Assembly: GCF_900104635.1 (NCBI RefSeq)
Contig: NZ_FNWC01000006.1
Coordinates: forward strand, 62,001 to 126,000
Direction of reading: 5' to 3'
Length of the DNA: 64,000 nt
Origin: Coprococcus phoceensis
GTDB lineage: Bacteria > Bacillota > Clostridia > Lachnospirales > Lachnospiraceae
Shown: piece after piece, positions 1 to 64,000 of the stretch
Layout: each line of letters opens with the position of its first letter
Position numbering within the stretch: the stretch's first letter is position 1
Translations under genes and position numbers: made by a program
Notes under the pieces: model-generated
Told to the model about the DNA's origin: nothing
What the model saw: only the letters and a program-made list of their open reading frames with translations
The model's database searches: none

Positions 1-46
1 GCCCGGCCGCGTTACTGTTTCACCCGTTTGCTATGCGGGCAGTTTA

Positions 47-413
47 TTATTCTTTTGTTTTGTAAGCATTTTTCGGATGCTCGAAGGACTCCTGGCTGAT
101 GACATGCTCCATCCGGCAGGCGTCCTGTTCCGCCGTTTCACGGTCAACACCGGCAGCGATGAGCTGCTCTGTGAAGAATTGATGGCGTTCATAGATTATT
201 TTCGCCACTTCCTGGCCTATGTCGGTCAGGTGGAGAAATCCATCCTCGTCCATCGTCAGAAAACCACCGTCCCGCAGGACGCTTACTGCATGACTGATAC
301 TCGGTTTTGAAAAGCCCATGTGTCGGTTCAATCAACAGAGCGAACCATGCCTTTTTCTTTTTGCAGCATCAGCACAGCCTCTAAATAGTCCTCGCCGACG
401 CATGAATCTTCAT
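47..413 (-). pseudogene. DtxR/MntR-type metal-dependent repressor, two frameshifts
   Basis: The longest open stretch (47-331, TTG start) encodes the second half of a winged-helix HTH (KPSISHAVSVLRDGGFL) and the first part of a dimerization region, as in short MntR/DtxR proteins without the SH3 domain. The missing start is present upstream but in other frames. An ATG at 413 reads MKIHAS; a 1-base loss near 393 shifts to EDYLEAVLMLQKEKGMVRSV; a second 1-base loss near 331 shifts to the main frame (NRHMGFSK). The gene is last in the operon, 12 bp after the ECF-like gene. The family binds DNA with Mn or Fe and represses uptake genes. Two separate single-base losses suggest decay, though sequencing error is possible. 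Confidence 0.75.
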
Positions 414-425
414 TCTATCACCCAC

Positions 426-1013
426 TCACATAATCCCAGCATTTGCAAACTGCTTGTTGTAAACCTTTTTTGCAATAACTCCGACAATTATTGAGATAAC
501 TACGGTTGCGGCAATAGCAAGAACCATAAACCACGGAGAAGTCAAGGTTGATAATATCTCAGCATAATTTGCAGACATTTCTTCGGATGCCTCTGAAATG
601 GCATAGTCAGAGAATACCCATACATACAACGGAGAACCGATATTGCTTAACGAAAGCAGGATATAACTCATCACGATACCTTTGTAATTCTTATATCCGG
701 CCCATTTCCGAATGATTTCCGCTAAAATAGAACAAACAATCAAGCTCCCAAGCAACAGATTCGCAAGCTCCCCAAAAGCCACGAAAGCGATTGCTACAAA
801 TAGGTTCATAATGAGAACCACGCCTGCTTTCGGCACTTTTGCCATAACATACATATATGGAATCCATGCCACGAGAGCAATTAAAGCTGTTACAAACAGA
901 TAGAGCAATGGGTGTATGCCGCCCATAATCGTAGCTGCCAAAACCACAGCAAAGTAAATAACGGAAAATACGATTGTCAGACCTAAATCTTTTAACTTCC
1001 AGTGTTGTTCCAT
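426..1013 (-). CDS. Trep_Strep/MptD-family ECF-like membrane protein
   Basis: This 195-aa protein is almost entirely hydrophobic, with about five or six membrane segments (roughly residues 12-33, 36-58, 64-100, 104-128, 158-183). It resembles the Trep_Strep family of putative ECF substrate-binding (S) components. Such proteins often sit beside paired half-ABC transporters and AraC regulators. It starts 12 bp after the ABC gene at 1026-2744 with AAAGGA upstream of the ATG, so it is in the same operon. The substrate is not visible from sequence; a metal or metal chelate is inferred from the neighbours. Confidence 0.75.
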   Translation of the reverse strand: MEQHWKLKDLGLTIVFSVIYFAVVLAATIMGGIHPLLYLFVTALIALVAWIPYMYVMAKVPKAGVVLIMNLFVAIAFVAFGELANLLLGSLIVCSILAEIIRKWAGYKNYKGIVMSYILLSLSNIGSPLYVWVFSDYAISEASEEMSANYAEILSTLTSPWFMVLAIAATVVISIIVGVIAKKVYNKQFANAGIM

Positions 1014-1025
1014 AAGATTTCCTTT

Positions 1026-2744
1026 CTATTTTCCTTGCTGTAATTCAATAAGGTGTGCATATAGACCGCCCTTTTTCATCAGTTCAGCAGGTGTACCCAT
1101 CTCACTGACCTTGCCGTCGTCCAGAACCACGATCTTATCAGCATTTGCCACTGTCCTCATGCGATGGGCAATCACCATGACCGTCTTATCCTTCAGCAGT
1201 ACCGACAAGGCATCCTGTATCAGTGTTTCACTCTCGGCATCCATAGAAGCAGTTGCTTCATCAAGCAGGACAATGGGAGCATTTTTCAACAGGGCGCGGG
1301 CAATCGAAATGCGCTGACGCTCGCCACCGGACAGGGTGCTGCCGTTTTCCCCGATGTTCGTCTGATACCCTTGAGGGAGGCGCTGGATAAATTCCTCGCA
1401 TTGGGCAGCTCTGGCCGCAGCCATAACTTCCTCATCAGTAGCATCGCCCCGTCCCAGCCGGATATTCTCCATGACAGTCTCATCAAAGAGCATGACATCC
1501 TGGAACACAATGGCATAGTTCTTGAACAGCGTTTCCGGTTCTACTGTTTTGACATCCACGCCGCCCAGGGTAATGGTTCCGGAGTCCGCATCCCAAAAAC
1601 GGGCCGCCAGTTTAGAGGCGGTGGACTTGCCGCTGCCGGACGGACCTACCAGTGCCGTGACCTCACCTTGTTTTGCCACAAAGGACACGCCCTTCAAAAC
1701 CGGCTCCTCATTGTAGGAGAACACTACATTCTTAAACTCAATGTCGTAGCCCTTGTTATTGCAGACATTGGTGCCGGTCTGCTCCGGGGTCGCATCGATC
1801 TGCTTCATCCGCTTGACGCTGACAAGGGCAGAGAACACTTCTGCCATCAGCATGAAGCAACTGGTGAAGGGGTCGTAAATGCGTCCGGCAAAAAGCAGGA
1901 ACAGAATGAACATGGGGATGGACAACGAGCCGGCCGTTACGAGAATACCACCCACCAGCATGACTGCCACAAGGCCAAACCGAAGGATAAATTGAGCCGT
2001 GGTCGTAGCAGCACCGGGAGCGATCTCGTTGCGGAAGGAACACTTCACCACATAATCCAGCTTCTTTTCCAGACCCTCCAGATATTCTTCTTCACGGGAG
2101 CAGGACTTCAGCTCCTGGATGGTATCAAGGTATTCCTGCACACCGTCATAGGCAGCTCTCTTGGCATCCATGTTGGCGCTTTCGGCATTGGACTGGGCTT
2201 TCTTTGCCGCAAAGACTACCAAGGCTGCCACAGGCACCGGCACTACGATGCAAAGGCCCATCCGCCAGTCAAGCACCAGCAGGCCGATAGCCGTTATCAT
2301 AAACATGAAAATCGTTCCGAAGAGCTGCGGGATCGCATTGGAAAATACGCGCTCCAGAGCCGTACAGTCCCCCATGATAGTGGTGGTCAGGTCAGAAAGA
2401 TCGCGCTGGCCAAAGAAGGACAGCGGAAGTTTCCGCAGTTTCTCCGCCAGGACAATCCGGCGGTTGGCACTTTCCTTATACGCCACAGTATAAGTTTTGT
2501 TGTACTGGAGCCATTGGGTCAGAAACACAATGATAAACATGACCACAGTGCCGCAAATAAACAAGGCCGCATGATCCCGCATACTGCTTTCCTGCCCGGA
2601 AATCACATTCAGCAGTTCCCATATCACCATGACCAGCAGGCTGACCGGGGCAATCAGGCACAGATTGCTGAGCGTAGTGGCTGCAATTCCTTTATTCAAA
2701 TCTCTTGATCCCTGATCGCTCAGGGCAAACATCCGTTTCAGCAT
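1026..2744 (-). CDS. Half-ABC transporter (membrane plus ATPase), second of a pair
   Basis: This 572-aa protein has an N-terminal six-helix ABC membrane domain (about residues 20-320) and a C-terminal ATPase. The ATPase shows a Walker A (GPSGSGKST), the signature LSGGERQRISIARAL, Walker B (IVLLDEATAS) and H-loop (VIAHRM). It overlaps the upstream half-transporter by 7 bp, so the two are translationally coupled and probably form a heterodimer. Pairs of this exporter fold next to AraC regulators include YbtP/YbtQ, which import iron-siderophore. That role is inferred here from context; an exporter role remains possible. Confidence 0.85.
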   Translation of the reverse strand: MLKRMFALSDQGSRDLNKGIAATTLSNLCLIAPVSLLVMVIWELLNVISGQESSMRDHAALFICGTVVMFIIVFLTQWLQYNKTYTVAYKESANRRIVLAEKLRKLPLSFFGQRDLSDLTTTIMGDCTALERVFSNAIPQLFGTIFMFMITAIGLLVLDWRMGLCIVVPVPVAALVVFAAKKAQSNAESANMDAKRAAYDGVQEYLDTIQELKSCSREEEYLEGLEKKLDYVVKCSFRNEIAPGAATTTAQFILRFGLVAVMLVGGILVTAGSLSIPMFILFLLFAGRIYDPFTSCFMLMAEVFSALVSVKRMKQIDATPEQTGTNVCNNKGYDIEFKNVVFSYNEEPVLKGVSFVAKQGEVTALVGPSGSGKSTASKLAARFWDADSGTITLGGVDVKTVEPETLFKNYAIVFQDVMLFDETVMENIRLGRGDATDEEVMAAARAAQCEEFIQRLPQGYQTNIGENGSTLSGGERQRISIARALLKNAPIVLLDEATASMDAESETLIQDALSVLLKDKTVMVIAHRMRTVANADKIVVLDDGKVSEMGTPAELMKKGGLYAHLIELQQGK

Positions 2745-4528
2745 ACTTTCACCTCATTCCCGATGTGCCACTTGGTAGTCTTTGTGTAGTTGCTCCACAT
2801 TTTGGCGTACTCACCGCCCTGCTTCACCAGTGCGTCATGGGTTCCGCTTTCCACCAATTCACCCTGCTTCATTACCAGAATGAGGTCAGCGTCCTGGATG
2901 GTGGAGAGCCGGTGTGCGATCATAATGACCGTCTTGCCCTTGACCAGCCCTTCAAAGGCTTTCTGGATCTGCTGCTCGTTCTCCGGGTCAGCGTAGGCGG
3001 TGGCCTCATCTAAGACCACGATGGGGGCGTCTTTCAAAATGGCGCGAGCAATCGCAATGCGCTGTGTTTCGCCGCCGGAAAGATACACACCTTTACTGCC
3101 CACCACGGTATCGAGGCCATCTGGAAACTTCTCCAGAATATCATCACACTGGGCCAGATGCGCCGCCTGCAAGACTTCCTCCCGTGTGGCGGAAGGTCTG
3201 CCTGCCCGGATATTTTCCAGAAGGGTGTCCTTGAACAATTTGGGGTCCTGGAATACAAAGGCAACCATCTTCATCAAGTCAGCATGAGGAATTTCCCGAA
3301 TGTCCACACCGCCGATCTCGACTGCCCCCTGCTGCACATCGTAGAAGCGGGGGATCAGGCTGGCCGTTGTGCTTTTTCCGGAGCCGGAATGCCCGACCAA
3401 TGCGGTAGTTGTTCCAGCCTTGGCCGTGAAGCTCAAATGGGATACCGCCGGATGGTCCGTATTTTCGTATGCGAAGGTCACATTCTCAAAGGACACATCA
3501 TAAGTCTTGGGATGTTTGGGTGCAGAAGTCTCCACCTGCGGCTGGGCAGTCAGAATCATGTCGATGCGGCGCATGGACTCCTCCGCCTGCATTTTGTAGC
3601 TGGTCATATACATGATCTTGTTAAGCATAACTGCACAAGCAGGAGAGAAGATCACATAGAACAGAAAACTTTGCATAAATCCGATCAGGTCGTTGGAAAC
3701 AAACCCGATAATAAGCGCCGTAGGTACCAGCACCAGGAAGCTGGAATTGATGACTGAGTTAAACGCCACCATTCCCTTTTTGCAGGACATCGTGTAAGCC
3801 AGAGCAAACTTCCGGTAGGATTTGATGGCGTCGTTAAACTTGGTGATAGATTGCACTGTCTGTCCGAACACCTTGACTACCGAAATGCCCCGGATGTACT
3901 CCACCGCCTCATGGTTCATCGTTTCCAAAGAGTCCTGGTAGGTCTGCATGAATTTCATGCTGTCCTTCCCCATGAGGGACCCCTGTAAGAAGAAACCGAT
4001 GCCAAAGAGCAGCAGGAGAGGGATACCTACACGCCAGTCAAAGACCAGCATCAGCACCAAACTCACGATCATCGTGACCTGTGCGCCCACCAGGTCGGGA
4101 AGTTGGTGAGCGATGAAAGTCTCGGTCTGAAAACTGTTATCGTCGATGATCTTCCGCAGTTTTCCGCTGGGATTGGCGTCAAAGTATCCCATAGGCATTT
4201 TTGCGAGATGTTTCAGTGCCACCATTTTCAGGTTTTTCTCTGTGTGGAACGCTACGACATGGGAGCAGAGCAATGCTGAGAAATAAAGGAGCAGACCAAT
4301 CAGCTCCAGCCCCAGAGCAAGCAGGCCCCAGCGAACAAGACTGTTCGTGTCTAACGGCGTCCCGGCAAATACGCCCACCAAGTCACGCGCTGCAAAGTAA
4401 ACGCAGAGGAACGGTCCAAGGATAAAGACCGAACTGATGCCGGATAGAATGCGGGAAACGGTGAGTAGCCCACGATGCTTTCCTGTGAACTCCATCAACC
4501 GCTTAATCCCGCCGGATTTTTGTTTCAT
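2738..4528 (-). CDS. Half-ABC transporter (membrane plus ATPase), first of a pair
   Basis: This 596-aa protein has an N-terminal exporter-type membrane domain and a C-terminal ATPase with Walker A GHSGSGKST, signature LSGGETQRIAIARAI, Walker B VVLDEATAYADPENE and H-loop IAHRLSTI. The start has a good AAGGAGG site. It is the first gene of the second transcription unit of the island, after a terminator at 4654-4688 and a dyad (4559-4574) that may be a metal-repressor operator. It probably works as a heterodimer with the next gene. By analogy with YbtPQ and IrtAB it may bring metallophore across the membrane; this is inference from neighbours. Confidence 0.85.
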   Translation of the reverse strand: MKQKSGGIKRLMEFTGKHRGLLTVSRILSGISSVFILGPFLCVYFAARDLVGVFAGTPLDTNSLVRWGLLALGLELIGLLLYFSALLCSHVVAFHTEKNLKMVALKHLAKMPMGYFDANPSGKLRKIIDDNSFQTETFIAHQLPDLVGAQVTMIVSLVLMLVFDWRVGIPLLLLFGIGFFLQGSLMGKDSMKFMQTYQDSLETMNHEAVEYIRGISVVKVFGQTVQSITKFNDAIKSYRKFALAYTMSCKKGMVAFNSVINSSFLVLVPTALIIGFVSNDLIGFMQSFLFYVIFSPACAVMLNKIMYMTSYKMQAEESMRRIDMILTAQPQVETSAPKHPKTYDVSFENVTFAYENTDHPAVSHLSFTAKAGTTTALVGHSGSGKSTTASLIPRFYDVQQGAVEIGGVDIREIPHADLMKMVAFVFQDPKLFKDTLLENIRAGRPSATREEVLQAAHLAQCDDILEKFPDGLDTVVGSKGVYLSGGETQRIAIARAILKDAPIVVLDEATAYADPENEQQIQKAFEGLVKGKTVIMIAHRLSTIQDADLILVMKQGELVESGTHDALVKQGGEYAKMWSNYTKTTKWHIGNEVKVC

Positions 4529-4558
4529 GGATACAAGACCTCCTTATCAATTCTTTGA

Positions 4559-4574
4559 TTAGTTATTGCTAACC
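4559..4574. promoter_or_regulatory. Candidate metal-repressor operator upstream of the half-ABC pair
   Basis: The sequence TTAGTTATTGCTAACC is an imperfect dyad 31 bp upstream of the first half-ABC start. It resembles DtxR/IdeR-type boxes (TTAG...CTAA). A similar dyad lies at 9728-9747 before the importer operon. The damaged DtxR-type gene at the end of this operon is the natural candidate regulator. Evidence is pattern similarity only. Confidence 0.4.
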
Positions 4575-4653
4575 TCTTGATTTAAGTGTACTGCTTTCGC
4601 TTGGCATCGTCTACGACCTATCAGGTATGTTATGCTCCAATCGGGCCAAGTGA

Positions 4654-4688
4654 AAGGAGCAGGCCCATTTAATCGGCCTGCTCCTTTT
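4654..4688. terminator. Hairpin terminator between the importer operon and the half-ABC pair
   Basis: A perfect 12-bp stem (AAGGAGCAGGCC with GGCCTGCTCCTT, 4654-4665 and 4675-4686) with a 9-base loop lies 22 bp after the binding-protein gene. The T-run is clearer in the plus direction (CTTTTG), but the position suits ending the minus-strand importer operon. It separates the island into two transcription units. Confidence 0.65.
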
Positions 4689-4707
4689 GTCAGTTAATTT
4701 GAATGGC

Positions 4708-6366
4708 TCAATTCAGATGGATATTCTGAACGGAAGTAAAGCTGGCATCGGTGGGGAAGGTATAGCTTGCTACCGCATCGCTGTAAATGGCAAGCTGCCG
4801 GGTATAGATCAGCGGCGTAGTCAGGCACTGGTCTGCCATAGTAGTCAGGATGGTGTTGTAAATTTCCTGAATACGGGCCTCATCAGTAGCAGAGTCCAGT
4901 TCGTCTACCAGTGCCGCCAGCTCCGGCTGGGACGCCCCAATCTGCATGAGGATGGGGTCCATAGAGGTAGACGGGTTGATGTTGGTAATGACCATAGCCG
5001 GGTCATAGTAGCCACCCTGGGTCTTGAAGATGGTCAGGCCATAGTCACCGCTCTGGATCATGGCATACCAGTCCATCATTTGTGCGGATTGCGGGGTCAG
5101 CTCAATGCCGATCTTGCTGGCCTGGTCACAAATGTAGACAACCATATTGTCATCGGAGGCGGTGCCGGTTTGATACAGGAAAGCGGCGGACAGTTTGACT
5201 CCATCCTTCTCACGAATGCCATCGCCATCGGTATCTACATAGCCAGCCTCATCCAAGATTTGATTGGCATGATCCAGATCAAAGCCGTACACTGTCTGCT
5301 CTACATCACAGTAGGGCAGGTCACGAGAAAAGAAGGTATCTGCCTTGTCGAACAGGCCACCGTAGATGTTGTCTACTACGGCATCCTTATCAATGGCGGA
5401 AGAAATGGCCTCACGAACCACCTGGTCGCCAAAAATCTCACTGCTCAGGTTATAGCCCACATAGTAAGTCTGCAAAGACTTTTCATCGACTTGAGCGCCA
5501 TATCCATCCGTCTGCTCCATCTGAGCATAGCTCTCGGCAGAGACATTCTTAATACCGGAGAGGAAGTCCACCTCACCATTCTTCATGGCTAAAATTTTGG
5601 CATCGTTGTCGGGGATGTACTTGATAGAGAAGCTATCTACTTCAGGTGCTTCTCCCCAGTAATTGGGATTGCGGACGAAGTTCCATGTCTGCCCGTCATT
5701 GTCCCCAGCGTACATATAGGGGCCGGTTCCATAAGTGGCGCTGCGGAAACTCTCCTGCTTGGCAGTCAGATCCTCATTGAACTGCTCGCTGGATACGATG
5801 CCGAAGGGGTTAGCAAGGCACAGTTCCCGGAGGGTGTTGTAGTAGGGCTGGGTCAGGTGCAGCTCCACCGTGTACTCATCGGTGGCTACCGCATCCTCAA
5901 TGATCGTGGACAGGCGGCCATAGGAGCCGTTGTACTGGCCCAGGTTGACCGGAACAGCCAAAATAGACTTTGCCACATCCTCGGCGGTCAGGTCAGAGCC
6001 ATCGGAGAACTTGACGCCCTGCTTGATCTGGAAGGTATAGGTTTTTCCATCCTCGCTCATGGACCAATCTTCGGCCAGCACACCCACGACCTCGCCCTTG
6101 GAATTGTACTCAAACAGGGTGTCATAGAAGCTGGTGAGATAGTAGGTAATGTCGTAACTGGAGGAGGATACCTCTGGGGTGAGGATGGTGTAAAAATACT
6201 CAAAGCCCCAGCTCTCCGCCAAGTTCAGATGTACGGCCTGAGCCTCGGCGTTCTCCTTCGGGTTCTGGCTGCTCTCTGTGTTGGTGCCGGTGTTGCCTCC
6301 GCAGGCGGCCAGAGATACCGCCATGACCGCCGCCGTGAGCATAGCGGCAATTCGTTTCAGTTTCAT
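4708..6366 (-). CDS. Lipoprotein substrate-binding protein, family 5 (OppA/NikA type)
   Basis: This 552-aa protein starts with a lipoprotein signal (positively charged start, hydrophobic stretch, lipobox LAAC with Cys near residue 21) and a Ser/Asn-rich linker. The body is a family 5 solute-binding domain, with the typical GVKFSDGSDLTAEDV region and YGTGPY. It would sit on the outer face of the membrane and deliver substrate to the permeases encoded upstream. Its start overlaps the stop of the ATPase gene (ATGA), so it is the last gene of the operon. The family binds peptides, nickel or metal-metallophore complexes; regulation and neighbours favour a metal complex, which is inference. Confidence 0.88.
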   Translation of the reverse strand: MKLKRIAAMLTAAVMAVSLAACGGNTGTNTESSQNPKENAEAQAVHLNLAESWGFEYFYTILTPEVSSSSYDITYYLTSFYDTLFEYNSKGEVVGVLAEDWSMSEDGKTYTFQIKQGVKFSDGSDLTAEDVAKSILAVPVNLGQYNGSYGRLSTIIEDAVATDEYTVELHLTQPYYNTLRELCLANPFGIVSSEQFNEDLTAKQESFRSATYGTGPYMYAGDNDGQTWNFVRNPNYWGEAPEVDSFSIKYIPDNDAKILAMKNGEVDFLSGIKNVSAESYAQMEQTDGYGAQVDEKSLQTYYVGYNLSSEIFGDQVVREAISSAIDKDAVVDNIYGGLFDKADTFFSRDLPYCDVEQTVYGFDLDHANQILDEAGYVDTDGDGIREKDGVKLSAAFLYQTGTASDDNMVVYICDQASKIGIELTPQSAQMMDWYAMIQSGDYGLTIFKTQGGYYDPAMVITNINPSTSMDPILMQIGASQPELAALVDELDSATDEARIQEIYNTILTTMADQCLTTPLIYTRQLAIYSDAVASYTFPTDASFTSVQNIHLN

Positions 6367-7175
6367 TTCAAATCAATCCTTTCTTTCGTTTTATCATTCC
6401 AGTCTGTTGAAGTGTTCACTAAACCGCTTGCCTCCAAGAGCATCCTGCTGTATGGATCGTGAAATACAGAATAATCACCGGAGAACGCGGCACGCTCTAC
6501 CAGATTAGAATTTCGCATGACAAAAATCTCGTCCGCCACGACCACTGCCAACTCCATGTCGTGGGTTATGAAAATCAGCGTAAAACCAAGCTGCTGTTGC
6601 AGGTCTATAATTTCATCAATGATTTTCTTCCGCAGCGGTAAGTCAAATCCATTGGTGGCCTCGTCGAAGATCAGGCATTGCGGCTCAGCGGCCAGTGCCC
6701 TGGCGATTGCCACCCGCTTTTGTTCTCCGCCGGACAGTTCTGATGGAAGACGGGTATAGTAGTCCCGTGATAGATTGCAAAGCTCCATCAAGTTCCGGCA
6801 GCGTTCCCGCCGTTTCTCTTTCTCCATGTGGAAAAAGCAATGCAGCGGTTCCTCTATGGATTTCCCCACCGGGATCTTGGGGTCCAGGGCAGATGCGGAG
6901 TTCTGCTGAATAATCTGCACCTTCCTGAAATGTTCTTTCCCGGCTCGTTTCCGCCCATAGACAGGTGCGCCATCTACAAACACGGAACCGCCGCTTGGCC
7001 GCTGCAATCCCGCGATCATCCGCGCCAGCGTTGTTTTGCCCGAACCGGACTCTCCAACGATTGCATACCGGCCTCCATCACTGAAATGGGCGCTCAATGG
7101 GGACACAGCAGTAAACAGTCCTTTTCCGCCAAAGCCGTCAGAAAAAGAACAACTAACCTCTTTCAGTTCAATCAA
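6363..7175 (-). CDS. Opp/Nik-type ABC ATPase (OppF/NikE-like)
   Basis: This 270-aa protein carries Walker A GESGSGKTT, signature LSGGEQKRVAIARALA, Walker B CLIFDEATNGFD and H-loop FITHDME. It is a little shorter than typical OppF and has no clear C-terminal oligopeptide-binding extension. Its start overlaps the preceding ATPase gene and its stop overlaps the binding-protein gene by 4 bp each, so synthesis is coupled. It should pair with the other ATPase to energise the two permeases. Confidence 0.88.
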   Translation of the reverse strand: MIELKEVSCSFSDGFGGKGLFTAVSPLSAHFSDGGRYAIVGESGSGKTTLARMIAGLQRPSGGSVFVDGAPVYGRKRAGKEHFRKVQIIQQNSASALDPKIPVGKSIEEPLHCFFHMEKEKRRERCRNLMELCNLSRDYYTRLPSELSGGEQKRVAIARALAAEPQCLIFDEATNGFDLPLRKKIIDEIIDLQQQLGFTLIFITHDMELAVVVADEIFVMRNSNLVERAAFSGDYSVFHDPYSRMLLEASGLVNTSTDWNDKTKERIDLK

Positions 7176-7951
7176 GACATCTCCCTCCTTTCCAACCGGC
7201 AGGCGTTCAACAGATATTTTGTATAGTCCTCTTTAGGGGTGTTTAGTATCTGCTCTGTCTTGCCCTGTTCGACAATCTGTCCGCGATCCATCACAAGGAT
7301 GCGGTCAGAAACCGAGGCAGAGCGCAGGTCATGGGTCACGAACAGCACAGACATTCCATCTTTACAGAAACTTTTCAGTTCCCGCATCAGCCCGATCCGG
7401 TTGCAGGCATCAATGGCCGTGGTCGCTTCATCCGCTACTAAAAGGGCGGGCTGGCACATCAGCGCCGCCGCGATCATCAGCCGCTGGAGCATTCCGCCAG
7501 ACAGTGTGAAGGGATAACTGTTCAAAATCCGCTGGGTATCTTCCAGCCCCAGCTTCTGCAAAATGGCGGCAAACAGGCGCTGCATTTCCTGCCTCGGCGT
7601 TTTTCCATGATGGAGCAAATAGGTCTTTTCCATCTGGCGCCCTACTCGGATGGATGGGTTAAAGGCGGTCATGGGGTTCTGCATAATCAGGCAGATTTCT
7701 TTCCCATAGATGGTCTGTCGCTTTCGTTCCGGCAGGTCGAGCAAATCTTCTCCTTGGAACAGGATTTCGCCATCAGCGCGGTAAGTGTTCCCCAGCAGTC
7801 CCATAATTGCTTTGCAGATAGTGGTCTTTCCCGCGCCGGAACTGCCAACGATGGAGAGCATTTCTCCCTGGCCTAACCGAAATGATATATGTTCAGCTAC
7901 GCTTTTCTCGGAAGTTAAAGAGATATTCAGATCTTTGACCTCAAGCAACAC
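7172..7951 (-). CDS. Opp/Nik-type ABC ATPase (OppD/NikD-like)
   Basis: The ATPase has Walker A GSSGAGKTT, signature LSGGMLQRLMIAAALM, Walker B LLVADEATTAID and H-loop FVTHDLRSA. The GTG at 7951 is chosen because AAGGAGG lies 9 bp upstream; in-frame ATGs at 7960 and 7978 sit on or before that ribosome site. The gene begins inside the end of the permease gene. It is the first of the two ATPases of the importer. Confidence 0.85.
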   Translation of the reverse strand: MLLEVKDLNISLTSEKSVAEHISFRLGQGEMLSIVGSSGAGKTTICKAIMGLLGNTYRADGEILFQGEDLLDLPERKRQTIYGKEICLIMQNPMTAFNPSIRVGRQMEKTYLLHHGKTPRQEMQRLFAAILQKLGLEDTQRILNSYPFTLSGGMLQRLMIAAALMCQPALLVADEATTAIDACNRIGLMRELKSFCKDGMSVLFVTHDLRSASVSDRILVMDRGQIVEQGKTEQILNTPKEDYTKYLLNACRLERREMS

Positions 7952-8759
7952 AAATATCATCCTCCTTCCCAATGGCATCCCGCAGGCCCTCGCCCAGCAG
8001 GTTGAAGCCCGCGCAGCAGACGATAAGGCAGATGCCCGGATAAATCAGGAGCGCAGGGTTTGAGTAGACACTGTTTCGGGCCTCATTGAGCATCGCACCC
8101 CATTCCGGGGTTCCGGCGATCAGCCCCACGCCCAAGAAAGCAAAACTGGACACCGACATGATCGCTGTTGCAATCCCAGTGGTGAAGTACACCACAAACT
8201 GCGGGAACACATTTGGGATCAGGTGGCGAAGCACAATGCGAAGGCCAGAGGCACCGGCGATCCGGGCCGCCTCAATGTATTCCTTTCCGCACTCAGTCTT
8301 TGCATAGGAGCGTACCATCCGCAGAAACCACGCTAACATAGAAATCCCGATGGCAATAATGACACTTGCCACAGAATTATCCACCGCCGACACCAACGCC
8401 ATCGCAATGACGATGAGTGGAAAGGCCATAAGGATGTCGCAAAGTATCCGCATGACTTCATCCAGCAAGCCGCCTTTATAACTGGAATAGCATCCCACGA
8501 ACAGCGCGAAGGCGGCCAGTACGATCAGTACCGGAATGGTCAGCCCCATAGAGTACCTTGCTCCATAGAGAAGTCTTGATAATTCGCAACGGCCCATTTG
8601 GTCACAGCCAAGTGGATACTCCGCAGAAAGCGGAGCGTTCTTCAGCGCAAGGTTTGTGGCATTCGGATCATTGGGAGCCAACACCGGGGCCGCCAGTGCC
8701 ATAAGAATAAAAATCAGGATCAGAGCCAGCCCAATAATAATTTGCCCTTTTCGTTTCAT
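7941..8759 (-). CDS. Opp/Nik-type ABC permease (OppC/NikC-like)
   Basis: This 272-aa membrane protein has an N-terminal segment (residues 6-30) and a BPD_transp_1 domain. Its EAA loop reads EAARIAGASGLRIVLRHLIP, the point of contact with the ATPases. It starts in an ATGA overlap with the other permease and ends within the next ATPase gene. It should form the membrane channel as a heterodimer with the preceding permease. Confidence 0.88.
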   Translation of the reverse strand: MKRKGQIIIGLALILIFILMALAAPVLAPNDPNATNLALKNAPLSAEYPLGCDQMGRCELSRLLYGARYSMGLTIPVLIVLAAFALFVGCYSSYKGGLLDEVMRILCDILMAFPLIVIAMALVSAVDNSVASVIIAIGISMLAWFLRMVRSYAKTECGKEYIEAARIAGASGLRIVLRHLIPNVFPQFVVYFTTGIATAIMSVSSFAFLGVGLIAGTPEWGAMLNEARNSVYSNPALLIYPGICLIVCCAGFNLLGEGLRDAIGKEDDICVA

Positions 8760-9709
8760 ACCGCTTTCCTCCTATACGCAGGGCAGATAGCACTCGAAAG
8801 CAAATCTGCCAGGGTGTTGAACAGGACGAACAACACGCCGCACACCAGGATGGAACCGGAAATCCCATAGATGTCCATACTCTCGCAGGAATCCATCAGG
8901 TAAATGCCAAGTCCCTGGATGGAGAAAACGCTCTCTACCAGTGCCGAAGTCCCAAAAAGAGCAGCACAGTATTGGGCGAAAAGTGTGATGGCTGCGGGGA
9001 GGGCATTTCGTAGCACCTCGCCATAAACGATTTGTGCATTAGAAAACCCTCTTGCTCTGGCATAGGTCACATAGTCACTTTTGAGTTCATTCAGCACTGC
9101 CGCCCGCAGCACCCTGGCCGCAATACAGATAATAGGGAACGCCATTGCTGCCGATGGCAAAATCAAAGATTTGAAACTGCCGTCCGAGATCACACTGAAA
9201 ATGGGAATTTGAACCGCAAAGGCGGTCAGCAGGATCAGCGCCAGCCAAAAGCTCGGCACACAGATCCCAATGATGCAGATAATCCGCATGACATTATCGA
9301 AAATCCCGCCTTTTCGTATGACAGAGATGGCGGCTATCAATACCGTGAAGATGATGACCCAAGCCATTGCCATAACTACCAGCATACAAGTCACAGGGAG
9401 GGCGTCCTTGATATTTTCGATGACCGGCTGGCGGTTCGTGATCGCGGTTCCAAGGTCGCCGGTCAGAACACCCTTGATGTAGTCTGCATAGCGTTCCAGA
9501 AAAGGAGCGTCCAGTCCCAACTCCTCTCGCACCGCCTGGATCTGTTCCTCTGTTGCAAAGACATTGACCTTACGGACAATCATCTCTGCCGGATCGGTCC
9601 CAGTAAAAACTTGCAGGCAGAAGCTGAGTGTAACGACGCCCCAAATAACAAAAATAAAATTGATGATGCGTTTGGTAATTCTTTTTGCGGTTCCTCCCGC
9701 AATCCGCAT
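8756..9709 (-). CDS. Opp/Nik-type ABC permease (OppB/NikB-like)
   Basis: The protein (about 317 aa from the ATG at 9709) has an N-terminal membrane segment (FIFVIWGVVTLSFCLQVF), an external domain and a BPD_transp_1 permease domain. Its EAA-type loop is TYARARGFSNAQIVYGEVL. The start at 9709 is preferred because GGAGGG lies 7 bp upstream; an in-frame start at 9724 lies before that site. It is the first gene of the importer operon, just downstream of a candidate operator at 9728-9747. Confidence 0.88.
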   Translation of the reverse strand: MRIAGGTAKRITKRIINFIFVIWGVVTLSFCLQVFTGTDPAEMIVRKVNVFATEEQIQAVREELGLDAPFLERYADYIKGVLTGDLGTAITNRQPVIENIKDALPVTCMLVVMAMAWVIIFTVLIAAISVIRKGGIFDNVMRIICIIGICVPSFWLALILLTAFAVQIPIFSVISDGSFKSLILPSAAMAFPIICIAARVLRAAVLNELKSDYVTYARARGFSNAQIVYGEVLRNALPAAITLFAQYCAALFGTSALVESVFSIQGLGIYLMDSCESMDIYGISGSILVCGVLFVLFNTLADLLSSAICPAYRRKAV

Positions 9710-9727
9710 AGTACATCCCTCCAAACT

Positions 9728-9747
9728 TTAGTTAGCCTACTCTAACC
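9728..9747. promoter_or_regulatory. Candidate metal-repressor operator upstream of the importer operon
   Basis: TTAGTTAGCCTACTCTAACC is a dyad with arms GTTAG and CTAAC. It lies immediately upstream of the ribosome site of the first permease. Its left arm is nearly the same as the dyad at 4559-4574. It resembles DtxR-class iron or manganese boxes. AraC control is an alternative, since the AraC gene lies next upstream. Confidence 0.4.
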
Positions 9748-9754
9748 AGTGGTC

Positions 9755-9784
9755 AAAAAAAGCAGCCGCGGTTCAGCGGCTGCT
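9755..9784 (-). terminator. Rho-independent terminator after the AraC gene
   Basis: On the minus strand AGCAGCCGC pairs perfectly with GCGGCTGCT around a 6-base loop, followed by TTTTTTT. It lies 94 bp after the AraC stop and before the importer operon, so the regulator is transcribed separately. Confidence 0.85.
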
Positions 9785-9877
9785 CCACAGCATACTCACC
9801 ATTGGCACATCAATAATGATAGCATACCAGAGTGGTACATTCTATAACCGAATAGGTCGGATTTTGCTCCAATCAGG

Positions 9878-10849
9878 TCAGCAGTATTTGTGTCGATACG
9901 CCTGCGGCGTTACACCCATAACGGATTTGAAAGCGGCAGAAAATTTACTTTGATTTTCATATCCCGCCACACTTCCAATCTCTCCGATGCTCAAAGCCGA
10001 CTCCGAAACCAACAATTCAGCAGCGGCCTCCATGCGTTTCGTCTTGATAAAGGTGCCAATGGATGCCCCGGCAATAGATTTGAAACATCTTTTCAAGCTG
10101 GACTCTGCCAGTCCGAACATGCAGGCCAGATCCTGAATGGTATCTTTGGTAAAGGGATTTTCTATAATGTACTGGTAAACCTCCTGTGTCCGTTTGGAGA
10201 TGTCCGCAGAAAACTGCTGCGGTCGACAAACTGCGCTGCCATCCAGGAGACTTAAAAACAGCAGCAATTCGATGACCTTGATCCAAAAGTACGGAACCTG
10301 GATACGCTCGTCCACCGAGTAAAGCTCGCTGAAAATATGGTCGATTTCGTGCTTAGATTTGATGATAAGGGAACATCCATCTGAACACAGGCGTTCTTTT
10401 ATCTGTTCCAAACTGATATGAGCTTGTTGAAAGCCCTGATCCAAGGTTTGCTGCGCGGTTTCCATTTCCAGCAGTACGGTGATGCCTCGGTATTTTTTCA
10501 GAGGGATACGGGAGCCAAGGAACACCTGTCTATCTTTGGAGAGGTAATCCACGCAAAGATCGCCTTCGCCTAAAAAGCTGACTGAGCCACCTTCCAGTTC
10601 ACATTCATAGCAGCCCTCAAGACAATGATTGATCTGCAAAAAGTCTTTTTCAAATCGGATGGGGCGGAAACAGGAGTCCATTTTCAAATCGTTATAGGTA
10701 ATTTGAATGCCAGGAGCCACCTCAAAACGCCGCATCGTTCCTTCGCCTGACTCGTTTCCTTCATGCAGTATTCTTTTTTCTGTTTCTGCTCCTACTCCTG
10801 TTTTGTATATATTATGAAATGCCCCTGTTTCTTTTGTCATATCGAACAT
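9878..10849 (-). CDS. AraC-family transcriptional regulator
   Basis: This 323-aa protein has an N-terminal sensing domain (about residues 45-200) and two C-terminal AraC helix-turn-helix motifs (about 225-322). It ends in the hallmark GYENQSKFSAAFKSVMGVTPQAYR region (two parts, near residues 295-318). AGGAGG lies 6 bp before the ATG. It is divided from the importer operon by a strong terminator. PchR and YbtA are AraC proteins that sense siderophores and switch on neighbouring transporters; a similar role is inferred. Confidence 0.85.
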   Translation of the reverse strand: MFDMTKETGAFHNIYKTGVGAETEKRILHEGNESGEGTMRRFEVAPGIQITYNDLKMDSCFRPIRFEKDFLQINHCLEGCYECELEGGSVSFLGEGDLCVDYLSKDRQVFLGSRIPLKKYRGITVLLEMETAQQTLDQGFQQAHISLEQIKERLCSDGCSLIIKSKHEIDHIFSELYSVDERIQVPYFWIKVIELLLFLSLLDGSAVCRPQQFSADISKRTQEVYQYIIENPFTKDTIQDLACMFGLAESSLKRCFKSIAGASIGTFIKTKRMEAAAELLVSESALSIGEIGSVAGYENQSKFSAAFKSVMGVTPQAYRHKYC

Positions 10850-11014
10850 TGTATTCCTCCTAAGTCCACTTGGTTTCCGAGTTTGTTGTAACTAATTATA
10901 TCTTCTTTTGCATCAAAATTCAATTCACCTCTTTGCCATTTTCAAGCCTCCGAATTGTAGTATTAGTAGAGGGGAAAAACGAGGGAAGGGTTACGGTAGC
11001 AAGCACAGCAAGCG

Positions 11015-11090
11015 AGTACCCGCTTGCGAATTTTGAGATTTTCAGGTCCCTTGCCCGAAAATTCAAAATTGCTTGTTGGGATAATCCCAA
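11015..11090. other. Candidate oriT of ICE A
   Basis: Just upstream of mobC an imperfect inverted repeat pairs GCGAATTTTGAGATTTTC with GAAAATTCAAAATTGC around CAGGTCCCTTGCCC. Long imperfect hairpins directly upstream of mobC and the relaxase are the usual oriT location in CTn and Tn4451-type elements. The nick site cannot be assigned by eye. Confidence 0.5.
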
Positions 11091-11116
11091 ACCCTTATGA
11101 AGAACGGAGGCGGCGC

Positions 11117-11446
11117 ATGGCGAACCGAAAGCGGAATATCCAAATGAAATTCTATGTTACGGAGGATGAAAAACGGCTCATAGACGAAAAAATGAGCCAG
11201 TTACCCACACGCAGATATGGTGCCTACCTCCGTAAGATGGCGATTGACGGGTATATCATCTATACGGACACCGCAGATATCAAGGCATTTACCAAAGAGC
11301 TTTCCGCCATCGGGCGGAACATCAACCAGATCGCCAAGCGGATCAACGCCGGAGGTCCTGCGTATCAGGCCGACATGGACGAGATACGGGAAAGGCTGGA
11401 CGAGATATGGCAGTTACAAAGACACATCCTATCAAGTCAACGCTGA
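11117..11446 (+). CDS. MobC-like relaxosome accessory protein
   Basis: This 109-aa basic protein starts MANRKRNIQMKFYVTEDE and contains a ribbon-helix-helix-like start followed by helices (LSAIGRNINQIAKRIN), as in MobC proteins that help the relaxase open oriT. The ATG at 11117 follows GGAGGCGGCGC. Its last 40 bp overlap the relaxase start, so the two are coupled. It is one of the few plus-strand genes of ICE A. Confidence 0.82.
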   Translation: MANRKRNIQMKFYVTEDEKRLIDEKMSQLPTRRYGAYLRKMAIDGYIIYTDTADIKAFTKELSAIGRNINQIAKRINAGGPAYQADMDEIRERLDEIWQLQRHILSSQR

Positions 11447-12750
11447 AAGCAGCCATTGACTATATCTGCAACCCGGAAAAGACGGACGGAAAGCTGCTTG
11501 TTTCTTCCTATGGCTGTGCCGCCGAAACTGCGGATATCGAATTTGCCTGGACCCGCCGCCATGCCATCGACAAGGGAACGAACCTGGGCCGCCATCTGAT
11601 CCAAGCCTTTCAGCCTGGGGAGGTCACGCCGGAACAGGCCCATGAGATCGGCATGGAGCTCGCAAAAGAAATCCTGGGCGGCAAGTATGAGTTTGTCCTT
11701 ACCACCCACATAGACAAAGATCATGTTCATAACCACCTGATTTTCAATGCGGTCAGCTTTGCGGATCACAAGCATTATCATTCCAACAAGCGGAGTTATC
11801 ACTATATCCGCCGTACCTCCGACCGGCTTTGCAAGGAACACGGTCTGTCTGTCATCATCCCAGGACAGGACAAGGGCAAGAGCTATATTGAACATCAGGC
11901 TACGCAGAACGGCACCAGCTATAAGGCAAAGCTGAAAGCGGCCATCGACCGGCTCCTGCCAGCCTGTTCCAACCTGGAAGAACTGCTTTGCCGCCTGCAG
12001 AGGGAAGGTTATGAGATCAAGCGCGGCAAGTATATCTCCGCCAGAGCGCCGGATCAGGAACGATTCACCCGTCTGAAAACCCTGGGTGCAGACTACACCG
12101 AAGAAGCCCTTGCTGCCCGGATCGCCGGACGCACCAGACCTTCCCGCCAGCCGAAACAGCAGGACGGAAAGATCAGCCTGCTCATTGATATTCAGAACAA
12201 CATCAAGGCGCAGCAGAGTGCAGGCTTCACCCATTGGGCGAAGCTGAACAATCTGAAACAGGCCGCCAAGACCATGAATTTCCTGACCGAACACGGGATA
12301 AGCAGTTATGGAGAACTGGAAAGCAAATTGACCGCAATATCCGCACGCAGGGATACCGCTCATGCAGAGATCAAGCGGATAGAAAGCAGAAGTGCCGAAC
12401 TTGCCCTTGTGATGAAGCATGCCGGCACTTACCGTCAGCTAAAGCCGCTTTATGACCGATACCGTAAATCGAATGATAAAGAAAAGTTCCTGCGGGGGCA
12501 TGAGAGCGAGATCATCCTTTTTGAAGCGGCCGCCAGAGAATTGAAACGGCTGGGGGCTGTACCGCTGCCGACAACAGAAAGCATGAAAACGGAGCTTGCC
12601 AATCTCAGCGCAGAAAAGGAACGCCTTCTTGCGGAGTACAAAACCGCAAGAACCGAAGCCCAGGAATACGAGACCGTCAAGCAAAATGTGGATGCACTGC
12701 TGGCCGTTCCAAAGGAACAGGAACAACAGCGGCGGCATGAACTTGAATAA
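11407..12750 (+). CDS. Relaxase (MobP/VirD2-like)
   Basis: This 447-aa protein nicks oriT and leads single-stranded DNA to the recipient. A conserved Tyr at residue 19 (AAIDYICNPEKT) and the metal-binding motif HIDKDHVHNH (residues 101-110) mark the relaxase domain. The C-terminal half is a charged, coiled-coil-like region. It follows mobC with overlap. Length is normal for relaxases of CTn elements. It transfers ICE A and could act on other elements that carry a matching oriT. Confidence 0.9.
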   Translation: MAVTKTHPIKSTLKAAIDYICNPEKTDGKLLVSSYGCAAETADIEFAWTRRHAIDKGTNLGRHLIQAFQPGEVTPEQAHEIGMELAKEILGGKYEFVLTTHIDKDHVHNHLIFNAVSFADHKHYHSNKRSYHYIRRTSDRLCKEHGLSVIIPGQDKGKSYIEHQATQNGTSYKAKLKAAIDRLLPACSNLEELLCRLQREGYEIKRGKYISARAPDQERFTRLKTLGADYTEEALAARIAGRTRPSRQPKQQDGKISLLIDIQNNIKAQQSAGFTHWAKLNNLKQAAKTMNFLTEHGISSYGELESKLTAISARRDTAHAEIKRIESRSAELALVMKHAGTYRQLKPLYDRYRKSNDKEKFLRGHESEIILFEAAARELKRLGAVPLPTTESMKTELANLSAEKERLLAEYKTARTEAQEYETVKQNVDALLAVPKEQEQQRRHELE

Positions 12751-12821
12751 ATTTCTTTGAAAGACGCTGGGCGCAGCTCCCGGCATCCTGTATAATGGAA
12801 CTGCGGAAGGAGGTTTTACCG

Positions 12822-13154
12822 ATGACAAGAAGCGAAGCAATCAAAGCATTATTCTTCAAAAGTGTACTGCCCGTGACCGTAGCACTGATCCTGTATTGTA
12901 TCTTCAAATCCGCCTGCATGAAGAACGGAGAGCTTGACTATGTATGGCTCTGGATACTCTGCGGGCTGCCGTTTGGCCTCCATCGGATGTGCCTCTGGAT
13001 CGTGCCGGGCGGCGGCTCCCTGGGTGGAGGGATCGCCCTGTTTGCATTGAACTTCATTATCGGTGGTGTGATCGGTGGTTTCATTCTGGCATGGCGGTTG
13101 ATCGTGGCGGTGTGGTATGTGCCGCTGACGGTGTACCGGCTGATCGTTGGATGA
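12822..13154 (+). CDS. Small membrane protein, DUF6050-like
   Basis: This 110-aa protein has about three membrane segments (residues 14-30, 38-55, 66-105) and a Gly-rich central loop. GGAGG lies 9 bp before the ATG. Proteins of this kind follow the relaxase gene in related elements and are annotated DUF6050. The function is unknown; a role in membrane docking or exclusion would be speculation. Confidence 0.7.
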   Translation: MTRSEAIKALFFKSVLPVTVALILYCIFKSACMKNGELDYVWLWILCGLPFGLHRMCLWIVPGGGSLGGGIALFALNFIIGGVIGGFILAWRLIVAVWYVPLTVYRLIVG

Positions 13155-13397
13155 TTTTCTTGCGTCATGGAAATATGGAAAACTGCCGCTCGTGCCGATG
13201 GAAAAGCCATTCACAACCTGATGGAAAAAGACAAGCCTTTTCCCACAGGCCTGCAAACAGCTTTCCCACAGCCTCGCAATTCTGGCAGTTTACGCACATT
13301 CCCACAACGCCTACTACGGCGAAATTTGCTTCTTTTATAGAAATAGAACCCCTTTCATGTTAAAATTAGAATACATACTCTAAGGAGGTTGAAGCGC
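13155..13397. other. Gene-free interval between the DUF6050-like and BRO-like genes
   Basis: No convincing gene or RNA structure is visible. The end contains the AAGGAGG ribosome site of the next gene. Three TTCCCACA/TTCCCAC-type repeats occur between 13238 and 13310, spaced by about 25 to 35 bp, with no clear meaning. Confidence 0.4.
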
Positions 13398-14276
13398 ATG
13401 GACGAAAATAATTCCATCCAGCTTTTTGAAGATAGAAAAATACGCACCGCATGGGATGAAGAACAGGAAGAATGGTATTTCTCTGTTGTGGATGTTATTG
13501 CTGTCTTGACAGATAGCTCTAATCCAACAGACTACCTCAAAAAAATGCGTAAGCGTGATGAACAGCTTGCAAGCTACCTGGGGACAAATTGTCCCCAGGT
13601 AGCAATGATGGGTGCAACAGGCAAAAAGCGTAAAGTGTTGGCGGCAACGGCTGAACAGGTTTTACGCATTATTCAGTCCATCCCATCACCTAAGGCTGAA
13701 CCATTCAAACTCTGGCTTGCGCAGGTCGGCCGTGAACGCATCGAAGAAACGATTGACCCGGAACAGGCAATCGACCGTGCATTAGAGACCTATCAAAAAA
13801 AGGGATATGATACAGACTGGATTCATCAGCGACTTCTTTCTATCCGTGTCCGTAATGAGCTTACCGCGGAATGGCAGGAGCGCGGCGTACAGCAAGGCAA
13901 AGAGTATGCGATTCTCACAGATGAGATCACGAAAGCCTGGTCCGGCATGACTACTCGGCAATATAAGAAGCTGAAAGGTCTGAAAAAAGAAAACCTTCGT
14001 GATAATATGAGCACGATGGAAATTGTTCTGAATATGCTGGCAGAGGCAACAACCACAGAACTGTCAAAAGCACATCAGCCGGAAGGATTTTCTGAAAGTC
14101 AGAAGATTGCCCGTCGTGGCGGCAGCTATGCCGGTCAGGTTCGACAGGATATCGAAAAGGATACCGGGCGTCCGGTCATCACATCACAGAACGCCGCACA
14201 GCTTAATGCCGTAGTCGTTGACATGATAGAAAGTGTAGCGGAAACGGAAAAGCCTGATAATGACGAAAACAAATAA
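13398..14276 (+). CDS. BRO-N/DinD-like DNA-binding protein
   Basis: This 292-aa protein starts with a BRO-N domain (TAWDEEQEEWYFSVVDVIAV near residues 16-35). It continues through the WLAQVGRERIEE region into a DinD-like C-terminal half. Such proteins occur in phages as antirepressors and in ICEs as accessory genes. The ATG at 13398 follows AAGGAGG. A strong terminator follows directly. It runs on the plus strand toward the minus-strand ArdA genes. Regulation of the element or of a stress response is possible but not shown. Confidence 0.8.
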   Translation: MDENNSIQLFEDRKIRTAWDEEQEEWYFSVVDVIAVLTDSSNPTDYLKKMRKRDEQLASYLGTNCPQVAMMGATGKKRKVLAATAEQVLRIIQSIPSPKAEPFKLWLAQVGRERIEETIDPEQAIDRALETYQKKGYDTDWIHQRLLSIRVRNELTAEWQERGVQQGKEYAILTDEITKAWSGMTTRQYKKLKGLKKENLRDNMSTMEIVLNMLAEATTTELSKAHQPEGFSESQKIARRGGSYAGQVRQDIEKDTGRPVITSQNAAQLNAVVVDMIESVAETEKPDNDENK

Positions 14277-14280
14277 AAAA

Positions 14281-14328
14281 GCGGGAGTACAGCCGATCGG
14301 ACGAACCGAAAAGCTGTACTCCCGTTTT
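14281..14328 (+). terminator. Rho-independent terminator after the BRO-like gene
   Basis: The 12-base arm GCGGGAGTACAG (14281-14292) pairs with CTGTACTCCCG (14314-14324), followed by TTTT. It lies 4 bp after the BRO-like stop. Confidence 0.85.
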
Positions 14329-14434
14329 GCGTGACAGAAAGTGTTTGAAATCAAGCCTTTTCTTCATGTGCCAGCAAGCAGACCGACATATGAGAAATCA
14401 TAAAGGCTCTCTTTGAAAGTACGGATACAGGAAA

Positions 14435-14632
14435 TTATTCTGCGTTTTTCGCCCCCTTATCCTCACAGATTTTAGATCGTTTGGAACTGTAATGCGGACA
14501 AGCGACCAGACACGCCCGGAAACTCTGCTTGCAGCCGTGAACACATTTTTTGCAGATATGGTTATACTGCCGCCTGCCGTTCTCGCCCAGGAAGAGCGCC
14601 CATTCCAGCCGCCACTTCTTGCTTCGGCTCAT
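14435..14632 (-). CDS. Small Cys-rich protein, conserved in CTn elements
   Basis: This 65-aa basic protein contains CKKCVHGCKQSFRACLVAC, a set of five Cys that could bind zinc. It overlaps the end of the ArdA/DUF3846 gene by 4 bp (ATGA), so it is the last gene of the transfer operon. Similar small proteins occupy this place in related ICEs. No function is known to me. Confidence 0.6.
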   Translation of the reverse strand: MSRSKKWRLEWALFLGENGRRQYNHICKKCVHGCKQSFRACLVACPHYSSKRSKICEDKGAKNAE

Positions 14633-16455
14633 AGGCAGTCATGCTCCGGCACATCACGGCCGGACTTCTTGCCCTCCGGGGGCTTATGCTCGGCACATTC
14701 CCGTTTGGCGTCCTCCAATCGTTCACGGATGGAGGGCTTCTCCGGCGTTGTCCGATCTGCGTACTCCTGGGCTTTTTCCAATTCTTCGCCGCGTCTGCCG
14801 TTGTTGATAACGCCGTCGATCATGCCGTAGTCATCCTCCAGCGTCATTTCAGCGGTGCGGAGAGGATTGTCCTTTTCCGGCTGTTCCGCTGCCACGGCAA
14901 AGGCCCGTGTGCCATTTCCCATGATAAGATACTTTCCATCATCGGAAATATGGTGGACACCGTAACCGGCTGCCTCCATCTGCTCCCGGCTCATGGCTGT
15001 CACCTGAAAGCTGCCCCTCGGTGTCTGCACACGTTCGCCAGTTTCAAAACGGTCTGGCAGATAAGCGAGGTCTTGCTTCTCTGCCGGGACAGGGAGAACA
15101 ACGATATTGCCATTGATCTGCATAAATCGTTCCGGCGTTTTGAACTGTTCCGTGTATTTCTGGATCAGTTCCGGGGACAGGGATGCAAAATCTTCCTCAC
15201 CAAGTCCAACCACCAGGAAAGTTCCTGCTACAATATCATAAATTTCTCCGTTTTCATCCCGCAGTCCACGGTTCAGTTCAAGCCCTATGAGCTTTCCTTC
15301 ATCATTGCAGACCAGCGCCACCGGGTCAGAATAGGGATAGGTTGCCCCAATATCACCGCCAACCTCTGCCTGCAGGGAATGAAGGTCGGAGTTGATCTCC
15401 TTCACATAGGGTTCCTTCATAGGCTCCACTACAAGCACAGTCATCTTTTCCGAGGCAGCCCTCTCCGCAGCGGACAGCATTTCATCCGCATGGGACTTGT
15501 CCGGGTCGTCCAAAGCGGCCTTGACCTCCGCCGGGTCAAAATCAAGAAATTCCTCATAGCCCGTGGCGTCCTTGAACTTTTCAATCTCCGAAGGAAGATA
15601 GTCCTCTTGCGTCTGCCCCAGCGCCGCCAGCTTTTCATCCAGAGCGGAAATGCGCCCGGCCATCAGGCTTTCGTAAATTTCTTCCTTTGCGGCGTGTGCC
15701 TCCGGGTGCTCCGCCGCATACTGTGGATCGTTCTGACGGAAAAATTCGTCCATGTCAAAGGCAATATCCATAGCCCACTCGGATTTTTCTTCTTCGGGAA
15801 GATCGTCCTGGAAGGTCATCACCCGGTACTCGTCGGGGATACTGCCGCGCTCACCGTCGTAATACTCATGGAAACTGTCACCCGTATCACGCACATAGCC
15901 CTGATCCGTGAAGGTGCCGTTTTCCTCCAACGCAACGTCCCGGCCGTAGGCCTCATAGTCGATGTAATTCTGCAAATGCTCTGGCACCTGCATAACGTCC
16001 AGTTCTTCGATGTAATAGCGGCCCAGATCGTCATAGTCATGGATATCGGGGTAAACCTCATAGCAATCCAGATTCTCGGTGAGGTTGATGATCTCCTGCA
16101 GGCTGCCGCAATGGTCGCCCATTTCCATACCGGCCTGAAACTGTGCGTATTCGCTTTCGCTCATTTCATCCAGCTTCGACGCCAGATAATTCAGCTCGTC
16201 CAGACTTTCGTATTCGCCCAGCTTGCTGTAAAGACCGTCCACATAGCAATCATAGTCCGTGATGAACCATTCCTCATAGGGCTGGCCGAAGTCATCCTTC
16301 TGGCCGATCCCGATCCGCTTAAACACTTCTTTCAGTTCCTCGGCGGTGGTGGGAAACTTCACCCACTCGCCCACAAGCTCGCCCTCATTGTACTTTCCAA
16401 GATTGGTGATAAAGGCGGCAAAGGGATAATCCTTGTCGTGATCGTAATATGGCAT
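14629..16455 (-). CDS. ardA: ArdA antirestriction domain fused to DUF3846 and DUF4316-like regions
   Basis: The 608-aa protein begins with an ArdA domain (residues about 5-185; FITNLGKYNEGELVGEWVKF, YEAYGRDVALEENGTF). ArdA mimics DNA and blocks type I restriction enzymes when single-stranded DNA enters a recipient. A middle region (about 335-480) matches DUF3846. The end has the DUF4316-type DYGMIDGVINNG followed by KPSIRERLEDAKRECAE. It is highly acidic, as expected for a DNA mimic. The KPSIRERL tail recurs in two other ICE A proteins. It lies late in the transfer operon. Confidence 0.8.
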   Translation of the reverse strand: MPYYDHDKDYPFAAFITNLGKYNEGELVGEWVKFPTTAEELKEVFKRIGIGQKDDFGQPYEEWFITDYDCYVDGLYSKLGEYESLDELNYLASKLDEMSESEYAQFQAGMEMGDHCGSLQEIINLTENLDCYEVYPDIHDYDDLGRYYIEELDVMQVPEHLQNYIDYEAYGRDVALEENGTFTDQGYVRDTGDSFHEYYDGERGSIPDEYRVMTFQDDLPEEEKSEWAMDIAFDMDEFFRQNDPQYAAEHPEAHAAKEEIYESLMAGRISALDEKLAALGQTQEDYLPSEIEKFKDATGYEEFLDFDPAEVKAALDDPDKSHADEMLSAAERAASEKMTVLVVEPMKEPYVKEINSDLHSLQAEVGGDIGATYPYSDPVALVCNDEGKLIGLELNRGLRDENGEIYDIVAGTFLVVGLGEEDFASLSPELIQKYTEQFKTPERFMQINGNIVVLPVPAEKQDLAYLPDRFETGERVQTPRGSFQVTAMSREQMEAAGYGVHHISDDGKYLIMGNGTRAFAVAAEQPEKDNPLRTAEMTLEDDYGMIDGVINNGRRGEELEKAQEYADRTTPEKPSIRERLEDAKRECAEHKPPEGKKSGRDVPEHDCL

Positions 16456-16467
16456 ATCAGCACCTCC

Positions 16468-16947
16468 TTACAGTTCCGGCGCAGACTTTTCCTTGTGGGG
16501 CTGCGCCTTGTTTTTCTCCGCACATTCCTTCTTGCCCTGTTCCAGCCGTTCCCGGATGGAAGGCTTTTTCTCCGGCTCCGCAGGGCGTTCATGATTCCAC
16601 TCGTCGCCGGAGAGAAAAATATATCCGTGTTCCGTAAAATGGCCCTGTTCCTCCTGCATGGCATACTTGCCAAAAGGAACAGGGTCGATCGCTTTCAGAA
16701 GTTCTGGGGGCAGCAGCATATCCATGTGCTGTGTCAGATACCGCCAGCCCAGATCATTCAGATTGTGGATGTTGGGCTCAAATACGAAATAGTCAATGTT
16801 GTCCGCAAACTCCTTAAACTGCTCTGGTGTTGTCAGCTGGAAGGGCGAGGTCTGCACCGCCGCCAGCACCTCCCGGTCCTCCGGGGAGAGGGCAGCCACC
16901 GCCGCCCTCACTTCGGGTAAATGTTCCAAAGTCTTATTTTCTGCCAT
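16468..16947 (-). CDS. ArdA-like partial domain protein with KPSIRERL tail
   Basis: The 159-aa protein (ATG at 16947) aligns with only the C-terminal part of ArdA: NIHNLNDLGWRYLTQHMD and PFGKYAMQEEQGHFTEHG match the equivalent stretch of the neighbouring 608-aa protein. The tail KPSIRERLEQGKKECAE nearly repeats that of the neighbour. It overlaps the start of the gene by 14 bp with topB's end. It may be a partner or a shortened ArdA; activity is not shown. Confidence 0.65.
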   Translation of the reverse strand: MAENKTLEHLPEVRAAVAALSPEDREVLAAVQTSPFQLTTPEQFKEFADNIDYFVFEPNIHNLNDLGWRYLTQHMDMLLPPELLKAIDPVPFGKYAMQEEQGHFTEHGYIFLSGDEWNHERPAEPEKKPSIRERLEQGKKECAEKNKAQPHKEKSAPEL

Positions 16948-19033
16948 TGACACCTTCCTTTCTTTTCGGAAATTCCAGTTTGAAATTGATGTACTTGCCG
17001 CCCGTGTCATCCAGGATCACCGCAGCGTCATAAGTGGCCTGTTTCTTTTCAGACCACATTCCCTTGACATTGGTACGACCCTTTTTCAGAAGGTCCGTTG
17101 CCATCTTCTTTGTCAGTTCCTTCTTGCGGCTCGTCCAGAAGCGGTCATTTTTCCAGAGGACGAAACCGCAGGACCGATCTGAACACGCAAAGTTATTCTT
17201 GCCCTCATAGACCGGCTGACCGCAGCGGGGGCAGGTGCCGATCACTTCCTTCTCCGGGGCAAACAGCTTTTTGCCATCCTCGGAAATGCAGGAATAGGTG
17301 GACACGATCTCTTGAACCATCGTGCGGATACCATCCATGAAGGTATCCGGGTCAGCGCCGCCTTTTGCGATCTCCGTCAATTTCTGTTCCCATTCCGCTG
17401 TCAGCATGGGAGAGGTCAGCGGCTCCGGCAGGACCGTGACAAGGTTGATACCTGCTTTTGTGGGGATCAGGTTTTTGCCCTTGCGCTCCACGAATCCGGC
17501 TGTCACCAGCTTTTCGATGATTGCCGCCCTGGTCGCAGGCGTGCCAAGTCCTTTTCGCTCCGCCTCATCGGGAATATCACCCTTGCCTGCGTTCTCCATA
17601 GCGGACAGGAGGGTATCTTCGGTATAGGGCTTCGGCGGCTGGGTGAAATGCTCGGTGACAGAAACCTCCGCACCGTCAAAAGTCTGCCCTTCGGTGAAGT
17701 TCGGGAGCGTATCGCCGTCCCCATCCGCAGGCTTTTCCTTCAAGAAGGCACGGAAAATGCGGTCAATCTCCCGCCAGCCTTCGGAGAGGATGCGCTTGCC
17801 CTTTGCGGTGAAGGAATAGCCGCCGCAGTCGAAAGTTACCGTGACTGCCTCATACACATACGGCTCCGCTGATGCACACAGCAGCTTGCAGCAGACCAAG
17901 AGAAACAAATTGCGCTCGCCCAGGGGCAGCCCCTTGATATCTGCCTTTTCAATCTCCATCGTGGGGATAATGGCGTGGTGGTCGGATACATCCTTATCGG
18001 AGATCATGGTCTCCACCAGCGGGAAGAAATTGCTGATCCCGTCAAAGGGCGGCACGTTCGCCGCCAGATGGATGACGCAGGAGGCTGTTTCCGCCATATC
18101 TGAGGTCAGATACCGGCTGTCCGTGCGGGGATAGGTCAGCAGCTTCTTTTCGTAAAGGCTTTGTGCGTAGTCAAGGGTCTGCTTCGCCGTGTATCCGTAC
18201 AGGCGGTTTGCCTCCCGCTGCAAGGTGGTGAGATCATAGAGCTTCGGCGGCTGTTCTTTTTTCTGCTCTTTCGTGACAGAGGTACAGGTGATGGCCGCAC
18301 CCTTGCACATGGCCGCTGCCTGTTCCGCCTCTGCCAGATCGGTGAATTTCTCCGACACTGCTTCGGCTCCGTCCAGCACCAAGCGCAGCAGATGATATTT
18401 TTCCTTGTGAAACAGCGTGATCTTCGCGTCACGCTCCGCCAGCATTGCCAGTGTGGGGGTCTGAACACGGCCCACATTCAAGGTGCGGTGATAGAGAACG
18501 GAGAAAAGGCGCGTGGCGTTGATCCCCACCATCCAATCCGCTTTCTGGCGGCAGAGGGCAGATTGATACAGGGCTTCATAATCGGCGCCGGGGCGCAGGT
18601 CAGAAAAGCCCTCCCGGATAGCGCTGTCCTCCATCGAGGAAATCCAGAGGCGAAGGACCGGCTTGCGGCAGCCGGTCATTTCATACACCAGACGGAAGAT
18701 CAGTTCCCCTTCACGCCCGGCATCACAGGCATTGACGATGGTATCCACATCGGGGCGGTCCATCAGGGCGCAGAGATTTTCAAAAGCGTCCTCCTTGCCT
18801 GGTGCCAGCACATAGCGGAACGGCTCCGGCAGAATGGGAAGATCGTCATAGCGCCATTTCTTGAAACGCTCGTCATAGCCGCCCGCATCCATCGGGGATA
18901 CCAGGTGCCCAACGCACCAGGATACAAGAAGGCCGCTGCCCTCATAAAAGCCATCGGCCCTGGATGAAGCACCCAGGGCCGATGCGATAGATTTTGCCAC
19001 ACTCGGTTTTTCTGCAATAATCAGTTTACTCAT
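16934..19033 (-). CDS. topB: DNA topoisomerase III
   Basis: This 699-aa type IA topoisomerase has an N-terminal Toprim domain ([22 protein letters not shown] at residues 104-114), the active-site Tyr301 in [11 protein letters not shown], and a C-terminal Cys4 zinc element (CPRCGQPVY...CSDRSCGF). It relaxes and unlinks DNA with a single-stranded region, useful during transfer or replication of the element. ICEs of the CTn/Tn1549 class regularly carry one. It overlaps the DUF4366 gene by 8 bp and the ArdA-like gene by 14 bp. Confidence 0.95.
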
Positions 19034-20102
19034 TCTTTTCCTCCGTTTCCTCGTCCTCGGTCAGATATTCTTCTTCATCCTCCAGGTCGAAATCATCCAG
19101 ATCAGCGGGAACTTTCTTGCCCTGCTTCGGTTTCAGCACCAGGAAATAGACTGCCGCGCCGCCTCCGGCTGCAAGGATCAGCAGCACCGCCAGGATCGCC
19201 CCGGTATTGCTTTTCTTTTCAGGCTTCGGATTCTCCGGCTCGGTGGGCTCCGCAGCTTTCTGCTCTGTACCAACACATTCACTGAGGTTTTTTACGCAGA
19301 CCGGGCAAGCGGTATTGACCGCACCGGCCTGGCACTTTTCCGTACAGGTGCAGACAATAGGTGTTTCCGCCTTTTCTCCATCCTCCGTGAGCGCCATGAG
19401 ATCGGCTTCATCCACCTGGTTCAGAAAATGCACGGTTTCCTCGCCCTCGTCGTCACGGTCGATAATGAGATAGAACGCATTGCCGTTCTTCGTTTCTACT
19501 GTGATAAACTGCTTGCCGCTGGCAGTAGGGCTGCCGATATCGTCGATCAGCGACAGGTTCCCGTCCGGCGTCAAAGCGGCACCGCCATTCAGACCGCTGC
19601 CCAGCATCCCCAGCAGATTTTCCAGCGTTTCCGCGTCCAGAGAGAAAGAACCTTCCCCGGAACCAGCCTCGCCGTCACTTACCGTCATGTAGCCGGAATA
19701 GACATAGCCGATTTTCTCCGGCAGGATGACCTTCAGCCAGTCGCCGTCCGTGCCGATCACCTTCACGGTCGTTCCGTTGGGAAGCTGGGTGAAGGCGGTG
19801 TAGTCCATTCCCGCACCCGTGCGGACATTCAGATTGCCGCCGCCCGTGGTGACGGTGCCGGTCTGCTCAGAGTCATTTTCGCTGGAACTGAACTGGATAC
19901 CATCCTCGGTGACGGATACCGTGACCTGGCTGCCTGCCAGAGCGGAAAGCAGATCAGAGACATCCCCGGCCGTTTCCTGTTCAGCCATGGACTCCGTGCT
20001 TTCCTCACCGCCGCTGGCAAAGGCGGTGACAGAAAAAGCGGCAGTGCTGAGCACCACCGCCAAAAGAGCCGATACCATTTTTGTCATAAAGTTATGCTTC
20101 AT
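19026..20102 (-). CDS. DUF4366 protein with SH3 domain (CD1107-like)
   Basis: The start at 20102 gives a signal peptide ([19 protein letters not shown]) and a mature protein outside the membrane. There is an SH3b-like domain near residues 85-140 ([20 protein letters not shown]), a Cys-rich CxCxxxC/CxxC patch ([10 protein letters not shown]...CPVC), one C-terminal membrane helix ([20 protein letters not shown]) and an acidic tail inside. It fits CD1107-type mobile-element proteins. It probably binds the cell wall as part of the transfer machine; this is inference from domains and operon position. Confidence 0.8.
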
Positions 20103-20364
20103 CCTCGTATCCCTCCGTTTCCTCATTCTCGGTGTTGCCCTCCTGCAGCATACCTTCCGGCAGGGAGATCATACCGCTGGCATAGGCTTTCAGGAAGGCG
20201 GTCAGTTCCTTGTTATCCATCTTCACGGCTTTCACCATGCGGACGATTTCCAGATTTTCTTCCTCCGCAAGCTGGGCCTCCAGCGCACGAAGGCGTTTCT
20301 GCTGCTCCGCGATCTTTTCTTTGGTTTTCGCAATGTCATTGCGGATCTTCTGTGTCGTTGCCAT
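20092..20364 (-). CDS. DUF4315 protein
   Basis: This 90-aa protein is mainly a coiled coil in its first half ([20 protein letters not shown]) with an acidic end. It fits DUF4315, always found in this operon of CTn-type elements. It overlaps the DUF4366 gene by 11 bp and follows the NlpC/P60 gene by 26 bp. Function unknown. Confidence 0.78.
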
Positions 20365-20390
20365 AAATCAAATTACCTCCATATCGTTTT

Positions 20391-22370
20391 TTAGTTGTAG
20401 GGCGGTCGCCCGAAAGCGTAAAAGTGGGATTGCCAGTAGCTTGTGTTGATATCTGCATACTGAATGGGGTCGCCGCAATGCAGCATTTTTCCGCCGCCCA
20501 CATAGATACCCACATGGGAAACGCCCGGTGTATCGTAAGTGCCGATGAAAAAGATCAGGTCGCCGGGTCTTGCGTTGGCAGAGGATACCGTGGTGGAAAT
20601 ATTGTAGAGCCCCTGGGCTCCCAGCCTGCCCGTATTGCAGACGCCGCTTTGCGTCAGCACCCAGGACACGAAGCCAGAGCAATCAAAGGAAGTGTTTGGA
20701 TTGCTGCCGCCCCAGACATAGGGATAGCCAATGTACTTCTCCGCCTCGGTAATGAGCGCCGCAAAGGTTTCATCTTCCATTGCGGAAGGTGGGATATCAT
20801 AGGTGGTGGGCGGTTTGGTGTACTTGTCTACATAGCCGGAGCCTGGGAATAAATCTTCCCGGTTCCCCAGCGTTGCCATATAGACCGCATACAGGGAAAG
20901 TGTTTCCTCGTCCATGATGTAGACCGGCACATGGGAAAGGTCGAAGTTTTCCAGCTTTACCTTGCAGATATAGTAGTTATACGGTACTTCCACGTCATAG
21001 TCGTTTCCTTCGCTGTCTGTCCGTGTCTCCGTCCGATAGCGCACCTCCACCTCCACGGTCTGCGTCAGGATGTACTGCTTTTCAAAGAGCATTTGCAGTT
21101 CCTCCTGGACCTCGTCGATGGTGAACACCCCTTCATGGAACGCCGTGAGAATGGAGATCAGCACATAAGGGTCATGCTCGATCTCGTCCAGGTCAAAACG
21201 GTATTCGTCATATCCGGGGTGCAGAGCCTCATAGTGATCCAGTTCATATTGAAGTTCCTGTTCCAGTTCGCAGTAGGCCGCCTCCGCAGCCAGCATATCC
21301 GCATCCTCGGAGAGATAAGAGGAAGTAAATACACCGCCCACGCCGGAGCCTGCCATCATGGAACAGGAAGATACCCCGCCAAACAGCAGGGCAACACAGG
21401 CGCCAATGCCGATCACCAACAGCACCGCCCGGCTATGGTGCTTGATGTAGAGGAAAGTTTCCTTGAAGGCGTCCTTTGCTTTCTGCGCCGCACTTTTCGC
21501 CGTGGCTGCGGTATTCTTTGCGGTTTTCTCCGCCTGCCGCAGCTCCTTTGCATAGTTCCGTTTGATCCGCTGTTTCTGCAGAAAGCGGGATACCGGGTTA
21601 GAAGCTGCCAATGCAGGATCGTCATGCAGTGCCTTTTGGTAAAGGTAGTCGGCGTTTGCCTTAAAAGAAGCCTGCTCTGCCTTAGCCGCGTCACGCCAGG
21701 GCTTTGTGCGGTGATGGTGGACGGCGGCACGGACTTTGCCCTTTCCATAGGCAAACCCGCGTTCCGTCAACACCTCGCCTTTGTGTCCGGCCTCTACACC
21801 CACATTTTCCTGCTCTACCTCATGCACCTTCGCGTGGGCAGCGTGGACAAGCTCATGGACAGGCCGAGAAAGCGGATTGTGCCGCAGGCGTCCGTTGGGG
21901 CGTTTCTCCACTTCTTCAAAGTGAAGCTGCGTTTTGCCTTTTCCGGCTGTCTCGTCAAAAACACGCTCGGTACGGAGAACTTTCTTTGTGGGGATAGCGG
22001 CTTTCGCCGCGTCCAGCCGATCCGCCGCACGGTCGGAACGGTCAATGTATTTCCCAAGTGCGGGATCGGCACGTTCTTCCTCGGTGAATTGCAGACGGGA
22101 GGACGGGCGCTGCCTTGCAGCAGAACCATCCCGCACCGCCTGGGTATCAGCCTTTTCAGCCTTTCGTGCGCTTTTCTTCTCATGGTGTTCCGCCGCACGC
22201 AGGGCAAGATCAGCCGCAGCGCCAGCGGATTCTTCCGAAGAAGCGGACAGTTCCGTTTCCGGCTCCCGGCTGCTGATATGTTCCACCTCTCCCGTGGCAA
22301 GGTTTTCCGATACCGCACCGTCACGGGTCATTTTCTGCGTGATCTTATCGGTCGCTTTCAGTTCCCTCAT
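20391..22370 (-). CDS. CD1108-type transfer protein with NlpC/P60 peptidase
   Basis: The 659-aa protein has a long basic N-terminal cytoplasmic part (about 1-315), a membrane segment (RAVLLVIGIGACVALLFGG, near 316-335) and an external part. The external part ends in an NlpC/P60 domain: catalytic Cys in FDCSGFVSWVL, His in GVSHVGIYVGGGKMLH. It should cut peptidoglycan so that the transfer channel can pass the wall. Its start overlaps the methyltransferase gene by 4 bp. The long cytoplasmic part suggests it also anchors to other channel proteins. Confidence 0.85.
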   Translation of the reverse strand: MRELKATDKITQKMTRDGAVSENLATGEVEHISSREPETELSASSEESAGAAADLALRAAEHHEKKSARKAEKADTQAVRDGSAARQRPSSRLQFTEEERADPALGKYIDRSDRAADRLDAAKAAIPTKKVLRTERVFDETAGKGKTQLHFEEVEKRPNGRLRHNPLSRPVHELVHAAHAKVHEVEQENVGVEAGHKGEVLTERGFAYGKGKVRAAVHHHRTKPWRDAAKAEQASFKANADYLYQKALHDDPALAASNPVSRFLQKQRIKRNYAKELRQAEKTAKNTAATAKSAAQKAKDAFKETFLYIKHHSRAVLLVIGIGACVALLFGGVSSCSMMAGSGVGGVFTSSYLSEDADMLAAEAAYCELEQELQYELDHYEALHPGYDEYRFDLDEIEHDPYVLISILTAFHEGVFTIDEVQEELQMLFEKQYILTQTVEVEVRYRTETRTDSEGNDYDVEVPYNYYICKVKLENFDLSHVPVYIMDEETLSLYAVYMATLGNREDLFPGSGYVDKYTKPPTTYDIPPSAMEDETFAALITEAEKYIGYPYVWGGSNPNTSFDCSGFVSWVLTQSGVCNTGRLGAQGLYNISTTVSSANARPGDLIFFIGTYDTPGVSHVGIYVGGGKMLHCGDPIQYADINTSYWQSHFYAFGRPPYN

Positions 22371-23389
22371 AGGCAGTCACCTTCCTTTCCATAAGGGCAA
22401 AAGTCGCCGCAGGTGCCATTCTCGATCATGGCGATATAGCGGAAAATGGGATAGGCCTGGGGCGGGCAGACCGCATTTCCCAAAGTTTTCAGCCGCAGCG
22501 CCCGGTCATCCATGCGCTCGGTCATGCGGGGGATTCCTTCCGGTTCGGCGGCCCAGAGGATACGTCCGTCCATCCTTTCGGGAAACCCATGAGCCATTCC
22601 ACCCAATCCGGGTTCAGCGCCGCCGTTTCGGACACCGGCTGTTCCTGGGAGATGATCTGCGCCGACAGGTTCCCGTCCTTCTTCGCCGGATCGAAGGCCG
22701 ACGGCTTCAAGGTCGAGCGGAAACCGTCCGACGCCACCGGGGTCAGATAGAATACCGCCGCCGACAGGCTGAGGCTCCAAATCGCCCCGTTTCGGTTCCT
22801 CTTGCGGAATATCCCATTGTCCGACAGGAACACATCCAGGCTTGCCGCATCCCTGGCGGTGTTGTTGTCTGAGGCAAGGGGTGTGGGAAACATCAGCCGC
22901 GACGATAAAAGTTCGCTGGCGCTCATGCCATGCGCCGACGCCGCAAGCCGGAAATACGAATGGGAGAACAGCGTATCCCGCTTTTGCCAGGTCAAAGATC
23001 GTTTTGTCGAGCCCCATATTGATGAAGCCAGCAACATTTTCCCCAAGCACCCAACGGGGCCGCAGCTCGGTAATAACGCGGCACATTTCCGGCCACAGGT
23101 AGCGTTCATCCGCAAAGCCCTTCCGTTTTCCTGCGGTGGAGAAGGGCTGACAGGGAAAGCCGCCTGAGATAACGGTAACTGTTTCAAGTCCTGTTTTTTC
23201 AAAAAACGCCTCCTTCGTGAAAGTAGTGATATCCCGGAACCTGGGAACATCCGGCCATCGTGCGGAGAGGACGGAGTGCGGAAAATCCGCCCACTCGCAC
23301 TGGCAAATGGTTTCAAACCCGGCAGCCTCCGCCGCCAGGTCCAGACCGCCAATGCCGGAAAACAGGCTCACATGGGTCAGTTTACTCAT
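22367..23389 (-). CDS. DNA cytosine-5 methyltransferase
   Basis: The 340-aa protein begins MSKLTHVSLFSGIGGLDLA (motif I). It has the catalytic PCQPFS loop (motif IV), GENVAGFINM (motif VI), the QRT motif (RQRTFIVA, motif VIII) and a late NAVCPP (motif X region). No restriction enzyme gene is nearby, so it appears to be an orphan. Within the transfer operon it would protect the incoming ICE from restriction or alter host methylation. It overlaps the small gene upstream by 8 bp and the CD1108-type gene downstream by 4 bp. The target recognition region is short, which is typical of mobile-element versions. Confidence 0.9.
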   Translation of the reverse strand: MSKLTHVSLFSGIGGLDLAAEAAGFETICQCEWADFPHSVLSARWPDVPRFRDITTFTKEAFFEKTGLETVTVISGGFPCQPFSTAGKRKGFADERYLWPEMCRVITELRPRWVLGENVAGFINMGLDKTIFDLAKAGYAVLPFVFPACGVGAWHERQRTFIVAADVSHTPCLRQQHRQGCGKPGCVPVGQWDIPQEEPKRGDLEPQPVGGGILSDPGGVGRFPLDLEAVGLRSGEEGREPVGADHLPGTAGVRNGGAEPGLGGMAHGFPERMDGRILWAAEPEGIPRMTERMDDRALRLKTLGNAVCPPQAYPIFRYIAMIENGTCGDFCPYGKEGDCL

Positions 23390-23555
23390 GGTCCTTCGGC
23401 ACACGGAACGGTTCGATCTCACTTTCCAGCTCCGCAAGGACCGCCTCCATATCCGCCGTAACCGCCTTGCTTCTGGCAATCAGCCGGTTCATCACATCAA
23501 AGAAAGTTTCACCTTCCTGTTTTTCTTCCGCATGCAAATAATGGGGATCATTCAT
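23382..23555 (-). CDS. Small acidic protein of the transfer operon
   Basis: This 57-aa protein (MNDPHYLHAEEKQ..., ATG at 23555) is mostly helical and acidic. It overlaps both the virB4-like gene (8 bp) and the methyltransferase gene (8 bp), which supports real translation. GGAGAAAACGAAC precedes the ATG. I do not recognise its function. Confidence 0.6.
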   Translation of the reverse strand: MNDPHYLHAEEKQEGETFFDVMNRLIARSKAVTADMEAVLAELESEIEPFRVPKDHE

Positions 23556-25977
23556 GTTCGTTTTCTCCTTTCCCGGTTTCACCAAGTTTTGTCGTCATAA
23601 TGCTGTAAAGTTCATTGTCCTTCGGGAAGTCATCCACAAAAGGCAGAATCACATTGCCGAAGAAGATCAGCCCCTCGCCGGGGCCTGCGTTGCTGATATG
23701 CGCCGCCTGCTGGTTGGAGATATTCAGGCGCTCGCAGAGGATTTTCCTGTCTCCGCTGGCCTGGTTCAGAAGGTACACAAAATCGCTGTTTTCAAAGATA
23801 TTCTCGATCTCCGGGGAGGAAAGCAGGTCCTTAATGTTCTGCGTGATTCCTGTGGGGATACCGCCCCATTTGCGAAAGCGTTTCCAAATCTCCACGCTCC
23901 AGGAACCAACTTCACCGCGCAGAAGAAGGTGGAACTCGTCCACGAAGTACCAGGTGGATTTGCCCTGATCCCGGTTTTGGGAAACACGGTTCCACACCTG
24001 ATCCTGGATCACCAGCATACCCAGGCTTTTGAGCTGCTTTCCCAGTTCCTTGATATCAAAGCAGACAATGCGGTTGTTGATATCCACGTTGGTACGGTGG
24101 TTAAAAACATTCAGGCTGCCATGCACATATAGTTCCAGTGCCGCCGCGATCCGCTGCGCCTCCGGCTCCGGCTGCCGTTTGATCTCGTCATACAAATCTT
24201 CCAGCAGCGGCATATTCTCCGGGCGGGGGTCTGCGATATAGGGGCGGTACACGATCCGCACGGCACGGTCAATGACCGTTTTTTCCACTGGCTCCAGACC
24301 GTTCCGGCCGCCTGCCGCCAGTTCACAGAACGACAGGATAAAGTCGGATTTCAGCGCCAGCGGGTTATCATCCTCGCTGTAATTGAGGTTGATATCCATA
24401 GGGTTCACATACTGCGTACTGGTAGGTGAGATTTTGATGACCTGGCCTTCCAGACGGTTCACCAGCGGAAAATATTCTGCCTCCGGGTCGCAGATCAGGA
24501 TATCGTCCTTTGTGTTCAGGAACACACCCACGATGGAACGCTTTGCGGAAAAGCTCTTGCCGCTGCCGGGCGTACCTAAGATCATGCCGTTGGGCGTTTT
24601 CAGCTTTTTGCGGTCAGCAAGAATCATATTGCCGGAAGTGGCATTGAGCCCGTAGTAGAGGGCTTCGCCGCCGTGGAAAATCTCCTGTGTGGTGAAGGGA
24701 ACGAACACCGCCACCGCCGAAGTGGTAAGCCCACGCTGTATCTTAATGCGGTTGACACCCAAGGGCAGAGCCGACACGAAGCCGTTCTCCTGCTGAAAGT
24801 CCAGCCGCACCAGGGAGCAGTTATATTTCTGTGCCACGCTTGCCGCACGGAGAAGGTCATTCTCCAGCTTTTGCTTGCTGTCCGCAAAGTTCACCACCAG
24901 GAAGGTCATCAGGAACATTCGCTCATTTCTGCTTTGCAGATCACGGAGGATATTCTTTGCCTCGCCTGCGTAGGTGGCAAGGTCGGTGGGGATGATATCC
25001 ATATCGAAACCTTCCCGCACCGCCTTTTTCTGTGCGTCGATCTTCATACTGTCAATGTCGGTGATCTTCCGCTTGACCGTTTTGATCGCCTCGTTCTGGT
25101 CCATGCTACGGATATGGAGGCTGACAAGCAGCCCGTTGTCCGTATCCAGCAGTTCGGTGAGCATACGGTCATCCATTTCCGGTGCGCTGATCTGCAGAAA
25201 GGACACGGCACAGAATTTATCCGCCATCGTGAACTTCCTTGCTTCACCGAAGCGGAAAGAAGAAGGTGCGATAAAATCCTGGACCGACAGGCCGGAAGGG
25301 GCAAGCCAGCTCCATTCAAAGGCAAACCGTTCCCCGTCCGGGTGCAGGATGCCGTGGAGCATTTCCAGCCACTCCTTGCCGCCAAGCTCTTTTGCCAGAG
25401 CGCCCATGACCTTGAAATGGTTGAGGGCGTCCATGACGATCCGGGAAAATCGTGCCCGTGCGGTTTTACTGTCCCGTGCCTCGATGGTGAGGGTCAGGTA
25501 CTTTGTTTTGATAAGACCGTTGTTGCCCCGTTCAAGCTGCTTGCGGAGCATTTGCGTGTAAAGCTCACGGATATGGTCGAAGTGATCTCCCTGCGCCGCG
25601 ATCTCGATACGCTTCACAAAATCCTCCCGGTTCATGCGGCGGCTCACAAGAGATAGCTGCATCCCGATAGAAGCGTCATGGGCGTTATACATATCACAGA
25701 GGGCTTCAAAGATCGCCGTCTGATCGTCAGGTTTCGCAAGCTGATAATTCACATCCTCGAACTCGATACACTTCGACCAGGTGTGGTCATCCAGCTTGCA
25801 TAGGCCGTCCGGGTACATCTGGCGGAACGGTAAGGTGTCCTGTGCGGAATGTACCTTGCCGTCGCCTCTGGCGGTTTCCAGAATACGGCTGATCTCACGC
25901 TTTTCTGCGGCGGTCAGCTTTACCGTGGGTTTTGCCGCCTGCTGTGCCTGCGGCTCTGGCTTTCGCTTTCTGAACAA
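23548..25977 (-). CDS. VirB4-like conjugation ATPase (CD1110 family)
   Basis: The 809-aa protein is the main energiser of the type IV secretion channel. Walker A (GTPGSGKS) lies near residues 467-474; Walker B-like WYFVDEFHLLL and the GGIPTGITQNI region follow. The N-terminal half is the VirB4 domain that contacts the channel. Its start lies inside the end of the prgI gene (83-bp overlap), typical for these elements. Nothing in it looks broken. Confidence 0.92.
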   Translation of the reverse strand: MFRKRKPEPQAQQAAKPTVKLTAAEKREISRILETARGDGKVHSAQDTLPFRQMYPDGLCKLDDHTWSKCIEFEDVNYQLAKPDDQTAIFEALCDMYNAHDASIGMQLSLVSRRMNREDFVKRIEIAAQGDHFDHIRELYTQMLRKQLERGNNGLIKTKYLTLTIEARDSKTARARFSRIVMDALNHFKVMGALAKELGGKEWLEMLHGILHPDGERFAFEWSWLAPSGLSVQDFIAPSSFRFGEARKFTMADKFCAVSFLQISAPEMDDRMLTELLDTDNGLLVSLHIRSMDQNEAIKTVKRKITDIDSMKIDAQKKAVREGFDMDIIPTDLATYAGEAKNILRDLQSRNERMFLMTFLVVNFADSKQKLENDLLRAASVAQKYNCSLVRLDFQQENGFVSALPLGVNRIKIQRGLTTSAVAVFVPFTTQEIFHGGEALYYGLNATSGNMILADRKKLKTPNGMILGTPGSGKSFSAKRSIVGVFLNTKDDILICDPEAEYFPLVNRLEGQVIKISPTSTQYVNPMDINLNYSEDDNPLALKSDFILSFCELAAGGRNGLEPVEKTVIDRAVRIVYRPYIADPRPENMPLLEDLYDEIKRQPEPEAQRIAAALELYVHGSLNVFNHRTNVDINNRIVCFDIKELGKQLKSLGMLVIQDQVWNRVSQNRDQGKSTWYFVDEFHLLLRGEVGSWSVEIWKRFRKWGGIPTGITQNIKDLLSSPEIENIFENSDFVYLLNQASGDRKILCERLNISNQQAAHISNAGPGEGLIFFGNVILPFVDDFPKDNELYSIMTTKLGETGKGENEHE

Positions 25978-26329
25978 TGGCTTTCACCTCCTTTTCCGCC
26001 TGGGCCTGCCGCTCCAGGGCTGCGTAGAAATTGTTTGTCTGGTAAGGCCGTTCCTTCGTCCGCAGGAACATACAGCGGATGACCTGTCCGGCTACTACCT
26101 CCAGGGGTTGGCCGTGCCGCTCATACATGGCGAGCAGAAAGAACGGGAGCATGACGATAATCATGCAGAACGCGGCGGCACTGTTGCTGGCCGTGCGTCT
26201 GAGCAAAAAGAAAAGCGGTACTCCGATGAGTGCCGCCGCTCCGAAACATATAAGCTGCCGTTTGGTAAGCCCAAACAGCACTTTGGATTTTACTTTCGTC
26301 AAATCCTTTGGAATGGTTACATACGCCAA
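25895..26329 (-). CDS. PrgI family membrane protein
   Basis: This 144-aa protein has two close membrane helices (about residues 30-70) between short soluble ends and a basic C-terminus. It fits the PrgI family, a VirB3-like partner that lies just upstream of virB4 in Gram-positive ICEs. It starts MAYVTIPKDLTKVKSKVLFG and overlaps virB4 by 83 bp. Confidence 0.85.
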   Translation of the reverse strand: MAYVTIPKDLTKVKSKVLFGLTKRQLICFGAAALIGVPLFFLLRRTASNSAAAFCMIIVMLPFFLLAMYERHGQPLEVVAGQVIRCMFLRTKERPYQTNNFYAALERQAQAEKEVKAIVQKAKARAAGTAGGKTHGKADRRRKA

Positions 26330-26343
26330 TTTATCAAGCCTCC

Positions 26344-27213
26344 TTAATGCGCTCCGAACAGGCTCTTAGAGAGGCTGCCGGTCTTGAACAGGGCGAAGCA
26401 CAGCAGGACCGTGTAGCCCATGCAGGCCCATATCGCGCCTGAGATGTTTCCGTCCGTGGCGATACTCTGTACCAAAACAGAGTAGATTCCCACGCACACC
26501 ATGATTAGAAATGCCTGGAACGCCAATGCAAACAGGGATTTCAAGTAGTTCTGTCCTGTATGGCTCCAATCCCGGTTCGTCATAGTGGCAAGCGGAATCG
26601 GTCCAACGGAAGTTGTCAAATACACCTCGATCATGCGGCCGTAGATGACAAGCATGATACAGATGGAAAGGGCGTTCATGGTAAGCCCCACGAAAAGGGA
26701 CTGGAACCATAGCCCGAACAGTTCTCCCGTGCCCAGGGCTTCAAGCTGCGCCTCCATATCCGTGATGACGCTGCTGATATCAATGGAGGTATTCCCAATG
26801 ATGACTCCCGCACTGCTGTTCACAACGCTTTGCCCTACATCGAAGATACCCATGACGATATTCCATGTGTTCGTCACAATAAGAACGGCACAGAAAGTCT
26901 TGAAAATCCACTTGAAGAACATCCAGGTATCTACATCGTGCAGATTGTTTTTCTCTGTCACAAGTTGGATCAGCTCATAACACATTACGAATGTCAGGAT
27001 AACCCCGGCGATTGGAACGATCACCGTTTCAGAGAGGTTTCGGATCATAGAAAAGACGCCGCTGTTCCATGCCAGCGGCGTCTGTCCCACTTCACCGGCG
27101 ATCTCGCCTACTTTGGTATTGACCGTATCGAACATGCCCGACAGGTTTCCCGTGATCCCCTCGATGAGCAGCCCTCGGAGCCATTCATCGAGTTTGTCGA
27201 GTATGCCGCCCAT
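26344..27213 (-). CDS. VirB6/TrbL-like multi-pass transfer protein (CD1112-like)
   Basis: The 289-aa protein has about six membrane helices (near 60-80, 100-125, 165-190, 200-215, 225-250, 260-280) and a short soluble start. It fits the VirB6/TrbL-like channel subunit of CTn-type T4SS. It lies 14 bp upstream of prgI and 20 bp after the Maff2 gene. Confidence 0.85.
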   Translation of the reverse strand: MGGILDKLDEWLRGLLIEGITGNLSGMFDTVNTKVGEIAGEVGQTPLAWNSGVFSMIRNLSETVIVPIAGVILTFVMCYELIQLVTEKNNLHDVDTWMFFKWIFKTFCAVLIVTNTWNIVMGIFDVGQSVVNSSAGVIIGNTSIDISSVITDMEAQLEALGTGELFGLWFQSLFVGLTMNALSICIMLVIYGRMIEVYLTTSVGPIPLATMTNRDWSHTGQNYLKSLFALAFQAFLIMVCVGIYSVLVQSIATDGNISGAIWACMGYTVLLCFALFKTGSLSKSLFGAH

Positions 27214-27233
27214 AAGCGATCACCGCCGGACGA

Positions 27234-27449
27234 TCAACCGAACAGGCCGGAGAGCAGAGGTACAAGGGTGATGCCGATGAGGGCGACACCGCCGCCGGCC
27301 ATCAACTGTTTCATACCCTGGCTTTTGGAAGCAGGGTTGTCCTGGCCGTAACCTTCCAGAAGGTTGATAACGCCCCAGATACCAAGACCTGCGCCCAGGG
27401 CCACTACGAGAGTCTGCAAAACACCAACTGCACTGTTGAAAAATGCCAT
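27234..27449 (-). CDS. Maff2 family membrane protein
   Basis: This 71-aa protein has two membrane helices (residues 8-29 and 46-68) and a Gly-rich loop. It fits the Maff2 family, a VirB2-like small protein between VirD4 and the VirB6-like protein in these ICEs. It may form the pilus-like or channel-lining subunit; that is inference from size and position. Confidence 0.85.
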   Translation of the reverse strand: MAFFNSAVGVLQTLVVALGAGLGIWGVINLLEGYGQDNPASKSQGMKQLMAGGGVALIGITLVPLLSGLFG

Positions 27450-27485
27450 AAAATAATCCTCCTAAAAAATGTTTTTGATTTGGGT

Positions 27486-28953
27486 TTAAGTAGTTGCGTC
27501 AATCTCGTACACATCGAAGGTGTCCGTGGGTTTTACCACGGCACGCTGCTTCTTCATGTACCGTTCCATGTCAAAGACATTTTTAGGGTCGGCGTCGGCC
27601 GTGTATCTGTAATTCGGGTGCCGGGTGAGGTCGTACTTGTCCGAAAGGAACGGGCGCACGCCCCGCAGCATGAAAATACACTTGCCGCCGTCCATCACTG
27701 CCAATTCGTCCTGGGTCATCAACTCCTTTCCTAATTTCTGATAACTGAGGCCGTGGGAAACCTGGCTGCCCCGGTTTTCGGACTGGTTATAGAGATCAAT
27801 GGTCTCTTTCCCCAGCAGCTCCGAAATTTCCTTGAGCGTGGATTTCTCCTTGCCTCCCAAAAACAAGGTGCTGTCACAGTTACCGACGATGGTATCTGCC
27901 GCGTCCTTGTAGATGGTCTTTAACTGGCTCTGCGACTGCAAAATAATAGAAGCCGATATTTCACGGCTTCGGATGGTGGCGATCAGCTTATCGAAGTTCG
28001 GTATCTGGCCGATGTTGGCAAACTCGTCCAGAATCAGACGGACATGGACGGGCAGCCGCCCACCGTAGAAGTCATCCGCCTTGTCGCAGAGCAGATTGAA
28101 AAGCTGACTATACATGAGGGCGGCCACGAAATTGAAAGTGCTGTCTGTATCTGACAGGATCACAAACAGCGCCGTCTTTTGGTCGCCCAGGGTATCCAGT
28201 TCCAGCTCGTCATATTCCATCAGGTCCCGCAGCTCCTTGATATCGAAGGGAGCAAGCCGGGCACCGCAGGAAATGAGGATGGATTTTAAGGTTTTGCCCG
28301 CCGCCATCTTGAATTTGCGGTACTGCTTGACGGCGAAGTGGTCCGGCTCCCGTTCCTCCAACTGAGAAAAGAGCAAGTCCACCGGGCTTTGATAGGTTTC
28401 GTCGTCCTCTCTGGCTTCACTGGCATTGATAAGGTCCAGAAGTGTGATGAAGTTCTTTTCTTCCTCCGTGGCCTCGTACCAGATGTAGCCAATCAGCGCG
28501 GAATAATAGAGGCGTTCCGCTTTGACCCAGAAATCTTCCGAAGATTTTTCGCCTTCGCCCTTCGTGTTCATAATCAGGGCGTTCACCAGTTTTAAGATAT
28601 CCTTCTCTGACCGAATGTAGGCCAGTGGGTTGTATCTCATGGATTTTCGGAAGTTTATCAGATTGAGGCACTTGATACGGTATTTCTTCCGCTCCAGGAA
28701 AGTGCCGATCTCCGGCAGCAAGGTTCCTTTCGGATCGGTGCAGACATAGGACGAATGGGCTTGCAGCAGCGACGGCTTACAGAAGAACCGCGTCTTGCCG
28801 CTGCCGGAACCGCCGATCACCAGAATGTTTTTATTTCTGGCATACTTCGGCTGCTTTGGGCGGCTCGCCATCGTGATCCGCTCCGTCTGCGTCATAGGGA
28901 TGTTCTGGAAAAAGTCCTTGTCCATGTAGGGAGCGATATCCGCCGCAGTCCCC
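27486..28953 (-). pseudogene. virD4 coupling protein, C-terminal part (interrupted by element B)
   Basis: This is the ATPase part of a CD1115-type VirD4 coupling protein. It has Walker A GGSGSGKTRFF, the PKGTLLPEIG region, Walker B-like LILDEFANIG and ILQSQSQL. The reading frame continues upstream of the first Met (28925) as WGTAADIAPY and then meets element B at the TG core (28954-28955). The N-terminal 96 codons lie at 38138-38427. Joining the two parts at TG gives 290 + 1468 = 1758 nt, exactly 586 codons with stop, the usual length. A truncated soluble 479-aa version could still be made from the ATG at 28925. Confidence 0.88.
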
Positions 28954-28955
28954 CA
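28954..28955. other. att core (TG) at the left end of element B
   Basis: On the minus strand the junction reads CGCTTCATGGGGGACTGC: element sequence to CGCTTCA, core TG, then virD4 (GGGACTGC). Together with 38138-38139 it defines the crossover. The inferred empty site is CCCGC-TG-GGGGACT, encoding ARWGT. Confidence 0.8.
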
Positions 28956-29016
28956 TGAAGCGTTTTGTCAAGTGCTTTTCGCAATTTATTGACGCAAAAC
29001 AGGATTTTTTCAAGAG

Positions 29017-29043
29017 AAAAGCCCCATGCGGTCAACATGGGGC
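29017..29043 (-). terminator. Hairpin terminator at the end of the element B operon
   Basis: On the minus strand GCCCCATGTT pairs with the ACCGCATGGGGC side (arms GCCCCATG/CATGGGGC), followed by TTTTC. It lies about 60 bp after the RepA-like ATPase gene and close to the element end. Confidence 0.65.
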
Positions 29044-29101
29044 GAGTTGATAAAGTGAAAGTGCGAAAGTGCAAGGTGCAAAGGCTCTGCGTTTTGCACT
29101 T

Positions 29102-30985
29102 TCATTTTGCAGTTTCGGGCGGCTGCTTCTTCTTGATGAAGTTGTACCATTGACTTCCAACGCGCCTTGCGCCCAATATGCCGCCCATGCTGCGCTTGGC
29201 ATTTTGTACCGTTCTTTCGGATATTCCGGCTTCGGCTGCCGCCTTGACAATATCCTCGCTTGCCATTTCCTTACCGTCTGCAAGTAAATCGAGTATCAAC
29301 CTTTCCGCTTGCTCGGTCTTGGTTTCGGTGTTGCCGCCTGTGCCGGACAGCAGTTCATCAGCGGTAATGTCATATTCGCCTATCCATGAAAAGCCGCTTT
29401 CCGCGCCCAACGAAAACGCCATAGGCTTACCCTCCGGTGCAAGGGAAGATTTGTCGTGAATGATAACGCGCACATTCGGCTCTCGTTTCACGCGCCCTAT
29501 GAGCAGCACACTACGAGCGGCGGCTCGGAAGTCGATAGAGCCTAATCCCCGGTATGCGCTCTGACCTCCGGCAGCTTTGTTCAAGTGCCCGATAAGCACA
29601 ACGGCACACCCGGTACGCTCTGCAACTTCGGCAAGGCGGCGAAAGATAGGGCGTATTTCGTTTGCCTTGTTCATATCCGTTTTTTCGCCTACATACGCCT
29701 GTATGGGGTCAAGGATTATAAGACGCGCCCCGGTCTGCCGGATTGCCCTTTCTATGCGTTCATCGGATAAGGACAATTCCTGTTTGCCCTCGTCAATGAC
29801 AAGTACCCGGTCAAGGTCTGCGTCCGCTTCCATAAGGCGCGGCTTGACGGTATCGCCCAAACCGTCCTCTGCGGTCTGATAGATAACATTAAAAGGCTCA
29901 TGCTCTGCCATAGCCGGAAAGGGCTTGCGGTTGGTACAGGCGGCGCAAAGGCGCAGGGCAAGGGTGGTTTTTCCCTCGCCGGGGTTGCCCTGTACGATTG
30001 TTACCTTTCCAAAAGGGATATACGGCTCCCATAGCCATTCAACGGTCTGTGTGTCAACCTCGCTCATGCGGATAATTTCAACGGTTTCTTCCTGTTGCGG
30101 CTCACGCAAGCCATAGACAGCTTCGCGCAGATATTTTCCGTCTGTAATTTCCTCTTTACGCTGTAAAACCTCGTTCCAGTCTTTGAACAACGGTACAAGG
30201 CGATTGACGGTGTAGCCTTGGGGGATAATGCTGTTAAGGCGGCTGCAAGCGTCTGTCCCGGCTTTGTCGCTGTCAAGGCAGAGATAGACGGTCTTGATAT
30301 TCGGACGGTCAGAGAGAAAACGCAGCAGGGCTTTTTCACTCACGCCGCCCAATGACAGATAGCTTTGTTTCTGCCATTCCTTTTTGAACAGGCAGAGGAA
30401 AGATAACAGGTCAATGGGGGCTTCAAAGACAAAAAGCCTTTCGCCCTCGCCCCGGTAGCAGAAGTTAAAAGTCTTGTCGCTGCCTTTCACATCAAGCCGG
30501 AAGCTGCCCACCGTTCCCCGTTGGTGGGCATATCTCGGTATGCCGCTTTCATCTCTGCCGACAAATACGGCGTTATGGTGGGCGGCTTCCTCGTAGAGAT
30601 CGCCGCAGGAAAAGAAAAAGCCCGACACATCTTCATCAATGCGCCGGGCGGCTGTAAGGTAGTTCCTCGCTGTTTGGTTGTCGGGGCTTTTGGGTGGTAG
30701 TCTGAATTGCAGATAGACGGGTGGGGGTGCTTCGCCCCGTTCGCCTATCAGCATTTCAACGGCTTCAAGAAAACTTTTGCCGTAAAACTCCATGACAAAA
30801 TCAATCGGACCGCCGCCTTTGCTCTGGCTGTGCCGATACCATCTGTTTTCTCTGACCGTCAAGCTGTCGTGCCGTTTCCAACGGTACTCCTGTCCGGCGC
30901 GTTCAAGCTGTTCGCCCTGGGCTTGCAGGAATGATACAAGGTCGGTCTGATTTGCCCGGTCAATCTGTTCTTTGGTGTAGGTCAT
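29102..30985 (-). CDS. Toprim/RepA-type ATPase (replication helicase-like)
   Basis: The 627-aa protein has an N-terminal DUF3991/CHC2-like region, a Toprim domain (near 190-260; VFEAPIDLLSFL, YLCLDSDKAGTDA) and a RecA-like RepA/AAA_25 ATPase (Walker A GNPGEGKTT near 335; LIILDPIQAY). A winged-helix end follows (SERTVQNAKRSMGG). It combines primase-like and helicase-like parts, suited to copying single strands of the element after transfer. It starts in a 4-bp overlap with the relaxase gene. Confidence 0.85.
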   Translation of the reverse strand: MTYTKEQIDRANQTDLVSFLQAQGEQLERAGQEYRWKRHDSLTVRENRWYRHSQSKGGGPIDFVMEFYGKSFLEAVEMLIGERGEAPPPVYLQFRLPPKSPDNQTARNYLTAARRIDEDVSGFFFSCGDLYEEAAHHNAVFVGRDESGIPRYAHQRGTVGSFRLDVKGSDKTFNFCYRGEGERLFVFEAPIDLLSFLCLFKKEWQKQSYLSLGGVSEKALLRFLSDRPNIKTVYLCLDSDKAGTDACSRLNSIIPQGYTVNRLVPLFKDWNEVLQRKEEITDGKYLREAVYGLREPQQEETVEIIRMSEVDTQTVEWLWEPYIPFGKVTIVQGNPGEGKTTLALRLCAACTNRKPFPAMAEHEPFNVIYQTAEDGLGDTVKPRLMEADADLDRVLVIDEGKQELSLSDERIERAIRQTGARLIILDPIQAYVGEKTDMNKANEIRPIFRRLAEVAERTGCAVVLIGHLNKAAGGQSAYRGLGSIDFRAAARSVLLIGRVKREPNVRVIIHDKSSLAPEGKPMAFSLGAESGFSWIGEYDITADELLSGTGGNTETKTEQAERLILDLLADGKEMASEDIVKAAAEAGISERTVQNAKRSMGGILGARRVGSQWYNFIKKKQPPETAK

Positions 30986-32496
30986 AGGGAAATATCCTCC
31001 TTTTTGCGTCTTGGTGTTTGGTGTGTCTGTTCCTGTGTGCGCTGCTCGGCTTGCTCTACAATATCAATGCACTTTCGGATTTGCTGTAACTCCTTAACCT
31101 CGCTGCGCTTTGTTTTCAGTTCTTCATATTCGCCTGTGGATTGGGCTTTCAGTTCGTCAAATTCTTTCTGCCACTCGGACACCTTGAAAGACTTTGTACC
31201 CTCCGGCAGATTTGCGTGCAGGAAACGGTTGGCGGCGTTCCAGATAATGAGGTCGCTTTCGTGGGCTTGCTCAAATTTTTCTCTCTTTTTGCCCCATCCG
31301 TTTTTCAGCGTTTTCAGTTCATCGTGAATGGGCTTCAAGCGGTTGTAGTTGCTGCCATGCTCGATAAACTTTTCCAATGTCCTCATGCGCTTCTGCTTGG
31401 CAACAACGCTTGTATTCAGCCGCTTTGCTTCTTCATCAACAGAGGAAAGGGCAGCGTCCAAATCTTCAAGGGTAGCAATGCCCTTGCTTTGCAGATAGAC
31501 AATCGCCTTGCTGATTTTTTGCAATTCCCCGGCAGTATGCTGTTGCTGCCAGCCCTGTGAATACTTCCGGCTTTTCTCTCGTTCAATGCTCAAATACCTT
31601 GTAAGCAGCGTGGCAATATCGGGAGAGTGCGGGGCAGCTTGCAGTTGCTTCTTAGCGGCGAAAACCTCCGCAAGCCATTCTTTCAAGCTGTCGATATAGC
31701 CCCGGATTTCCCGCATAAGTCGGTTGGTCTTTTGTATCATGCGGTTGATTTCTCCCTTGTCGGTGGCTATGCCTTTCTTCTCCATTTGGGAAGCTGCAAC
31801 ACCCATGTGGACGGTGGGGAGTTCCTCAATACCACGCTCTGCATGGCTGCGGTGGTCGATACGCTCCGCGCTGCCGCTTCGCTCTAAATAGTCGTTGGCA
31901 AGGTCAGCCCACGCCTTGCGCCATAGGTCGGCGTTCTCCTGCCTGTTCCAGTCCATAAGGTCAACCTTGCGCGTCTTGTATCTGCCGCTTGGCAGCTTTA
32001 CGCGCTCCCCATTTTCGTCAAGGACATATTCCTTTTTTGACTTCGCCGCCCATGTGCCTTTTTCATCAAGGGGGCGCATAGTCAAAAGGATATGAGCGTG
32101 TGGGTTGCCGTTGCCTGTGTCGTGGATATTGAAGTCGGCGCACATTCCTTTGGAAACAAATTGAGAGGAACAGTATTCCCGGACAAGGCGGGTCTGTTCC
32201 TCTCTTGAAAGTTCAACAGGTAGGGCGATTTCGATTTCCCTCGCAAGCTGTGAGTTATTCGATTTTTCGATTTGCTCCACGCTGTTCCATAGAATAGAAC
32301 GGTCAGAGAAAGAGGGTGGGGCATGGGGCGGCAGCATGATTTCAGAATGAACAACGCCGCCTTTTCTTGTATAGTCGTGGGTCAGTCCGTCCCACTCGTT
32401 TGTCAGCTTCTCTCCGGCGCGGTAGGCTGCTGCGGCTACGGCAGATTTGCCCTTTCCCCGGCTGACAATCTTAATGCTGCAATGGTAGATTGCGAT
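30982..32496 (-). CDS. MobA/MobL relaxase (MobQ type), unusual start
   Basis: The protein (about 504 aa) has the MobQ start IAIYHCSIKIVSRGKGKSAV, an AAYRAGE motif and the metal motif NGNPHAHILLTMR, with a long charged C-terminal half. It nicks oriT of element B. No ATG or GTG lies at a proper distance from the strong GGGAGGTG site; the codon 7-8 bp after it is ATC (32494-32496), where relatives have ATG. Either ATC is used or an upstream in-frame start (up to 32703) adds 69 residues. It overlaps the ATPase gene by 4 bp. Confidence 0.8.
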   Translation of the reverse strand: MAIYHCSIKIVSRGKGKSAVAAAAYRAGEKLTNEWDGLTHDYTRKGGVVHSEIMLPPHAPPSFSDRSILWNSVEQIEKSNNSQLAREIEIALPVELSREEQTRLVREYCSSQFVSKGMCADFNIHDTGNGNPHAHILLTMRPLDEKGTWAAKSKKEYVLDENGERVKLPSGRYKTRKVDLMDWNRQENADLWRKAWADLANDYLERSGSAERIDHRSHAERGIEELPTVHMGVAASQMEKKGIATDKGEINRMIQKTNRLMREIRGYIDSLKEWLAEVFAAKKQLQAAPHSPDIATLLTRYLSIEREKSRKYSQGWQQQHTAGELQKISKAIVYLQSKGIATLEDLDAALSSVDEEAKRLNTSVVAKQKRMRTLEKFIEHGSNYNRLKPIHDELKTLKNGWGKKREKFEQAHESDLIIWNAANRFLHANLPEGTKSFKVSEWQKEFDELKAQSTGEYEELKTKRSEVKELQQIRKCIDIVEQAEQRTQEQTHQTPRRKKEDISL

Positions 32497-32514
32497 AGTA
32501 TCACCTCCCGATAC

Positions 32515-32745
32515 GGTCAACAAAACCCCATGAAAGTGAATAGCTTGCAAAGCAAGGTGTTCGCTTTCGTGGGGTACACAAAAGGGTAGACAGCGCAAGC
32601 TGTCGCAGGGAAAGTGTAGGTTTCCCTGTCGCGGCGCAAGCCGCCAATCTCTGCACAAGGCAATAATGCCCGGTGCGGAGATAAAGCCCTCGGCAGAGCG
32701 CACACGCCCGTTAGGGTGTATAAGTGCGCCCTTGTGTGCAAGGGT
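32515..32745. other. Candidate oriT of element B with RSF1010-like nic
   Basis: Between the relaxase and DUF3847 genes lie several inverted repeats: CCCCATGAAAG with CTTTCGTGGGG (32525-32575 area) and ACAGC-GCAA-GCTGT (32593-32606 area). Near 32721-32732 the plus strand reads TAAGTGCGCCCT, identical to the nic region of RSF1010/MobQ plasmids as I recall it. An imperfect hairpin (ACACGCCC...GGGTGT) lies just before it, as in RSF1010. A MobQ relaxase is encoded next door. Confidence 0.65.
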
Positions 32746-33046
32746 AATTCTTCGGTGTCGCTTCTCCGGCTCGTTTTCTCAAAAACTCCTGCGCTTTGTC
32801 GCTGAAAACCGCGGTGTAGAGGAAGTCGCGGGCTTCCTGTTCTGACATATCAATGAGTGCCGGGACAAGGCTTTCAAGGTAGCCGCCCCGCGAACAAAGA
32901 CGGTGGTTGCGCTCCTTGCGCTTCTCAATGGCAAGTTTGCGGTCAAGCATTTTGTTCCTGTTCTCATACTGCCGGATTTTCTTCTGTGTCAGTTCCATTT
33001 CGGCGTTACATTCCTCGATGGTGGTCGGTGGTTTTTTCTTCGACAT
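32711..33046 (-). CDS. DUF3847 protein
   Basis: This 111-aa basic helical protein (MSKKKPPTTIEECNAEMEL) fits DUF3847, found upstream of MobQ relaxases in mobilizable elements. GGAGGGCTACC precedes its ATG. It contains a coiled coil and a basic patch (RKERNHRLCSRGGYLESL). It may act as a relaxosome partner. The nic-like sequence overlaps its last codons, so coding and oriT functions share DNA. Confidence 0.72.
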   Translation of the reverse strand: MSKKKPPTTIEECNAEMELTQKKIRQYENRNKMLDRKLAIEKRKERNHRLCSRGGYLESLVPALIDMSEQEARDFLYTAVFSDKAQEFLRKRAGEATPKNYPCTQGRTYTP

Positions 33047-33067
33047 GGTAGCCCTCCTTTTTGATTT

Positions 33068-33724
33068 TTAGTAAAAGAAAAGGGCGGCTACTTCGGTTTG
33101 GAAATAGTCGCCCTGTTGGGGAATTATGTTATTGTTATTTGAATAATTATCGATAATCACATTATCAGTAGCCTGTGCTTCTCTCACAAATGCAACAGCG
33201 TTTTCTTCTCCGTATGGATAGACATGGATTGTTTCCTTTCCAACAGGGTCAGCAGACCAATCATTGCTATCATACACCTTGAAAGTCAATTCAATATCTG
33301 TGTATTCAACAATACCATTTTCCTCAAGAGTATCGGTGCTAAAGTTGATTTCTTCGTTAGCCTTTTTGCCAGCAGCTACCTCGCTTGCAAACATTGGATC
33401 GCACTGAACACCATTGATGGAAGCACTCTCGACAGAGAACATATAGGTTTTCTCTGTGGACTTGTTTTCAAGCTGTGCTTTCAGAGTGTAGCCCCACATA
33501 TTATCGGGGTCGATTTCGGTAATTTTTACCGCACACTCTGCGTTGTCAATGGCAACAACTTCCTCAAATACGATTTGATTTTCGGTGTTGTCGTTTTCGG
33601 TGCTTTCTTCATTTTGAGAAGAAGCGGGGGCATCGTCAGATGCGTCAGGTGTCGCTTCTCCGCCACAAGCTGCAAGAGATAGCACTAAAGCAAGCGAAAG
33701 AAGCAAGGTTACAAGTTTTTTCAT
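33068..33724 (-). CDS. Lipoprotein of unknown function on element B
   Basis: The 218-aa protein begins with a lipoprotein signal ending LSLAAC (Cys20), an acidic Ser/Glu/Asn linker and a beta-rich domain (about 55-180; SVESASINGVQCDPMFASEV). The domain resembles DUF4352/DUF5067-type surface lipoproteins in style only. It sits on the cell surface. It lies between DUF3847 and erm(B) and is not part of either known module. The last 40 residues (NNNNIIPQQGD) look irregular and may have been altered at a junction. Role unknown. Confidence 0.7.
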   Translation of the reverse strand: MKKLVTLLLSLALVLSLAACGGEATPDASDDAPASSQNEESTENDNTENQIVFEEVVAIDNAECAVKITEIDPDNMWGYTLKAQLENKSTEKTYMFSVESASINGVQCDPMFASEVAAGKKANEEINFSTDTLEENGIVEYTDIELTFKVYDSNDWSADPVGKETIHVYPYGEENAVAFVREAQATDNVIIDNYSNNNNIIPQQGDYFQTEVAALFFY

Positions 33725-33784
33725 TCCATTCCCTCCGTTATTAAAAAGTGTAACTTTCCAAATTTAAAAAAGCGACTCATAGAA

Positions 33785-34522
33785 TTATTTCCTCCCGTTA
33801 AATAATAGATAACTATTAAAAATAGACAATACTTGCTCATAAGTAATGGTACTTAAATTGTTTACTTTGGCGTGTTTCATTGCTTGATGAAACTGATTTT
33901 TAGTAAACAGTTGACGATATTCTCGATTGACCCATTTTGAAACAAAGTACGTATATAGCTTCCAATATTTATCTGGAACATCTGTGGTATGGCGGGTAAG
34001 TTTTATTAAGACACTGTTTACTTTTGGTTTAGGATGAAAGCATTCCGCTGGCAGCTTAAGCAATTGCTGAATCGAGACTTGAGTGTGCAAGAGCAACCCT
34101 AGTGTTCGGTGAATATCCAAGGTACGCTTGTAGAATCCTTCTTCAACAATCAGATAGATGTCAGACGCACGGCTTTCAAAAACCACTTTTTTAATAATTT
34201 GTGTGCTTAAATGGTAAGGAATATTCCCAACAATTTTATACCTCTGTTTGTTAGGGAATTGAAACTGTAGAATATCTTGGTGAATTAAAGTGACACGAGT
34301 ATTCAGTTTTAATTTTTCTGACGATAAGTTGAATAGATGACTGTCTAATTCAATAGACGTTACCTGTTTACTTATTTTAGCCAGTTTCGTCGTTAAATGC
34401 CCTTTACCTGTTCCAATTTCGTAAACGGTATCGGTTTCTTTTAAATTCAATTGTTTTATTATTTGGTTGAGTACTTTTTCACTCGTTAAAAAGTTTTGAG
34501 AATATTTTATATTTTTGTTCAT
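33785..34522 (-). CDS. erm(B): 23S rRNA (adenine-N6) dimethyltransferase ErmB
   Basis: This 245-aa protein matches the known ErmB sequence over its full length as far as I can recall. It has the SAM site [10 protein letters not shown] and the catalytic NIPYH. It methylates A2058 of 23S rRNA and gives resistance to macrolides, lincosamides and streptogramin B. GC is clearly lower than in neighbouring genes, so it was acquired separately. The normal leader-peptide/attenuator region is absent (see the upstream interval), so expression is probably constitutive. Like its neighbours it is on the minus strand. Confidence 0.97.
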
Positions 34523-34823
34523 GTAATCTCTCCTGAAGTGATTAGTGGGAATTTGTACCCCTTATCGATACAAATTCCCCGTAGGCGCTAGGGACCTCTT
34601 TAGCTTCTTGGAAGCTGTCAGTAGTATATCTAATAATTTATCTCCATTCCCTTTAGTAACGTGTACTTTCCTGTAAACGCATTTTATCGACAAATTAGCC
34701 GGGATATAAACGAATATTTACATTTCAAGACTTGAAAAACGCCGTCTGAAGAAGTATAATATTAAATACCTATAAGCAATAGGCGGTTTACAGGAAAGTA
34801 CACCTTTCTGTAAAACCGCCTAT
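34523..34823. promoter_or_regulatory. erm(B) upstream region without leader peptide, with hairpins
   Basis: The ribosome site (AGGAGAG) of erm(B) is present. Directly upstream a hairpin pairs GGGAATTTGTA with TACAAATTCCC (34547-34557, 34569-34579). No short leader ORF of the standard erm(B) type (MLVFQMRNVDK...) is present on the minus strand. Farther up, an exact 18-bp inverted repeat (GTGTACTTTCCTGTAAAC, 34661-34678; complement 34786-34803) flanks 107 bp. An ATP-rich promoter-like TTACTA...TAAATT lies between. No gene is seen. Confidence 0.7.
34781..34821. terminator. Hairpin after the resolvase gene
   Basis: AGGCGGTTTACAG (34781-34793) pairs with CTGTAAAACCGCCT (34808-34821) around a short loop, directly after the resolvase stop. 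It could end resolvase transcription and limit read-through to erm(B). It also contains one copy of the 18-bp inverted repeat. Confidence 0.55.
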
Positions 34824-35438
<615 letters not shown>

Positions 35439-35505
35439 TTATCCTCCTGTTCGTTTTACATAGACATCAACCGTCCTTACCTAATAATTTTACTGTATCT
35501 TTGTG

Positions 35506-35808
35506 TCATGGCTTGCTTTTCCCGGCTGAAATACCATGCTTCTTTGCATAGTCGCTTGCCGCCTGTCTGCGTTCCTCGCTGTATGGTGCGGTCAGACGGA
35601 AAGAGAAGCGTCCCTTTGCAATCTCAAACTCCATACAGCCCGTTTCCGGGTCGCTGTCGGTCAGCTTACAGACAGAGGGGAAGCGGCGGCTGTACGCGGT
35701 CAGCCTGTTCTTCAAGTCGGTGTTGTGGGTGCGGATATGGATAAGGGGGTCTTTCTCGTCAAACCAAATATCGGTGGTCTTTTCCTGCTTTTTCAGTCCT
35801 GTTTTCAT
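35506..35808 (-). CDS. Conserved small protein of mobilizable elements, unknown
   Basis: The ATG at 35808 (MKTGLKKQEKTTDIWFDEKD) follows AAAGGAG by 6 bp and gives 100 aa. The protein contains IHIRTHNTDLKNRLTAYSRR and a C-terminal basic part. The frame is open farther up to 36009, including a CPYC pair, so a 167-aa form is possible. Relatives are carried by Clostridia mobile elements. Function unknown. Confidence 0.55.
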   Translation of the reverse strand: MKTGLKKQEKTTDIWFDEKDPLIHIRTHNTDLKNRLTAYSRRFPSVCKLTDSDPETGCMEFEIAKGRFSFRLTAPYSEERRQAASDYAKKHGISAGKSKP

Positions 35809-35962
35809 AAACTCTCCTTTCTGCGCCCCTGTTACGCAGTAGGGGCATTTTTCGGGTGTTTTCTTCGGCTCTTGACTTGGGAAAAACGGCGTTTTTTCAA
35901 TAGAAAATGCTCTGGCGATACATTCCTCGTCCAGAGTGTTCCAATCGTCAAATATTCCGTTT

Positions 35963-36157
35963 TTACGGCTCTTGACCGTCAGACGCAGAAAAATGCGAAT
36001 AGTCGGCAAGTATCGCTTTCAGCAGCTTGTCGCGGAATGTTTCTGCGCTTCTGTGATTGAAAAACAACTCCGCAACGATGGTCTGTCCGTTCCGCTGTGT
36101 TGTGATGATACCATCCGGCTGCTTCTGCGCGGTGGTTGTGGTTTTCTTTTCTGTCAT
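35963..36157 (-). CDS. TnpW-like small transposon protein
   Basis: The ATG at 36157 gives 64 aa (MTEKKTTTTAQKQPDG...). The core RNGQTIVAELFFNHRSAETF and DKLLKAILADY fit the small TnpW-type proteins next to large serine recombinases. GGAGTGACCC precedes the ATG. It is separated from the recombinase gene by a terminator. It could modulate recombination; this is not shown. Confidence 0.65.
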   Translation of the reverse strand: MTEKKTTTTAQKQPDGIITTQRNGQTIVAELFFNHRSAETFRDKLLKAILADYSHFSASDGQEP

Positions 36158-36183
36158 TGGGTCACTCCTTCCTTTGGGTGCAA

Positions 36184-36216
36184 AAAAAGGATTTCCCATA
36201 GTTGGAAAATCCCTTT
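36184..36216 (-). terminator. Rho-independent terminator after the large recombinase
   Basis: On the minus strand AAAGGGATTTTCC pairs with GGAAATCCTTT around AACTATG, followed by TTTTTTT. It lies 20 bp after the recombinase stop. Confidence 0.85.
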
Positions 36217-36236
36217 CTGCTGTCGGTTATTCTGTT

Positions 36237-38084
36237 TTACGATACGGGCAGCGCAGCGGCTTGCGCCTTTCGCTTTGCCCGATATTCCCGCGCCTTGATG
36301 CGTTCATACTCCCGGCGTTTTTCAAGGTTTTTCGCCCGGTATTCCTTTGAGTAGTTCCGATGATAAGCGCGGCTCTTTTCCTTTTGGGCTTCTTCGATTT
36401 TCTCCCGCATTTGCCGGATTTCTTCCTCTGTCGGCTCTGCAAGCTGTGTCAGTTCGTTTTCAAACTTGCCGATATAGCTGAAATATATCCCGATATGCTG
36501 AACAGCTTGTTTTGCCCTTTTCTTATCGCGCTCATGCACTTCAATTCTGCTGATAAATTCATTGAGAATGGCGGGGGTAAGGTCGGTAAAGGCGGCGTAG
36601 CGTTCTATCAGCTTCAAAAACTTATGCGCCCATCCTCCTGCGTCCTCAAACGCGGATAACTGTTCTTTGAGTTCTGCAAGTTCCGCTTTCAGCGTATAGT
36701 ATTCCTCCGAATATTTCTGTGACATTTGCTCGTATCGGTCTTGTGGGATAGCACCGAGGGCGTTATCCTCGTAGAGTTTATTCAGCACCTTGTCAATCTG
36801 TTCAAGGCGTGTTGTAATTTGCGGAATACGCTTCTGCTGTTTTTTGCTCTTGTCCGTCTGCTGCATATCAAGGTTTTTTCGGACTAATGCTTCAAATTCC
36901 TCCCGGTTGCTTATGGAGTATTCTGCAACTTTTTTCAGAACATCCGCGATAGTCTGCATGACTAAATCAGCGTCTATGATGTGCGGGGAATTGCATTTGG
37001 GATTTTTGGCTTTGCCCTTGTGGTACTCGCTGCAAAAGGCAACATGACGCTTGCCGCCGTTCCTGTAATCTATGCGAATGTGCATTTTTGCGCCGCAGTC
37101 TTTACAGAACATCAAGCCCGACAAAGGGTGGATTTCTCCGTCCCCGTTAGGGCGTCTGACAGGCGCGTTTTCCAAAATCCGCTGTACGGTTTCAAAGTCG
37201 GCGCGGTCGATAATCGGCTCATGCACATTCTCGGTTATCTGCCATTCGCTTTTATCTACATAGTGGTTGCGCTTGTCCCGAAAATGCTTTGTGGTCTTGA
37301 AATTGACAACATCACCACAATACTCCTGCCTTGTGAGTATCTTGGTTAAGGTTGCTTTGTTCCATTTATAGCGATTTTCCTCGTTCAGCGGTCTGCTTTT
37401 CGCTGTCCCTCTGTCGTGCTGTTTGAGGTAGAACGTAGGCGTGAGGATTTGCTCGTTTTTGAGATATACGGCAATTTGGTTTCTGTTCTTCCCGCCGATA
37501 AACAGACGGAAAATCAAGCGTACCACTTCGGCGGCTTCCTCGTCGATTATCCAAAAATCCTTGTTGTTCGGGTCTTTCATATATCCGTATGGGGCTTCGG
37601 TGGCGATGGGTTTGCCGCTTGCACCCTTGGTCCTGATACCCGTTTTTACTTTCTTGCTGATGTCCTTTGCGTACCACTCCGACATGATATTGATAAAGGG
37701 CGCAAACTCCAATGTATCGGGATTGTCGCTGTCTATGCCGTTATTGACCGCGATAAAGCGGACATTGTTCCGTCTGAATACCTCCATTGCATTGCCGACT
37801 TGGAGATAATCACGCCCCCAGCGCGTCAGGTCTTTCATAATGCAGACGCCTATTTTTCCGTTTTCCACATCCTCCATCATGCGGGAATAGGCAGAGCGGT
37901 CAAAGAACCTGCCGCTTTCGTCATCGTCAATGTAGTGCCGGATATTGGTTAATCTCTGCTGTTGGGCGTACCGTTCCAGAAATGCCTTTTGGTTTACAAT
38001 GCTGTTGCTCTCGCCGCCATCTCTGTCCTCGTCCCCGACGGAAAGGCGGGAGTAAAGGGCTGTAATTTTATTATATTCGTTCAT
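36237..38084 (-). CDS. Large serine recombinase (TnpX/TndX-like)
   Basis: The protein (615 aa from the ATG at 38084, GGAGG 7 bp upstream) starts with a resolvase domain: catalytic Ser in ALYSRLSVGDEDR, MKDLTRWGRDYLQ. A recombinase domain (KPIATEAPYGYMKDP), a zinc ribbon (CKDCGAKMHIR...CSEYHKG...C), a coiled coil and a DUF4368-type basic C-terminus follow. It integrates and excises element B. It lies 54 bp from the element's right end. The deduced crossover dinucleotide is TG; TnpX and TndX use GA as I recall. That sets its specificity apart from the best-studied relatives. Confidence 0.9.
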   Translation of the reverse strand: MNEYNKITALYSRLSVGDEDRDGGESNSIVNQKAFLERYAQQQRLTNIRHYIDDDESGRFFDRSAYSRMMEDVENGKIGVCIMKDLTRWGRDYLQVGNAMEVFRRNNVRFIAVNNGIDSDNPDTLEFAPFINIMSEWYAKDISKKVKTGIRTKGASGKPIATEAPYGYMKDPNNKDFWIIDEEAAEVVRLIFRLFIGGKNRNQIAVYLKNEQILTPTFYLKQHDRGTAKSRPLNEENRYKWNKATLTKILTRQEYCGDVVNFKTTKHFRDKRNHYVDKSEWQITENVHEPIIDRADFETVQRILENAPVRRPNGDGEIHPLSGLMFCKDCGAKMHIRIDYRNGGKRHVAFCSEYHKGKAKNPKCNSPHIIDADLVMQTIADVLKKVAEYSISNREEFEALVRKNLDMQQTDKSKKQQKRIPQITTRLEQIDKVLNKLYEDNALGAIPQDRYEQMSQKYSEEYYTLKAELAELKEQLSAFEDAGGWAHKFLKLIERYAAFTDLTPAILNEFISRIEVHERDKKRAKQAVQHIGIYFSYIGKFENELTQLAEPTEEEIRQMREKIEEAQKEKSRAYHRNYSKEYRAKNLEKRREYERIKAREYRAKRKAQAAALPVS

Positions 38085-38137
38085 GTGCATACCTCCTGCG
38101 TCCACATAGTTTTCCTTACAGTTAAGATTATGCACCA

Positions 38138-38139
38138 CA
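38138..38139. other. att core (TG) at the right end of element B
   Basis: On the minus strand virD4 reads GCCCGC, then the core TG, then element B (TGGTGCATAATC). Read-through in element DNA adds CGA and a stop to the N-terminal fragment. With the left core it defines the crossover of element B. Confidence 0.8.
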
Positions 38140-38427
38140 GCGGGCAGAACCATACTCGATCCCGTGACGGTACTTCTTAGCGTTCTTGCCTTTCAGGTAG
38201 ACCGCCATGCGAAGGATCACCGCACCGGCTATGCCGATCAGCAGGTCCGTGGGATGGAAACTGAGCCACGGGGAGGAAAGGGCTGTCGTGAAGCCGTCCC
38301 CAATGGAGAGCAGCTTGCCGGAGAGGTCAGCACCGGGCGCAAGCCGGAAAGCCTGTGCCAGCTTATCGAAGGGATACACGAACAGAAGATACGGAAGGTT
38401 CAGCAAAAACAATTTTTTCATATTCAT
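38138..38427 (-). pseudogene. virD4 coupling protein, N-terminal membrane part (interrupted by element B)
   Basis: The fragment begins MNMKKLFLLNLPYLLFVYPF and has two membrane segments (about residues 5-20 and 60-80), then KYRHGIEYGSAR, the usual lead-in to the VirD4 ATPase. Element B cuts it after codon 96; the frame stops a few codons inside B. It starts in an ATGA overlap with the PcfB-like gene. The C-terminal part lies 9.2 kb away at 27486-28953. While B is present a separate membrane fragment of 99 aa would be made. Confidence 0.88.
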
Positions 38428-38915
38428 CTCTGCACGCTCCGATCTTTGACCTTTACTTTCTCCCGGTCAATGGTACGGTGTTCCGTTTTCTCTGCCGCCT
38501 GTTCCTTCGCCTGGGTCAGTCGATCCCGGATGGAGGGCTTTTTCTCACGGCTCATTTTGCGGCTGGCAAACTCCTGAAATGCCGCTGTGATGGCATCCGC
38601 GTCCCGGCTTTTGAAAAAGACCAGGTAACGGGGTTGCTCTGCAACGGTGTCCTTCTTCAATGCAAAATCCACATGGTATTTCTTCGCCACATGGGAGAAA
38701 GCCTTGATATTCTTGTCGCTGATCTCGATATTGGCAAGACCGGCGTTCTGGCTGGCAAGCTGTTTAAGGCTCTGCCTGCCGCGGTAGATTTTGGGCTTCT
38801 GGCTTTTCTGGATTTCCTCCAGGAACTTTTTGACGGCCTTTTCAAAGACCTGCTCACTTAGCTTGGCTCCGTCAACAATGAGCGTCACGGCGCCCCGCGT
38901 TACTTCCTCCTGCAT
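38424..38915 (-). CDS. PcfB-like accessory protein (DUF3801)
   Basis: This 163-aa protein fits DUF3801/PcfB, a relaxosome partner of the coupling protein in Gram-positive conjugation. The central part (YHVDFALKKD, PRYLVFFKSRDADAIT) looks like the small alpha/beta fold of that family. Its tail KKPSIRDRLTQAKEQAAEK matches the tails of the two ArdA-type proteins at 14629 and 16468. It follows the RepA-like gene directly (stop and start are joined as TAAATG) and overlaps virD4. Confidence 0.8.
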   Translation of the reverse strand: MQEEVTRGAVTLIVDGAKLSEQVFEKAVKKFLEEIQKSQKPKIYRGRQSLKQLASQNAGLANIEISDKNIKAFSHVAKKYHVDFALKKDTVAEQPRYLVFFKSRDADAITAAFQEFASRKMSREKKPSIRDRLTQAKEQAAEKTEHRTIDREKVKVKDRSVQR

Positions 38916-39812
38916 TTAGCCTCGCCCCCTTTGCCCGTCCCCGTACATATCGTGCTGCACCAGGGAAGAATAGTAGCTGTTGATGGTGGTCGGGGCGTTA
39001 TACAGCGCCGCCAGAAGATATTTCTTGATATTGCGGACATAGGTGGTGTTGTCCTTCATGCAGTCCATAACATACTGAACATGGGAACTGTCCAGCTTCA
39101 TAAACCGGGACTTTACCACCTCTGCCGGATAATCATCTCCGGCAATGCGGATGACTTTGCGGGCAGAACATACGGTATCCACGATCAGGTCAACGATTTC
39201 GTCAAGCTGCTCACGGTCGATATGGCTGTCCTGCACCAGATAGCTGTACTCGATGTTGTCCAAAATCACTTCACGATAACATTCTCTGGCTCCCATCCGA
39301 TCCATTCCCATCCTTGCCCCTGCGGGGGTAGGGGGATTTGATGGGATAGGATTTGATATCTCCGTACTTGATAAATCAGTCTTTGTTTGATTAGTATTTA
39401 ATTGTGCGGGGTTTTCCGTACACGGTTCCGCCGTATCCGGGATACCCATATCCGGGTTTTCCGTATATGGCTTTGCCGTACCCGGTAAAGGCGTACCTGG
39501 GCTTGACGGCGGTTCGCACTGAGGCATTTCGTAAATGACATACTCGGTATCCGTGATCTTGCCTTTTTCATCCCGAAGCTGGGTGCGCCGGATATACCCG
39601 TGGTTTTCCAGCTCCTTCAATGCCGCACCGATGCTGTCCACACCTTCCCGGCAGATCGCCGCAAGACCTCTGGTGGTGTAATTCCACTCATCAGGGAGTG
39701 ACAACATCATGGACAGCAGCCCTTTGGATTTCAGGGTCAGCGTTCGATCTTTCAAGTGATGGTTCGACATGACCGTATAATCACGGGTCTTTTCAATACG
39801 AAAAACAGCCAT
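38916..39812 (-). CDS. RepA-like replication initiator (DUF6017-type)
   Basis: The 298-aa protein starts with a winged-helix replication initiator A domain (YTVMSNHHLKDRTLTLKSKG, MLSLPDEWNYTTRGLA). It has a Pro/Thr-rich linker with repeats of PGT/PYTENPDMG style (near 135-170). It ends with a helical C-terminal domain (DUF6017). It probably starts autonomous replication of the excised ICE. It is among the first genes of the operon. Confidence 0.82.
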   Translation of the reverse strand: MAVFRIEKTRDYTVMSNHHLKDRTLTLKSKGLLSMMLSLPDEWNYTTRGLAAICREGVDSIGAALKELENHGYIRRTQLRDEKGKITDTEYVIYEMPQCEPPSSPGTPLPGTAKPYTENPDMGIPDTAEPCTENPAQLNTNQTKTDLSSTEISNPIPSNPPTPAGARMGMDRMGARECYREVILDNIEYSYLVQDSHIDREQLDEIVDLIVDTVCSARKVIRIAGDDYPAEVVKSRFMKLDSSHVQYVMDCMKDNTTYVRNIKKYLLAALYNAPTTINSYYSSLVQHDMYGDGQRGRG

Positions 39813-39981
39813 CTTCGCACCTCCTTCCTGTGAAAATAAAAAGTGTTGATTTTGAGCGGTTTACCCGTCTGTATGCCTCCATAGCCTCTCGCATGGGAAA
39901 ACATCCACGCTCTGTTCAGAACGCAAGCCACGGAGGAAGAAACAGAAGATTTTCCGCTGATTTTGATACAGTTTGGGGCGG

Positions 39982-40503
39982 CTACCTCTCACGGTCTTTA
40001 TGGTCATAGTGGAGATCGCCGGAAAGCACCTTCGCATGGTTACGGATTTTGATATGTCCCTTTTCCTGATTTTCCAAAGCCTTGCTGTATCCGGCGTCAG
40101 TCAGGAACAGGCGCATTTTCTCACCCTTCCAGCCAACAGGCGAGTCATGGGTAAGAACATCAAAGACAATCATGTGTCTGGTCGCCGGGTCGAAACGCTC
40201 TAAAGCCATAATGTCATGGCCAGATAACTTCTGCGCCCCGGATCGCTGCCTGGCTTCTGCCAGCATTTCTCCGATGGTGCGGGCTTTCTCCGGCAGACGG
40301 TATTCGGCCTGCACCTTGCGGATCAAATCCATGCACTCCTGATCCGACAGTGGGCGGAGCTTGTCCAGAAGGCCTTCCGCCGTTTCTTTCGTTGCCGGGT
40401 TCGGCGCATAGCGCCATGTCATATAAATCTCATTCAGGGCGGCGTTCTGATTGGTACTTTCAATCTGAAACACCATCCTCATTTCTGCTTCTGTCAGTTT
40501 CAT
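39982..40503 (-). CDS. Unknown 173-aa protein of ICE A
   Basis: The protein is mostly helical and charged. An N-terminal half (MKLTEAEMRMVFQIESTNQN) may bind partners; the C-terminal half contains DIMALERFDPATRHMIVFDV and a basic end. It occupies the place between the small HTH gene and RepA in CTn-type elements. I do not recognise a family. A ribosome site GGAGGCTGGCA precedes the ATG. Confidence 0.65.
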   Translation of the reverse strand: MKLTEAEMRMVFQIESTNQNAALNEIYMTWRYAPNPATKETAEGLLDKLRPLSDQECMDLIRKVQAEYRLPEKARTIGEMLAEARQRSGAQKLSGHDIMALERFDPATRHMIVFDVLTHDSPVGWKGEKMRLFLTDAGYSKALENQEKGHIKIRNHAKVLSGDLHYDHKDRER

Positions 40504-40525
40504 TGCCAGCCTCCTTCAAAATGGG

Positions 40526-40568
40526 TATAAAAAAACGCCATAGGTCTTTTGAGCCTACGGCGTTTCTT
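40526..40568 (-). terminator. Rho-independent terminator after the HTH gene
   Basis: On the minus strand AACGCCGTAGG pairs with CCTATGGCGTT around a short loop, followed by TTTTTTT. It separates the HTH gene from the transfer operon. Confidence 0.8.
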
Positions 40569-40575
40569 GCGATAT

Positions 40576-40773
40576 TCACAATTCCAAACTTTCCAGCCAC
40601 TCGTCAAAAGATTTCTTGGAAACGCGGATCGCATTTCCTATGCGGACGATCCTGAACTCCTCCTGCTTGACGAGCTGATATGCGGTTGTGCGGCCGATGT
40701 TGAGCATGGCCGCGATCTGTTCCACGGTGTATGTGCGCGGTTCCGGCAGTGACTTTTTCTCTTTCTTGTCCAT
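40576..40773 (-). CDS. Small HTH protein, excisionase-like
   Basis: The 65-aa protein (ATG at 40773) has a MerR-like winged HTH (YTVEQIAAMLNIGRTTAYQL, FRIVRIGNAIRVSKKSFDEW), typical of excisionases and of regulators at one end of Tn1549-type elements. It is like the Xis of element C (TYTVEEIAEQLDISKK...) in design. GGAGG lies upstream. It probably controls excision or the transfer operon of ICE A. Confidence 0.78.
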   Translation of the reverse strand: MDKKEKKSLPEPRTYTVEQIAAMLNIGRTTAYQLVKQEEFRIVRIGNAIRVSKKSFDEWLESLEL

Positions 40774-40785
40774 AGTAACCTCCAT

Positions 40786-41011
40786 GTATTTGCCTTGCCA
40801 TTTTGACTAAGGGAGTGAAGAATGGCAGTAGCAATCGGCTTTGGCTGGGTGTCCTCTTGCTAAGAATTTGCTAATAGGACCACCCAACGGACACATAAAA
40901 CTGCGTCAGAATAGGTGTTTTGCACCATAAAGTTCGTTTACTACAAGTCATTCTGCGTAAGGGATGATATTGGAAGTTACATCCGAACCGTGTATCACAT
41001 GGTAAGCCATA
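40786..41011. other. End region of ICE A, no gene seen
   Basis: About 230 bp without a credible gene between the small HTH gene and the tRNA-Arg half. It should hold the HTH promoter and the right end of ICE A. No match to the 5' half of a tRNA (GTCCCAG acceptor strand) is present, which shows that the sequence left of 41012 is not the original tRNA neighbour. Confidence 0.5.
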
Positions 41012-41056
41012 CTCCTAAGCGAAACGTCGCAGGTTCGATTCCTGTCTGGGACGCCA
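41012..41056 (+). tRNA. tRNA-Arg(CCT), 3' half only (attachment site remnant)
   Basis: The segment starts in an anticodon loop (CT-CCT-AA), continues with the 3' anticodon strand GCGAA, variable ACGTC, the T arm GCAGG-TTCGATT-CCTGT, the acceptor strand CTGGGAC, discriminator G and encoded CCA. The 5' half (GTCCCAG and the D arm, TTCGC) is missing. tRNA-Arg genes are common ICE targets, so this is read as the att core next to the element C integrase. It is not a working tRNA gene as it stands. Confidence 0.75.
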
Positions 41057-41063
41057 CAAACTC

Positions 41064-41103
41064 CGCTGAAAGCCTTATTTTTCAAGGTTTTCAGCGTTTT
41101 CTT
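41064..41103. terminator. Hairpin terminator after the tRNA half
   Basis: CGCTGAAAGCCTT pairs with AAGGTTTTCAGCG around ATTTTTC, then TTTTC. It lies 8 bp after the CCA end and would be the tRNA terminator carried by the att region. It could also face int from the other side. Confidence 0.7.
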
Positions 41104-41264
41104 ATTTATGGCTTTCTATCTTTGCTGAATACGAATTGTTTTCATTCAATCGTTTTAAATTCGATATTATATTAAGACTTTTAAGGAAGTAGGGTTGCTA
41201 ACACTTTTTTATTTTTGATGAAAAATCGCTGGATTTTTGAAAATCTGCTAACACTTTTGAAAAT

Positions 41265-42710
41265 TTATTTTTGGAGTGTTTGCTTTAAAAGCTGTGCTTT
41301 CATTTCTGGCGATAAAGATTTAATCAGTTCCAATAATGCCATATCACTATCGGTTAAGTCGGTATCTTGCTTTGGATTGTCTGTATCATCATTAAGCGTA
41401 GAATAAAATTCTTTATCCATTTTTTGTGCATTGAAACGTCTGTCCTCGTCAATAATTTCTGAATAGACATCTGTAACCATTTCTGCTTCTGCGTGACCAG
41501 TATCGCCTTGTACGGACTTAACATCTCCGTTTGTCATTTTGAGTTTATAACCCGTACTTAAATGGCGTAGGCTGTGAAATACCACAACTTCATAATCGTT
41601 TTCTTCACAGAGCTTTTGAAACCTATCTCTAACAATACGGCTTTCCACGGGATTGCCATTATCTAACGCAATAACAAGGTTGTAATCATTGTAGGCACTT
41701 CCTAGAAATTCCTTTAATTCCTGCTGGTCTTTTTTATATTGAACCAATAGTTCCGCAACTGTTTTAGGTAACCAGACAACACGATTACTTGTTTCTGTTT
41801 TTGGCGTTTTCAAGACAAGCCTTGTGGTACAATGCGGTTTTTGCGTTGGGAAAATCTTTAAAATATCCTTTTCCTTTAATTTTTGCATAGCTTCTGCATT
41901 TACTCTTGAAAGTTCTTTATTGATAATTACCTTTGCATTATTTGTAGCAATGGACTCTTCATCAATAATAACATCTACCCATGTAAGTCCTGTAATTTCT
42001 CCAATTCGCATAGAACAGGAAAAAGCTAAGTGCATACAAATTGAAAGTAAATCATCTTCCGTGGCTTTTACCGCTTCTCGAAATGTTTGAACACTCCACA
42101 CTTTTCGCCTAGTCTTTGGAATTTTGGGTAACGTAGCCAAAGACGCAGGGTTTCTTTTATTTGTATCAATATACTCCCAGCGGATAGCTTGATTTAAGGC
42201 ACAACGGATAATATCATGTATTTTTTTGATGTTCGCTGGCTGAACACAACGACCAGTTGCTTTTCTGTTTGCCCGTGGTACTTCTGGAACGCTCAATAAA
42301 TCATTGTAGTATTTTGATAGGCTTTTTGTAGTTATTTCATTAAGTTTCCAATCTCCGATAATCGGATTGATATAATTTTCAATACTGCCTACCTTACCAC
42401 TAAATGTACTCGGCGACCATTTAGATGTGCCGTATAGATTAACAAAAATTTCTAGGAAATCACGCAATGTAATATCTTTGTCTACAACATCTAACTCTTT
42501 TTTAGAATTTTCAATCTGATGTGCAAATTGTTCCTCTAATGGAACTATCACATATCCAAATTTCTCTTGATAGTATTCTATAAAGGCTTTTCGCTGTTTT
42601 GCTTCTTTTCTTGTTTCCAGCGTGTCCCATTTTTGTTTTCTTTCTCCTGCACTATCTAAGTACCAATAAATAACTGAAAAACTTGATTTTCTTTGTTTGA
42701 TTGAAGCCAT
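41265..42710 (-). CDS. int: Tyrosine integrase of element C
   Basis: The 481-aa protein has an N-terminal arm-binding domain, a core-binding domain (about 90-190) and a catalytic domain. Arg is in CSMRIGEITGLTW, the box II HxxR in VVFHSLRHLSTG, and the Tyr in MVTDVYSEI. It is longer than Tn916 Int (405 aa), partly by a C-terminal extension (DTDLTDSDMALLELIKSLS). It recombines the att core with host sites, here inferred to be tRNA-Arg. It follows xis by 18 bp. Confidence 0.93.
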   Translation of the reverse strand: MASIKQRKSSFSVIYWYLDSAGERKQKWDTLETRKEAKQRKAFIEYYQEKFGYVIVPLEEQFAHQIENSKKELDVVDKDITLRDFLEIFVNLYGTSKWSPSTFSGKVGSIENYINPIIGDWKLNEITTKSLSKYYNDLLSVPEVPRANRKATGRCVQPANIKKIHDIIRCALNQAIRWEYIDTNKRNPASLATLPKIPKTRRKVWSVQTFREAVKATEDDLLSICMHLAFSCSMRIGEITGLTWVDVIIDEESIATNNAKVIINKELSRVNAEAMQKLKEKDILKIFPTQKPHCTTRLVLKTPKTETSNRVVWLPKTVAELLVQYKKDQQELKEFLGSAYNDYNLVIALDNGNPVESRIVRDRFQKLCEENDYEVVVFHSLRHLSTGYKLKMTNGDVKSVQGDTGHAEAEMVTDVYSEIIDEDRRFNAQKMDKEFYSTLNDDTDNPKQDTDLTDSDMALLELIKSLSPEMKAQLLKQTLQK

Positions 42711-42728
42711 AATTTTCTCTCCTTATAG

Positions 42729-42929
42729 TTAAATTCCGTTTAACCATTTATCGAAAGAAACCTTTGATACTCGTATGGCTTTACCAGCACGAACATAACT
42801 GAATTGACCGCTTTTTACCAATGAATAAGCTACCTTTTTGCTAATGTCCAGTTGTTCAGCAATTTCCTCTACTGTATAAGTCTTTTTATCCTTTGTAGGA
42901 GATTGTGCATTTTGTGTATCACTTATCAC
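42729..42929 (-). CDS. xis: Excisionase of element C
   Basis: A GTG start at 42929 (AAAGGGG 8 bp upstream) gives 66 aa, the size of Tn916 Xis. The frame is open farther up but has no other good ribosome site. The winged HTH reads YTVEEIAEQLDISKKVAYSL and IRVSKVSFDKW. It bends the end DNA and steers Int toward excision. Confidence 0.85.
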   Translation of the reverse strand: MISDTQNAQSPTKDKKTYTVEEIAEQLDISKKVAYSLVKSGQFSYVRAGKAIRVSKVSFDKWLNGI

Positions 42930-43397
42930 TATTAAGACCCCTTTCATTTGTGACAGCAACAAAATACACTCGTCTAACAAGACAATTATAACACACCTAA
43001 ATAAAATGAGAAGATAGATTTTGTTGCTGTAACTATAAATTATAAGCAGGCAGATGGCTTTGGAAAGCTCCGTTAGTATCTCAACTATTCCCATTCTTGT
43101 GGGCAGAACCGCACCATGCGGACGTATCATTATTCTGTGAGGATAGGTCATGGCAAAGCGACTTTTCCAACGGTCGCTCTCGGATCACTGCGTGGGTCGC
43201 TCGCTTTCTTTTGGAAAGGTCGTGGCGTACAGTTCCCGTGGCTTGCTACCTCACAAACGTATCTGTCTGCTTTATTCAGTTTTCAAAGAACTATCGGCTA
43301 TTCAGCCTATCAAAATCAATTCTAGTCAAATTGATTTTAATAGAATGACAAGTGAAGTGGCAGGAAAGGGGAAAGTACCAAACTTCACTTATATGTA
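42930..43397. promoter_or_regulatory. xis promoter region, no gene seen
   Basis: A minus-strand TATAAT (42985-42990) is a good -10 for xis-int; the -35 is weak. The rest (43020-43360) holds no credible gene. In Tn916 this space carries the late end of the transcript from orf7/orf8 into xis and int. A Shine-Dalgarno-like GGAAAGG occurs several times but with no ORF of note. Confidence 0.45.
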
Positions 43398-43631
43398 CTA
43401 CATCACTACAATTTCAAAATTCATCAGCATATCAAGTAATGCTGTCTGAACTCTGTTTTTTAAATCAGCGTCCACAACCATGCAAACATTACCGTATTCG
43501 TCATACAATTTACGCAAGCATAATTTGGAAATGTAACCGTCATAAAACTTCAAAACGGTTTCAACTGCTTCTGGTTCGCCCTCTGTGGCTGATAAGATTA
43601 CCTCAAAAGGCAAATGCTCATGTTTCTTCAT
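43398..43631 (-). CDS. orf8: Tn916 Orf8-like regulatory protein
   Basis: This 77-aa protein (MKKHEHLPFEVILSATEGEP) matches Orf8 of Tn916: a helical HTH-like protein beginning in a 4-bp overlap with orf7. In Tn916, orf7 and orf8 raise transcription through xis, int and the transfer genes after circularization. The same role is likely here. Confidence 0.85.
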   Translation of the reverse strand: MKKHEHLPFEVILSATEGEPEAVETVLKFYDGYISKLCLRKLYDEYGNVCMVVDADLKNRVQTALLDMLMNFEIVVM

Positions 43632-44047
43632 TTACGTTCCTCCATGATTTTTTTCATTGTTTCAAGTGTTTTTGTTCTATGATATTGGACGTTAGAACGT
43701 GGGATTTTGATAAATTCGCTGATTTCACTATCGGACATATCCATAAAGTAGGACAACAAAATAATGTTACGTTTCTTTTCTGTCAATGTTTTAAGAACTT
43801 CGCTTAACTGGTCGTCCTCAACCCATACTTCAATGCCTAAAATATTAAATACGGTGTAATCACTTTCGTATTTATCAAATGTTCCAAAGCGTTCCTGCTC
43901 ATAATCTGGAATATCAGAAAATGGACATTCTCGTTTTTCACGTCGCTTCATATCACGATAGCCTTTTTTGACAGCTCGTTTGATAACCTTTTTTGAAAGA
44001 CAATCAAACTGTGCTTCAATGGCTTGTTTGAAAGAAGATGTTTTCAT
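43628..44047 (-). CDS. orf7: Tn916 Orf7-like sigma-70 family factor
   Basis: The 139-aa protein is a small ECF-like sigma factor. Region 2-like sequence is degenerate; region 4 is clear (LSEVLKTLTEKKRNIILLSY, MSDSEISEFIKIPRSNVQYH). GGAGG lies 8 bp upstream of the ATG. It overlaps orf8. In Tn916 it promotes expression of the excision genes. Confidence 0.88.
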   Translation of the reverse strand: MKTSSFKQAIEAQFDCLSKKVIKRAVKKGYRDMKRREKRECPFSDIPDYEQERFGTFDKYESDYTVFNILGIEVWVEDDQLSEVLKTLTEKKRNIILLSYFMDMSDSEISEFIKIPRSNVQYHRTKTLETMKKIMEERK

Positions 44048-44555
44048 TTGCTCACCTCCTTTCCGTGCTGGATTGAAATGAACTTTTGTTCATTTCCCCC
44101 TTTCCGCACCCTAACTTCCCAAAGAGGTGTCAAACTACCAAGATTTTCAAAAAAATATTTCTAAAATAAAAACAGCCCATTTGAATGTAACTACACAAAC
44201 AGACTGTTATATAAATGCTATTTATATGAATTTTTAACTCATGTAATGGGTATGATGATTGAAGCACTAGACAGAAATAATTATCCAGTTGAGAACGACG
44301 TAACGTTCTTCTATATGTAATCATGGCATAGCCCCCTCAAACCAGAGCTATACCAAAAGAAAAGGACAGCTTTGGTTATATCCAAAACCGTCCCGTTATC
44401 GTTTTTAAGACGTTCAAAAGCATATTATCTAAGAACGGGTTTTTTTATTTACCGCACACGATAATATCTTTTGAATTATTACTGCATACTATATGCACTT
44501 TTAACACATTCTAAATACATGGCATGAAGTTTAAACTCATGCTAGGTGGTTTAAA
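44048..44555. promoter_or_regulatory. Divergent control region between orf7 and orf9
   Basis: This 508-bp interval holds the promoters of orf7 (minus) and orf9 (plus). A hairpin arm CCCGTT (44391-44396) can pair with AACGGG followed by TTTTTTT (44437-44449), a plus-strand terminator candidate. A near-perfect palindrome (44522-44542, arms GCATGA and TCATGC around a GTTTAAAC centre) lies just upstream of the orf9 ribosome site and could be the Orf9 operator. No gene is credible here. Confidence 0.5.
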
Positions 44556-44915
44556 ATGAGAAAAAATAAAGAAACACAAACCTTTGATTTCAGACCGTTA
44601 GGACTGGCAATCAGAGAAGCCCGTGAAAAAGCAGGGCTATCCCGTAATGATTTAGGCGATAAGGTATTCTATGGAGAACGCCATATCGCAGATATTGAAA
44701 ATATTGGTTCACACCCAAGTTTTCAATTATTCCATGATTTAGTTACCATGTTCAATATATCGGTTGATGAATATTTCTATCCACCAGAGAAAGTTGAGAA
44801 AAGCACAACTCGCCGTCAGATAGAAACATCACTTGACTTATTGAGTGATAACGAATTAAAAATCATTCAAGGTACGATTGACGGTATCTTGAACAGCAGG
44901 GAAAGCAAGAAGTAA
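44556..44915 (+). CDS. orf9: Tn916 Orf9-like HTH repressor
   Basis: The 119-aa protein has an HTH_3 domain (about residues 12-65; AIREAREKAGLSRNDLGDKV, GERHIADIEN) and a short helical end. It matches Orf9 of Tn916, a repressor thought to hold back orf7. It is on the plus strand, divergent from orf7, with GGTGG before the ATG. A palindrome overlaps its leader, which suggests self-control. Confidence 0.87.
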   Translation: MRKNKETQTFDFRPLGLAIREAREKAGLSRNDLGDKVFYGERHIADIENIGSHPSFQLFHDLVTMFNISVDEYFYPPEKVEKSTTRRQIETSLDLLSDNELKIIQGTIDGILNSRESKK

Positions 44916-45006
44916 TCAGCTTCTTGTTTTCCCTATTTTTCTTTTAGGTAGTGTTCTACTAGCCTTTGTTTGCTGATCTGCTCCGCAGGGAGCAAACAAT
45001 ATTAGA

Positions 45007-45231
45007 TTAAACCTTTGTCTTTTTCGTAATCTTGTAAATATATTCTTCTGGTGTAGGGCGTTTATTGCCAAAATACTTTTTGAAATTTGCCTGCACATCA
45101 GGGTCAGTGCTGTTCATTGCTTCATCAATCGTTGCTTCAATATCCGCTCTAACCTCGGCTAATGACACACCACCCGCTTTTGCACCAGCTTTTAATGCCT
45201 TTTTTATATCTCGTTTTTTTAATCCCATCAT
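45007..45231 (-). CDS. Small helical protein next to the serine hydrolase
   Basis: The 74-aa protein ([20 protein letters not shown]) begins 0-3 bp after the stop of the hydrolase gene, so the two share a transcript. It is helical with a basic start and end. I recognise no domain. It is AT-rich like the rest of the cassette. Confidence 0.5.
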
Positions 45232-46221
45232 TTACAAAGTTCCCCTAATAGTAATAAATGGCTCAATATACTTTTGTATAAAATCTATACGGTCAAATAT
45301 TGTTGGCTTAAAATATGATGTAACTGCTATCACTATATTTTCTGACGAATTTACATATATAACATTCCCACTATTTCCTATGGCTGCATATACATTTTCA
45401 TTCACAATCCACCAAAGATACCCATAAGACATATTTCTATATTCTTCTCCACATTTATAATTTGGCTTCGTTATTTCTTCAATCCATTTAGATGATATAA
45501 TTTGTTTCCCTTTTTGAACGCCTTTATCTAAGCAAAGTTGTCCGATTTTTGCCATGTCTGTTGCAGAAAAGCATAAACCATAGCCTGCTGTTCCTATTCC
45601 TTTTGGGTCGCAAAACCATATGTTTTTTTGTGGGTCTTTACACATGGTAAAGTGTTTATGTTCTTCGGCAGTTTCCGCTAAATAATTTATATGTTTTTCT
45701 ACTCCAATGGGTTCAAATAAAAACTTATTTGCAAAGTCCACAACTTTTAGACCACTCGTTTTCGATATAATACCAGTTAGTATATGTATGCCTAAAGTCG
45801 AGTATTTGAATTGTCCAGTCAATCCTTTTCTTCCACCTAGAAAATCTAAAGCTGAAACAGTCCAATCATCACTTGAGCAAATTTTAGTCCACGGTTCGTA
45901 CTTATACTTATATGGTGCAGTCATAGTCAGTAAATGCTTGATTGTAACTTTTTGAATTGTTTTTTCTCCTCTTTTAATTTTATATTCAGGGAAAAAATCT
46001 AATACGGGTTGGTCTATGCTTTTTATAAATCCTTTATCAAGTGCTATTCCTACAAGTAATGCTACGATACTTTTGGTTGCAGACATAACATGACAAGCAT
46101 CTCCTTTTTTATAATTATTCCATTCATCAGAATAAACTTCTTTACCGTCTTTATAGCATGATATTTGACAGATATTAGGCTGTTTCTCTTTAATAAAATC
46201 GTGTAGTTCTTTTCTATTCAT
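45232..46221 (-). CDS. Serine hydrolase, class C beta-lactamase fold
   Basis: The 329-aa protein has the S-x-x-K motif in HVMSATKSIVALLVG (catalytic Ser and Lys), a YST motif in place of YxN (QFKYSTLGIHIL) and a late GNSGNV in the place of K-T/S-G. There is no signal peptide, so it stays in the cytoplasm; this argues against a classical beta-lactamase and for an esterase or peptidase. It lies in the MerR cassette that replaces tet(M). GC is low. The substrate cannot be told from sequence. Confidence 0.8.
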   Translation of the reverse strand: MNRKELHDFIKEKQPNICQISCYKDGKEVYSDEWNNYKKGDACHVMSATKSIVALLVGIALDKGFIKSIDQPVLDFFPEYKIKRGEKTIQKVTIKHLLTMTAPYKYKYEPWTKICSSDDWTVSALDFLGGRKGLTGQFKYSTLGIHILTGIISKTSGLKVVDFANKFLFEPIGVEKHINYLAETAEEHKHFTMCKDPQKNIWFCDPKGIGTAGYGLCFSATDMAKIGQLCLDKGVQKGKQIISSKWIEEITKPNYKCGEEYRNMSYGYLWWIVNENVYAAIGNSGNVIYVNSSENIVIAVTSYFKPTIFDRIDFIQKYIEPFITIRGTL

Positions 46222-46298
46222 AGTATCAATCTCATCTCCATTTCACGTTATTGTATCTGAAACTTCTATTCACAAAAATTTTAATCTTTGATGTATAC

Positions 46299-47120
46299 CT
46301 ATTTCTTTTTTACTGGATAATAAATTTCAGTTATAAGTTCATCTTCGTTTGAAGTTTGTGTCAAATCGGTAATATAAACTTCATAAAGCGGACCATTATT
46401 TTCATAACCGTTCTGCTCTGCCCATTCACATTGTTTCGTATAAATAGAAGGCAAATTAGAATATCTGCCATGTAAAGTTGTTTTTAAGCATAGTCCGGGG
46501 CGAAAATCTCGAGTTCCCGTAACAAATTCTTCTACTGGAATAGCAAATTCTGTGTCCAAACCCAAAGGAGTAAACTCATCACTATGATAAAGTACCATAG
46601 GTGGAGCATTGACAGTTAATTTGTCATGTTGAATTTTTCTTAATATTGAATTAAAACAACAAGCGTATTGTTCTTCCATTTCAAACTTATAAACCATTTT
46701 ACGAACAGAAACCAAATACATAGTTGGTATTTCAACAAGTTGTACATCAATCTTATTCAAATAAGACATGATTGATTTTCCTTGTTTCAAAACTGCTATA
46801 TCCTCATTTAATTGTTCTGTAATTTGTGAATATATCTGTATTTGCTTTTCTAATTCTGCCTTTTTCTTATAAAGCTCTATGGATAATTTTTCATTTGGTA
46901 TTTCTTCTGATGTAATAATCGCTTTGATTTCTTCCAAAGAAAAATTATACTGTTTTAAACGGTTTATAAGTAACATAGTTTCTAATTGCTCAATGGAATA
47001 ATATCTATAACCATTCTCTTGATTGATTTTACTGGGATTTATAAGTCCGATTTCATCATAATAACGAAGTGTTTTTGTAGAAACTTTACATATCTTTGAA
47101 AATTCACCAATAGATAACAT
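46299..47120 (-). CDS. MerR-family regulator with GyrI-like effector domain
   Basis: The 273-aa protein has an N-terminal MerR winged HTH (IGEFSKICKVSTKTLRYYDE), a coiled-coil dimer helix (about 75-120) and a C-terminal GyrI-like domain that could bind a drug-like ligand, as in BmrR. GGAGG lies 7 bp upstream of the ATG. Its promoter has a 19-bp spacer (see next). It should control itself and the downstream hydrolase. Confidence 0.85.
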   Translation of the reverse strand: MLSIGEFSKICKVSTKTLRYYDEIGLINPSKINQENGYRYYSIEQLETMLLINRLKQYNFSLEEIKAIITSEEIPNEKLSIELYKKKAELEKQIQIYSQITEQLNEDIAVLKQGKSIMSYLNKIDVQLVEIPTMYLVSVRKMVYKFEMEEQYACCFNSILRKIQHDKLTVNAPPMVLYHSDEFTPLGLDTEFAIPVEEFVTGTRDFRPGLCLKTTLHGRYSNLPSIYTKQCEWAEQNGYENNGPLYEVYITDLTQTSNEDELITEIYYPVKKK

Positions 47121-47152
47121 AAATATCCTCCTATCAACTTACTTCTATTCTC

Positions 47153-47183
47153 ATGTTACACCTTGACGTAAGGGGAAAGTCAA
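47153..47183 (-). promoter_or_regulatory. MerR-type promoter with 19-bp spacer
   Basis: On the minus strand TTGACT (47178-47183) and TAACAT (47153-47158) are 19 bp apart. The spacer holds the dyad CCTTACGTCAAGG. Long spacers with a central dyad are the mark of MerR-controlled promoters, where the regulator untwists the DNA on ligand binding. Confidence 0.75.
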
Positions 47184-47220
47184 TGCAGTAATTTTATCCA
47201 CTATCCCTTACTTACACCTA

Positions 47221-47318
47221 AAATAACATGATAAGAAATGAATTTCCAACTTTTTAGTAGTTTCTGACAAAGGCTTATACACTACTAAAAAGTAGTATAC
47301 AAACCTTTGTCTAGCTTA
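47221..47318. terminator. Hairpin region after orf13
   Basis: GTATACTACTTTTT-type arms (minus strand GTATACTACT with AGTAGTGTATA, about 47276-47304) form a stem. The sequence resembles the start of the tet(M)/orf12 leader zone of Tn916, so it may be the scar where tet(M) was replaced. No gene. Confidence 0.45.
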
Positions 47319-48230
47319 TTATCCTACAATCTTCCAGTTGCTATCCCTATGTAACACAAGCTCGTATTGTGATACCTGCGTAGCTTTTGTCTGATTATCA
47401 AGGAATTTTACGGAAACTTTTACTTTCACATTGTCCCCGTCCTTTGTAAAGGTAGGGTTTACCAGTTCAGAATAAAGGTAGTCCCTGCCAATAGGTTCAA
47501 GCACATTCCCCGATACATAGTAAGCAAGTTCTTTTTCTGTGGCTGTTGGGTACAGCTTAAAGAATGTTTCCAGAAATGCGGTAGCGTCGTTTACGGTATC
47601 AGCGTCTACGCTTGCGTCTGCGTCTGGTGTCTTAGGTTCGTAGTCTGATTTTTCGATTGCTGGTGCAAGGGTAGGGTTTTGAACAATTACCATATCCCCG
47701 TCAGCGTTCACATGAACTTTTACGGTATAGGTTGCTTTCACATTGCTTGTCTGTTCTCCCTCTTTTATCTGCTGATCTACTTCGTAGGTAGCAGAAAAAG
47801 TGTCCGTTCCCGACTGTTCAATACTCCATACAATCACATCTGTAACCGTAGAGCTAGTCGGTATATCGGTTCTAATGGTATCTATATTCAAGTCCTGCAA
47901 TTCTTTTGTCAGATAACCGCTGATTGCCTGCGCCCTTGCTTCAATCGCTTCTTTGCTGTTGTTCCATGTGTAATAGGACTTCGCAAAGTTCTTCACGAAA
48001 TTTTCAATACCGCTGGTATCATGTAATCGTAACTGGATTGTTTCTGTTTCATGTACCGTGTGCATATCAATAGCGGTAAAGTTCTTATATACTCCAAAGC
48101 TCACACTTGCGATAAGCACCGCCCACAACGCAATCACGGATTTTTTATGTGTGCCTACTTTAAAAGTACGCACCTTTTTTTCTTTGGGTTCTTTGATTGT
48201 TTCTGTCTGTTTCTTATTCTTTCTAAACAT
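47319..48230 (-). CDS. orf13: Conjugation protein TcpC/Orf13-like
   Basis: The 303-aa protein has a basic cytoplasmic start, one membrane helix (VIALWAVLIASVSFGVYKNF, about 32-51) and an external domain with two NTF2-like repeats. It matches Orf13 of Tn916 (TcpC type, VirB8-like), a structural part of the channel. It follows orf14 by 17 bp. Confidence 0.88.
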   Translation of the reverse strand: MFRKNKKQTETIKEPKEKKVRTFKVGTHKKSVIALWAVLIASVSFGVYKNFTAIDMHTVHETETIQLRLHDTSGIENFVKNFAKSYYTWNNSKEAIEARAQAISGYLTKELQDLNIDTIRTDIPTSSTVTDVIVWSIEQSGTDTFSATYEVDQQIKEGEQTSNVKATYTVKVHVNADGDMVIVQNPTLAPAIEKSDYEPKTPDADASVDADTVNDATAFLETFFKLYPTATEKELAYYVSGNVLEPIGRDYLYSELVNPTFTKDGDNVKVKVSVKFLDNQTKATQVSQYELVLHRDSNWKIVG

Positions 48231-48247
48231 GATAAAATCCTCACTTT

Positions 48248-49255
48248 CTATTGTTTTACTCGTCCTGCACCGATTAAGTGCTGTTGCCAGTAACTATTAT
48301 TTAAGTCTGCATAACCGATAGGGTCGCCTGCATGGTACATCTGATTATTTCCTACATAGATACCAACGTGGGTTACATAACTTCCTGCGTCATAGGTGGA
48401 ATGGAAAAACACCAGGTCGCCAGCCTTTGCCTGCGATAAGGGGATATGCTGGGTTGCGTCATACTGCATTTGTGCCGTTCTCGGTAAGGAAATACCAGCT
48501 TTCCCAAAGCACCATTGCGTCAGTCCCGAACAGTCAAAGGACGTGTTAGGATTGCTACCGCCGTACACATATTTCCAGCCTTGATATTTCAATGCTTCAT
48601 TCATAACCTTTTGTGCCAGTTCGCCCGATATTTGAGGAACAGTCAAATACTGATTGACTAATTCCACATAAAATTGATTGCCATAGCTGTACCGCCAGCC
48701 CCCATTCTTCGCAACGGCTATCGGGTTGGTGTAGGTTACTTTCTTTCCACCCGATTTTTCACGGGCGAAGTTTTCCGCAAGATTGTATGTATGCTTCTTG
48801 CCTTTTCCTGCCACATAACCCACATAGCCACCGCCATAGTTATAAGACTGTATTGCTACATTCAAGTCGTCGATACCTTGATTTTTGCAGGAAGAAAGCA
48901 GGGACGCAAAATACTTACACCCCTGCTTGATTGAGCTTTCCGTATCTAAGGAATTAGGCGGTAAACCAAGACTTTCCGAACTCTGCATGACATCTTCTGC
49001 TGTACCGCCACTTTCTACTTGAATGATAGCCAGCAGGACATTGACATACTCGGAAATGCCGTATTCTCTGGTGTATTTTTCCACTATAGGCTGATGTTTC
49101 AAGACTTCTGCGGATAAATTCATACCCGTAATGCCAGAAGAAAAGTTGCTGTTCTCGTCGTCGCTGTCCGCACTAATCAAGACACCAAAGAAAAGCACCA
49201 GAGAAAAGAGGATAGGAAACAGACTGCCAATGAGAGCGATATGTTTCAGTTTCAT
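48248..49255 (-). CDS. orf14: Cell-wall hydrolase Orf14 (lysozyme-like plus NlpC/P60)
   Basis: The 335-aa protein has an N-terminal membrane helix, a lysozyme-like muramidase domain (about 55-165; IIQVESGG with catalytic Glu, AIQSYNYGGGYVGYV) and an NlpC/P60 peptidase (FDCSGLTQW Cys, VTHVGIYVGNNQMYH His). This bifunctional CwlT-like enzyme opens the wall for the channel. It overlaps orf15 by 4 bp. In Tn5397 this gene carries a group II intron; here it is intact. Confidence 0.92.
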   Translation of the reverse strand: MKLKHIALIGSLFPILFSLVLFFGVLISADSDDENSNFSSGITGMNLSAEVLKHQPIVEKYTREYGISEYVNVLLAIIQVESGGTAEDVMQSSESLGLPPNSLDTESSIKQGCKYFASLLSSCKNQGIDDLNVAIQSYNYGGGYVGYVAGKGKKHTYNLAENFAREKSGGKKVTYTNPIAVAKNGGWRYSYGNQFYVELVNQYLTVPQISGELAQKVMNEALKYQGWKYVYGGSNPNTSFDCSGLTQWCFGKAGISLPRTAQMQYDATQHIPLSQAKAGDLVFFHSTYDAGSYVTHVGIYVGNNQMYHAGDPIGYADLNNSYWQQHLIGAGRVKQ

Positions 49256-51459
49256 TTTTTCTTCTGTCCTTTCTTCGTTACAAGGTTACGGTTCTTTTCG
49301 GTATGTTCCGTTGTACGCTTTGATTGTTCAAAGTTCTGTGTCTTTGTAGTACGCTCTGCTTTGTAATTCTGGCGTGTTTCCTGCGATACCACTTTTTCTA
49401 CATTCTGCCTATGTGCTGGCTGTGCAGACTGGGTCACTTGCTTATCAGAAGCACCCGAAGATAACGGACGCTCTTTCACAACATTTGTCTTGACTGGCTC
49501 ACTTGCTTTCGGAGTTGGAGCTGTGGCTGGGCGTTTGACTTCCTGCATTTTTTCAGCACTCGGTTTTGGAATGGTTGAAGCTGTGGCTGGTCTCTCATGG
49601 GGACGGGTAGCTCCCGTTGTCGCTGATCCGTCCGTATTTCTACGCCTTGCTTCTTGTGCCTTTTGAAGCTCCATACGCTTGTCAGCGATATTTTTCTTAT
49701 GTTGTTCCTGCTTTTCCAAGCGTCCCGTCTGTCTGGACTGCTGTTCCTGCACCATGCCACGCTTGAAGTCTGATACGCTGGACTTTGCCTTTTCCTTTGC
49801 GGAATACACCGCATAAGCGGTCTGTGTCGGCATATCCTTGATATTTTCTTTGACAGCATTTGCCTTGTCTTTCACTTTATTTTTCGTATCTAAGACAGCA
49901 CCGACTTTTGAGCCTGCACGCTGTCCCATGCTGGAAGTGGTATTGCCCCGATTTTCTTTAGAAGCCGTATTTTTTCTTTCGGCTCTCTTGCCAGCAACGG
50001 CACTTCCAGCTACCGCACCAGCCACACCGCCCGAAATACCGCCAGCACTTACCGCCCTTGCAATATGGTGTTCCATACGTCTAGCCCTATGTCGCATGAA
50101 CAGATACGGTCTGCGGAAAATTCTTCGTCCCATGCTTTGACTGTCGTTAGCGTTCAAAGAGAACATACTCATTAAGTCGCCCAGCTTCATGTAAATACCA
50201 GCGAAACATACTATCTGTAAGAACGCCACCATAAAGAACGGATAGTCCGTGGAAATGTTGTAAAACATACTGGAAATACTAAATGCCACCGTTACAATGA
50301 GCGTTATTCCTGCCCGTGTCATTATGGTATTAAATACCCTTACGATTGCCTGCTTTGCCATGCTTTCATAGCTCGGTATCATGGAAAGTAAAAAGCTGAT
50401 AGGCAAAAACATTGCAAAAATAATAAAAAGTATCTGGCTGAACAACATCATGCCCGTAAGCAAGAATACAAATATCGTTATCCCTAAATTGAAGAACAGT
50501 AGGAAAAACACCATACCTAAACGGTTTACGACCTGCGGTATCGTCAGATTGTTGTTGTCGTTATCCTCAATTTCTGTTTTCACGACTTCCTCTCTGGTCT
50601 TGCCGTCCTCGTCCTCTGGGCTTGTTGATACAAGAGCTTCGACACGGTCTGTCCCGATTTCTTCTGCGTTGCCGTTACCGAATTGCAGAAGTAGCCACGG
50701 CTGTTGTACTTGAATAGAAAATAAGCTGTCCCGTATCAAGTCCACGCTGTCTTTGCCCTCGCTGTCAGAGTTGGGGAGCATGATTTTTGTTCCCAAGTCC
50801 AAAGAAGCGGTACTGATGTCTGATGAAAATTCATTTATCTTCTTGATATAGTCGGGAGCGTAGGCAATAAAGGAAGCGGACAGCACGAACACCACCACAA
50901 AGTTGATAACAGCGTGAAGTGCCTTGCTGGTTTCCCGTTTTATCAGTCCCGTATAAGCAACATAAAGTCCCACCACTAAGATAATGAGAAGCAGGAAACC
51001 GACATAAAAGCCAGAACTGGAAAAACCGTTCTGTGTAACACCTGCAAGGGTCTGTATGCTCTTTCCGATACTGTCTGCCATATCGTTAATAAAATCAAGT
51101 TTATAGGCTTCCTGCACCACATAGCCCGTGGCATTGCTTAAATAAAGGCTTATCGTCCAGACAAAGTTGGTAATACAGTAAAGCCCGTACTGTACTGATT
51201 TTCCGATACCGTCCAGCCAGTTCCACGGAAGCCACGACCAGCTATTATCCACATAAAAATCAAGCTGGTAGTTGGAAAGGGGATATTTTGAATATAAATT
51301 TTCTGCGTTTATGGTATCGTCCACAAGCCCCGTCGCATGAGCCACCGTCCCCAGAAGTGAAAGCAGGATAAGGGAGAGTGCCACCACGAACAGAGCCATT
51401 TTGAGAAAGTGGAAAATCTTCTTTTTTGTGAACGCACCTTTTATCCTTTCTTTCATCAC
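49252..51459 (-). CDS. orf15: Orf15-like multi-pass channel protein (VirB6 type)
   Basis: The 735-aa protein has an N-terminal signal-like helix, a VirB6-like membrane domain with about seven helices (near 90-400) and a long charged, low-complexity C-terminal tail (from about 450; rich in Lys, Glu, Gln and Thr). It matches Orf15 of Tn916. The tail is cytoplasmic and could bind DNA or relaxosome proteins. It overlaps orf14 and orf16 by 4 bp. Confidence 0.88.
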   Translation of the reverse strand: MMKERIKGAFTKKKIFHFLKMALFVVALSLILLSLLGTVAHATGLVDDTINAENLYSKYPLSNYQLDFYVDNSWSWLPWNWLDGIGKSVQYGLYCITNFVWTISLYLSNATGYVVQEAYKLDFINDMADSIGKSIQTLAGVTQNGFSSSGFYVGFLLLIILVVGLYVAYTGLIKRETSKALHAVINFVVVFVLSASFIAYAPDYIKKINEFSSDISTASLDLGTKIMLPNSDSEGKDSVDLIRDSLFSIQVQQPWLLLQFGNGNAEEIGTDRVEALVSTSPEDEDGKTREEVVKTEIEDNDNNNLTIPQVVNRLGMVFFLLFFNLGITIFVFLLTGMMLFSQILFIIFAMFLPISFLLSMIPSYESMAKQAIVRVFNTIMTRAGITLIVTVAFSISSMFYNISTDYPFFMVAFLQIVCFAGIYMKLGDLMSMFSLNANDSQSMGRRIFRRPYLFMRHRARRMEHHIARAVSAGGISGGVAGAVAGSAVAGKRAERKNTASKENRGNTTSSMGQRAGSKVGAVLDTKNKVKDKANAVKENIKDMPTQTAYAVYSAKEKAKSSVSDFKRGMVQEQQSRQTGRLEKQEQHKKNIADKRMELQKAQEARRRNTDGSATTGATRPHERPATASTIPKPSAEKMQEVKRPATAPTPKASEPVKTNVVKERPLSSGASDKQVTQSAQPAHRQNVEKVVSQETRQNYKAERTTKTQNFEQSKRTTEHTEKNRNLVTKKGQKKK

Positions 51460-52402
51460 TCCACCTCATTTCTCTGTACGGGCGGTCTGGTATCAAAAGC
51501 GTGCAATAGTTCTTCAAAGACGGGGTGTATCTGTACCACACCGACACGCCCGTATAAGTCCTGCAATAAGCATTGTCCGTTCTCCAAATCACGCAAGCGT
51601 TTCTGGTTGTTTTCGTCGTCCTTGTCGATACCGAAAAATTCTAGGGTCTGCTTTATCTCGTTGATGTCAGTAGAACGGAAAGCGAATTTCAAGCCGATAT
51701 TGTTTTTCAGACTTTCCTTTGACACGTCCCCAGAGGATTGTGTAACGAAATAAACGCCTGCCTGCATAGCTCGTCCAGCACGAACCAGCTTATTTGATAA
51801 GGTTTCTCCTTGTGCCACATTTAAGAACGCCCACGCTTCGTCCAAATCGACAATCTTAAAAATGCTTCTGTCGGAATGGATAAAATCTAAAGCAAAGGTA
51901 CTAATCACAATCAGCATAGACACCGACAATAATTCAATGGTCGTGTATTCCTCAAAGGTTGTGTCCTTATCTGGCAATACTAAGTCCGCTACTTGAATGA
52001 TATTGAGCTGGTTATCTAAACTGATAGCATTTTCAACCGTACCGTCTGAAAACAGCAGGTGTGCAAAGTCGTAGTCTGTGAAGCTGTCGATATGGTCTGC
52101 GATATTTCTTGATATGGGTGTATCTTCACGGCGTAGCTCGTCTATCACATGGAGCAAGCCCCGACGGTCGCTCTGGGTAACGGAACGCACCGCCTTACGA
52201 AGTACGGGGAATTTTTCGCCGTCCCTTGAGGAAATACCTGTAAGGAATGTCAAGATGTCGATTGCCAGACTTTCAGCGTCTTTTACATTCTTCATAATCA
52301 CGAATGGGTCAAGAAGCCCTGCATTGTCCTTGTCGCTGGTAAGGTTTACGATATTGATTTCATGGGCGATTTCTGGGAGCGTTTCTTTCCAGTTGCCACG
52401 CT
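51456..52402 (-). CDS. orf16: Orf16 VirB4-like ATPase, exon 2 (after the group II intron)
   Basis: This part continues the VirB4-like ATPase after the intron. Its first coding bases are AG-CGT-GGC-AAC-TGG, completing ...PKS-E-RGNW. It includes the FKIVDLDEAWAFLN Walker B region and YFVTQSSGDVS. The C-terminal end overlaps orf15. Exon 1 (1504 nt) and exon 2 (947 nt) join to 2451 nt, 817 codons with stop, the usual length of Orf16. Confidence 0.88.
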
Positions 52403-52450
52403 ATAGCGATAGGTAACTTTTTGATGTTATCTCCAAGTTTTCCCCCGCTT

Positions 52451-52486
52451 CACACCGTACATGAAACTTTCGCTTCATACGGCGTT
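52451..52486 (-). ncRNA. Domain V of the group II intron
   Basis: On the minus strand the stem begins CGCCGTATGAAGCGAAAG and closes with TTTCATGTACGGTGTG, a GAAA-type tetraloop hairpin of the bacterial domain V pattern. It is the catalytic core for splicing. A domain VI hairpin with AACTT and AAGTT arms follows toward 52410. Confidence 0.75.
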
Positions 52487-52512
52487 CCATCATATCCAAA
52501 TAGATTTATAAG

Positions 52513-54339
52513 TTATTTCCCAGTTATTGTCTGGTATCCGTAATTCGTCCGTATTCTGTTCAGTTTTTTCTTCTGCTGACTATTAAGAACATAACCTTTT
52601 AACAGTGATTTTGCTTCGTCTGCTGATTCTGTTAGGATTGCCTTTGCAATGGGAATTTCCACAAATGCCAGATTAGAATATCTGTCAAGGTTATCTCCTT
52701 TGTCTGATTTGTGAATACATATCAGAGTGGACGGAGTTCCTCGACGATTCATTACATAGCAGTTGCCTTGTTGTGCGATATATGCCGAAATACGATTGTC
52801 GTTAAACTCTACGCTATCGGCAGGGTTTTCATTTTCCAACAACGCTCGGATTTCTTCTTTTGTTACAACTACAACGTCCTCATGCACCTTGTTTCTCCCT
52901 TGCTTTGTAAAATTACAAATATCTTGCGAGAAATTCATAGGATTTTTGTGTTGTACTCCTTGAATCGGCAATAGCGGATTATCCGCAATCATCACTATTT
53001 TTGTTTTTGGTCTGATTCCTTTTGTCCTGCTCTGAAATTCTGAACTTGTACTTTCAAATGGAACTGATTTTGCAATGTTCCTTAAACGGATTCGTATGGT
53101 CGGTAAGAGAGCGTAACTTACTTCTGTCAGGTTGTTATATACGTTAGTTGCTATGCAGTAGTAATTCTGCATACCGATAACTGTCAGATTATATCTGCTG
53201 ATATTGAAGCCAGTCGTATGTCTGGCTATATCTTTTACCTTTAACTTTAGATTTGTTTTCGCTTTCTTTAATGCTTTTTGGTTCATATCTGTTTTGGCAA
53301 CATAACCGTGTTTCGTTCTTCCTTTTGGAATGACTTTGATTTTGAACCCCAGAAAATCTGATGAATTTTTCTTCAGATTTACTACCTTTGATTTCTCTGG
53401 ACTGATTTCTAATTTCAGCCTTTTATTAAGAAAATCTACGGTACTGTGGTAAAATCTTTGTGCTTCTCCATAGGTTGAACACATGATTTTAAAATCATCA
53501 GCGTAACGTACAATAAAACCGCTTTTCAGTTTGGTATATTTCTTTGCGTATTGAAGCCACCCATTTTTACTGCGGTTCTTCGGCTGGAATGTTTCCCACT
53601 GACTGCTTACCCACCAGTCTAATTCATTAAGGACTATGAGGGAGAGCAGTGGACTTAACAGACCGCCTTGTGGCGTTCCTTTTTCTGGGACACCCTCGCC
53701 GTCAATTTCGGCTTTCAGCATTTTGCTGATAATGCAAATCAATCTTTTATCCCGAATACCAAGTGTCCAGATTTGTTTTAATAGTTTTCCATGATTGACA
53801 TTATCGAAAAATCCTTTAATGTCTACGTCAACACAGTAATGATATTTTGATAAATTTATCAGTGTCGTTACTCTGCTGACTGCATGGTGGGCACTTCGAT
53901 TCGCACGGAATCCATAGGAATGATTATGGAACTTTGGTTCGCATATCGGCTCTAGGACTTGCAGGATACATTGTTGTACCAGCCTGTCCCAGATACACGG
54001 AATCCCCAATGGACGCATTTTATCGCTCCCAGCTTTTGGAATGAAAACACGTCTGACTGATTTGGGGCGGTAGTTGCTAAGGCTTTCCCGAACGGTAGCA
54101 ACAATCTCAGCATTGCTGAGTTGTTTTATATCGTCTATCGTCATTCCATCCGTTCCAGCCGTTTTACTGCCACTGTTTGATTTCAGATTACGGTAAGCTA
54201 AACAAATATTTTGTTCCGAACCAATAATTTCAAGTAACTTATAAAAGTTATTACCGTTCTTGCTCTGTGCGTATAACTCGTCATAAATATGTTGCATATC
54301 ATAATACTCGTTATAGCGGAGCTTGTTTTTCTTTAGCAT
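52513..54339 (-). CDS. Group II intron reverse transcriptase/maturase (LtrA-like)
   Basis: The ATG at 54339 (GGAGG 9 bp upstream) gives 608 aa. The RT domain includes the IPKAGSDKMRPLGIP and KGFFDNVNHGKL regions, GTPQGGLLSPLLS and the catalytic YADD (VRYADDFKIM). Domain X (maturase) lies near 370-460. The C-terminal nuclease region (YIAQQGNCYVMNRRG, IHKSDKGDN...NLAFVE) resembles an HNH domain in which the second Cys pair and first His seem altered, so DNA cutting may be weak or lost. Confidence 0.9.
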   Translation of the reverse strand: MLKKNKLRYNEYYDMQHIYDELYAQSKNGNNFYKLLEIIGSEQNICLAYRNLKSNSGSKTAGTDGMTIDDIKQLSNAEIVATVRESLSNYRPKSVRRVFIPKAGSDKMRPLGIPCIWDRLVQQCILQVLEPICEPKFHNHSYGFRANRSAHHAVSRVTTLINLSKYHYCVDVDIKGFFDNVNHGKLLKQIWTLGIRDKRLICIISKMLKAEIDGEGVPEKGTPQGGLLSPLLSLIVLNELDWWVSSQWETFQPKNRSKNGWLQYAKKYTKLKSGFIVRYADDFKIMCSTYGEAQRFYHSTVDFLNKRLKLEISPEKSKVVNLKKNSSDFLGFKIKVIPKGRTKHGYVAKTDMNQKALKKAKTNLKLKVKDIARHTTGFNISRYNLTVIGMQNYYCIATNVYNNLTEVSYALLPTIRIRLRNIAKSVPFESTSSEFQSRTKGIRPKTKIVMIADNPLLPIQGVQHKNPMNFSQDICNFTKQGRNKVHEDVVVVTKEEIRALLENENPADSVEFNDNRISAYIAQQGNCYVMNRRGTPSTLICIHKSDKGDNLDRYSNLAFVEIPIAKAILTESADEAKSLLKGYVLNSQQKKKLNRIRTNYGYQTITGK

Positions 54340-55082
54340 GGTCTGTACCCTCCTTGTTTGCAGGAGCAAGTACATCTCTTAGTCTTACTCGAACCCATAC
54401 CATTTTTCTTAGTAATTCTATTCTTCATATGACTAGTGGCTATCCCTCCACCGCTTGTTATCACGGTTTCATAGGTACTGTGCCACCACTCTCACTGACA
54501 TTAACACACCTTATATCATTGCTAATCTCACAATAACTTTCTGATGTGAACACTTCACAGACAGTAAAATCTCCATGTTGTCAGCTTTCAACGTTCCAAA
54601 CACACTATCTGTACATATATCCTTAGGTTTCCTCTATAAGCCTGCTACCTTGATAACGCCTTTAACGTTATATGGATTTTCATAAATGCGGAGTCTTACT
54701 CACCCACAGTAGCGACACTGTTTGTGTCACTGGACATTTCTATCCAGCCCCGATATAGACCTGTACATTCAAGGATTCGTCAGTAGACCTCTCATCTACA
54801 TTCTAACCATAGATATTTTATAGACTTCCGGCATATAGGACACAACGCCCACCTCTGGGAATCTTTCGTCAGCATTATCTGTTACGGTGTCTGTCTGCCG
54901 ACTTCACCGAGCTTCTGACAGAGCCTTGTTTACTCAAGTTTCTGCCAGTCAGAGTATTAAAGTAGCCTTTCAGGGCGTTACCCCGTCATTCGACTATTCG
55001 TGTGTTTAGTTCTCCAACACACATTAAATATTGATTTAATGAAGTGCTGTGCCTACTCTTTTCAAGTAGGAACGTTTCGCAC

Positions 55083-56586
55083 CACTTTTAGGGTCTAAGA
55101 TAACCGCTTGTCCCCCAAATAACACCGAATAATACACCAGAAGATTGTTGCAGAACGATTTCCCACCGCCAAGCGAACCGACAAAAGCAGAAGCTAAAGC
55201 GTTGGTAACTGTACCTTTTACACCTTGACTGGCAAGGGACGGTTGCAGGTACACATTTCTTCCCGTATCAACGGAATAGCCCATATAGATACCCGTAGTT
55301 TCCCCTAACTGCTGGGTAGCACCAAACCCAAGCCCTGCCAAGAAGTCTGATTTTACATACTGCACATAGTCGTTGATATATCGCTTGCTGGCAGGAAGAA
55401 ATTCAGAATGAAGCCCCAGCATATCTCCAGCAGGACGCACCAGCTTTACATTGAGGTCGTCGTAAAAATCCTTGACTTCATCACAACGGCGTTTTAATTC
55501 GTCCAAATCATCAGCCGATACACGCACCACATAAGAGAGCTTATACATACTTTCTTTTGTCTGGTCTAAGTCCGTTTCCAGCTCGTCCACGCTGTCTAAT
55601 GCGTCCACCACATTAGAACTGGTTTCACTTCCTGCTTGATAGGCGTGATTATCCAAATCTTTCAATTCCTTTTTCTTATTTCTTACTGTGGTAAGAGCCT
55701 TTCGGTTCTCCACGATTTCTACATTCATAGAAGTATCAACGGGGAATATGAATTGCTGTTGCTGGAAATAGAAGATTTCAGACGACGGAAAATCAAGCTC
55801 CCCTACAATCGCATTGACGGTAAAGTAGGACACATAGCTTTCCTTATCCTCATGCTCCAATCGTAAATACCGCTGGCTTTCCTCAATCACACACCTTGTC
55901 GGACGGATAAGGTCGTAGTATTTTATCAGCGTTTCTTTGTTCAATTTCTTCTTTGGTAGCTGATACTCATAATCTTCATAGGCGACACCGTCCCTGCCGT
56001 AAAGATGTTCCATGAGATACCCAAAATCATTGATTTCCAAGCGACGCACCTTAAAGCGACGGGAGATTTTATTTTCCAGTAACTTTTCCATTTTCATGTA
56101 ACGGTTGATTTCATCATTCGGCATGGAAACAAAATCATTCATCAGCGTATGGTTCACTTCATGGAGAAATTCCGTGAACGTCAGCCACGCCGATTTTTTA
56201 ATATTCTTCAGATTGAGCTGTTCTTCCGTAACCATGAGCTTAAAGCCAAGAAAAAAGCGGTAGTCCACTTGATTGTCCCCAATCATTGATACTAACGCTT
56301 CGGTCTGTTCGTCTATTTTCTGGTAAGCAACTTCCTTTAATTTTCCCGTTACCAGCTTCTTTGACTGCTCCTGCATACTTTTAATTGAGCTTTCTGTGGC
56401 AATCTGCAACGCATGAATTTTTCCCTCACGGGACTGTGCAATGAGCTGTCTGAAACTGTCATGCACGATAAATTTCTGCTCTGCGGATAAGAAAGAATAG
56501 TTGTACGGTATCAGCTCATAATAGGCGAACACCTCATTGTCCTTGTTCCAGACAAGGTTGTTGTCAATATATTTTATCGGGAACAT
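55083..56586 (-). CDS. orf16: Orf16 VirB4-like ATPase, exon 1 (before the group II intron)
   Basis: The first 501 codons of the VirB4-like ATPase of element C. Walker A lies near the end (VGSLGGGKSFCNN). It ends ...LDPKS followed by the first base of a Glu codon before the intron GTGCG. Without splicing, translation reads into the intron and stops after about 15 codons. It overlaps orf17 by 23 bp. The joined protein is 816 aa. Confidence 0.88.
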
Positions 56587-56962
56587 AGTTCACACTCCTT
56601 ACTGCCGTGATTGTTTCATTCAAGGTCTGCTTATGCAGTTTTACGGCTTTTCCTGCATAAGTGATTTTCGGTCGCAGGGCATAGGTTATCTGTGATTTCA
56701 AAAAGCTGTACGGCTTCTTTCCGTCAAAAGTTTTCTGCGACATAAACCAAGTGAGAGCAACGGGAATACCGAAGTATTTGAGAAATGCTCCCTCAATCAT
56801 GGAAAGTGGGGGAATATCCCCAAACAAAATGATGATAAATTCCGTAATCACAAACCATGTAATCTGTGTAAAAGTAACGGGAAAGGGCAAGTTAAAGTCA
56901 TTGATTGCATACAAGACTTTTTCCACGTTCCAGATACCCGTATAAGATTTAATCTTTTTCAA
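56564..56962 (-). CDS. orf17: TcpE/Orf17-like membrane protein
   Basis: This 132-aa protein has two membrane helices (about 30-50 and 62-80) and a basic C-terminus. It matches Orf17 of Tn916 (TcpE family, VirB3-like). It lies just upstream of, and overlaps, the VirB4-like gene, as PrgI does in ICE A. Confidence 0.87.
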   Translation of the reverse strand: MKKIKSYTGIWNVEKVLYAINDFNLPFPVTFTQITWFVITEFIIILFGDIPPLSMIEGAFLKYFGIPVALTWFMSQKTFDGKKPYSFLKSQITYALRPKITYAGKAVKLHKQTLNETITAVRSVNYVPDKIY

Positions 56963-56998
56963 GTTCTTTCAACTCCTTTCATAAGTTCTAAATGAGAA

Positions 56999-57026
56999 AA
57001 GGACAGCCATGTTTCAGACTGTCCCT
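56999..57026 (-). terminator. Terminator between ardA and orf17
   Basis: On the minus strand GGACAG (57019-57024 side) pairs with CTGTCC (57001-57006 side), then TTTTC. It may reduce rather than stop transcription into the channel genes. Confidence 0.6.
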
Positions 57027-57080
57027 TAAAAGAGAAATACTCTGTCAGTAGCAACAATGCTTGTCGCTGATCTTCCAGCG

Positions 57081-57584
57081 TTAATATGGTATCTCGCACA
57101 TACCTCGGCTTGTTTCAATAAAGCAACCGCCCATATCCAAATCTCGCCCGTAGGCTTCATAGTCAATGTAGTTCTGCAAGCTGGGTGGAATGTCGCCAAG
57201 TGCCTGCAATTCGTCTATGTAGTAGTAGGCAACATCTGTCATGGTTTCACAGTCGGGATAATAGTAAATATCGTCCTTATGTTCCACGACTTCTTCCAGC
57301 GTCCCATAGTGGCTGATAAATTCGTCCAGACACTCTACGATATAGTCGGGAAGTTCCTCTATCATTTCATACATCTCATTGAGTTCTTCAATGGAAACAT
57401 ACTCGCCAATCGCAATGGGAAAGTTGTCGGTATCATGGATAGCGTATTCCTCATACTGTTCATTCAAGCCGATTTTTTCTTTCACATCTTCCTCGTCAAT
57501 AGGAAACGTGAACCAAGCACCGACTAAATAGCCCTCATTGTATTTGCCAAGATTAGCAATGTAAACCGCCATATCATCAATCAT
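57081..57584 (-). CDS. ardA: Antirestriction protein ArdA (Orf18)
   Basis: The 167-aa protein (ATG at 57584 after GAGGTGG) has the full ArdA fold: MAVYIANLGKYNEGYLVGAW, PSLQNYIDYEAYGRDLDMGG. It is strongly acidic, as a DNA mimic against type I restriction. It matches Orf18 of Tn916. A second ArdA-like gene lies 17 bp upstream. Confidence 0.92.
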   Translation of the reverse strand: MIDDMAVYIANLGKYNEGYLVGAWFTFPIDEEDVKEKIGLNEQYEEYAIHDTDNFPIAIGEYVSIEELNEMYEMIEELPDYIVECLDEFISHYGTLEEVVEHKDDIYYYPDCETMTDVAYYYIDELQALGDIPPSLQNYIDYEAYGRDLDMGGCFIETSRGMCEIPY

Positions 57585-57601
57585 AAGCACCACCTCATTT
57601 C

Positions 57602-58105
57602 CTACTCTGGCAGTTCAAAGATACCGTGTTCTGTTACTAAAAATTTCCCGTGTTCCTGCAAGTGAGAAGCGTAGGCTTCAAAGTCAAAGTAATATTCTTG
57701 ACAGTCCTCGGATAAATGTTTGAACGTCGGGTCGTTCATCAGCTTTTGCCTTGCAACATCTATTATGCTTTTGCAGTCGGGATAAACCGTAATCACGTTC
57801 CTGCAAAGATAAAGTGTTTCTAAATTGTCATATACGGTCAGAAGTGATACATATTCTTCCTGCATATCACTTGAAAGCTGGCGGTACATAAAATCTAATT
57901 CGTTGAGCTGATACACGCTTGTATGTTCGTGAACTTCATCAGCATAAGGCAACACCTTTTCGATAATACAGTAATCCCCACTTTCTGCACCGATACCTAA
58001 CTTTTCTTCAAACTCGGCAACATCTATCGGCAGGTCGAACCAGTATGATATTGTTTCTTCGTCAGTTGTTCCTCTCGTTTCCACCAGTACCCTTGTTTCC
58101 TGCAT
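57602..58105 (-). CDS. Second ArdA-like protein
   Basis: This 167-aa acidic protein shares the ArdA layout (DEETISYWFDLPIDVAEFEE near the start, YYFDFEAYASHLQEHGKFLV near the end) but is clearly diverged from its neighbour. It starts inside the preceding small gene (82-bp overlap). It may broaden the range of restriction systems blocked, or act on a different target. Confidence 0.8.
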   Translation of the reverse strand: MQETRVLVETRGTTDEETISYWFDLPIDVAEFEEKLGIGAESGDYCIIEKVLPYADEVHEHTSVYQLNELDFMYRQLSSDMQEEYVSLLTVYDNLETLYLCRNVITVYPDCKSIIDVARQKLMNDPTFKHLSEDCQEYYFDFEAYASHLQEHGKFLVTEHGIFELPE

Positions 58106-58320
58106 TGTTCCTCACGTCCTTTCTGTTGGTTCATCACATCTTTTAAGTTCTGGTATGAGATACCAAACACATATTTAGAAAAATCTTCTAACTGTCTTTC
58201 TTCATAGTCGGCAGGGTTCAGCCGTTTCATTTCATGCCACACCTTACGCTTGTAAGAGGGCAGGTCGGAAATGTATTCACAGCCGACTTTTGCCTGCATA
58301 TCCTTAAAAATATCGTTCAT
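58024..58320 (-). CDS. Small unknown protein upstream of the ArdA pair
   Basis: The 98-aa protein (MNDIFKDMQAKVGCEYISDL) is basic at the end and helical. Its last 82 bp overlap the ArdA-like gene in another frame. It follows a terminator and may start the ArdA transcript. I recognise no family; similar short genes occur at this place in Tn916 relatives. Confidence 0.6.
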   Translation of the reverse strand: MNDIFKDMQAKVGCEYISDLPSYKRKVWHEMKRLNPADYEERQLEDFSKYVFGISYQNLKDVMNQQKGREEQCRKQGYWWKREEQLTKKQYHTGSTCR

Positions 58321-58349
58321 TTCATCGCTCCAATCTAATTTTAGGTAAG

Positions 58350-58386
58350 AAAAAAGCGGTCAGTCCCGAAAGAAAAACCGCTTTTC
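58350..58386 (-). terminator. Terminator between the TcpD-like gene and the ArdA group
   Basis: On the minus strand AAAAGCGG pairs with CCGCTTTTTT, with a T-run at the 3' side (58350-58356). The stem is strong, so the ArdA group likely has its own promoter. Confidence 0.7.
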
Positions 58387-58394
58387 ACAATGTT

Positions 58395-58616
58395 TTATGC
58401 ACCAATAATCTTATTGAACAGTTCCAGCAACACGTCTTTCACACCGCCAGCATTGAACACCAATCCAACGGCAACAAGGGCAACCACCAAGAAGCCAATG
58501 AGTTTTGAAAACTCACGCTTGAACCCTAAATAGATACCGATTACCACGATTGCCATTAACACTAATGACTGTGCATTGCTTAAAAACCATTGATATAAAT
58601 TTTGCCCGAAATTCAT
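58395..58616 (-). CDS. TcpD-like membrane protein (Orf19)
   Basis: This 73-aa protein has two membrane helices (about 15-32, 38-55) and no large soluble part. It fits the TcpD family, a VirB2-like subunit in Tn916/pCW3 systems. It lies directly after the DUF3789-like gene. Confidence 0.8.
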   Translation of the reverse strand: MNFGQNLYQWFLSNAQSLVLMAIVVIGIYLGFKREFSKLIGFLVVALVAVGLVFNAGGVKDVLLELFNKIIGA

Positions 58617-58760
58617 TTAATTGTCCTCACTTTCTTTGTTTTCTTTGATTTCTTCCATGTGTCTGTCAGCTTCTTTGCCGACGCTTATAATACACATCAA
58701 GACTACGCCGATACCCATTCCAAGCGATACCAGCAGTAAGTCTTTTCCTAATTCCCACAT
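58617..58760 (-). CDS. DUF3789-like very small membrane protein
   Basis: A 47-aa ORF (MWELGKDLLLVSLGMGIGVV...) has one membrane helix and an acidic end. It starts 13 bp after the orf20 stop and ends at the start of the TcpD-like gene. Its size and layout fit DUF3789 proteins, which occur at this place in Tn916-type ICEs. Confidence 0.65.
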   Translation of the reverse strand: MWELGKDLLLVSLGMGIGVVLMCIISVGKEADRHMEEIKENKESEDN

Positions 58761-58772
58761 TTTTCATCACTC

Positions 58773-59969
58773 CTAACTTTCTACTAAATCTTTTGCAGGG
58801 GTCGTCTGCTGTCTGATTATCATTTCATGCTTTTCTGTGAGCTTCGCTTGCTGTTCAATCATTTCCATGTAGTCTGTACCGTTTCCCTTATCAATCTTTT
58901 TCAGCATTTTCAAGGTCGGTGCTACCTGCCTTTGTACCCAACGCAACGTGCGGTCTAAGGTGTAAGGCTCTGGCTTTGTCGTCAGCTTCAAGCTCTGTCT
59001 GTTATCGCCGATAAACCAAGCCCAGCGGTCATTGAGTTTCCAGTCATTTTTTCGCTTGTCTGGTTCTTCATCAACAAACCTCACATACTGGTTGATGATA
59101 GAAAAGGCGGTCTGCTCTGCGTCATAATAGGTCAGTAAATCTCGTACTGCATAATAGGCACGTTCATTGCGAAGCCGTATCTCAAAACGATTGATAATGT
59201 CGGCTTCTTCCAGAGGTGTCCCTAACTTGACGTACTGCTCATAGTCCTTTTCATAGATACAGAAATACACATCTGATTTCAGCGAACCAAGATAAAGGGT
59301 TCGTCCCATATATTCTCTGTCGTCCTCTCTGTGCTTGATAAGCTCGCCCGACTGGTAAAACTTATAACTTCTGGACTTTCCGATATATTCCCGTTTCCTG
59401 CATTTTTCCGCAAGCTCTGGAATATCCAAAATGCCCGTATGGTCGTTGATAGCAAGGTCGATACGCTTCATCACGCCACCGTCTACCAATGCGTCCATGA
59501 GAAAGTCATACCAGCTTCTTTCTTGTGCCAGCAGGTAACATTCAAACTGTCGGCAACCACGCCCCTTTAACTCTAAAAGGACACCTTTTTCTTCGTCAGC
59601 CGACGTATAGATAAAGATGTCCCCTAATGAATAATGCTCCGTGTAACTGTAATGTCCGTAATCTTCATGGAGCATATAATGGATATTCAGTTTTAATATA
59701 TCTTTGATGATGTGCTGTATATCCAGTGTGGGAAAACGGATTTTTACATAATCAAACAGCATGGTAAGCGGTGCTTCTGGATTGAACCTTGCCAGTTCCT
59801 TATGCAGAGTATTCAGAAGTTCCTTTGACGGTTTCATTTTTCCGCTTTCTATCTTGTTGAGATATTCCCTTGTAATGCCAGAAGCCACCGCCAGCTTTCC
59901 TTGTGAGATACCGTAAGCAATCCGTTTTTCCCGTAATTCTTTTATCCCTTGTTCTTCATTCAGAACCAT
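58773..59969 (-). CDS. orf20: MobT relaxase / replication initiator (Orf20)
   Basis: The 398-aa protein has an HTH domain (residues about 10-60; KRIAYGISQGKLAVASGITR) and a Rep_trans catalytic domain (KRIDLAINDHTG, FEIRLRNERAYYAVRD). It nicks the element at oriT, which lies directly upstream, and starts rolling-circle replication. It matches Orf20 of Tn916. Confidence 0.92.
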   Translation of the reverse strand: MVLNEEQGIKELREKRIAYGISQGKLAVASGITREYLNKIESGKMKPSKELLNTLHKELARFNPEAPLTMLFDYVKIRFPTLDIQHIIKDILKLNIHYMLHEDYGHYSYTEHYSLGDIFIYTSADEEKGVLLELKGRGCRQFECYLLAQERSWYDFLMDALVDGGVMKRIDLAINDHTGILDIPELAEKCRKREYIGKSRSYKFYQSGELIKHREDDREYMGRTLYLGSLKSDVYFCIYEKDYEQYVKLGTPLEEADIINRFEIRLRNERAYYAVRDLLTYYDAEQTAFSIINQYVRFVDEEPDKRKNDWKLNDRWAWFIGDNRQSLKLTTKPEPYTLDRTLRWVQRQVAPTLKMLKKIDKGNGTDYMEMIEQQAKLTEKHEMIIRQQTTPAKDLVES

Positions 59970-60060
59970 ACCCCCAATCTGTAAAGTGTGAAGTTTTTTA
60001 GGGCGACTTCACAACTGATTTTTGATAGGAAATCATGCCAGAAGCCTTATGTTTCCATTG

Positions 60061-60160
60061 TTTTTTGTCTATTGTCCATTTGCAAACGTACCCCTCTGTT
60101 AGATACCGAGGGGTTTTACCTGCTGGCGTGGCTTCGCCACACCAGCAACGGCTAGTCCGT
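60061..60160. other. oriT: oriT of element C
   Basis: The interval between orf20 and orf21, as in Tn916. It has two hairpins: CCCCTC with GAGGGG (60091-60113) and TGCTGGCGTGGC with GCCACACCAGCA around TTC (60121-60147, one mismatch). This is where the MobT relaxase nicks. Confidence 0.85.
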
Positions 60161-61546
60161 GCCGTCGCCTTTCGCTTCGCACGTCGCCGTCCCGTCCTGC
60201 CTTGCTTGTGCAAGAGAGCCGATAGTCTGCAAAAAATCATGTCCTTTCGGGACTAAAGGCGTGTAAAATTCACTTATGACGCTTGTTCCCACATCGCAAT
60301 AGCCACGCCCCTTGATACGCTTCTGAAAAAACTGCTTTTTCACATCTGAACCAAACAGCATACCGTAACCTAATTCGCTGATACGTCCAAGTCCCACACG
60401 GAAATTGAAGTTATCTCTTATACCGTCCGAGAAATACTTTGCGTCTGGACGCTGGCAGGCAACGATAAGGAAATATCCAGCCTGCCGTCCCAGCATGACG
60501 ATTTTCTTTAACTGGCTAAGCAGGTTCACGCTTTCCTTTGTCCCCAGCATTTCAAAAAACGCTACATATTCATCAAAGATAAGAAAGCAGGGTGGCAGTC
60601 CCAGATAGGCGTAGTTTTCGCCCGTCTTATAGTTCGGGTGTCGCTTCATTTCCTCACTTCGCTGTACCATGCCCTCATAAAAGGCATTGACGCAATCAAT
60701 CATTTCTTCTTTGGTGTGATACACATTTCCCATAACTGTCCCTAAGTCTGCTAAGTCCGCATTTTTCGGGTCTAAGATGTAAAGGACGGCGTTGGTATGC
60801 AATAAGGTTTCAATGAGCGTCAGCAGAAAATAAGTTTTACCGCCACCCGTCCCACCAGCAATCAGAGCGTGAGGGAGTGCGTCATATTCCCAGACAAGAT
60901 TTTTCATCAATCTAAGACAGCCATTCTCTGCCCGTACTTCATCAATGGTAATACGGTTCGCTATCATGTCATAAAGCAGGGTGTATTCAATATAGCCGTC
61001 ATGTAAGGTCTTGTCGGTCAATTCGCAATACAAGCCACTTTCCAATTTATCCTCTAACCGTAAAAGCTGGTCTTGATATTTCCCCAGCGTAATTTCACAG
61101 CGGATATGAAGCAGTCCCTTTTCCATTTGATAATAAATCTTTGGAAACCAGACGATTTTTTCCCTTGATCTGCTTTGCAGGTCAGTAAAAAAACCGCTGT
61201 CTTGTACGGTATCGGCTTCATACCACTTATTTTCCAGTACCATTCGTGCCAGCTTTTGACGGTGCAGGAGCTTCTTGAAACTGTCGTAACAGAAGCGGTA
61301 GTACAGAAAAGCGACCAATGCACAAACACCAGTCGCTATCAGTATGGTTATGAAGTTGTATGTGGAAAGCGTCAAGCCGTTCTCTAACAAGCTGAAATGT
61401 TCCCAATCGGTACGCATGAGCTGTTTCATATTCAGTAGCAGGAGAACTGCCACGAATACAAACAGAAGCGTACCAGCACAGAAACGATATACTAAGCCTT
61501 TGTCGCTGGCTCTAATACGGTGTCCTTTGTTCCAAATCATACGCAT
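60152..61546 (-). CDS. orf21: FtsK/SpoIIIE-type coupling protein TcpA (Orf21)
   Basis: The 464-aa protein has two N-terminal membrane helices (about 20-45, 65-85) and a FtsK-type ATPase (Walker A GGTGGGKTY near residue 233; ILDPKNADLADLG, CFLIFDEYVAFFEM). It brings relaxosome to the channel. Unlike VirD4 of ICE A it is intact. It matches Orf21 of Tn916. Confidence 0.92.
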   Translation of the reverse strand: MRMIWNKGHRIRASDKGLVYRFCAGTLLFVFVAVLLLLNMKQLMRTDWEHFSLLENGLTLSTYNFITILIATGVCALVAFLYYRFCYDSFKKLLHRQKLARMVLENKWYEADTVQDSGFFTDLQSRSREKIVWFPKIYYQMEKGLLHIRCEITLGKYQDQLLRLEDKLESGLYCELTDKTLHDGYIEYTLLYDMIANRITIDEVRAENGCLRLMKNLVWEYDALPHALIAGGTGGGKTYFLLTLIETLLHTNAVLYILDPKNADLADLGTVMGNVYHTKEEMIDCVNAFYEGMVQRSEEMKRHPNYKTGENYAYLGLPPCFLIFDEYVAFFEMLGTKESVNLLSQLKKIVMLGRQAGYFLIVACQRPDAKYFSDGIRDNFNFRVGLGRISELGYGMLFGSDVKKQFFQKRIKGRGYCDVGTSVISEFYTPLVPKGHDFLQTIGSLAQARQDGTATCEAKGDGTD

Positions 61547-61619
61547 AAATCAATCACTCCTTTCTGGATACGAAAAAAGTAGCTAATCATATAGACTAAC
61601 CACTTCTAAATATAGATAT

Positions 61620-62228
61620 TTAATCACTTCCTTTTGATATTACATTACTGATTTTCGATTTTTCAATATCTAATGTTTTAAGCAATTCTTCTTTTAATGG
61701 CATATAGATATGTGGGGCGTCAAATGTAATTATTCTCATATTTACATACTGTCTAAATTTACGTTTGACATTAAAATACCCCTCTATCTGTTGGCGTGTT
61801 ATTTGTCCGTCTTTTACTAAATCCATAATAATATCTTCATTATCAAATGGGGCATTTTGCAGATTGACAATCAGTTTAGGGTTTGTAGAGTCAAAATCAA
61901 TTTTAGGAACAATATACTTTTCCACATTAACTTCATTCAACATCTTAATATAACTATAACATTCTTCGTAACAGTCTTTTATAAGTAAAATAGAAATATC
62001 CTTTTTGTTTTTCTCTTTTTTCACGGCTCTCTTATCTAATAACTTATAAGTAATTACATACATAGCTATAATAGCTAATACATTTAAAAAACCCATATAG
62101 AAGTCCCAATTTATATTAGAAATATTCATTCCTAAAAGAGTGGGCATATTGATATAATCTAAAACTGTTATCACTACAATAAGCAAAATTGATATTATAA
62201 TTGTCTTTTTCAAATATGTTACCTCCAA
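61620..62228 (-). CDS. AT-rich membrane protein inserted between orf21 and orf22
   Basis: The 202-aa protein has two membrane helices (about 8-26 and 45-65) and a cytoplasmic, helical domain with no motif I recognise (KDISILLIKDCYEECYSYIK, KIDFDSTNPKLIVNLQNAPF). It is not part of the Tn916 core and is far more AT-rich than orf21 and orf22. It has its own short leader. The layout (two helices plus internal domain) fits several kinds of surface-exclusion or abortive-infection effectors, but nothing proves such a role. Confidence 0.65.
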   Translation of the reverse strand: MEVTYLKKTIIISILLIVVITVLDYINMPTLLGMNISNINWDFYMGFLNVLAIIAMYVITYKLLDKRAVKKEKNKKDISILLIKDCYEECYSYIKMLNEVNVEKYIVPKIDFDSTNPKLIVNLQNAPFDNEDIIMDLVKDGQITRQQIEGYFNVKRKFRQYVNMRIITFDAPHIYMPLKEELLKTLDIEKSKISNVISKGSD

Positions 62229-62295
62229 TCCCTAAAATATAAGACAATTATACATTTTACGGACATTGCCTACAATATAAATTTACTAAGCAATA

Positions 62296-62679
62296 CTATT
62301 TCTTAGACTGTCCCTGCGGTGTATGGTTCTGTGGATTGCCTGCGTTCTGATTATTTTTGTTCTTCAACACAATATCCTCTGCCTTTACATACCAGTCCAC
62401 CTCTGCACCCGTATAGGTTTTTCGTGATACCGTATCGGCTACGGGATTGACAAGCTCTACAACTGCATTGTAGGGAAATTCTCTTAACGGTACTTCTGGT
62501 GGTACAGACACGGGGATAATTCCACCATGCAGACTGCACTTTAAATCATAAATACGCTTTTTCAGTTGGGTACTCGGTGTCCCGTCCTCATTTTGCAAGA
62601 ACACATCACGCACCGCTGTAAATTTTAATTCTCCAAATGTTTTCTCTTTGTCAATAACAAATCCGTTTGATAATCTCAT
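62296..62679 (-). CDS. orf22: YdcP-like protein Orf22 (DUF961)
   Basis: This 127-aa protein fits the DUF961/YdcP family (Orf22 of Tn916). It has a beta-rich core (LKFTAVRDVFLQNEDG, NAVVELVNPVADTV) and a Asn/Gln-rich end. It is among the first genes of the transfer operon. Function unknown; the family is found in the leading region of ICEs. Confidence 0.85.
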   Translation of the reverse strand: MRLSNGFVIDKEKTFGELKFTAVRDVFLQNEDGTPSTQLKKRIYDLKCSLHGGIIPVSVPPEVPLREFPYNAVVELVNPVADTVSRKTYTGAEVDWYVKAEDIVLKNKNNQNAGNPQNHTPQGQSKK

Positions 62680-62694
62680 AATTTCTTCACTCCT

Positions 62695-63021
62695 TTACTT
62701 TTCTTCAACTGTTATAATATCATCAGCAAGCAACACATAATCGGTATGTCCCATATCCCCGATTGCGTAACCTCTGCCGTATAACTTCGGATTGACAAGT
62801 TTTACTTTCTGTTCATACTTGAAATGTTTTTCGCCAGCCTGCACGGGAATTTCCACCACAACATTTTCGCCTTTCTGTACGTCAGAATAAAGGTTATAGC
62901 TTCGTCTGGCTAAGACCCTGCGGTTATTTTTATCCCTTTCAAAGATAGGCTCGCTTTCGCCTGCATATTCAAGTGTTCCAAAAGACTGTGCCATATCTGG
63001 CACGACATATTTCATTTCCAT
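62695..63021 (-). CDS. orf23: YdcP-like protein Orf23 (DUF961)
   Basis: This 108-aa protein is a paralogue of the preceding gene (FGTLEYAGESEPIFERDKNN, KVKLVNPKLYGRGYAIGD). It lies 15 bp upstream of orf22. Orf22 and Orf23 occur together in Tn916. Confidence 0.85.
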   Translation of the reverse strand: MEMKYVVPDMAQSFGTLEYAGESEPIFERDKNNRRVLARRSYNLYSDVQKGENVVVEIPVQAGEKHFKYEQKVKLVNPKLYGRGYAIGDMGHTDYVLLADDIITVEEK

Positions 63022-63057
63022 AGTGTTTTACCTCGTTTCTTTCTATTTTTTGATTGA

Positions 63058-63243
63058 TTAGTTTTGTTTCTTATTCTGGCGGTTAAGGAAGTACCAGCAA
63101 TCCCCCGAATAGTAAAGGGTAAAATAAATGCTTACGCACCCTTGACTATCCGTGTTCTTGCAGGTGCAAGGCAGACAAGCCAGAATAAGAGGAAGTCTGC
63201 CGTTTGACAGCTTCGGTGGAGAACGTGATTTTTCTTTCCTCAT
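63058..63243 (-). CDS. Possible small ORF between surface protein and orf23
   Basis: A 61-aa ORF with six Cys (LACLPCTCKNTDSQGC) starts after a weak AAGGCGG, 12 bp past the surface-protein stop. It resembles small ORFs annotated at this place in some Tn916 copies. It may be leader sequence rather than a real gene. Confidence 0.3.
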   Translation of the reverse strand: MRKEKSRSPPKLSNGRLPLILACLPCTCKNTDSQGCVSIYFTLYYSGDCWYFLNRQNKKQN

Positions 63244-63255
63244 ATCGTTACCGCC

Positions 63256-64000
63256 TTATGATTTTTTCACTTTACGGCGTTTGTAAAGATATGTTCCAGC
63301 CAGTCCAGCACCAGAAGTCAGAAGAAGTGCAAGCAGTCCGTAAAGGTTGGTACTGTCGCCCGTTTTTGGACTGTCTGTTTTCTTTGGTGTATCGGGTGTT
63401 TCTGGCTTCTCTGGTTCTTTCGGTTCTTCGGGCGTTTCTGGTACTTCTTTGATAGTAACCGTCTGTCCGTCGTCCTCAATGTCCTTGTGTTCCGTAACCT
63501 TTTTTGGTTCATCTGGATTGCTTACATCATACAATTCTTCAAAGGTTACAAGCTGTTTACCGCCAAGGGAAGAAGCGTCGAATGTAAATACAATTTCTAC
63601 TTTCATGTTTTCTTTATCAGCGATAAAGGTATAGTCATTCTCTACACGTTTTCCATTGATAAGAAGTTCGGCGTTTTCTTCTTTCAACATCTGCCAGCCT
63701 TTCAACTGATATTTTGTGCCAATTTCCAAGCCCTCTAAAGTAACCGTATCAACGATTGTAACGTCTTTTCCTGCTTCAATCTCTTTGTTGCCGTCCCTAT
63801 CGGTAGCAGTCGTATGTATCTTGATGATACGTTCTGTAATTAAAACAGTCTGCCCGTCGTCGTCAATGTCCTTGTGTTCCGCAACTTTTACGGGTTCGTC
63901 TGGATTGCTCAAATCGTATAATTCCTCGAATGTTACCAGATTTTTACCGCCAAGCTCGGACGCATTGAATGTATAAGCAATTTCCACTTTCATAGCTTCA
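63256..64000 (-). CDS. LPXTG-type surface protein with VaFE repeats (5' end outside)
   Basis: The visible C-terminal part (over 245 aa) has repeats of about 100 aa: LVTFEELYDLSNPDEPVKV and LVTFEELYDVSNPDEPKKV, with TIVDTVTLEGLEIGTKYQLK between. They end in a Pro/Glu stretch, a sortase signal (SPKTGD), a membrane helix and KRRKVKKS. It is anchored to the wall and may help cells stick to each other for mating, by analogy with other ICE adhesins. The reading frame stays open to the right edge. Confidence 0.85.
   Translation of the reverse strand, partial: EAMKVEIAYTFNASELGGKNLVTFEELYDLSNPDEPVKVAEHKDIDDDGQTVLITERIIKIHTTATDRDGNKEIEAGKDVTIVDTVTLEGLEIGTKYQLKGWQMLKEENAELLINGKRVENDYTFIADKENMKVEIVFTFDASSLGGKQLVTFEELYDVSNPDEPKKVTEHKDIEDDGQTVTIKEVPETPEEPKEPEKPETPDTPKKTDSPKTGDSTNLYGLLALLLTSGAGLAGTYLYKRRKVKKS

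What the first reader, a model, noticed from the sequence alone, without database searches (positions are those of the whole stretch)
27486..38427. Element B sits in the ICE A virD4 gene, and its precise loss would restore the frame
The virD4 gene of ICE A is split into 290 nt and 1468 nt around a 9.18-kb element. Only TG is shared at the two junctions. Joining there gives ARWGT across the joint and exactly 586 codons. A large serine recombinase with its gene 54 bp from one end can do this. While B is present the ICE lacks a coupling protein; when B leaves, transfer function returns. This looks like a reversible switch on ICE A transfer, like prophage excision from com or sigK genes, though it may simply be an insertion site.
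Basis: partly seen in the sequence, partly recalled or inferred. Interest (0 to 1): 0.85.

Follow-up and report, generated by a model that had tools for sequence, protein, structure and literature searches.

The report
Resistance element lodged in conjugation gene
A small mobile element carrying an erythromycin-resistance gene sits inside the DNA-pump gene of a larger mobile element in a gut bacterium; it belongs to a widespread family that mostly lands on one particular codon of that gene, so this is a recognised kind of parasite-on-parasite rather than a new kind of switch.

Summary
The virD4 (coupling protein) gene of a Tn1549/CTn4-like ICE is split into 290 and 1468 nt around a 9,184-bp element, with only TG repeated. 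The element is an integrative mobilizable element (IME): large serine recombinase, TnpW, MobQ relaxase, primase/helicase, plus erm(B). Because erm(B) is present I kept the two gene pieces apart.

Of 80 loci with a close recombinase relative, 69 have the element at the same virD4 Trp codon (5 more are consistent stubs, 6 lie elsewhere). The same element sits at that codon in three other species with divergent virD4. Near-identical virD4 genes are unoccupied: 111 of the 120 listed proteins are 585 aa, none has split-gene length. The element is a recent, site-specific visitor, not a fixed part of the ICE.

The reversible switch is not shown here and was published as a hypothesis in 2017 (PMC5357655); frame conservation alone does not support it. 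Additions: the element's ends carry two half-promoters that reach 17-nt spacing only in the circle, with the same layout in a distant family at another virD4 site; and 20 of 37 checkable occupied genes are interrupted again. New member of a known kind.

The parts
38138..38427 (-). 5' piece of virD4 (96 codons plus TG), N-terminal part of the coupling protein
   Evidence: overlaps the DUF3801 gene 38424-38915 by 4 nt
27486..28953 (-). 3' piece of virD4 (488 codons), the ATPase part
28954..38137 (-). element B, 9,184 bp erm(B)-carrying IME
   Evidence: boundaries set by near-identical copies in L009, L010, L068
38138..38139 (-). TG core at the recombinase end (within the virD4 Trp codon)
   Evidence: TG in 70 of 70 left ends, window included
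28954..28955 (-). TG core at the other end
   Evidence: TG in 43 of 43 right ends, window included
36237..38090 (-). large serine recombinase (Resolvase, Recombinase, Zn ribbon, DUF4368); start at 38090 or 38084 rather than the ORF-caller's 38153
   Evidence: AGGAGG upstream of the ATG seen
38127..38132 (-). -10-like hexamer CATAAT, 5 nt inside the core; half of a promoter
   Evidence: CATAAT in 69 of 70 left ends, CATACT in 1
28966..28971 (-). -35-like hexamer TTGACA, 10 nt from the core at the other end; other half of the promoter
   Evidence: 43 of 43 right ends
35963..36199 (-). TnpW-like small protein (78 aa)
   Evidence: PF14202, 38 bits, cutoff 25
35506..36009 (-). ORF of unknown function (167 aa as called), with relatives in many of the fetched loci
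   Evidence: (no family)
34824..35435 (-). small serine resolvase (203 aa)
   Evidence: PF00239
33785..34522 (-). erm(B), 23S rRNA methyltransferase (cargo)
   Evidence: NF012220, 565.3 bits, cutoff 525
33068..33724 (-). lipoprotein-like ORF, altered at its 3' part beside a deletion
32711..33046 (-). DUF3847 protein
30982..32703 (-). MobA/MobL (MobQ) relaxase; family matches start at residue 70 or 86 of the called ORF
29102..30985 (-). primase/helicase-like replication protein (DUF3991, Toprim, AAA_25)
29021..29043 (-). terminator-like hairpin with T tail near the element's end
   Evidence: a relaxed search finds one in 15 of 42 relatives, so not a family feature

Best explanation
Element B is a serine-recombinase IME that lands mostly on the Trp codon of the conserved GSARWG motif of virD4 in CD1115-type (Tn1549/CTn4-like) ICEs, and here carries erm(B). 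Shown by sequence: exact insertion at one dinucleotide, recombinase gene read in the same direction as virD4, relaxase and replication genes but no mating-pore gene among the ORFs scanned, repeated arrival in divergent ICEs, and two half-promoter-like hexamers at its ends. Inferred: the recombinase cuts the element out as a circle; in the circle the two halves meet at 17-nt spacing and drive the recombinase, favouring insertion in a new host; in the integrated state the recombinase gene, 47-53 nt behind the cut virD4 and without a -35-like hexamer at that spacing, is transcribed by read-through from the ICE's conjugation operon; the relaxase then uses a VirD4/T4SS supplied by this ICE when unoccupied or by another ICE in the cell. 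For the ICE the element is a parasite that interrupts its coupling protein while present.
For: Site: 69 of 80 recombinase relatives (the best 80 of 184, mostly 80-100% identical) begin right after virD4 codon 96; 5 more contigs start in a consistent stub. Same element in other ICEs: L009, L010, L068. Independent histories: 144 of 170 pairs with recombinases under 3% different sit in virD4 5' parts over 25% different; Spearman 0.073. L071 and L082 have virD4 5' parts 4% and 2% different from ours but a 14-15%-different family member at the same codon. Unoccupied copies; in 391 class genomes, 50 of the 81 rows tallied span all three sites and 3 start at this one. Half-promoters; background for an 11/12 match at spacer 17 is 40 in 2,727,900 positions; the virD4 hexamer lying at the -35 position scores 1 of 6 in 69 of 69. 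Genes. Precedents: Tn6104 excision with a 2-bp repeat (PMC3158075, passages); IMEs in traG (PMC5704250, PMC5357655).
Against: No circle or empty site of this strain was observed. 6 of 80 relatives are at other sites (5 of them with a whole right end), so specificity is strong, not absolute. The hexamers may instead, or also, be recombinase-binding sequence, and a shared ancestry makes the 69 and 43 cases non-independent; in the site-3 family 8 of 13 left ends match the -10 consensus at only 4 of 6. Other spacings for a -35 in the integrated state were not scored. Read-through and relaxase/T4SS pairing are untested.
Confidence: 0.85

Rival explanations
1. Regulated switch: the element leaves when the ICE's conjugation operon is induced, so that loss and regain of the coupling protein is a controlled on/off state of ICE A.
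For: Recombinase gene co-directional with and right behind the cut gene in the 69 site-1 loci; no locus of the 80 showed the opposite arrangement. At the two further recurrent sites a second recombinase (in three loci only a fragment) follows in the same direction in 15 of 16 loci. Half-promoters look incomplete when integrated. Published as a hypothesis.
Against: Listed near-identical virD4 genes are unoccupied; no shared history of element and virD4; 20 of 37 occupied genes interrupted again; the same layout is expected of a selfish element; orientation is fixed by the asymmetric core, so the 69 are not independent; other VirD4 genes in the cell. In S. suis, excision of one ICE-lodged IME was not seen (PMC7168690, passages).
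Confidence: 0.25
2. Dead insertion: the element is stuck and the ICE is on the way to decay.
For: The window copy lacks about 0.88 kb and 0.72 kb present in L009 and L010; many occupied virD4 genes carry further insertions; transfer of Tn6103, which holds three such insertions, was not detected.
Against: Recombinase, relaxase and primase frames and both ends are complete and nearly identical to copies in other species, which speaks for recent movement; both virD4 pieces are open and match intact copies.
Confidence: 0.2
3. Assembly artefact or chimeric contig.
For: None found.
Against: Same junctions in three named genomes and family-wide.
Confidence: 0.01

Closest known systems
IMEs in traG/virD4, maff2 and snf2 of Tn5252-superfamily ICEs of streptococci (IME_Sco1050_traG_site1/site2; PMC5357655, PMC5704250)
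   Same: serine integrase, relaxase, short direct repeat, insertion inside the coupling-protein gene at more than one internal site, disruption of the gene
   Different: hosts here are mainly Clostridia; MobQ relaxase and erm(B); whether the codon is the same as in those elements was not tested
Tn6104 in Tn6103 of C. difficile R20291 (PMC3158075)
   Same: serine-recombinase mobilizable element with a mobA/mobL gene and 2-bp repeat in a conjugative-transposon gene that the review PMC5704250 lists as traG
   Different: 15.6 kb, other cargo; excision shown there by PCR; sequence not compared here
Tn4451/Tn4453 (TnpX)
   Same: large serine recombinase, 2-bp core, promoter formed in the circle (title of Lyras & Rood 2000, seen only in reference lists); a TnpW-type small protein (that Tn4451 encodes TnpW is recalled)
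   Different: low target specificity (GA) and MobV relaxase in Tn4451 (PMC5704250) against a mostly fixed virD4 site and MobQ here
IME_Rho_tet (PMC12904643)
   Same: gut-bacterial IME with resistance cargo; 45% of its recreated sites lie in MAFF2-encoding ORFs
   Different: other target gene, cargo and recombinase; only passages read
Prophage and skin elements in comK and sigK
   Same: serine-recombinase element interrupting a gene (gene names recalled; PMC5357655 cites the prophage cases as analogy)
   Different: those are resident elements with regulated excision (recalled); here the interrupted gene is itself on a mobile element and is unoccupied in the listed relatives

Membership tests
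IME (integrative and mobilizable element) | own integrase plus relaxase, no mating-pore genes | tested here: met
   LSR and MobQ relaxase; no T4SS family in the nine element ORFs scanned
IME (integrative and mobilizable element) | excises and is mobilized in trans | not testable with these tools
   no reads or experiments available
serine-integrase IMEs that target traG/virD4 | recurrent insertion at a fixed internal site of the ICE coupling-protein gene | tested here: met
   69 of 80 loci at one codon, plus 5 consistent stubs; 6 elsewhere
serine-integrase IMEs that target traG/virD4 | very short direct repeat at the ends | tested here: met
   TG in 70 of 70 left and 43 of 43 right ends
Tn4451/Tn4453 family | TnpX-type recombinase and TnpW (recalled as features of the family) | tested here: inconclusive
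   large serine recombinase with DUF4368 and a TnpW match; no direct comparison with TnpX was made
Tn4451/Tn4453 family | low-specificity insertion at GA | tested here: not met
   TG core, 74 of 80 consistent with one codon
Tn4451/Tn4453 family | MobV relaxase | tested here: not met
   MobQ, NF041496, 277.5 bits, cutoff 200
Tn4451/Tn4453 family | promoter for the recombinase formed at the circle joint | tested here: inconclusive
   both halves conserved at distances adding to 17 nt; activity untested
regulated gene-interrupting switch (sigK/comK type) | stable, inherited association of element with the interrupted gene | tested here: not met
regulated gene-interrupting switch (sigK/comK type) | excision regulated by need for the gene | not testable with these tools
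   no expression data

The most novel reading that the evidence does not exclude
A guild of distantly related IME lineages has settled on one design for living in an ICE's coupling-protein gene. Each picks a different conserved motif of virD4, lands with its recombinase gene directly behind and co-directional with the cut 5' part, and splits a promoter so that it is complete only in the circle. In the integrated state the recombinase would then be switched on by the ICE's own conjugation transcript, so that the IME is free and mobilizable exactly in cells where the ICE pump becomes available, and several such passengers can stack in one gene.
Probability: 0.3. Interest if true: 0.75.

Novelty: new member of a known kind. 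Interest (0 to 1): 0.45.

Why it matters
It shows how a macrolide-resistance gene can move among gut Clostridia: not as ICE cargo proper but as a passenger that uses a conserved motif of an ICE conjugation gene as its address, giving one 9-kb element access to very different ICEs in different genera. It also makes the 2017 idea of IME excision tied to conjugation more testable, because the half-promoter layout predicts where recombinase transcripts should start in each state.

Tried and rejected
Plasmid collection search with the element: no record covers 80% of it; the 20 rows listed of 1,279 cover 10%, the erm(B) stretch. Viral contigs gave 2 relatives, not pursued. A terminator at the element's end as a family feature was rejected: 4 of 43 with a perfect stem, 15 of 42 with a relaxed rule. 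An in-frame start codon supplied by the element end for the 3' piece was considered by eye and rejected: the ATG there is out of frame. The length distribution of homologues as a census of split genes failed because only the best 120 of 7,999 are listed. In one search three of the 69 loci were dropped because their contig begins inside the 5' part. In one search left ends at site 3 were listed only if the hexamer scored at least 4 of 6, and right ends only if TTGACA was present; one search prints the six fetched loci's junctions without these filters. L110 and others with long insertions may hold more than one element, so their left and right ends need not belong together. No structure prediction was run: nothing turned on it.
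Full report
What is there. All coding parts lie on the minus strand. virD4 of a Tn1549/CTn4-like ICE is cut after 96 codons plus two bases; its 3' piece (488 codons) resumes after 9,184 bp. The 3' piece belongs to NCBI's CD1115-type VirD4 family; CD1115 lies within CTn4 of C. difficile 630 (CD1091-CD1118, table passage). Around it lie other ICE genes: Maff2, TrbL/VirB6, PrgI and a TraG-P-loop ATPase downstream, DUF3801 and DUF6017 upstream. The insert holds a large serine recombinase with DUF4368, TnpW, a small resolvase, erm(B), a lipoprotein-like ORF, DUF3847, a MobQ relaxase and a primase/helicase-like protein. This is an IME with a resistance cargo. Since a broken mobile gene stands beside a resistance gene, I did not put the pieces together.

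Is the junction real? Three named genomes carry the same element. Ruminococcus turbiniformis (L009), Lactonifactor longoviformis (L010) and Pseudoflavonifractor sp. MSJ-37 (L068) match the window element from its first to its last base at 99.9-100% nucleotide identity in the aligned blocks. L009 and L010 have about 0.88 kb, and all three about 0.72 kb, that the window copy lacks; at the first of these places L068 has about 0.2 kb in place of 0.1 kb of the window copy. Their virD4 5' parts are 80, 67 and 43% identical to ours at protein level, so the point where nucleotide identity starts marks the boundary.

Where does the family go? A scan of genome contigs with the recombinase gave 184 relatives, of which the best 80 loci were kept; what follows is about these close relatives. 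In 69 of 80 the element starts directly after virD4 codon 96, with TG as core. In 5 more (L017, L043, L049, L057, L065) the contig begins in a short stub that fits virD4; only L057 is long enough to be clear. In 6 (L041, L070, L076, L080, L086, L087) the flank is something else; 5 of those 6 have a complete right end too, so they are secondary-site insertions. The 42 relatives whose right junction could be read resume virD4 at the same base. The crossover lies in the Trp codon of the GSARWG motif. In the 24 bases before the core, eight positions are identical in all 70 left flanks (window included), while the base next to the core is any of the four.

Does the element travel with its ICE? No sign of it. 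Over 67 loci, distances between virD4 5' parts and between recombinases are uncorrelated (Spearman 0.073; 53 of 500 permutations as high). Of 170 pairs with recombinases under 3% different, 144 sit in virD4 5' parts more than 25% different. Two genomes (L071, L082) carry virD4 5' parts 4% and 2% different from ours with a 14-15%-different family member at the same codon.

Is the site usually empty? Of 7,999 scored relatives of the 3' piece the best 120 were listed; 111 are 585 aa, and none has the length of a gene split here (about 479-493 aa). Eighty contain exactly our 488-residue piece, and in the 103 with a 96-residue 5' part it differs from ours at 2 to 8 positions. One such protein is named as from Holdemania massiliensis (P0087). 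In a sample of 391 genomes of the class, 132 had a match; among 81 listed rows of at least 60% identity, 50 span all three insertion sites, 3 start at site 1 (one is ours), 5 at site 2, 9 start and 6 end at site 3, and 8 are other fragments (limits in Tried and rejected). So intact copies are common and occupied site 1 is a minority. The window's own genome has two further uninterrupted close VirD4 genes (L090, 617 aa; L091, 628 aa), one broken one (L092/L094) and two distant ones (L093, L095).

More than one landing pad. In 37 loci with a right junction and at least 1,500 nt beyond it, 16 have an uninterrupted 3' part, 1 runs into an assembly gap, and 20 are interrupted again: 9 at residues 74-79 of the 3' piece, 7 at residues 230-233, 4 elsewhere (one of these, L028, by only about 0.3 kb). 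In 15 of the 16 at the two recurrent places a second, distant large serine recombinase, or in three loci a fragment of one, follows in the same direction as virD4. Two internal traG sites are already on record for streptococcal IMEs.

A promoter in two halves. At the recombinase end, CATAAT lies 5 nt inside the core in 69 of 70 loci and CATACT in one. At the other end TTGACA lies 10 nt before the core in 43 of 43. Added to the 2-nt core this gives 17 nt, but only when the ends meet. In the integrated state the virD4 hexamer at that spacing matches TTGACA at 1 of 6 positions in 69 of 69. A match of 11 of 12 at spacer 17 occurs at 40 of 2,727,900 positions in the fetched loci. The layout recurs in a 74%-identical member at site 1 (L111) and in distant recombinases (40-43% identical in the fetched loci) at site 3 with a GG core: TTGACA 10 nt before the core in the 5 loci whose right end could be read, and a -10-like hexamer 5 nt after it in 13 left ends, scoring 5 of 6 in five and only 4 of 6 in eight (filters noted above). 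For Tn4451/Tn4453 a promoter formed in the circle is the title finding of Lyras & Rood 2000, which I saw only as a reference entry. These hexamers could also serve recombinase binding, and shared descent means the many copies are few independent cases.

How it most likely works. Shown: exact, oriented, repeated insertion at one codon, and spread independent of the ICE. Inferred: the recombinase is made by read-through from the conjugation operon while integrated and from the assembled promoter in the circle; the MobQ relaxase then uses a VirD4/T4SS. A selfish element needs nothing more. A switch that serves the ICE would need evidence that excision follows ICE induction, which I do not have.

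Against what is known. Coluzzi et al. 2017 (PMC5357655; section 25 read whole, other passages) report that 12 of 16 streptococcal serine-integrase IMEs sit in conserved genes (traG, maff2, snf2) of Tn5252-superfamily ICEs, and propose excision on induction of conjugation by analogy with prophages. The 2017 review (PMC5704250, passages) lists Tn6104 and IME_Sco1050_traG_site1/2. The 2011 C. difficile study (PMC3158075, passages) shows excision of Tn6104 with a 2-bp repeat and no detected transfer of its carrier. The 2019 S. suis study (PMC7168690, passages) reports IMEs in traG of Tn1549-related ICEs. The 2022 recombinase survey (PMC10083194, passages) links DUF4368 recombinases to multi-targeting, whereas this DUF4368 family is mostly specific. 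I found no description of this erm(B) element or of the two-half promoter in virD4 IMEs in the listings or the passages I read; these searches cover openly licensed papers only.

Noticed in passing
window 41265-62679 (minus): A Tn916-like ICE (integrase, TcpC, lysozyme/NlpC, VirB4-like AAA_10, Rep_trans relaxase, FtsK-like coupling protein, DUF961) abuts ICE A.
   Followed up: partly
window 52403-55014 (minus): A group II intron with reverse transcriptase lies inside the VirB4-like AAA_10 gene of the Tn916-like ICE (Rfam RF02004 and RF00029; RVT_1).
   Followed up: no
L002 (own genome C7:2476979-2478559): Another large serine recombinase (38-40% identical) sits directly upstream of a maff2 fragment (residues 38-71) and virB6 of a different ICE, suggesting an IME in maff2.
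   Followed up: no
L092/L094 (own genome C7:1612284-1616272): A further virD4 of this kind in the genome is broken by another insertion.
   Followed up: no
L038, L040, L061, L067, L024, L048: Site-2 elements carry -10-like hexamers (TATAAT, TATATT, TATACT) shortly inside their left ends; their right ends were not in hand, so a split promoter there is untested.
   Followed up: no
L076: A family member in Bifidobacterium boum lies outside virD4, in a stretch that by eye resembles the target motif, hinting at how secondary sites are chosen.
   Followed up: no
window element B: Relative to L009/L010 the window copy has two deletions whose joints overlap by 3 and 6 nt, one of them altering a lipoprotein-like gene.
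   Followed up: partly
P0001, P0002: Two VirD4-like proteins of 687 and 746 aa contain internal duplications; possibly assembly products.
   Followed up: no
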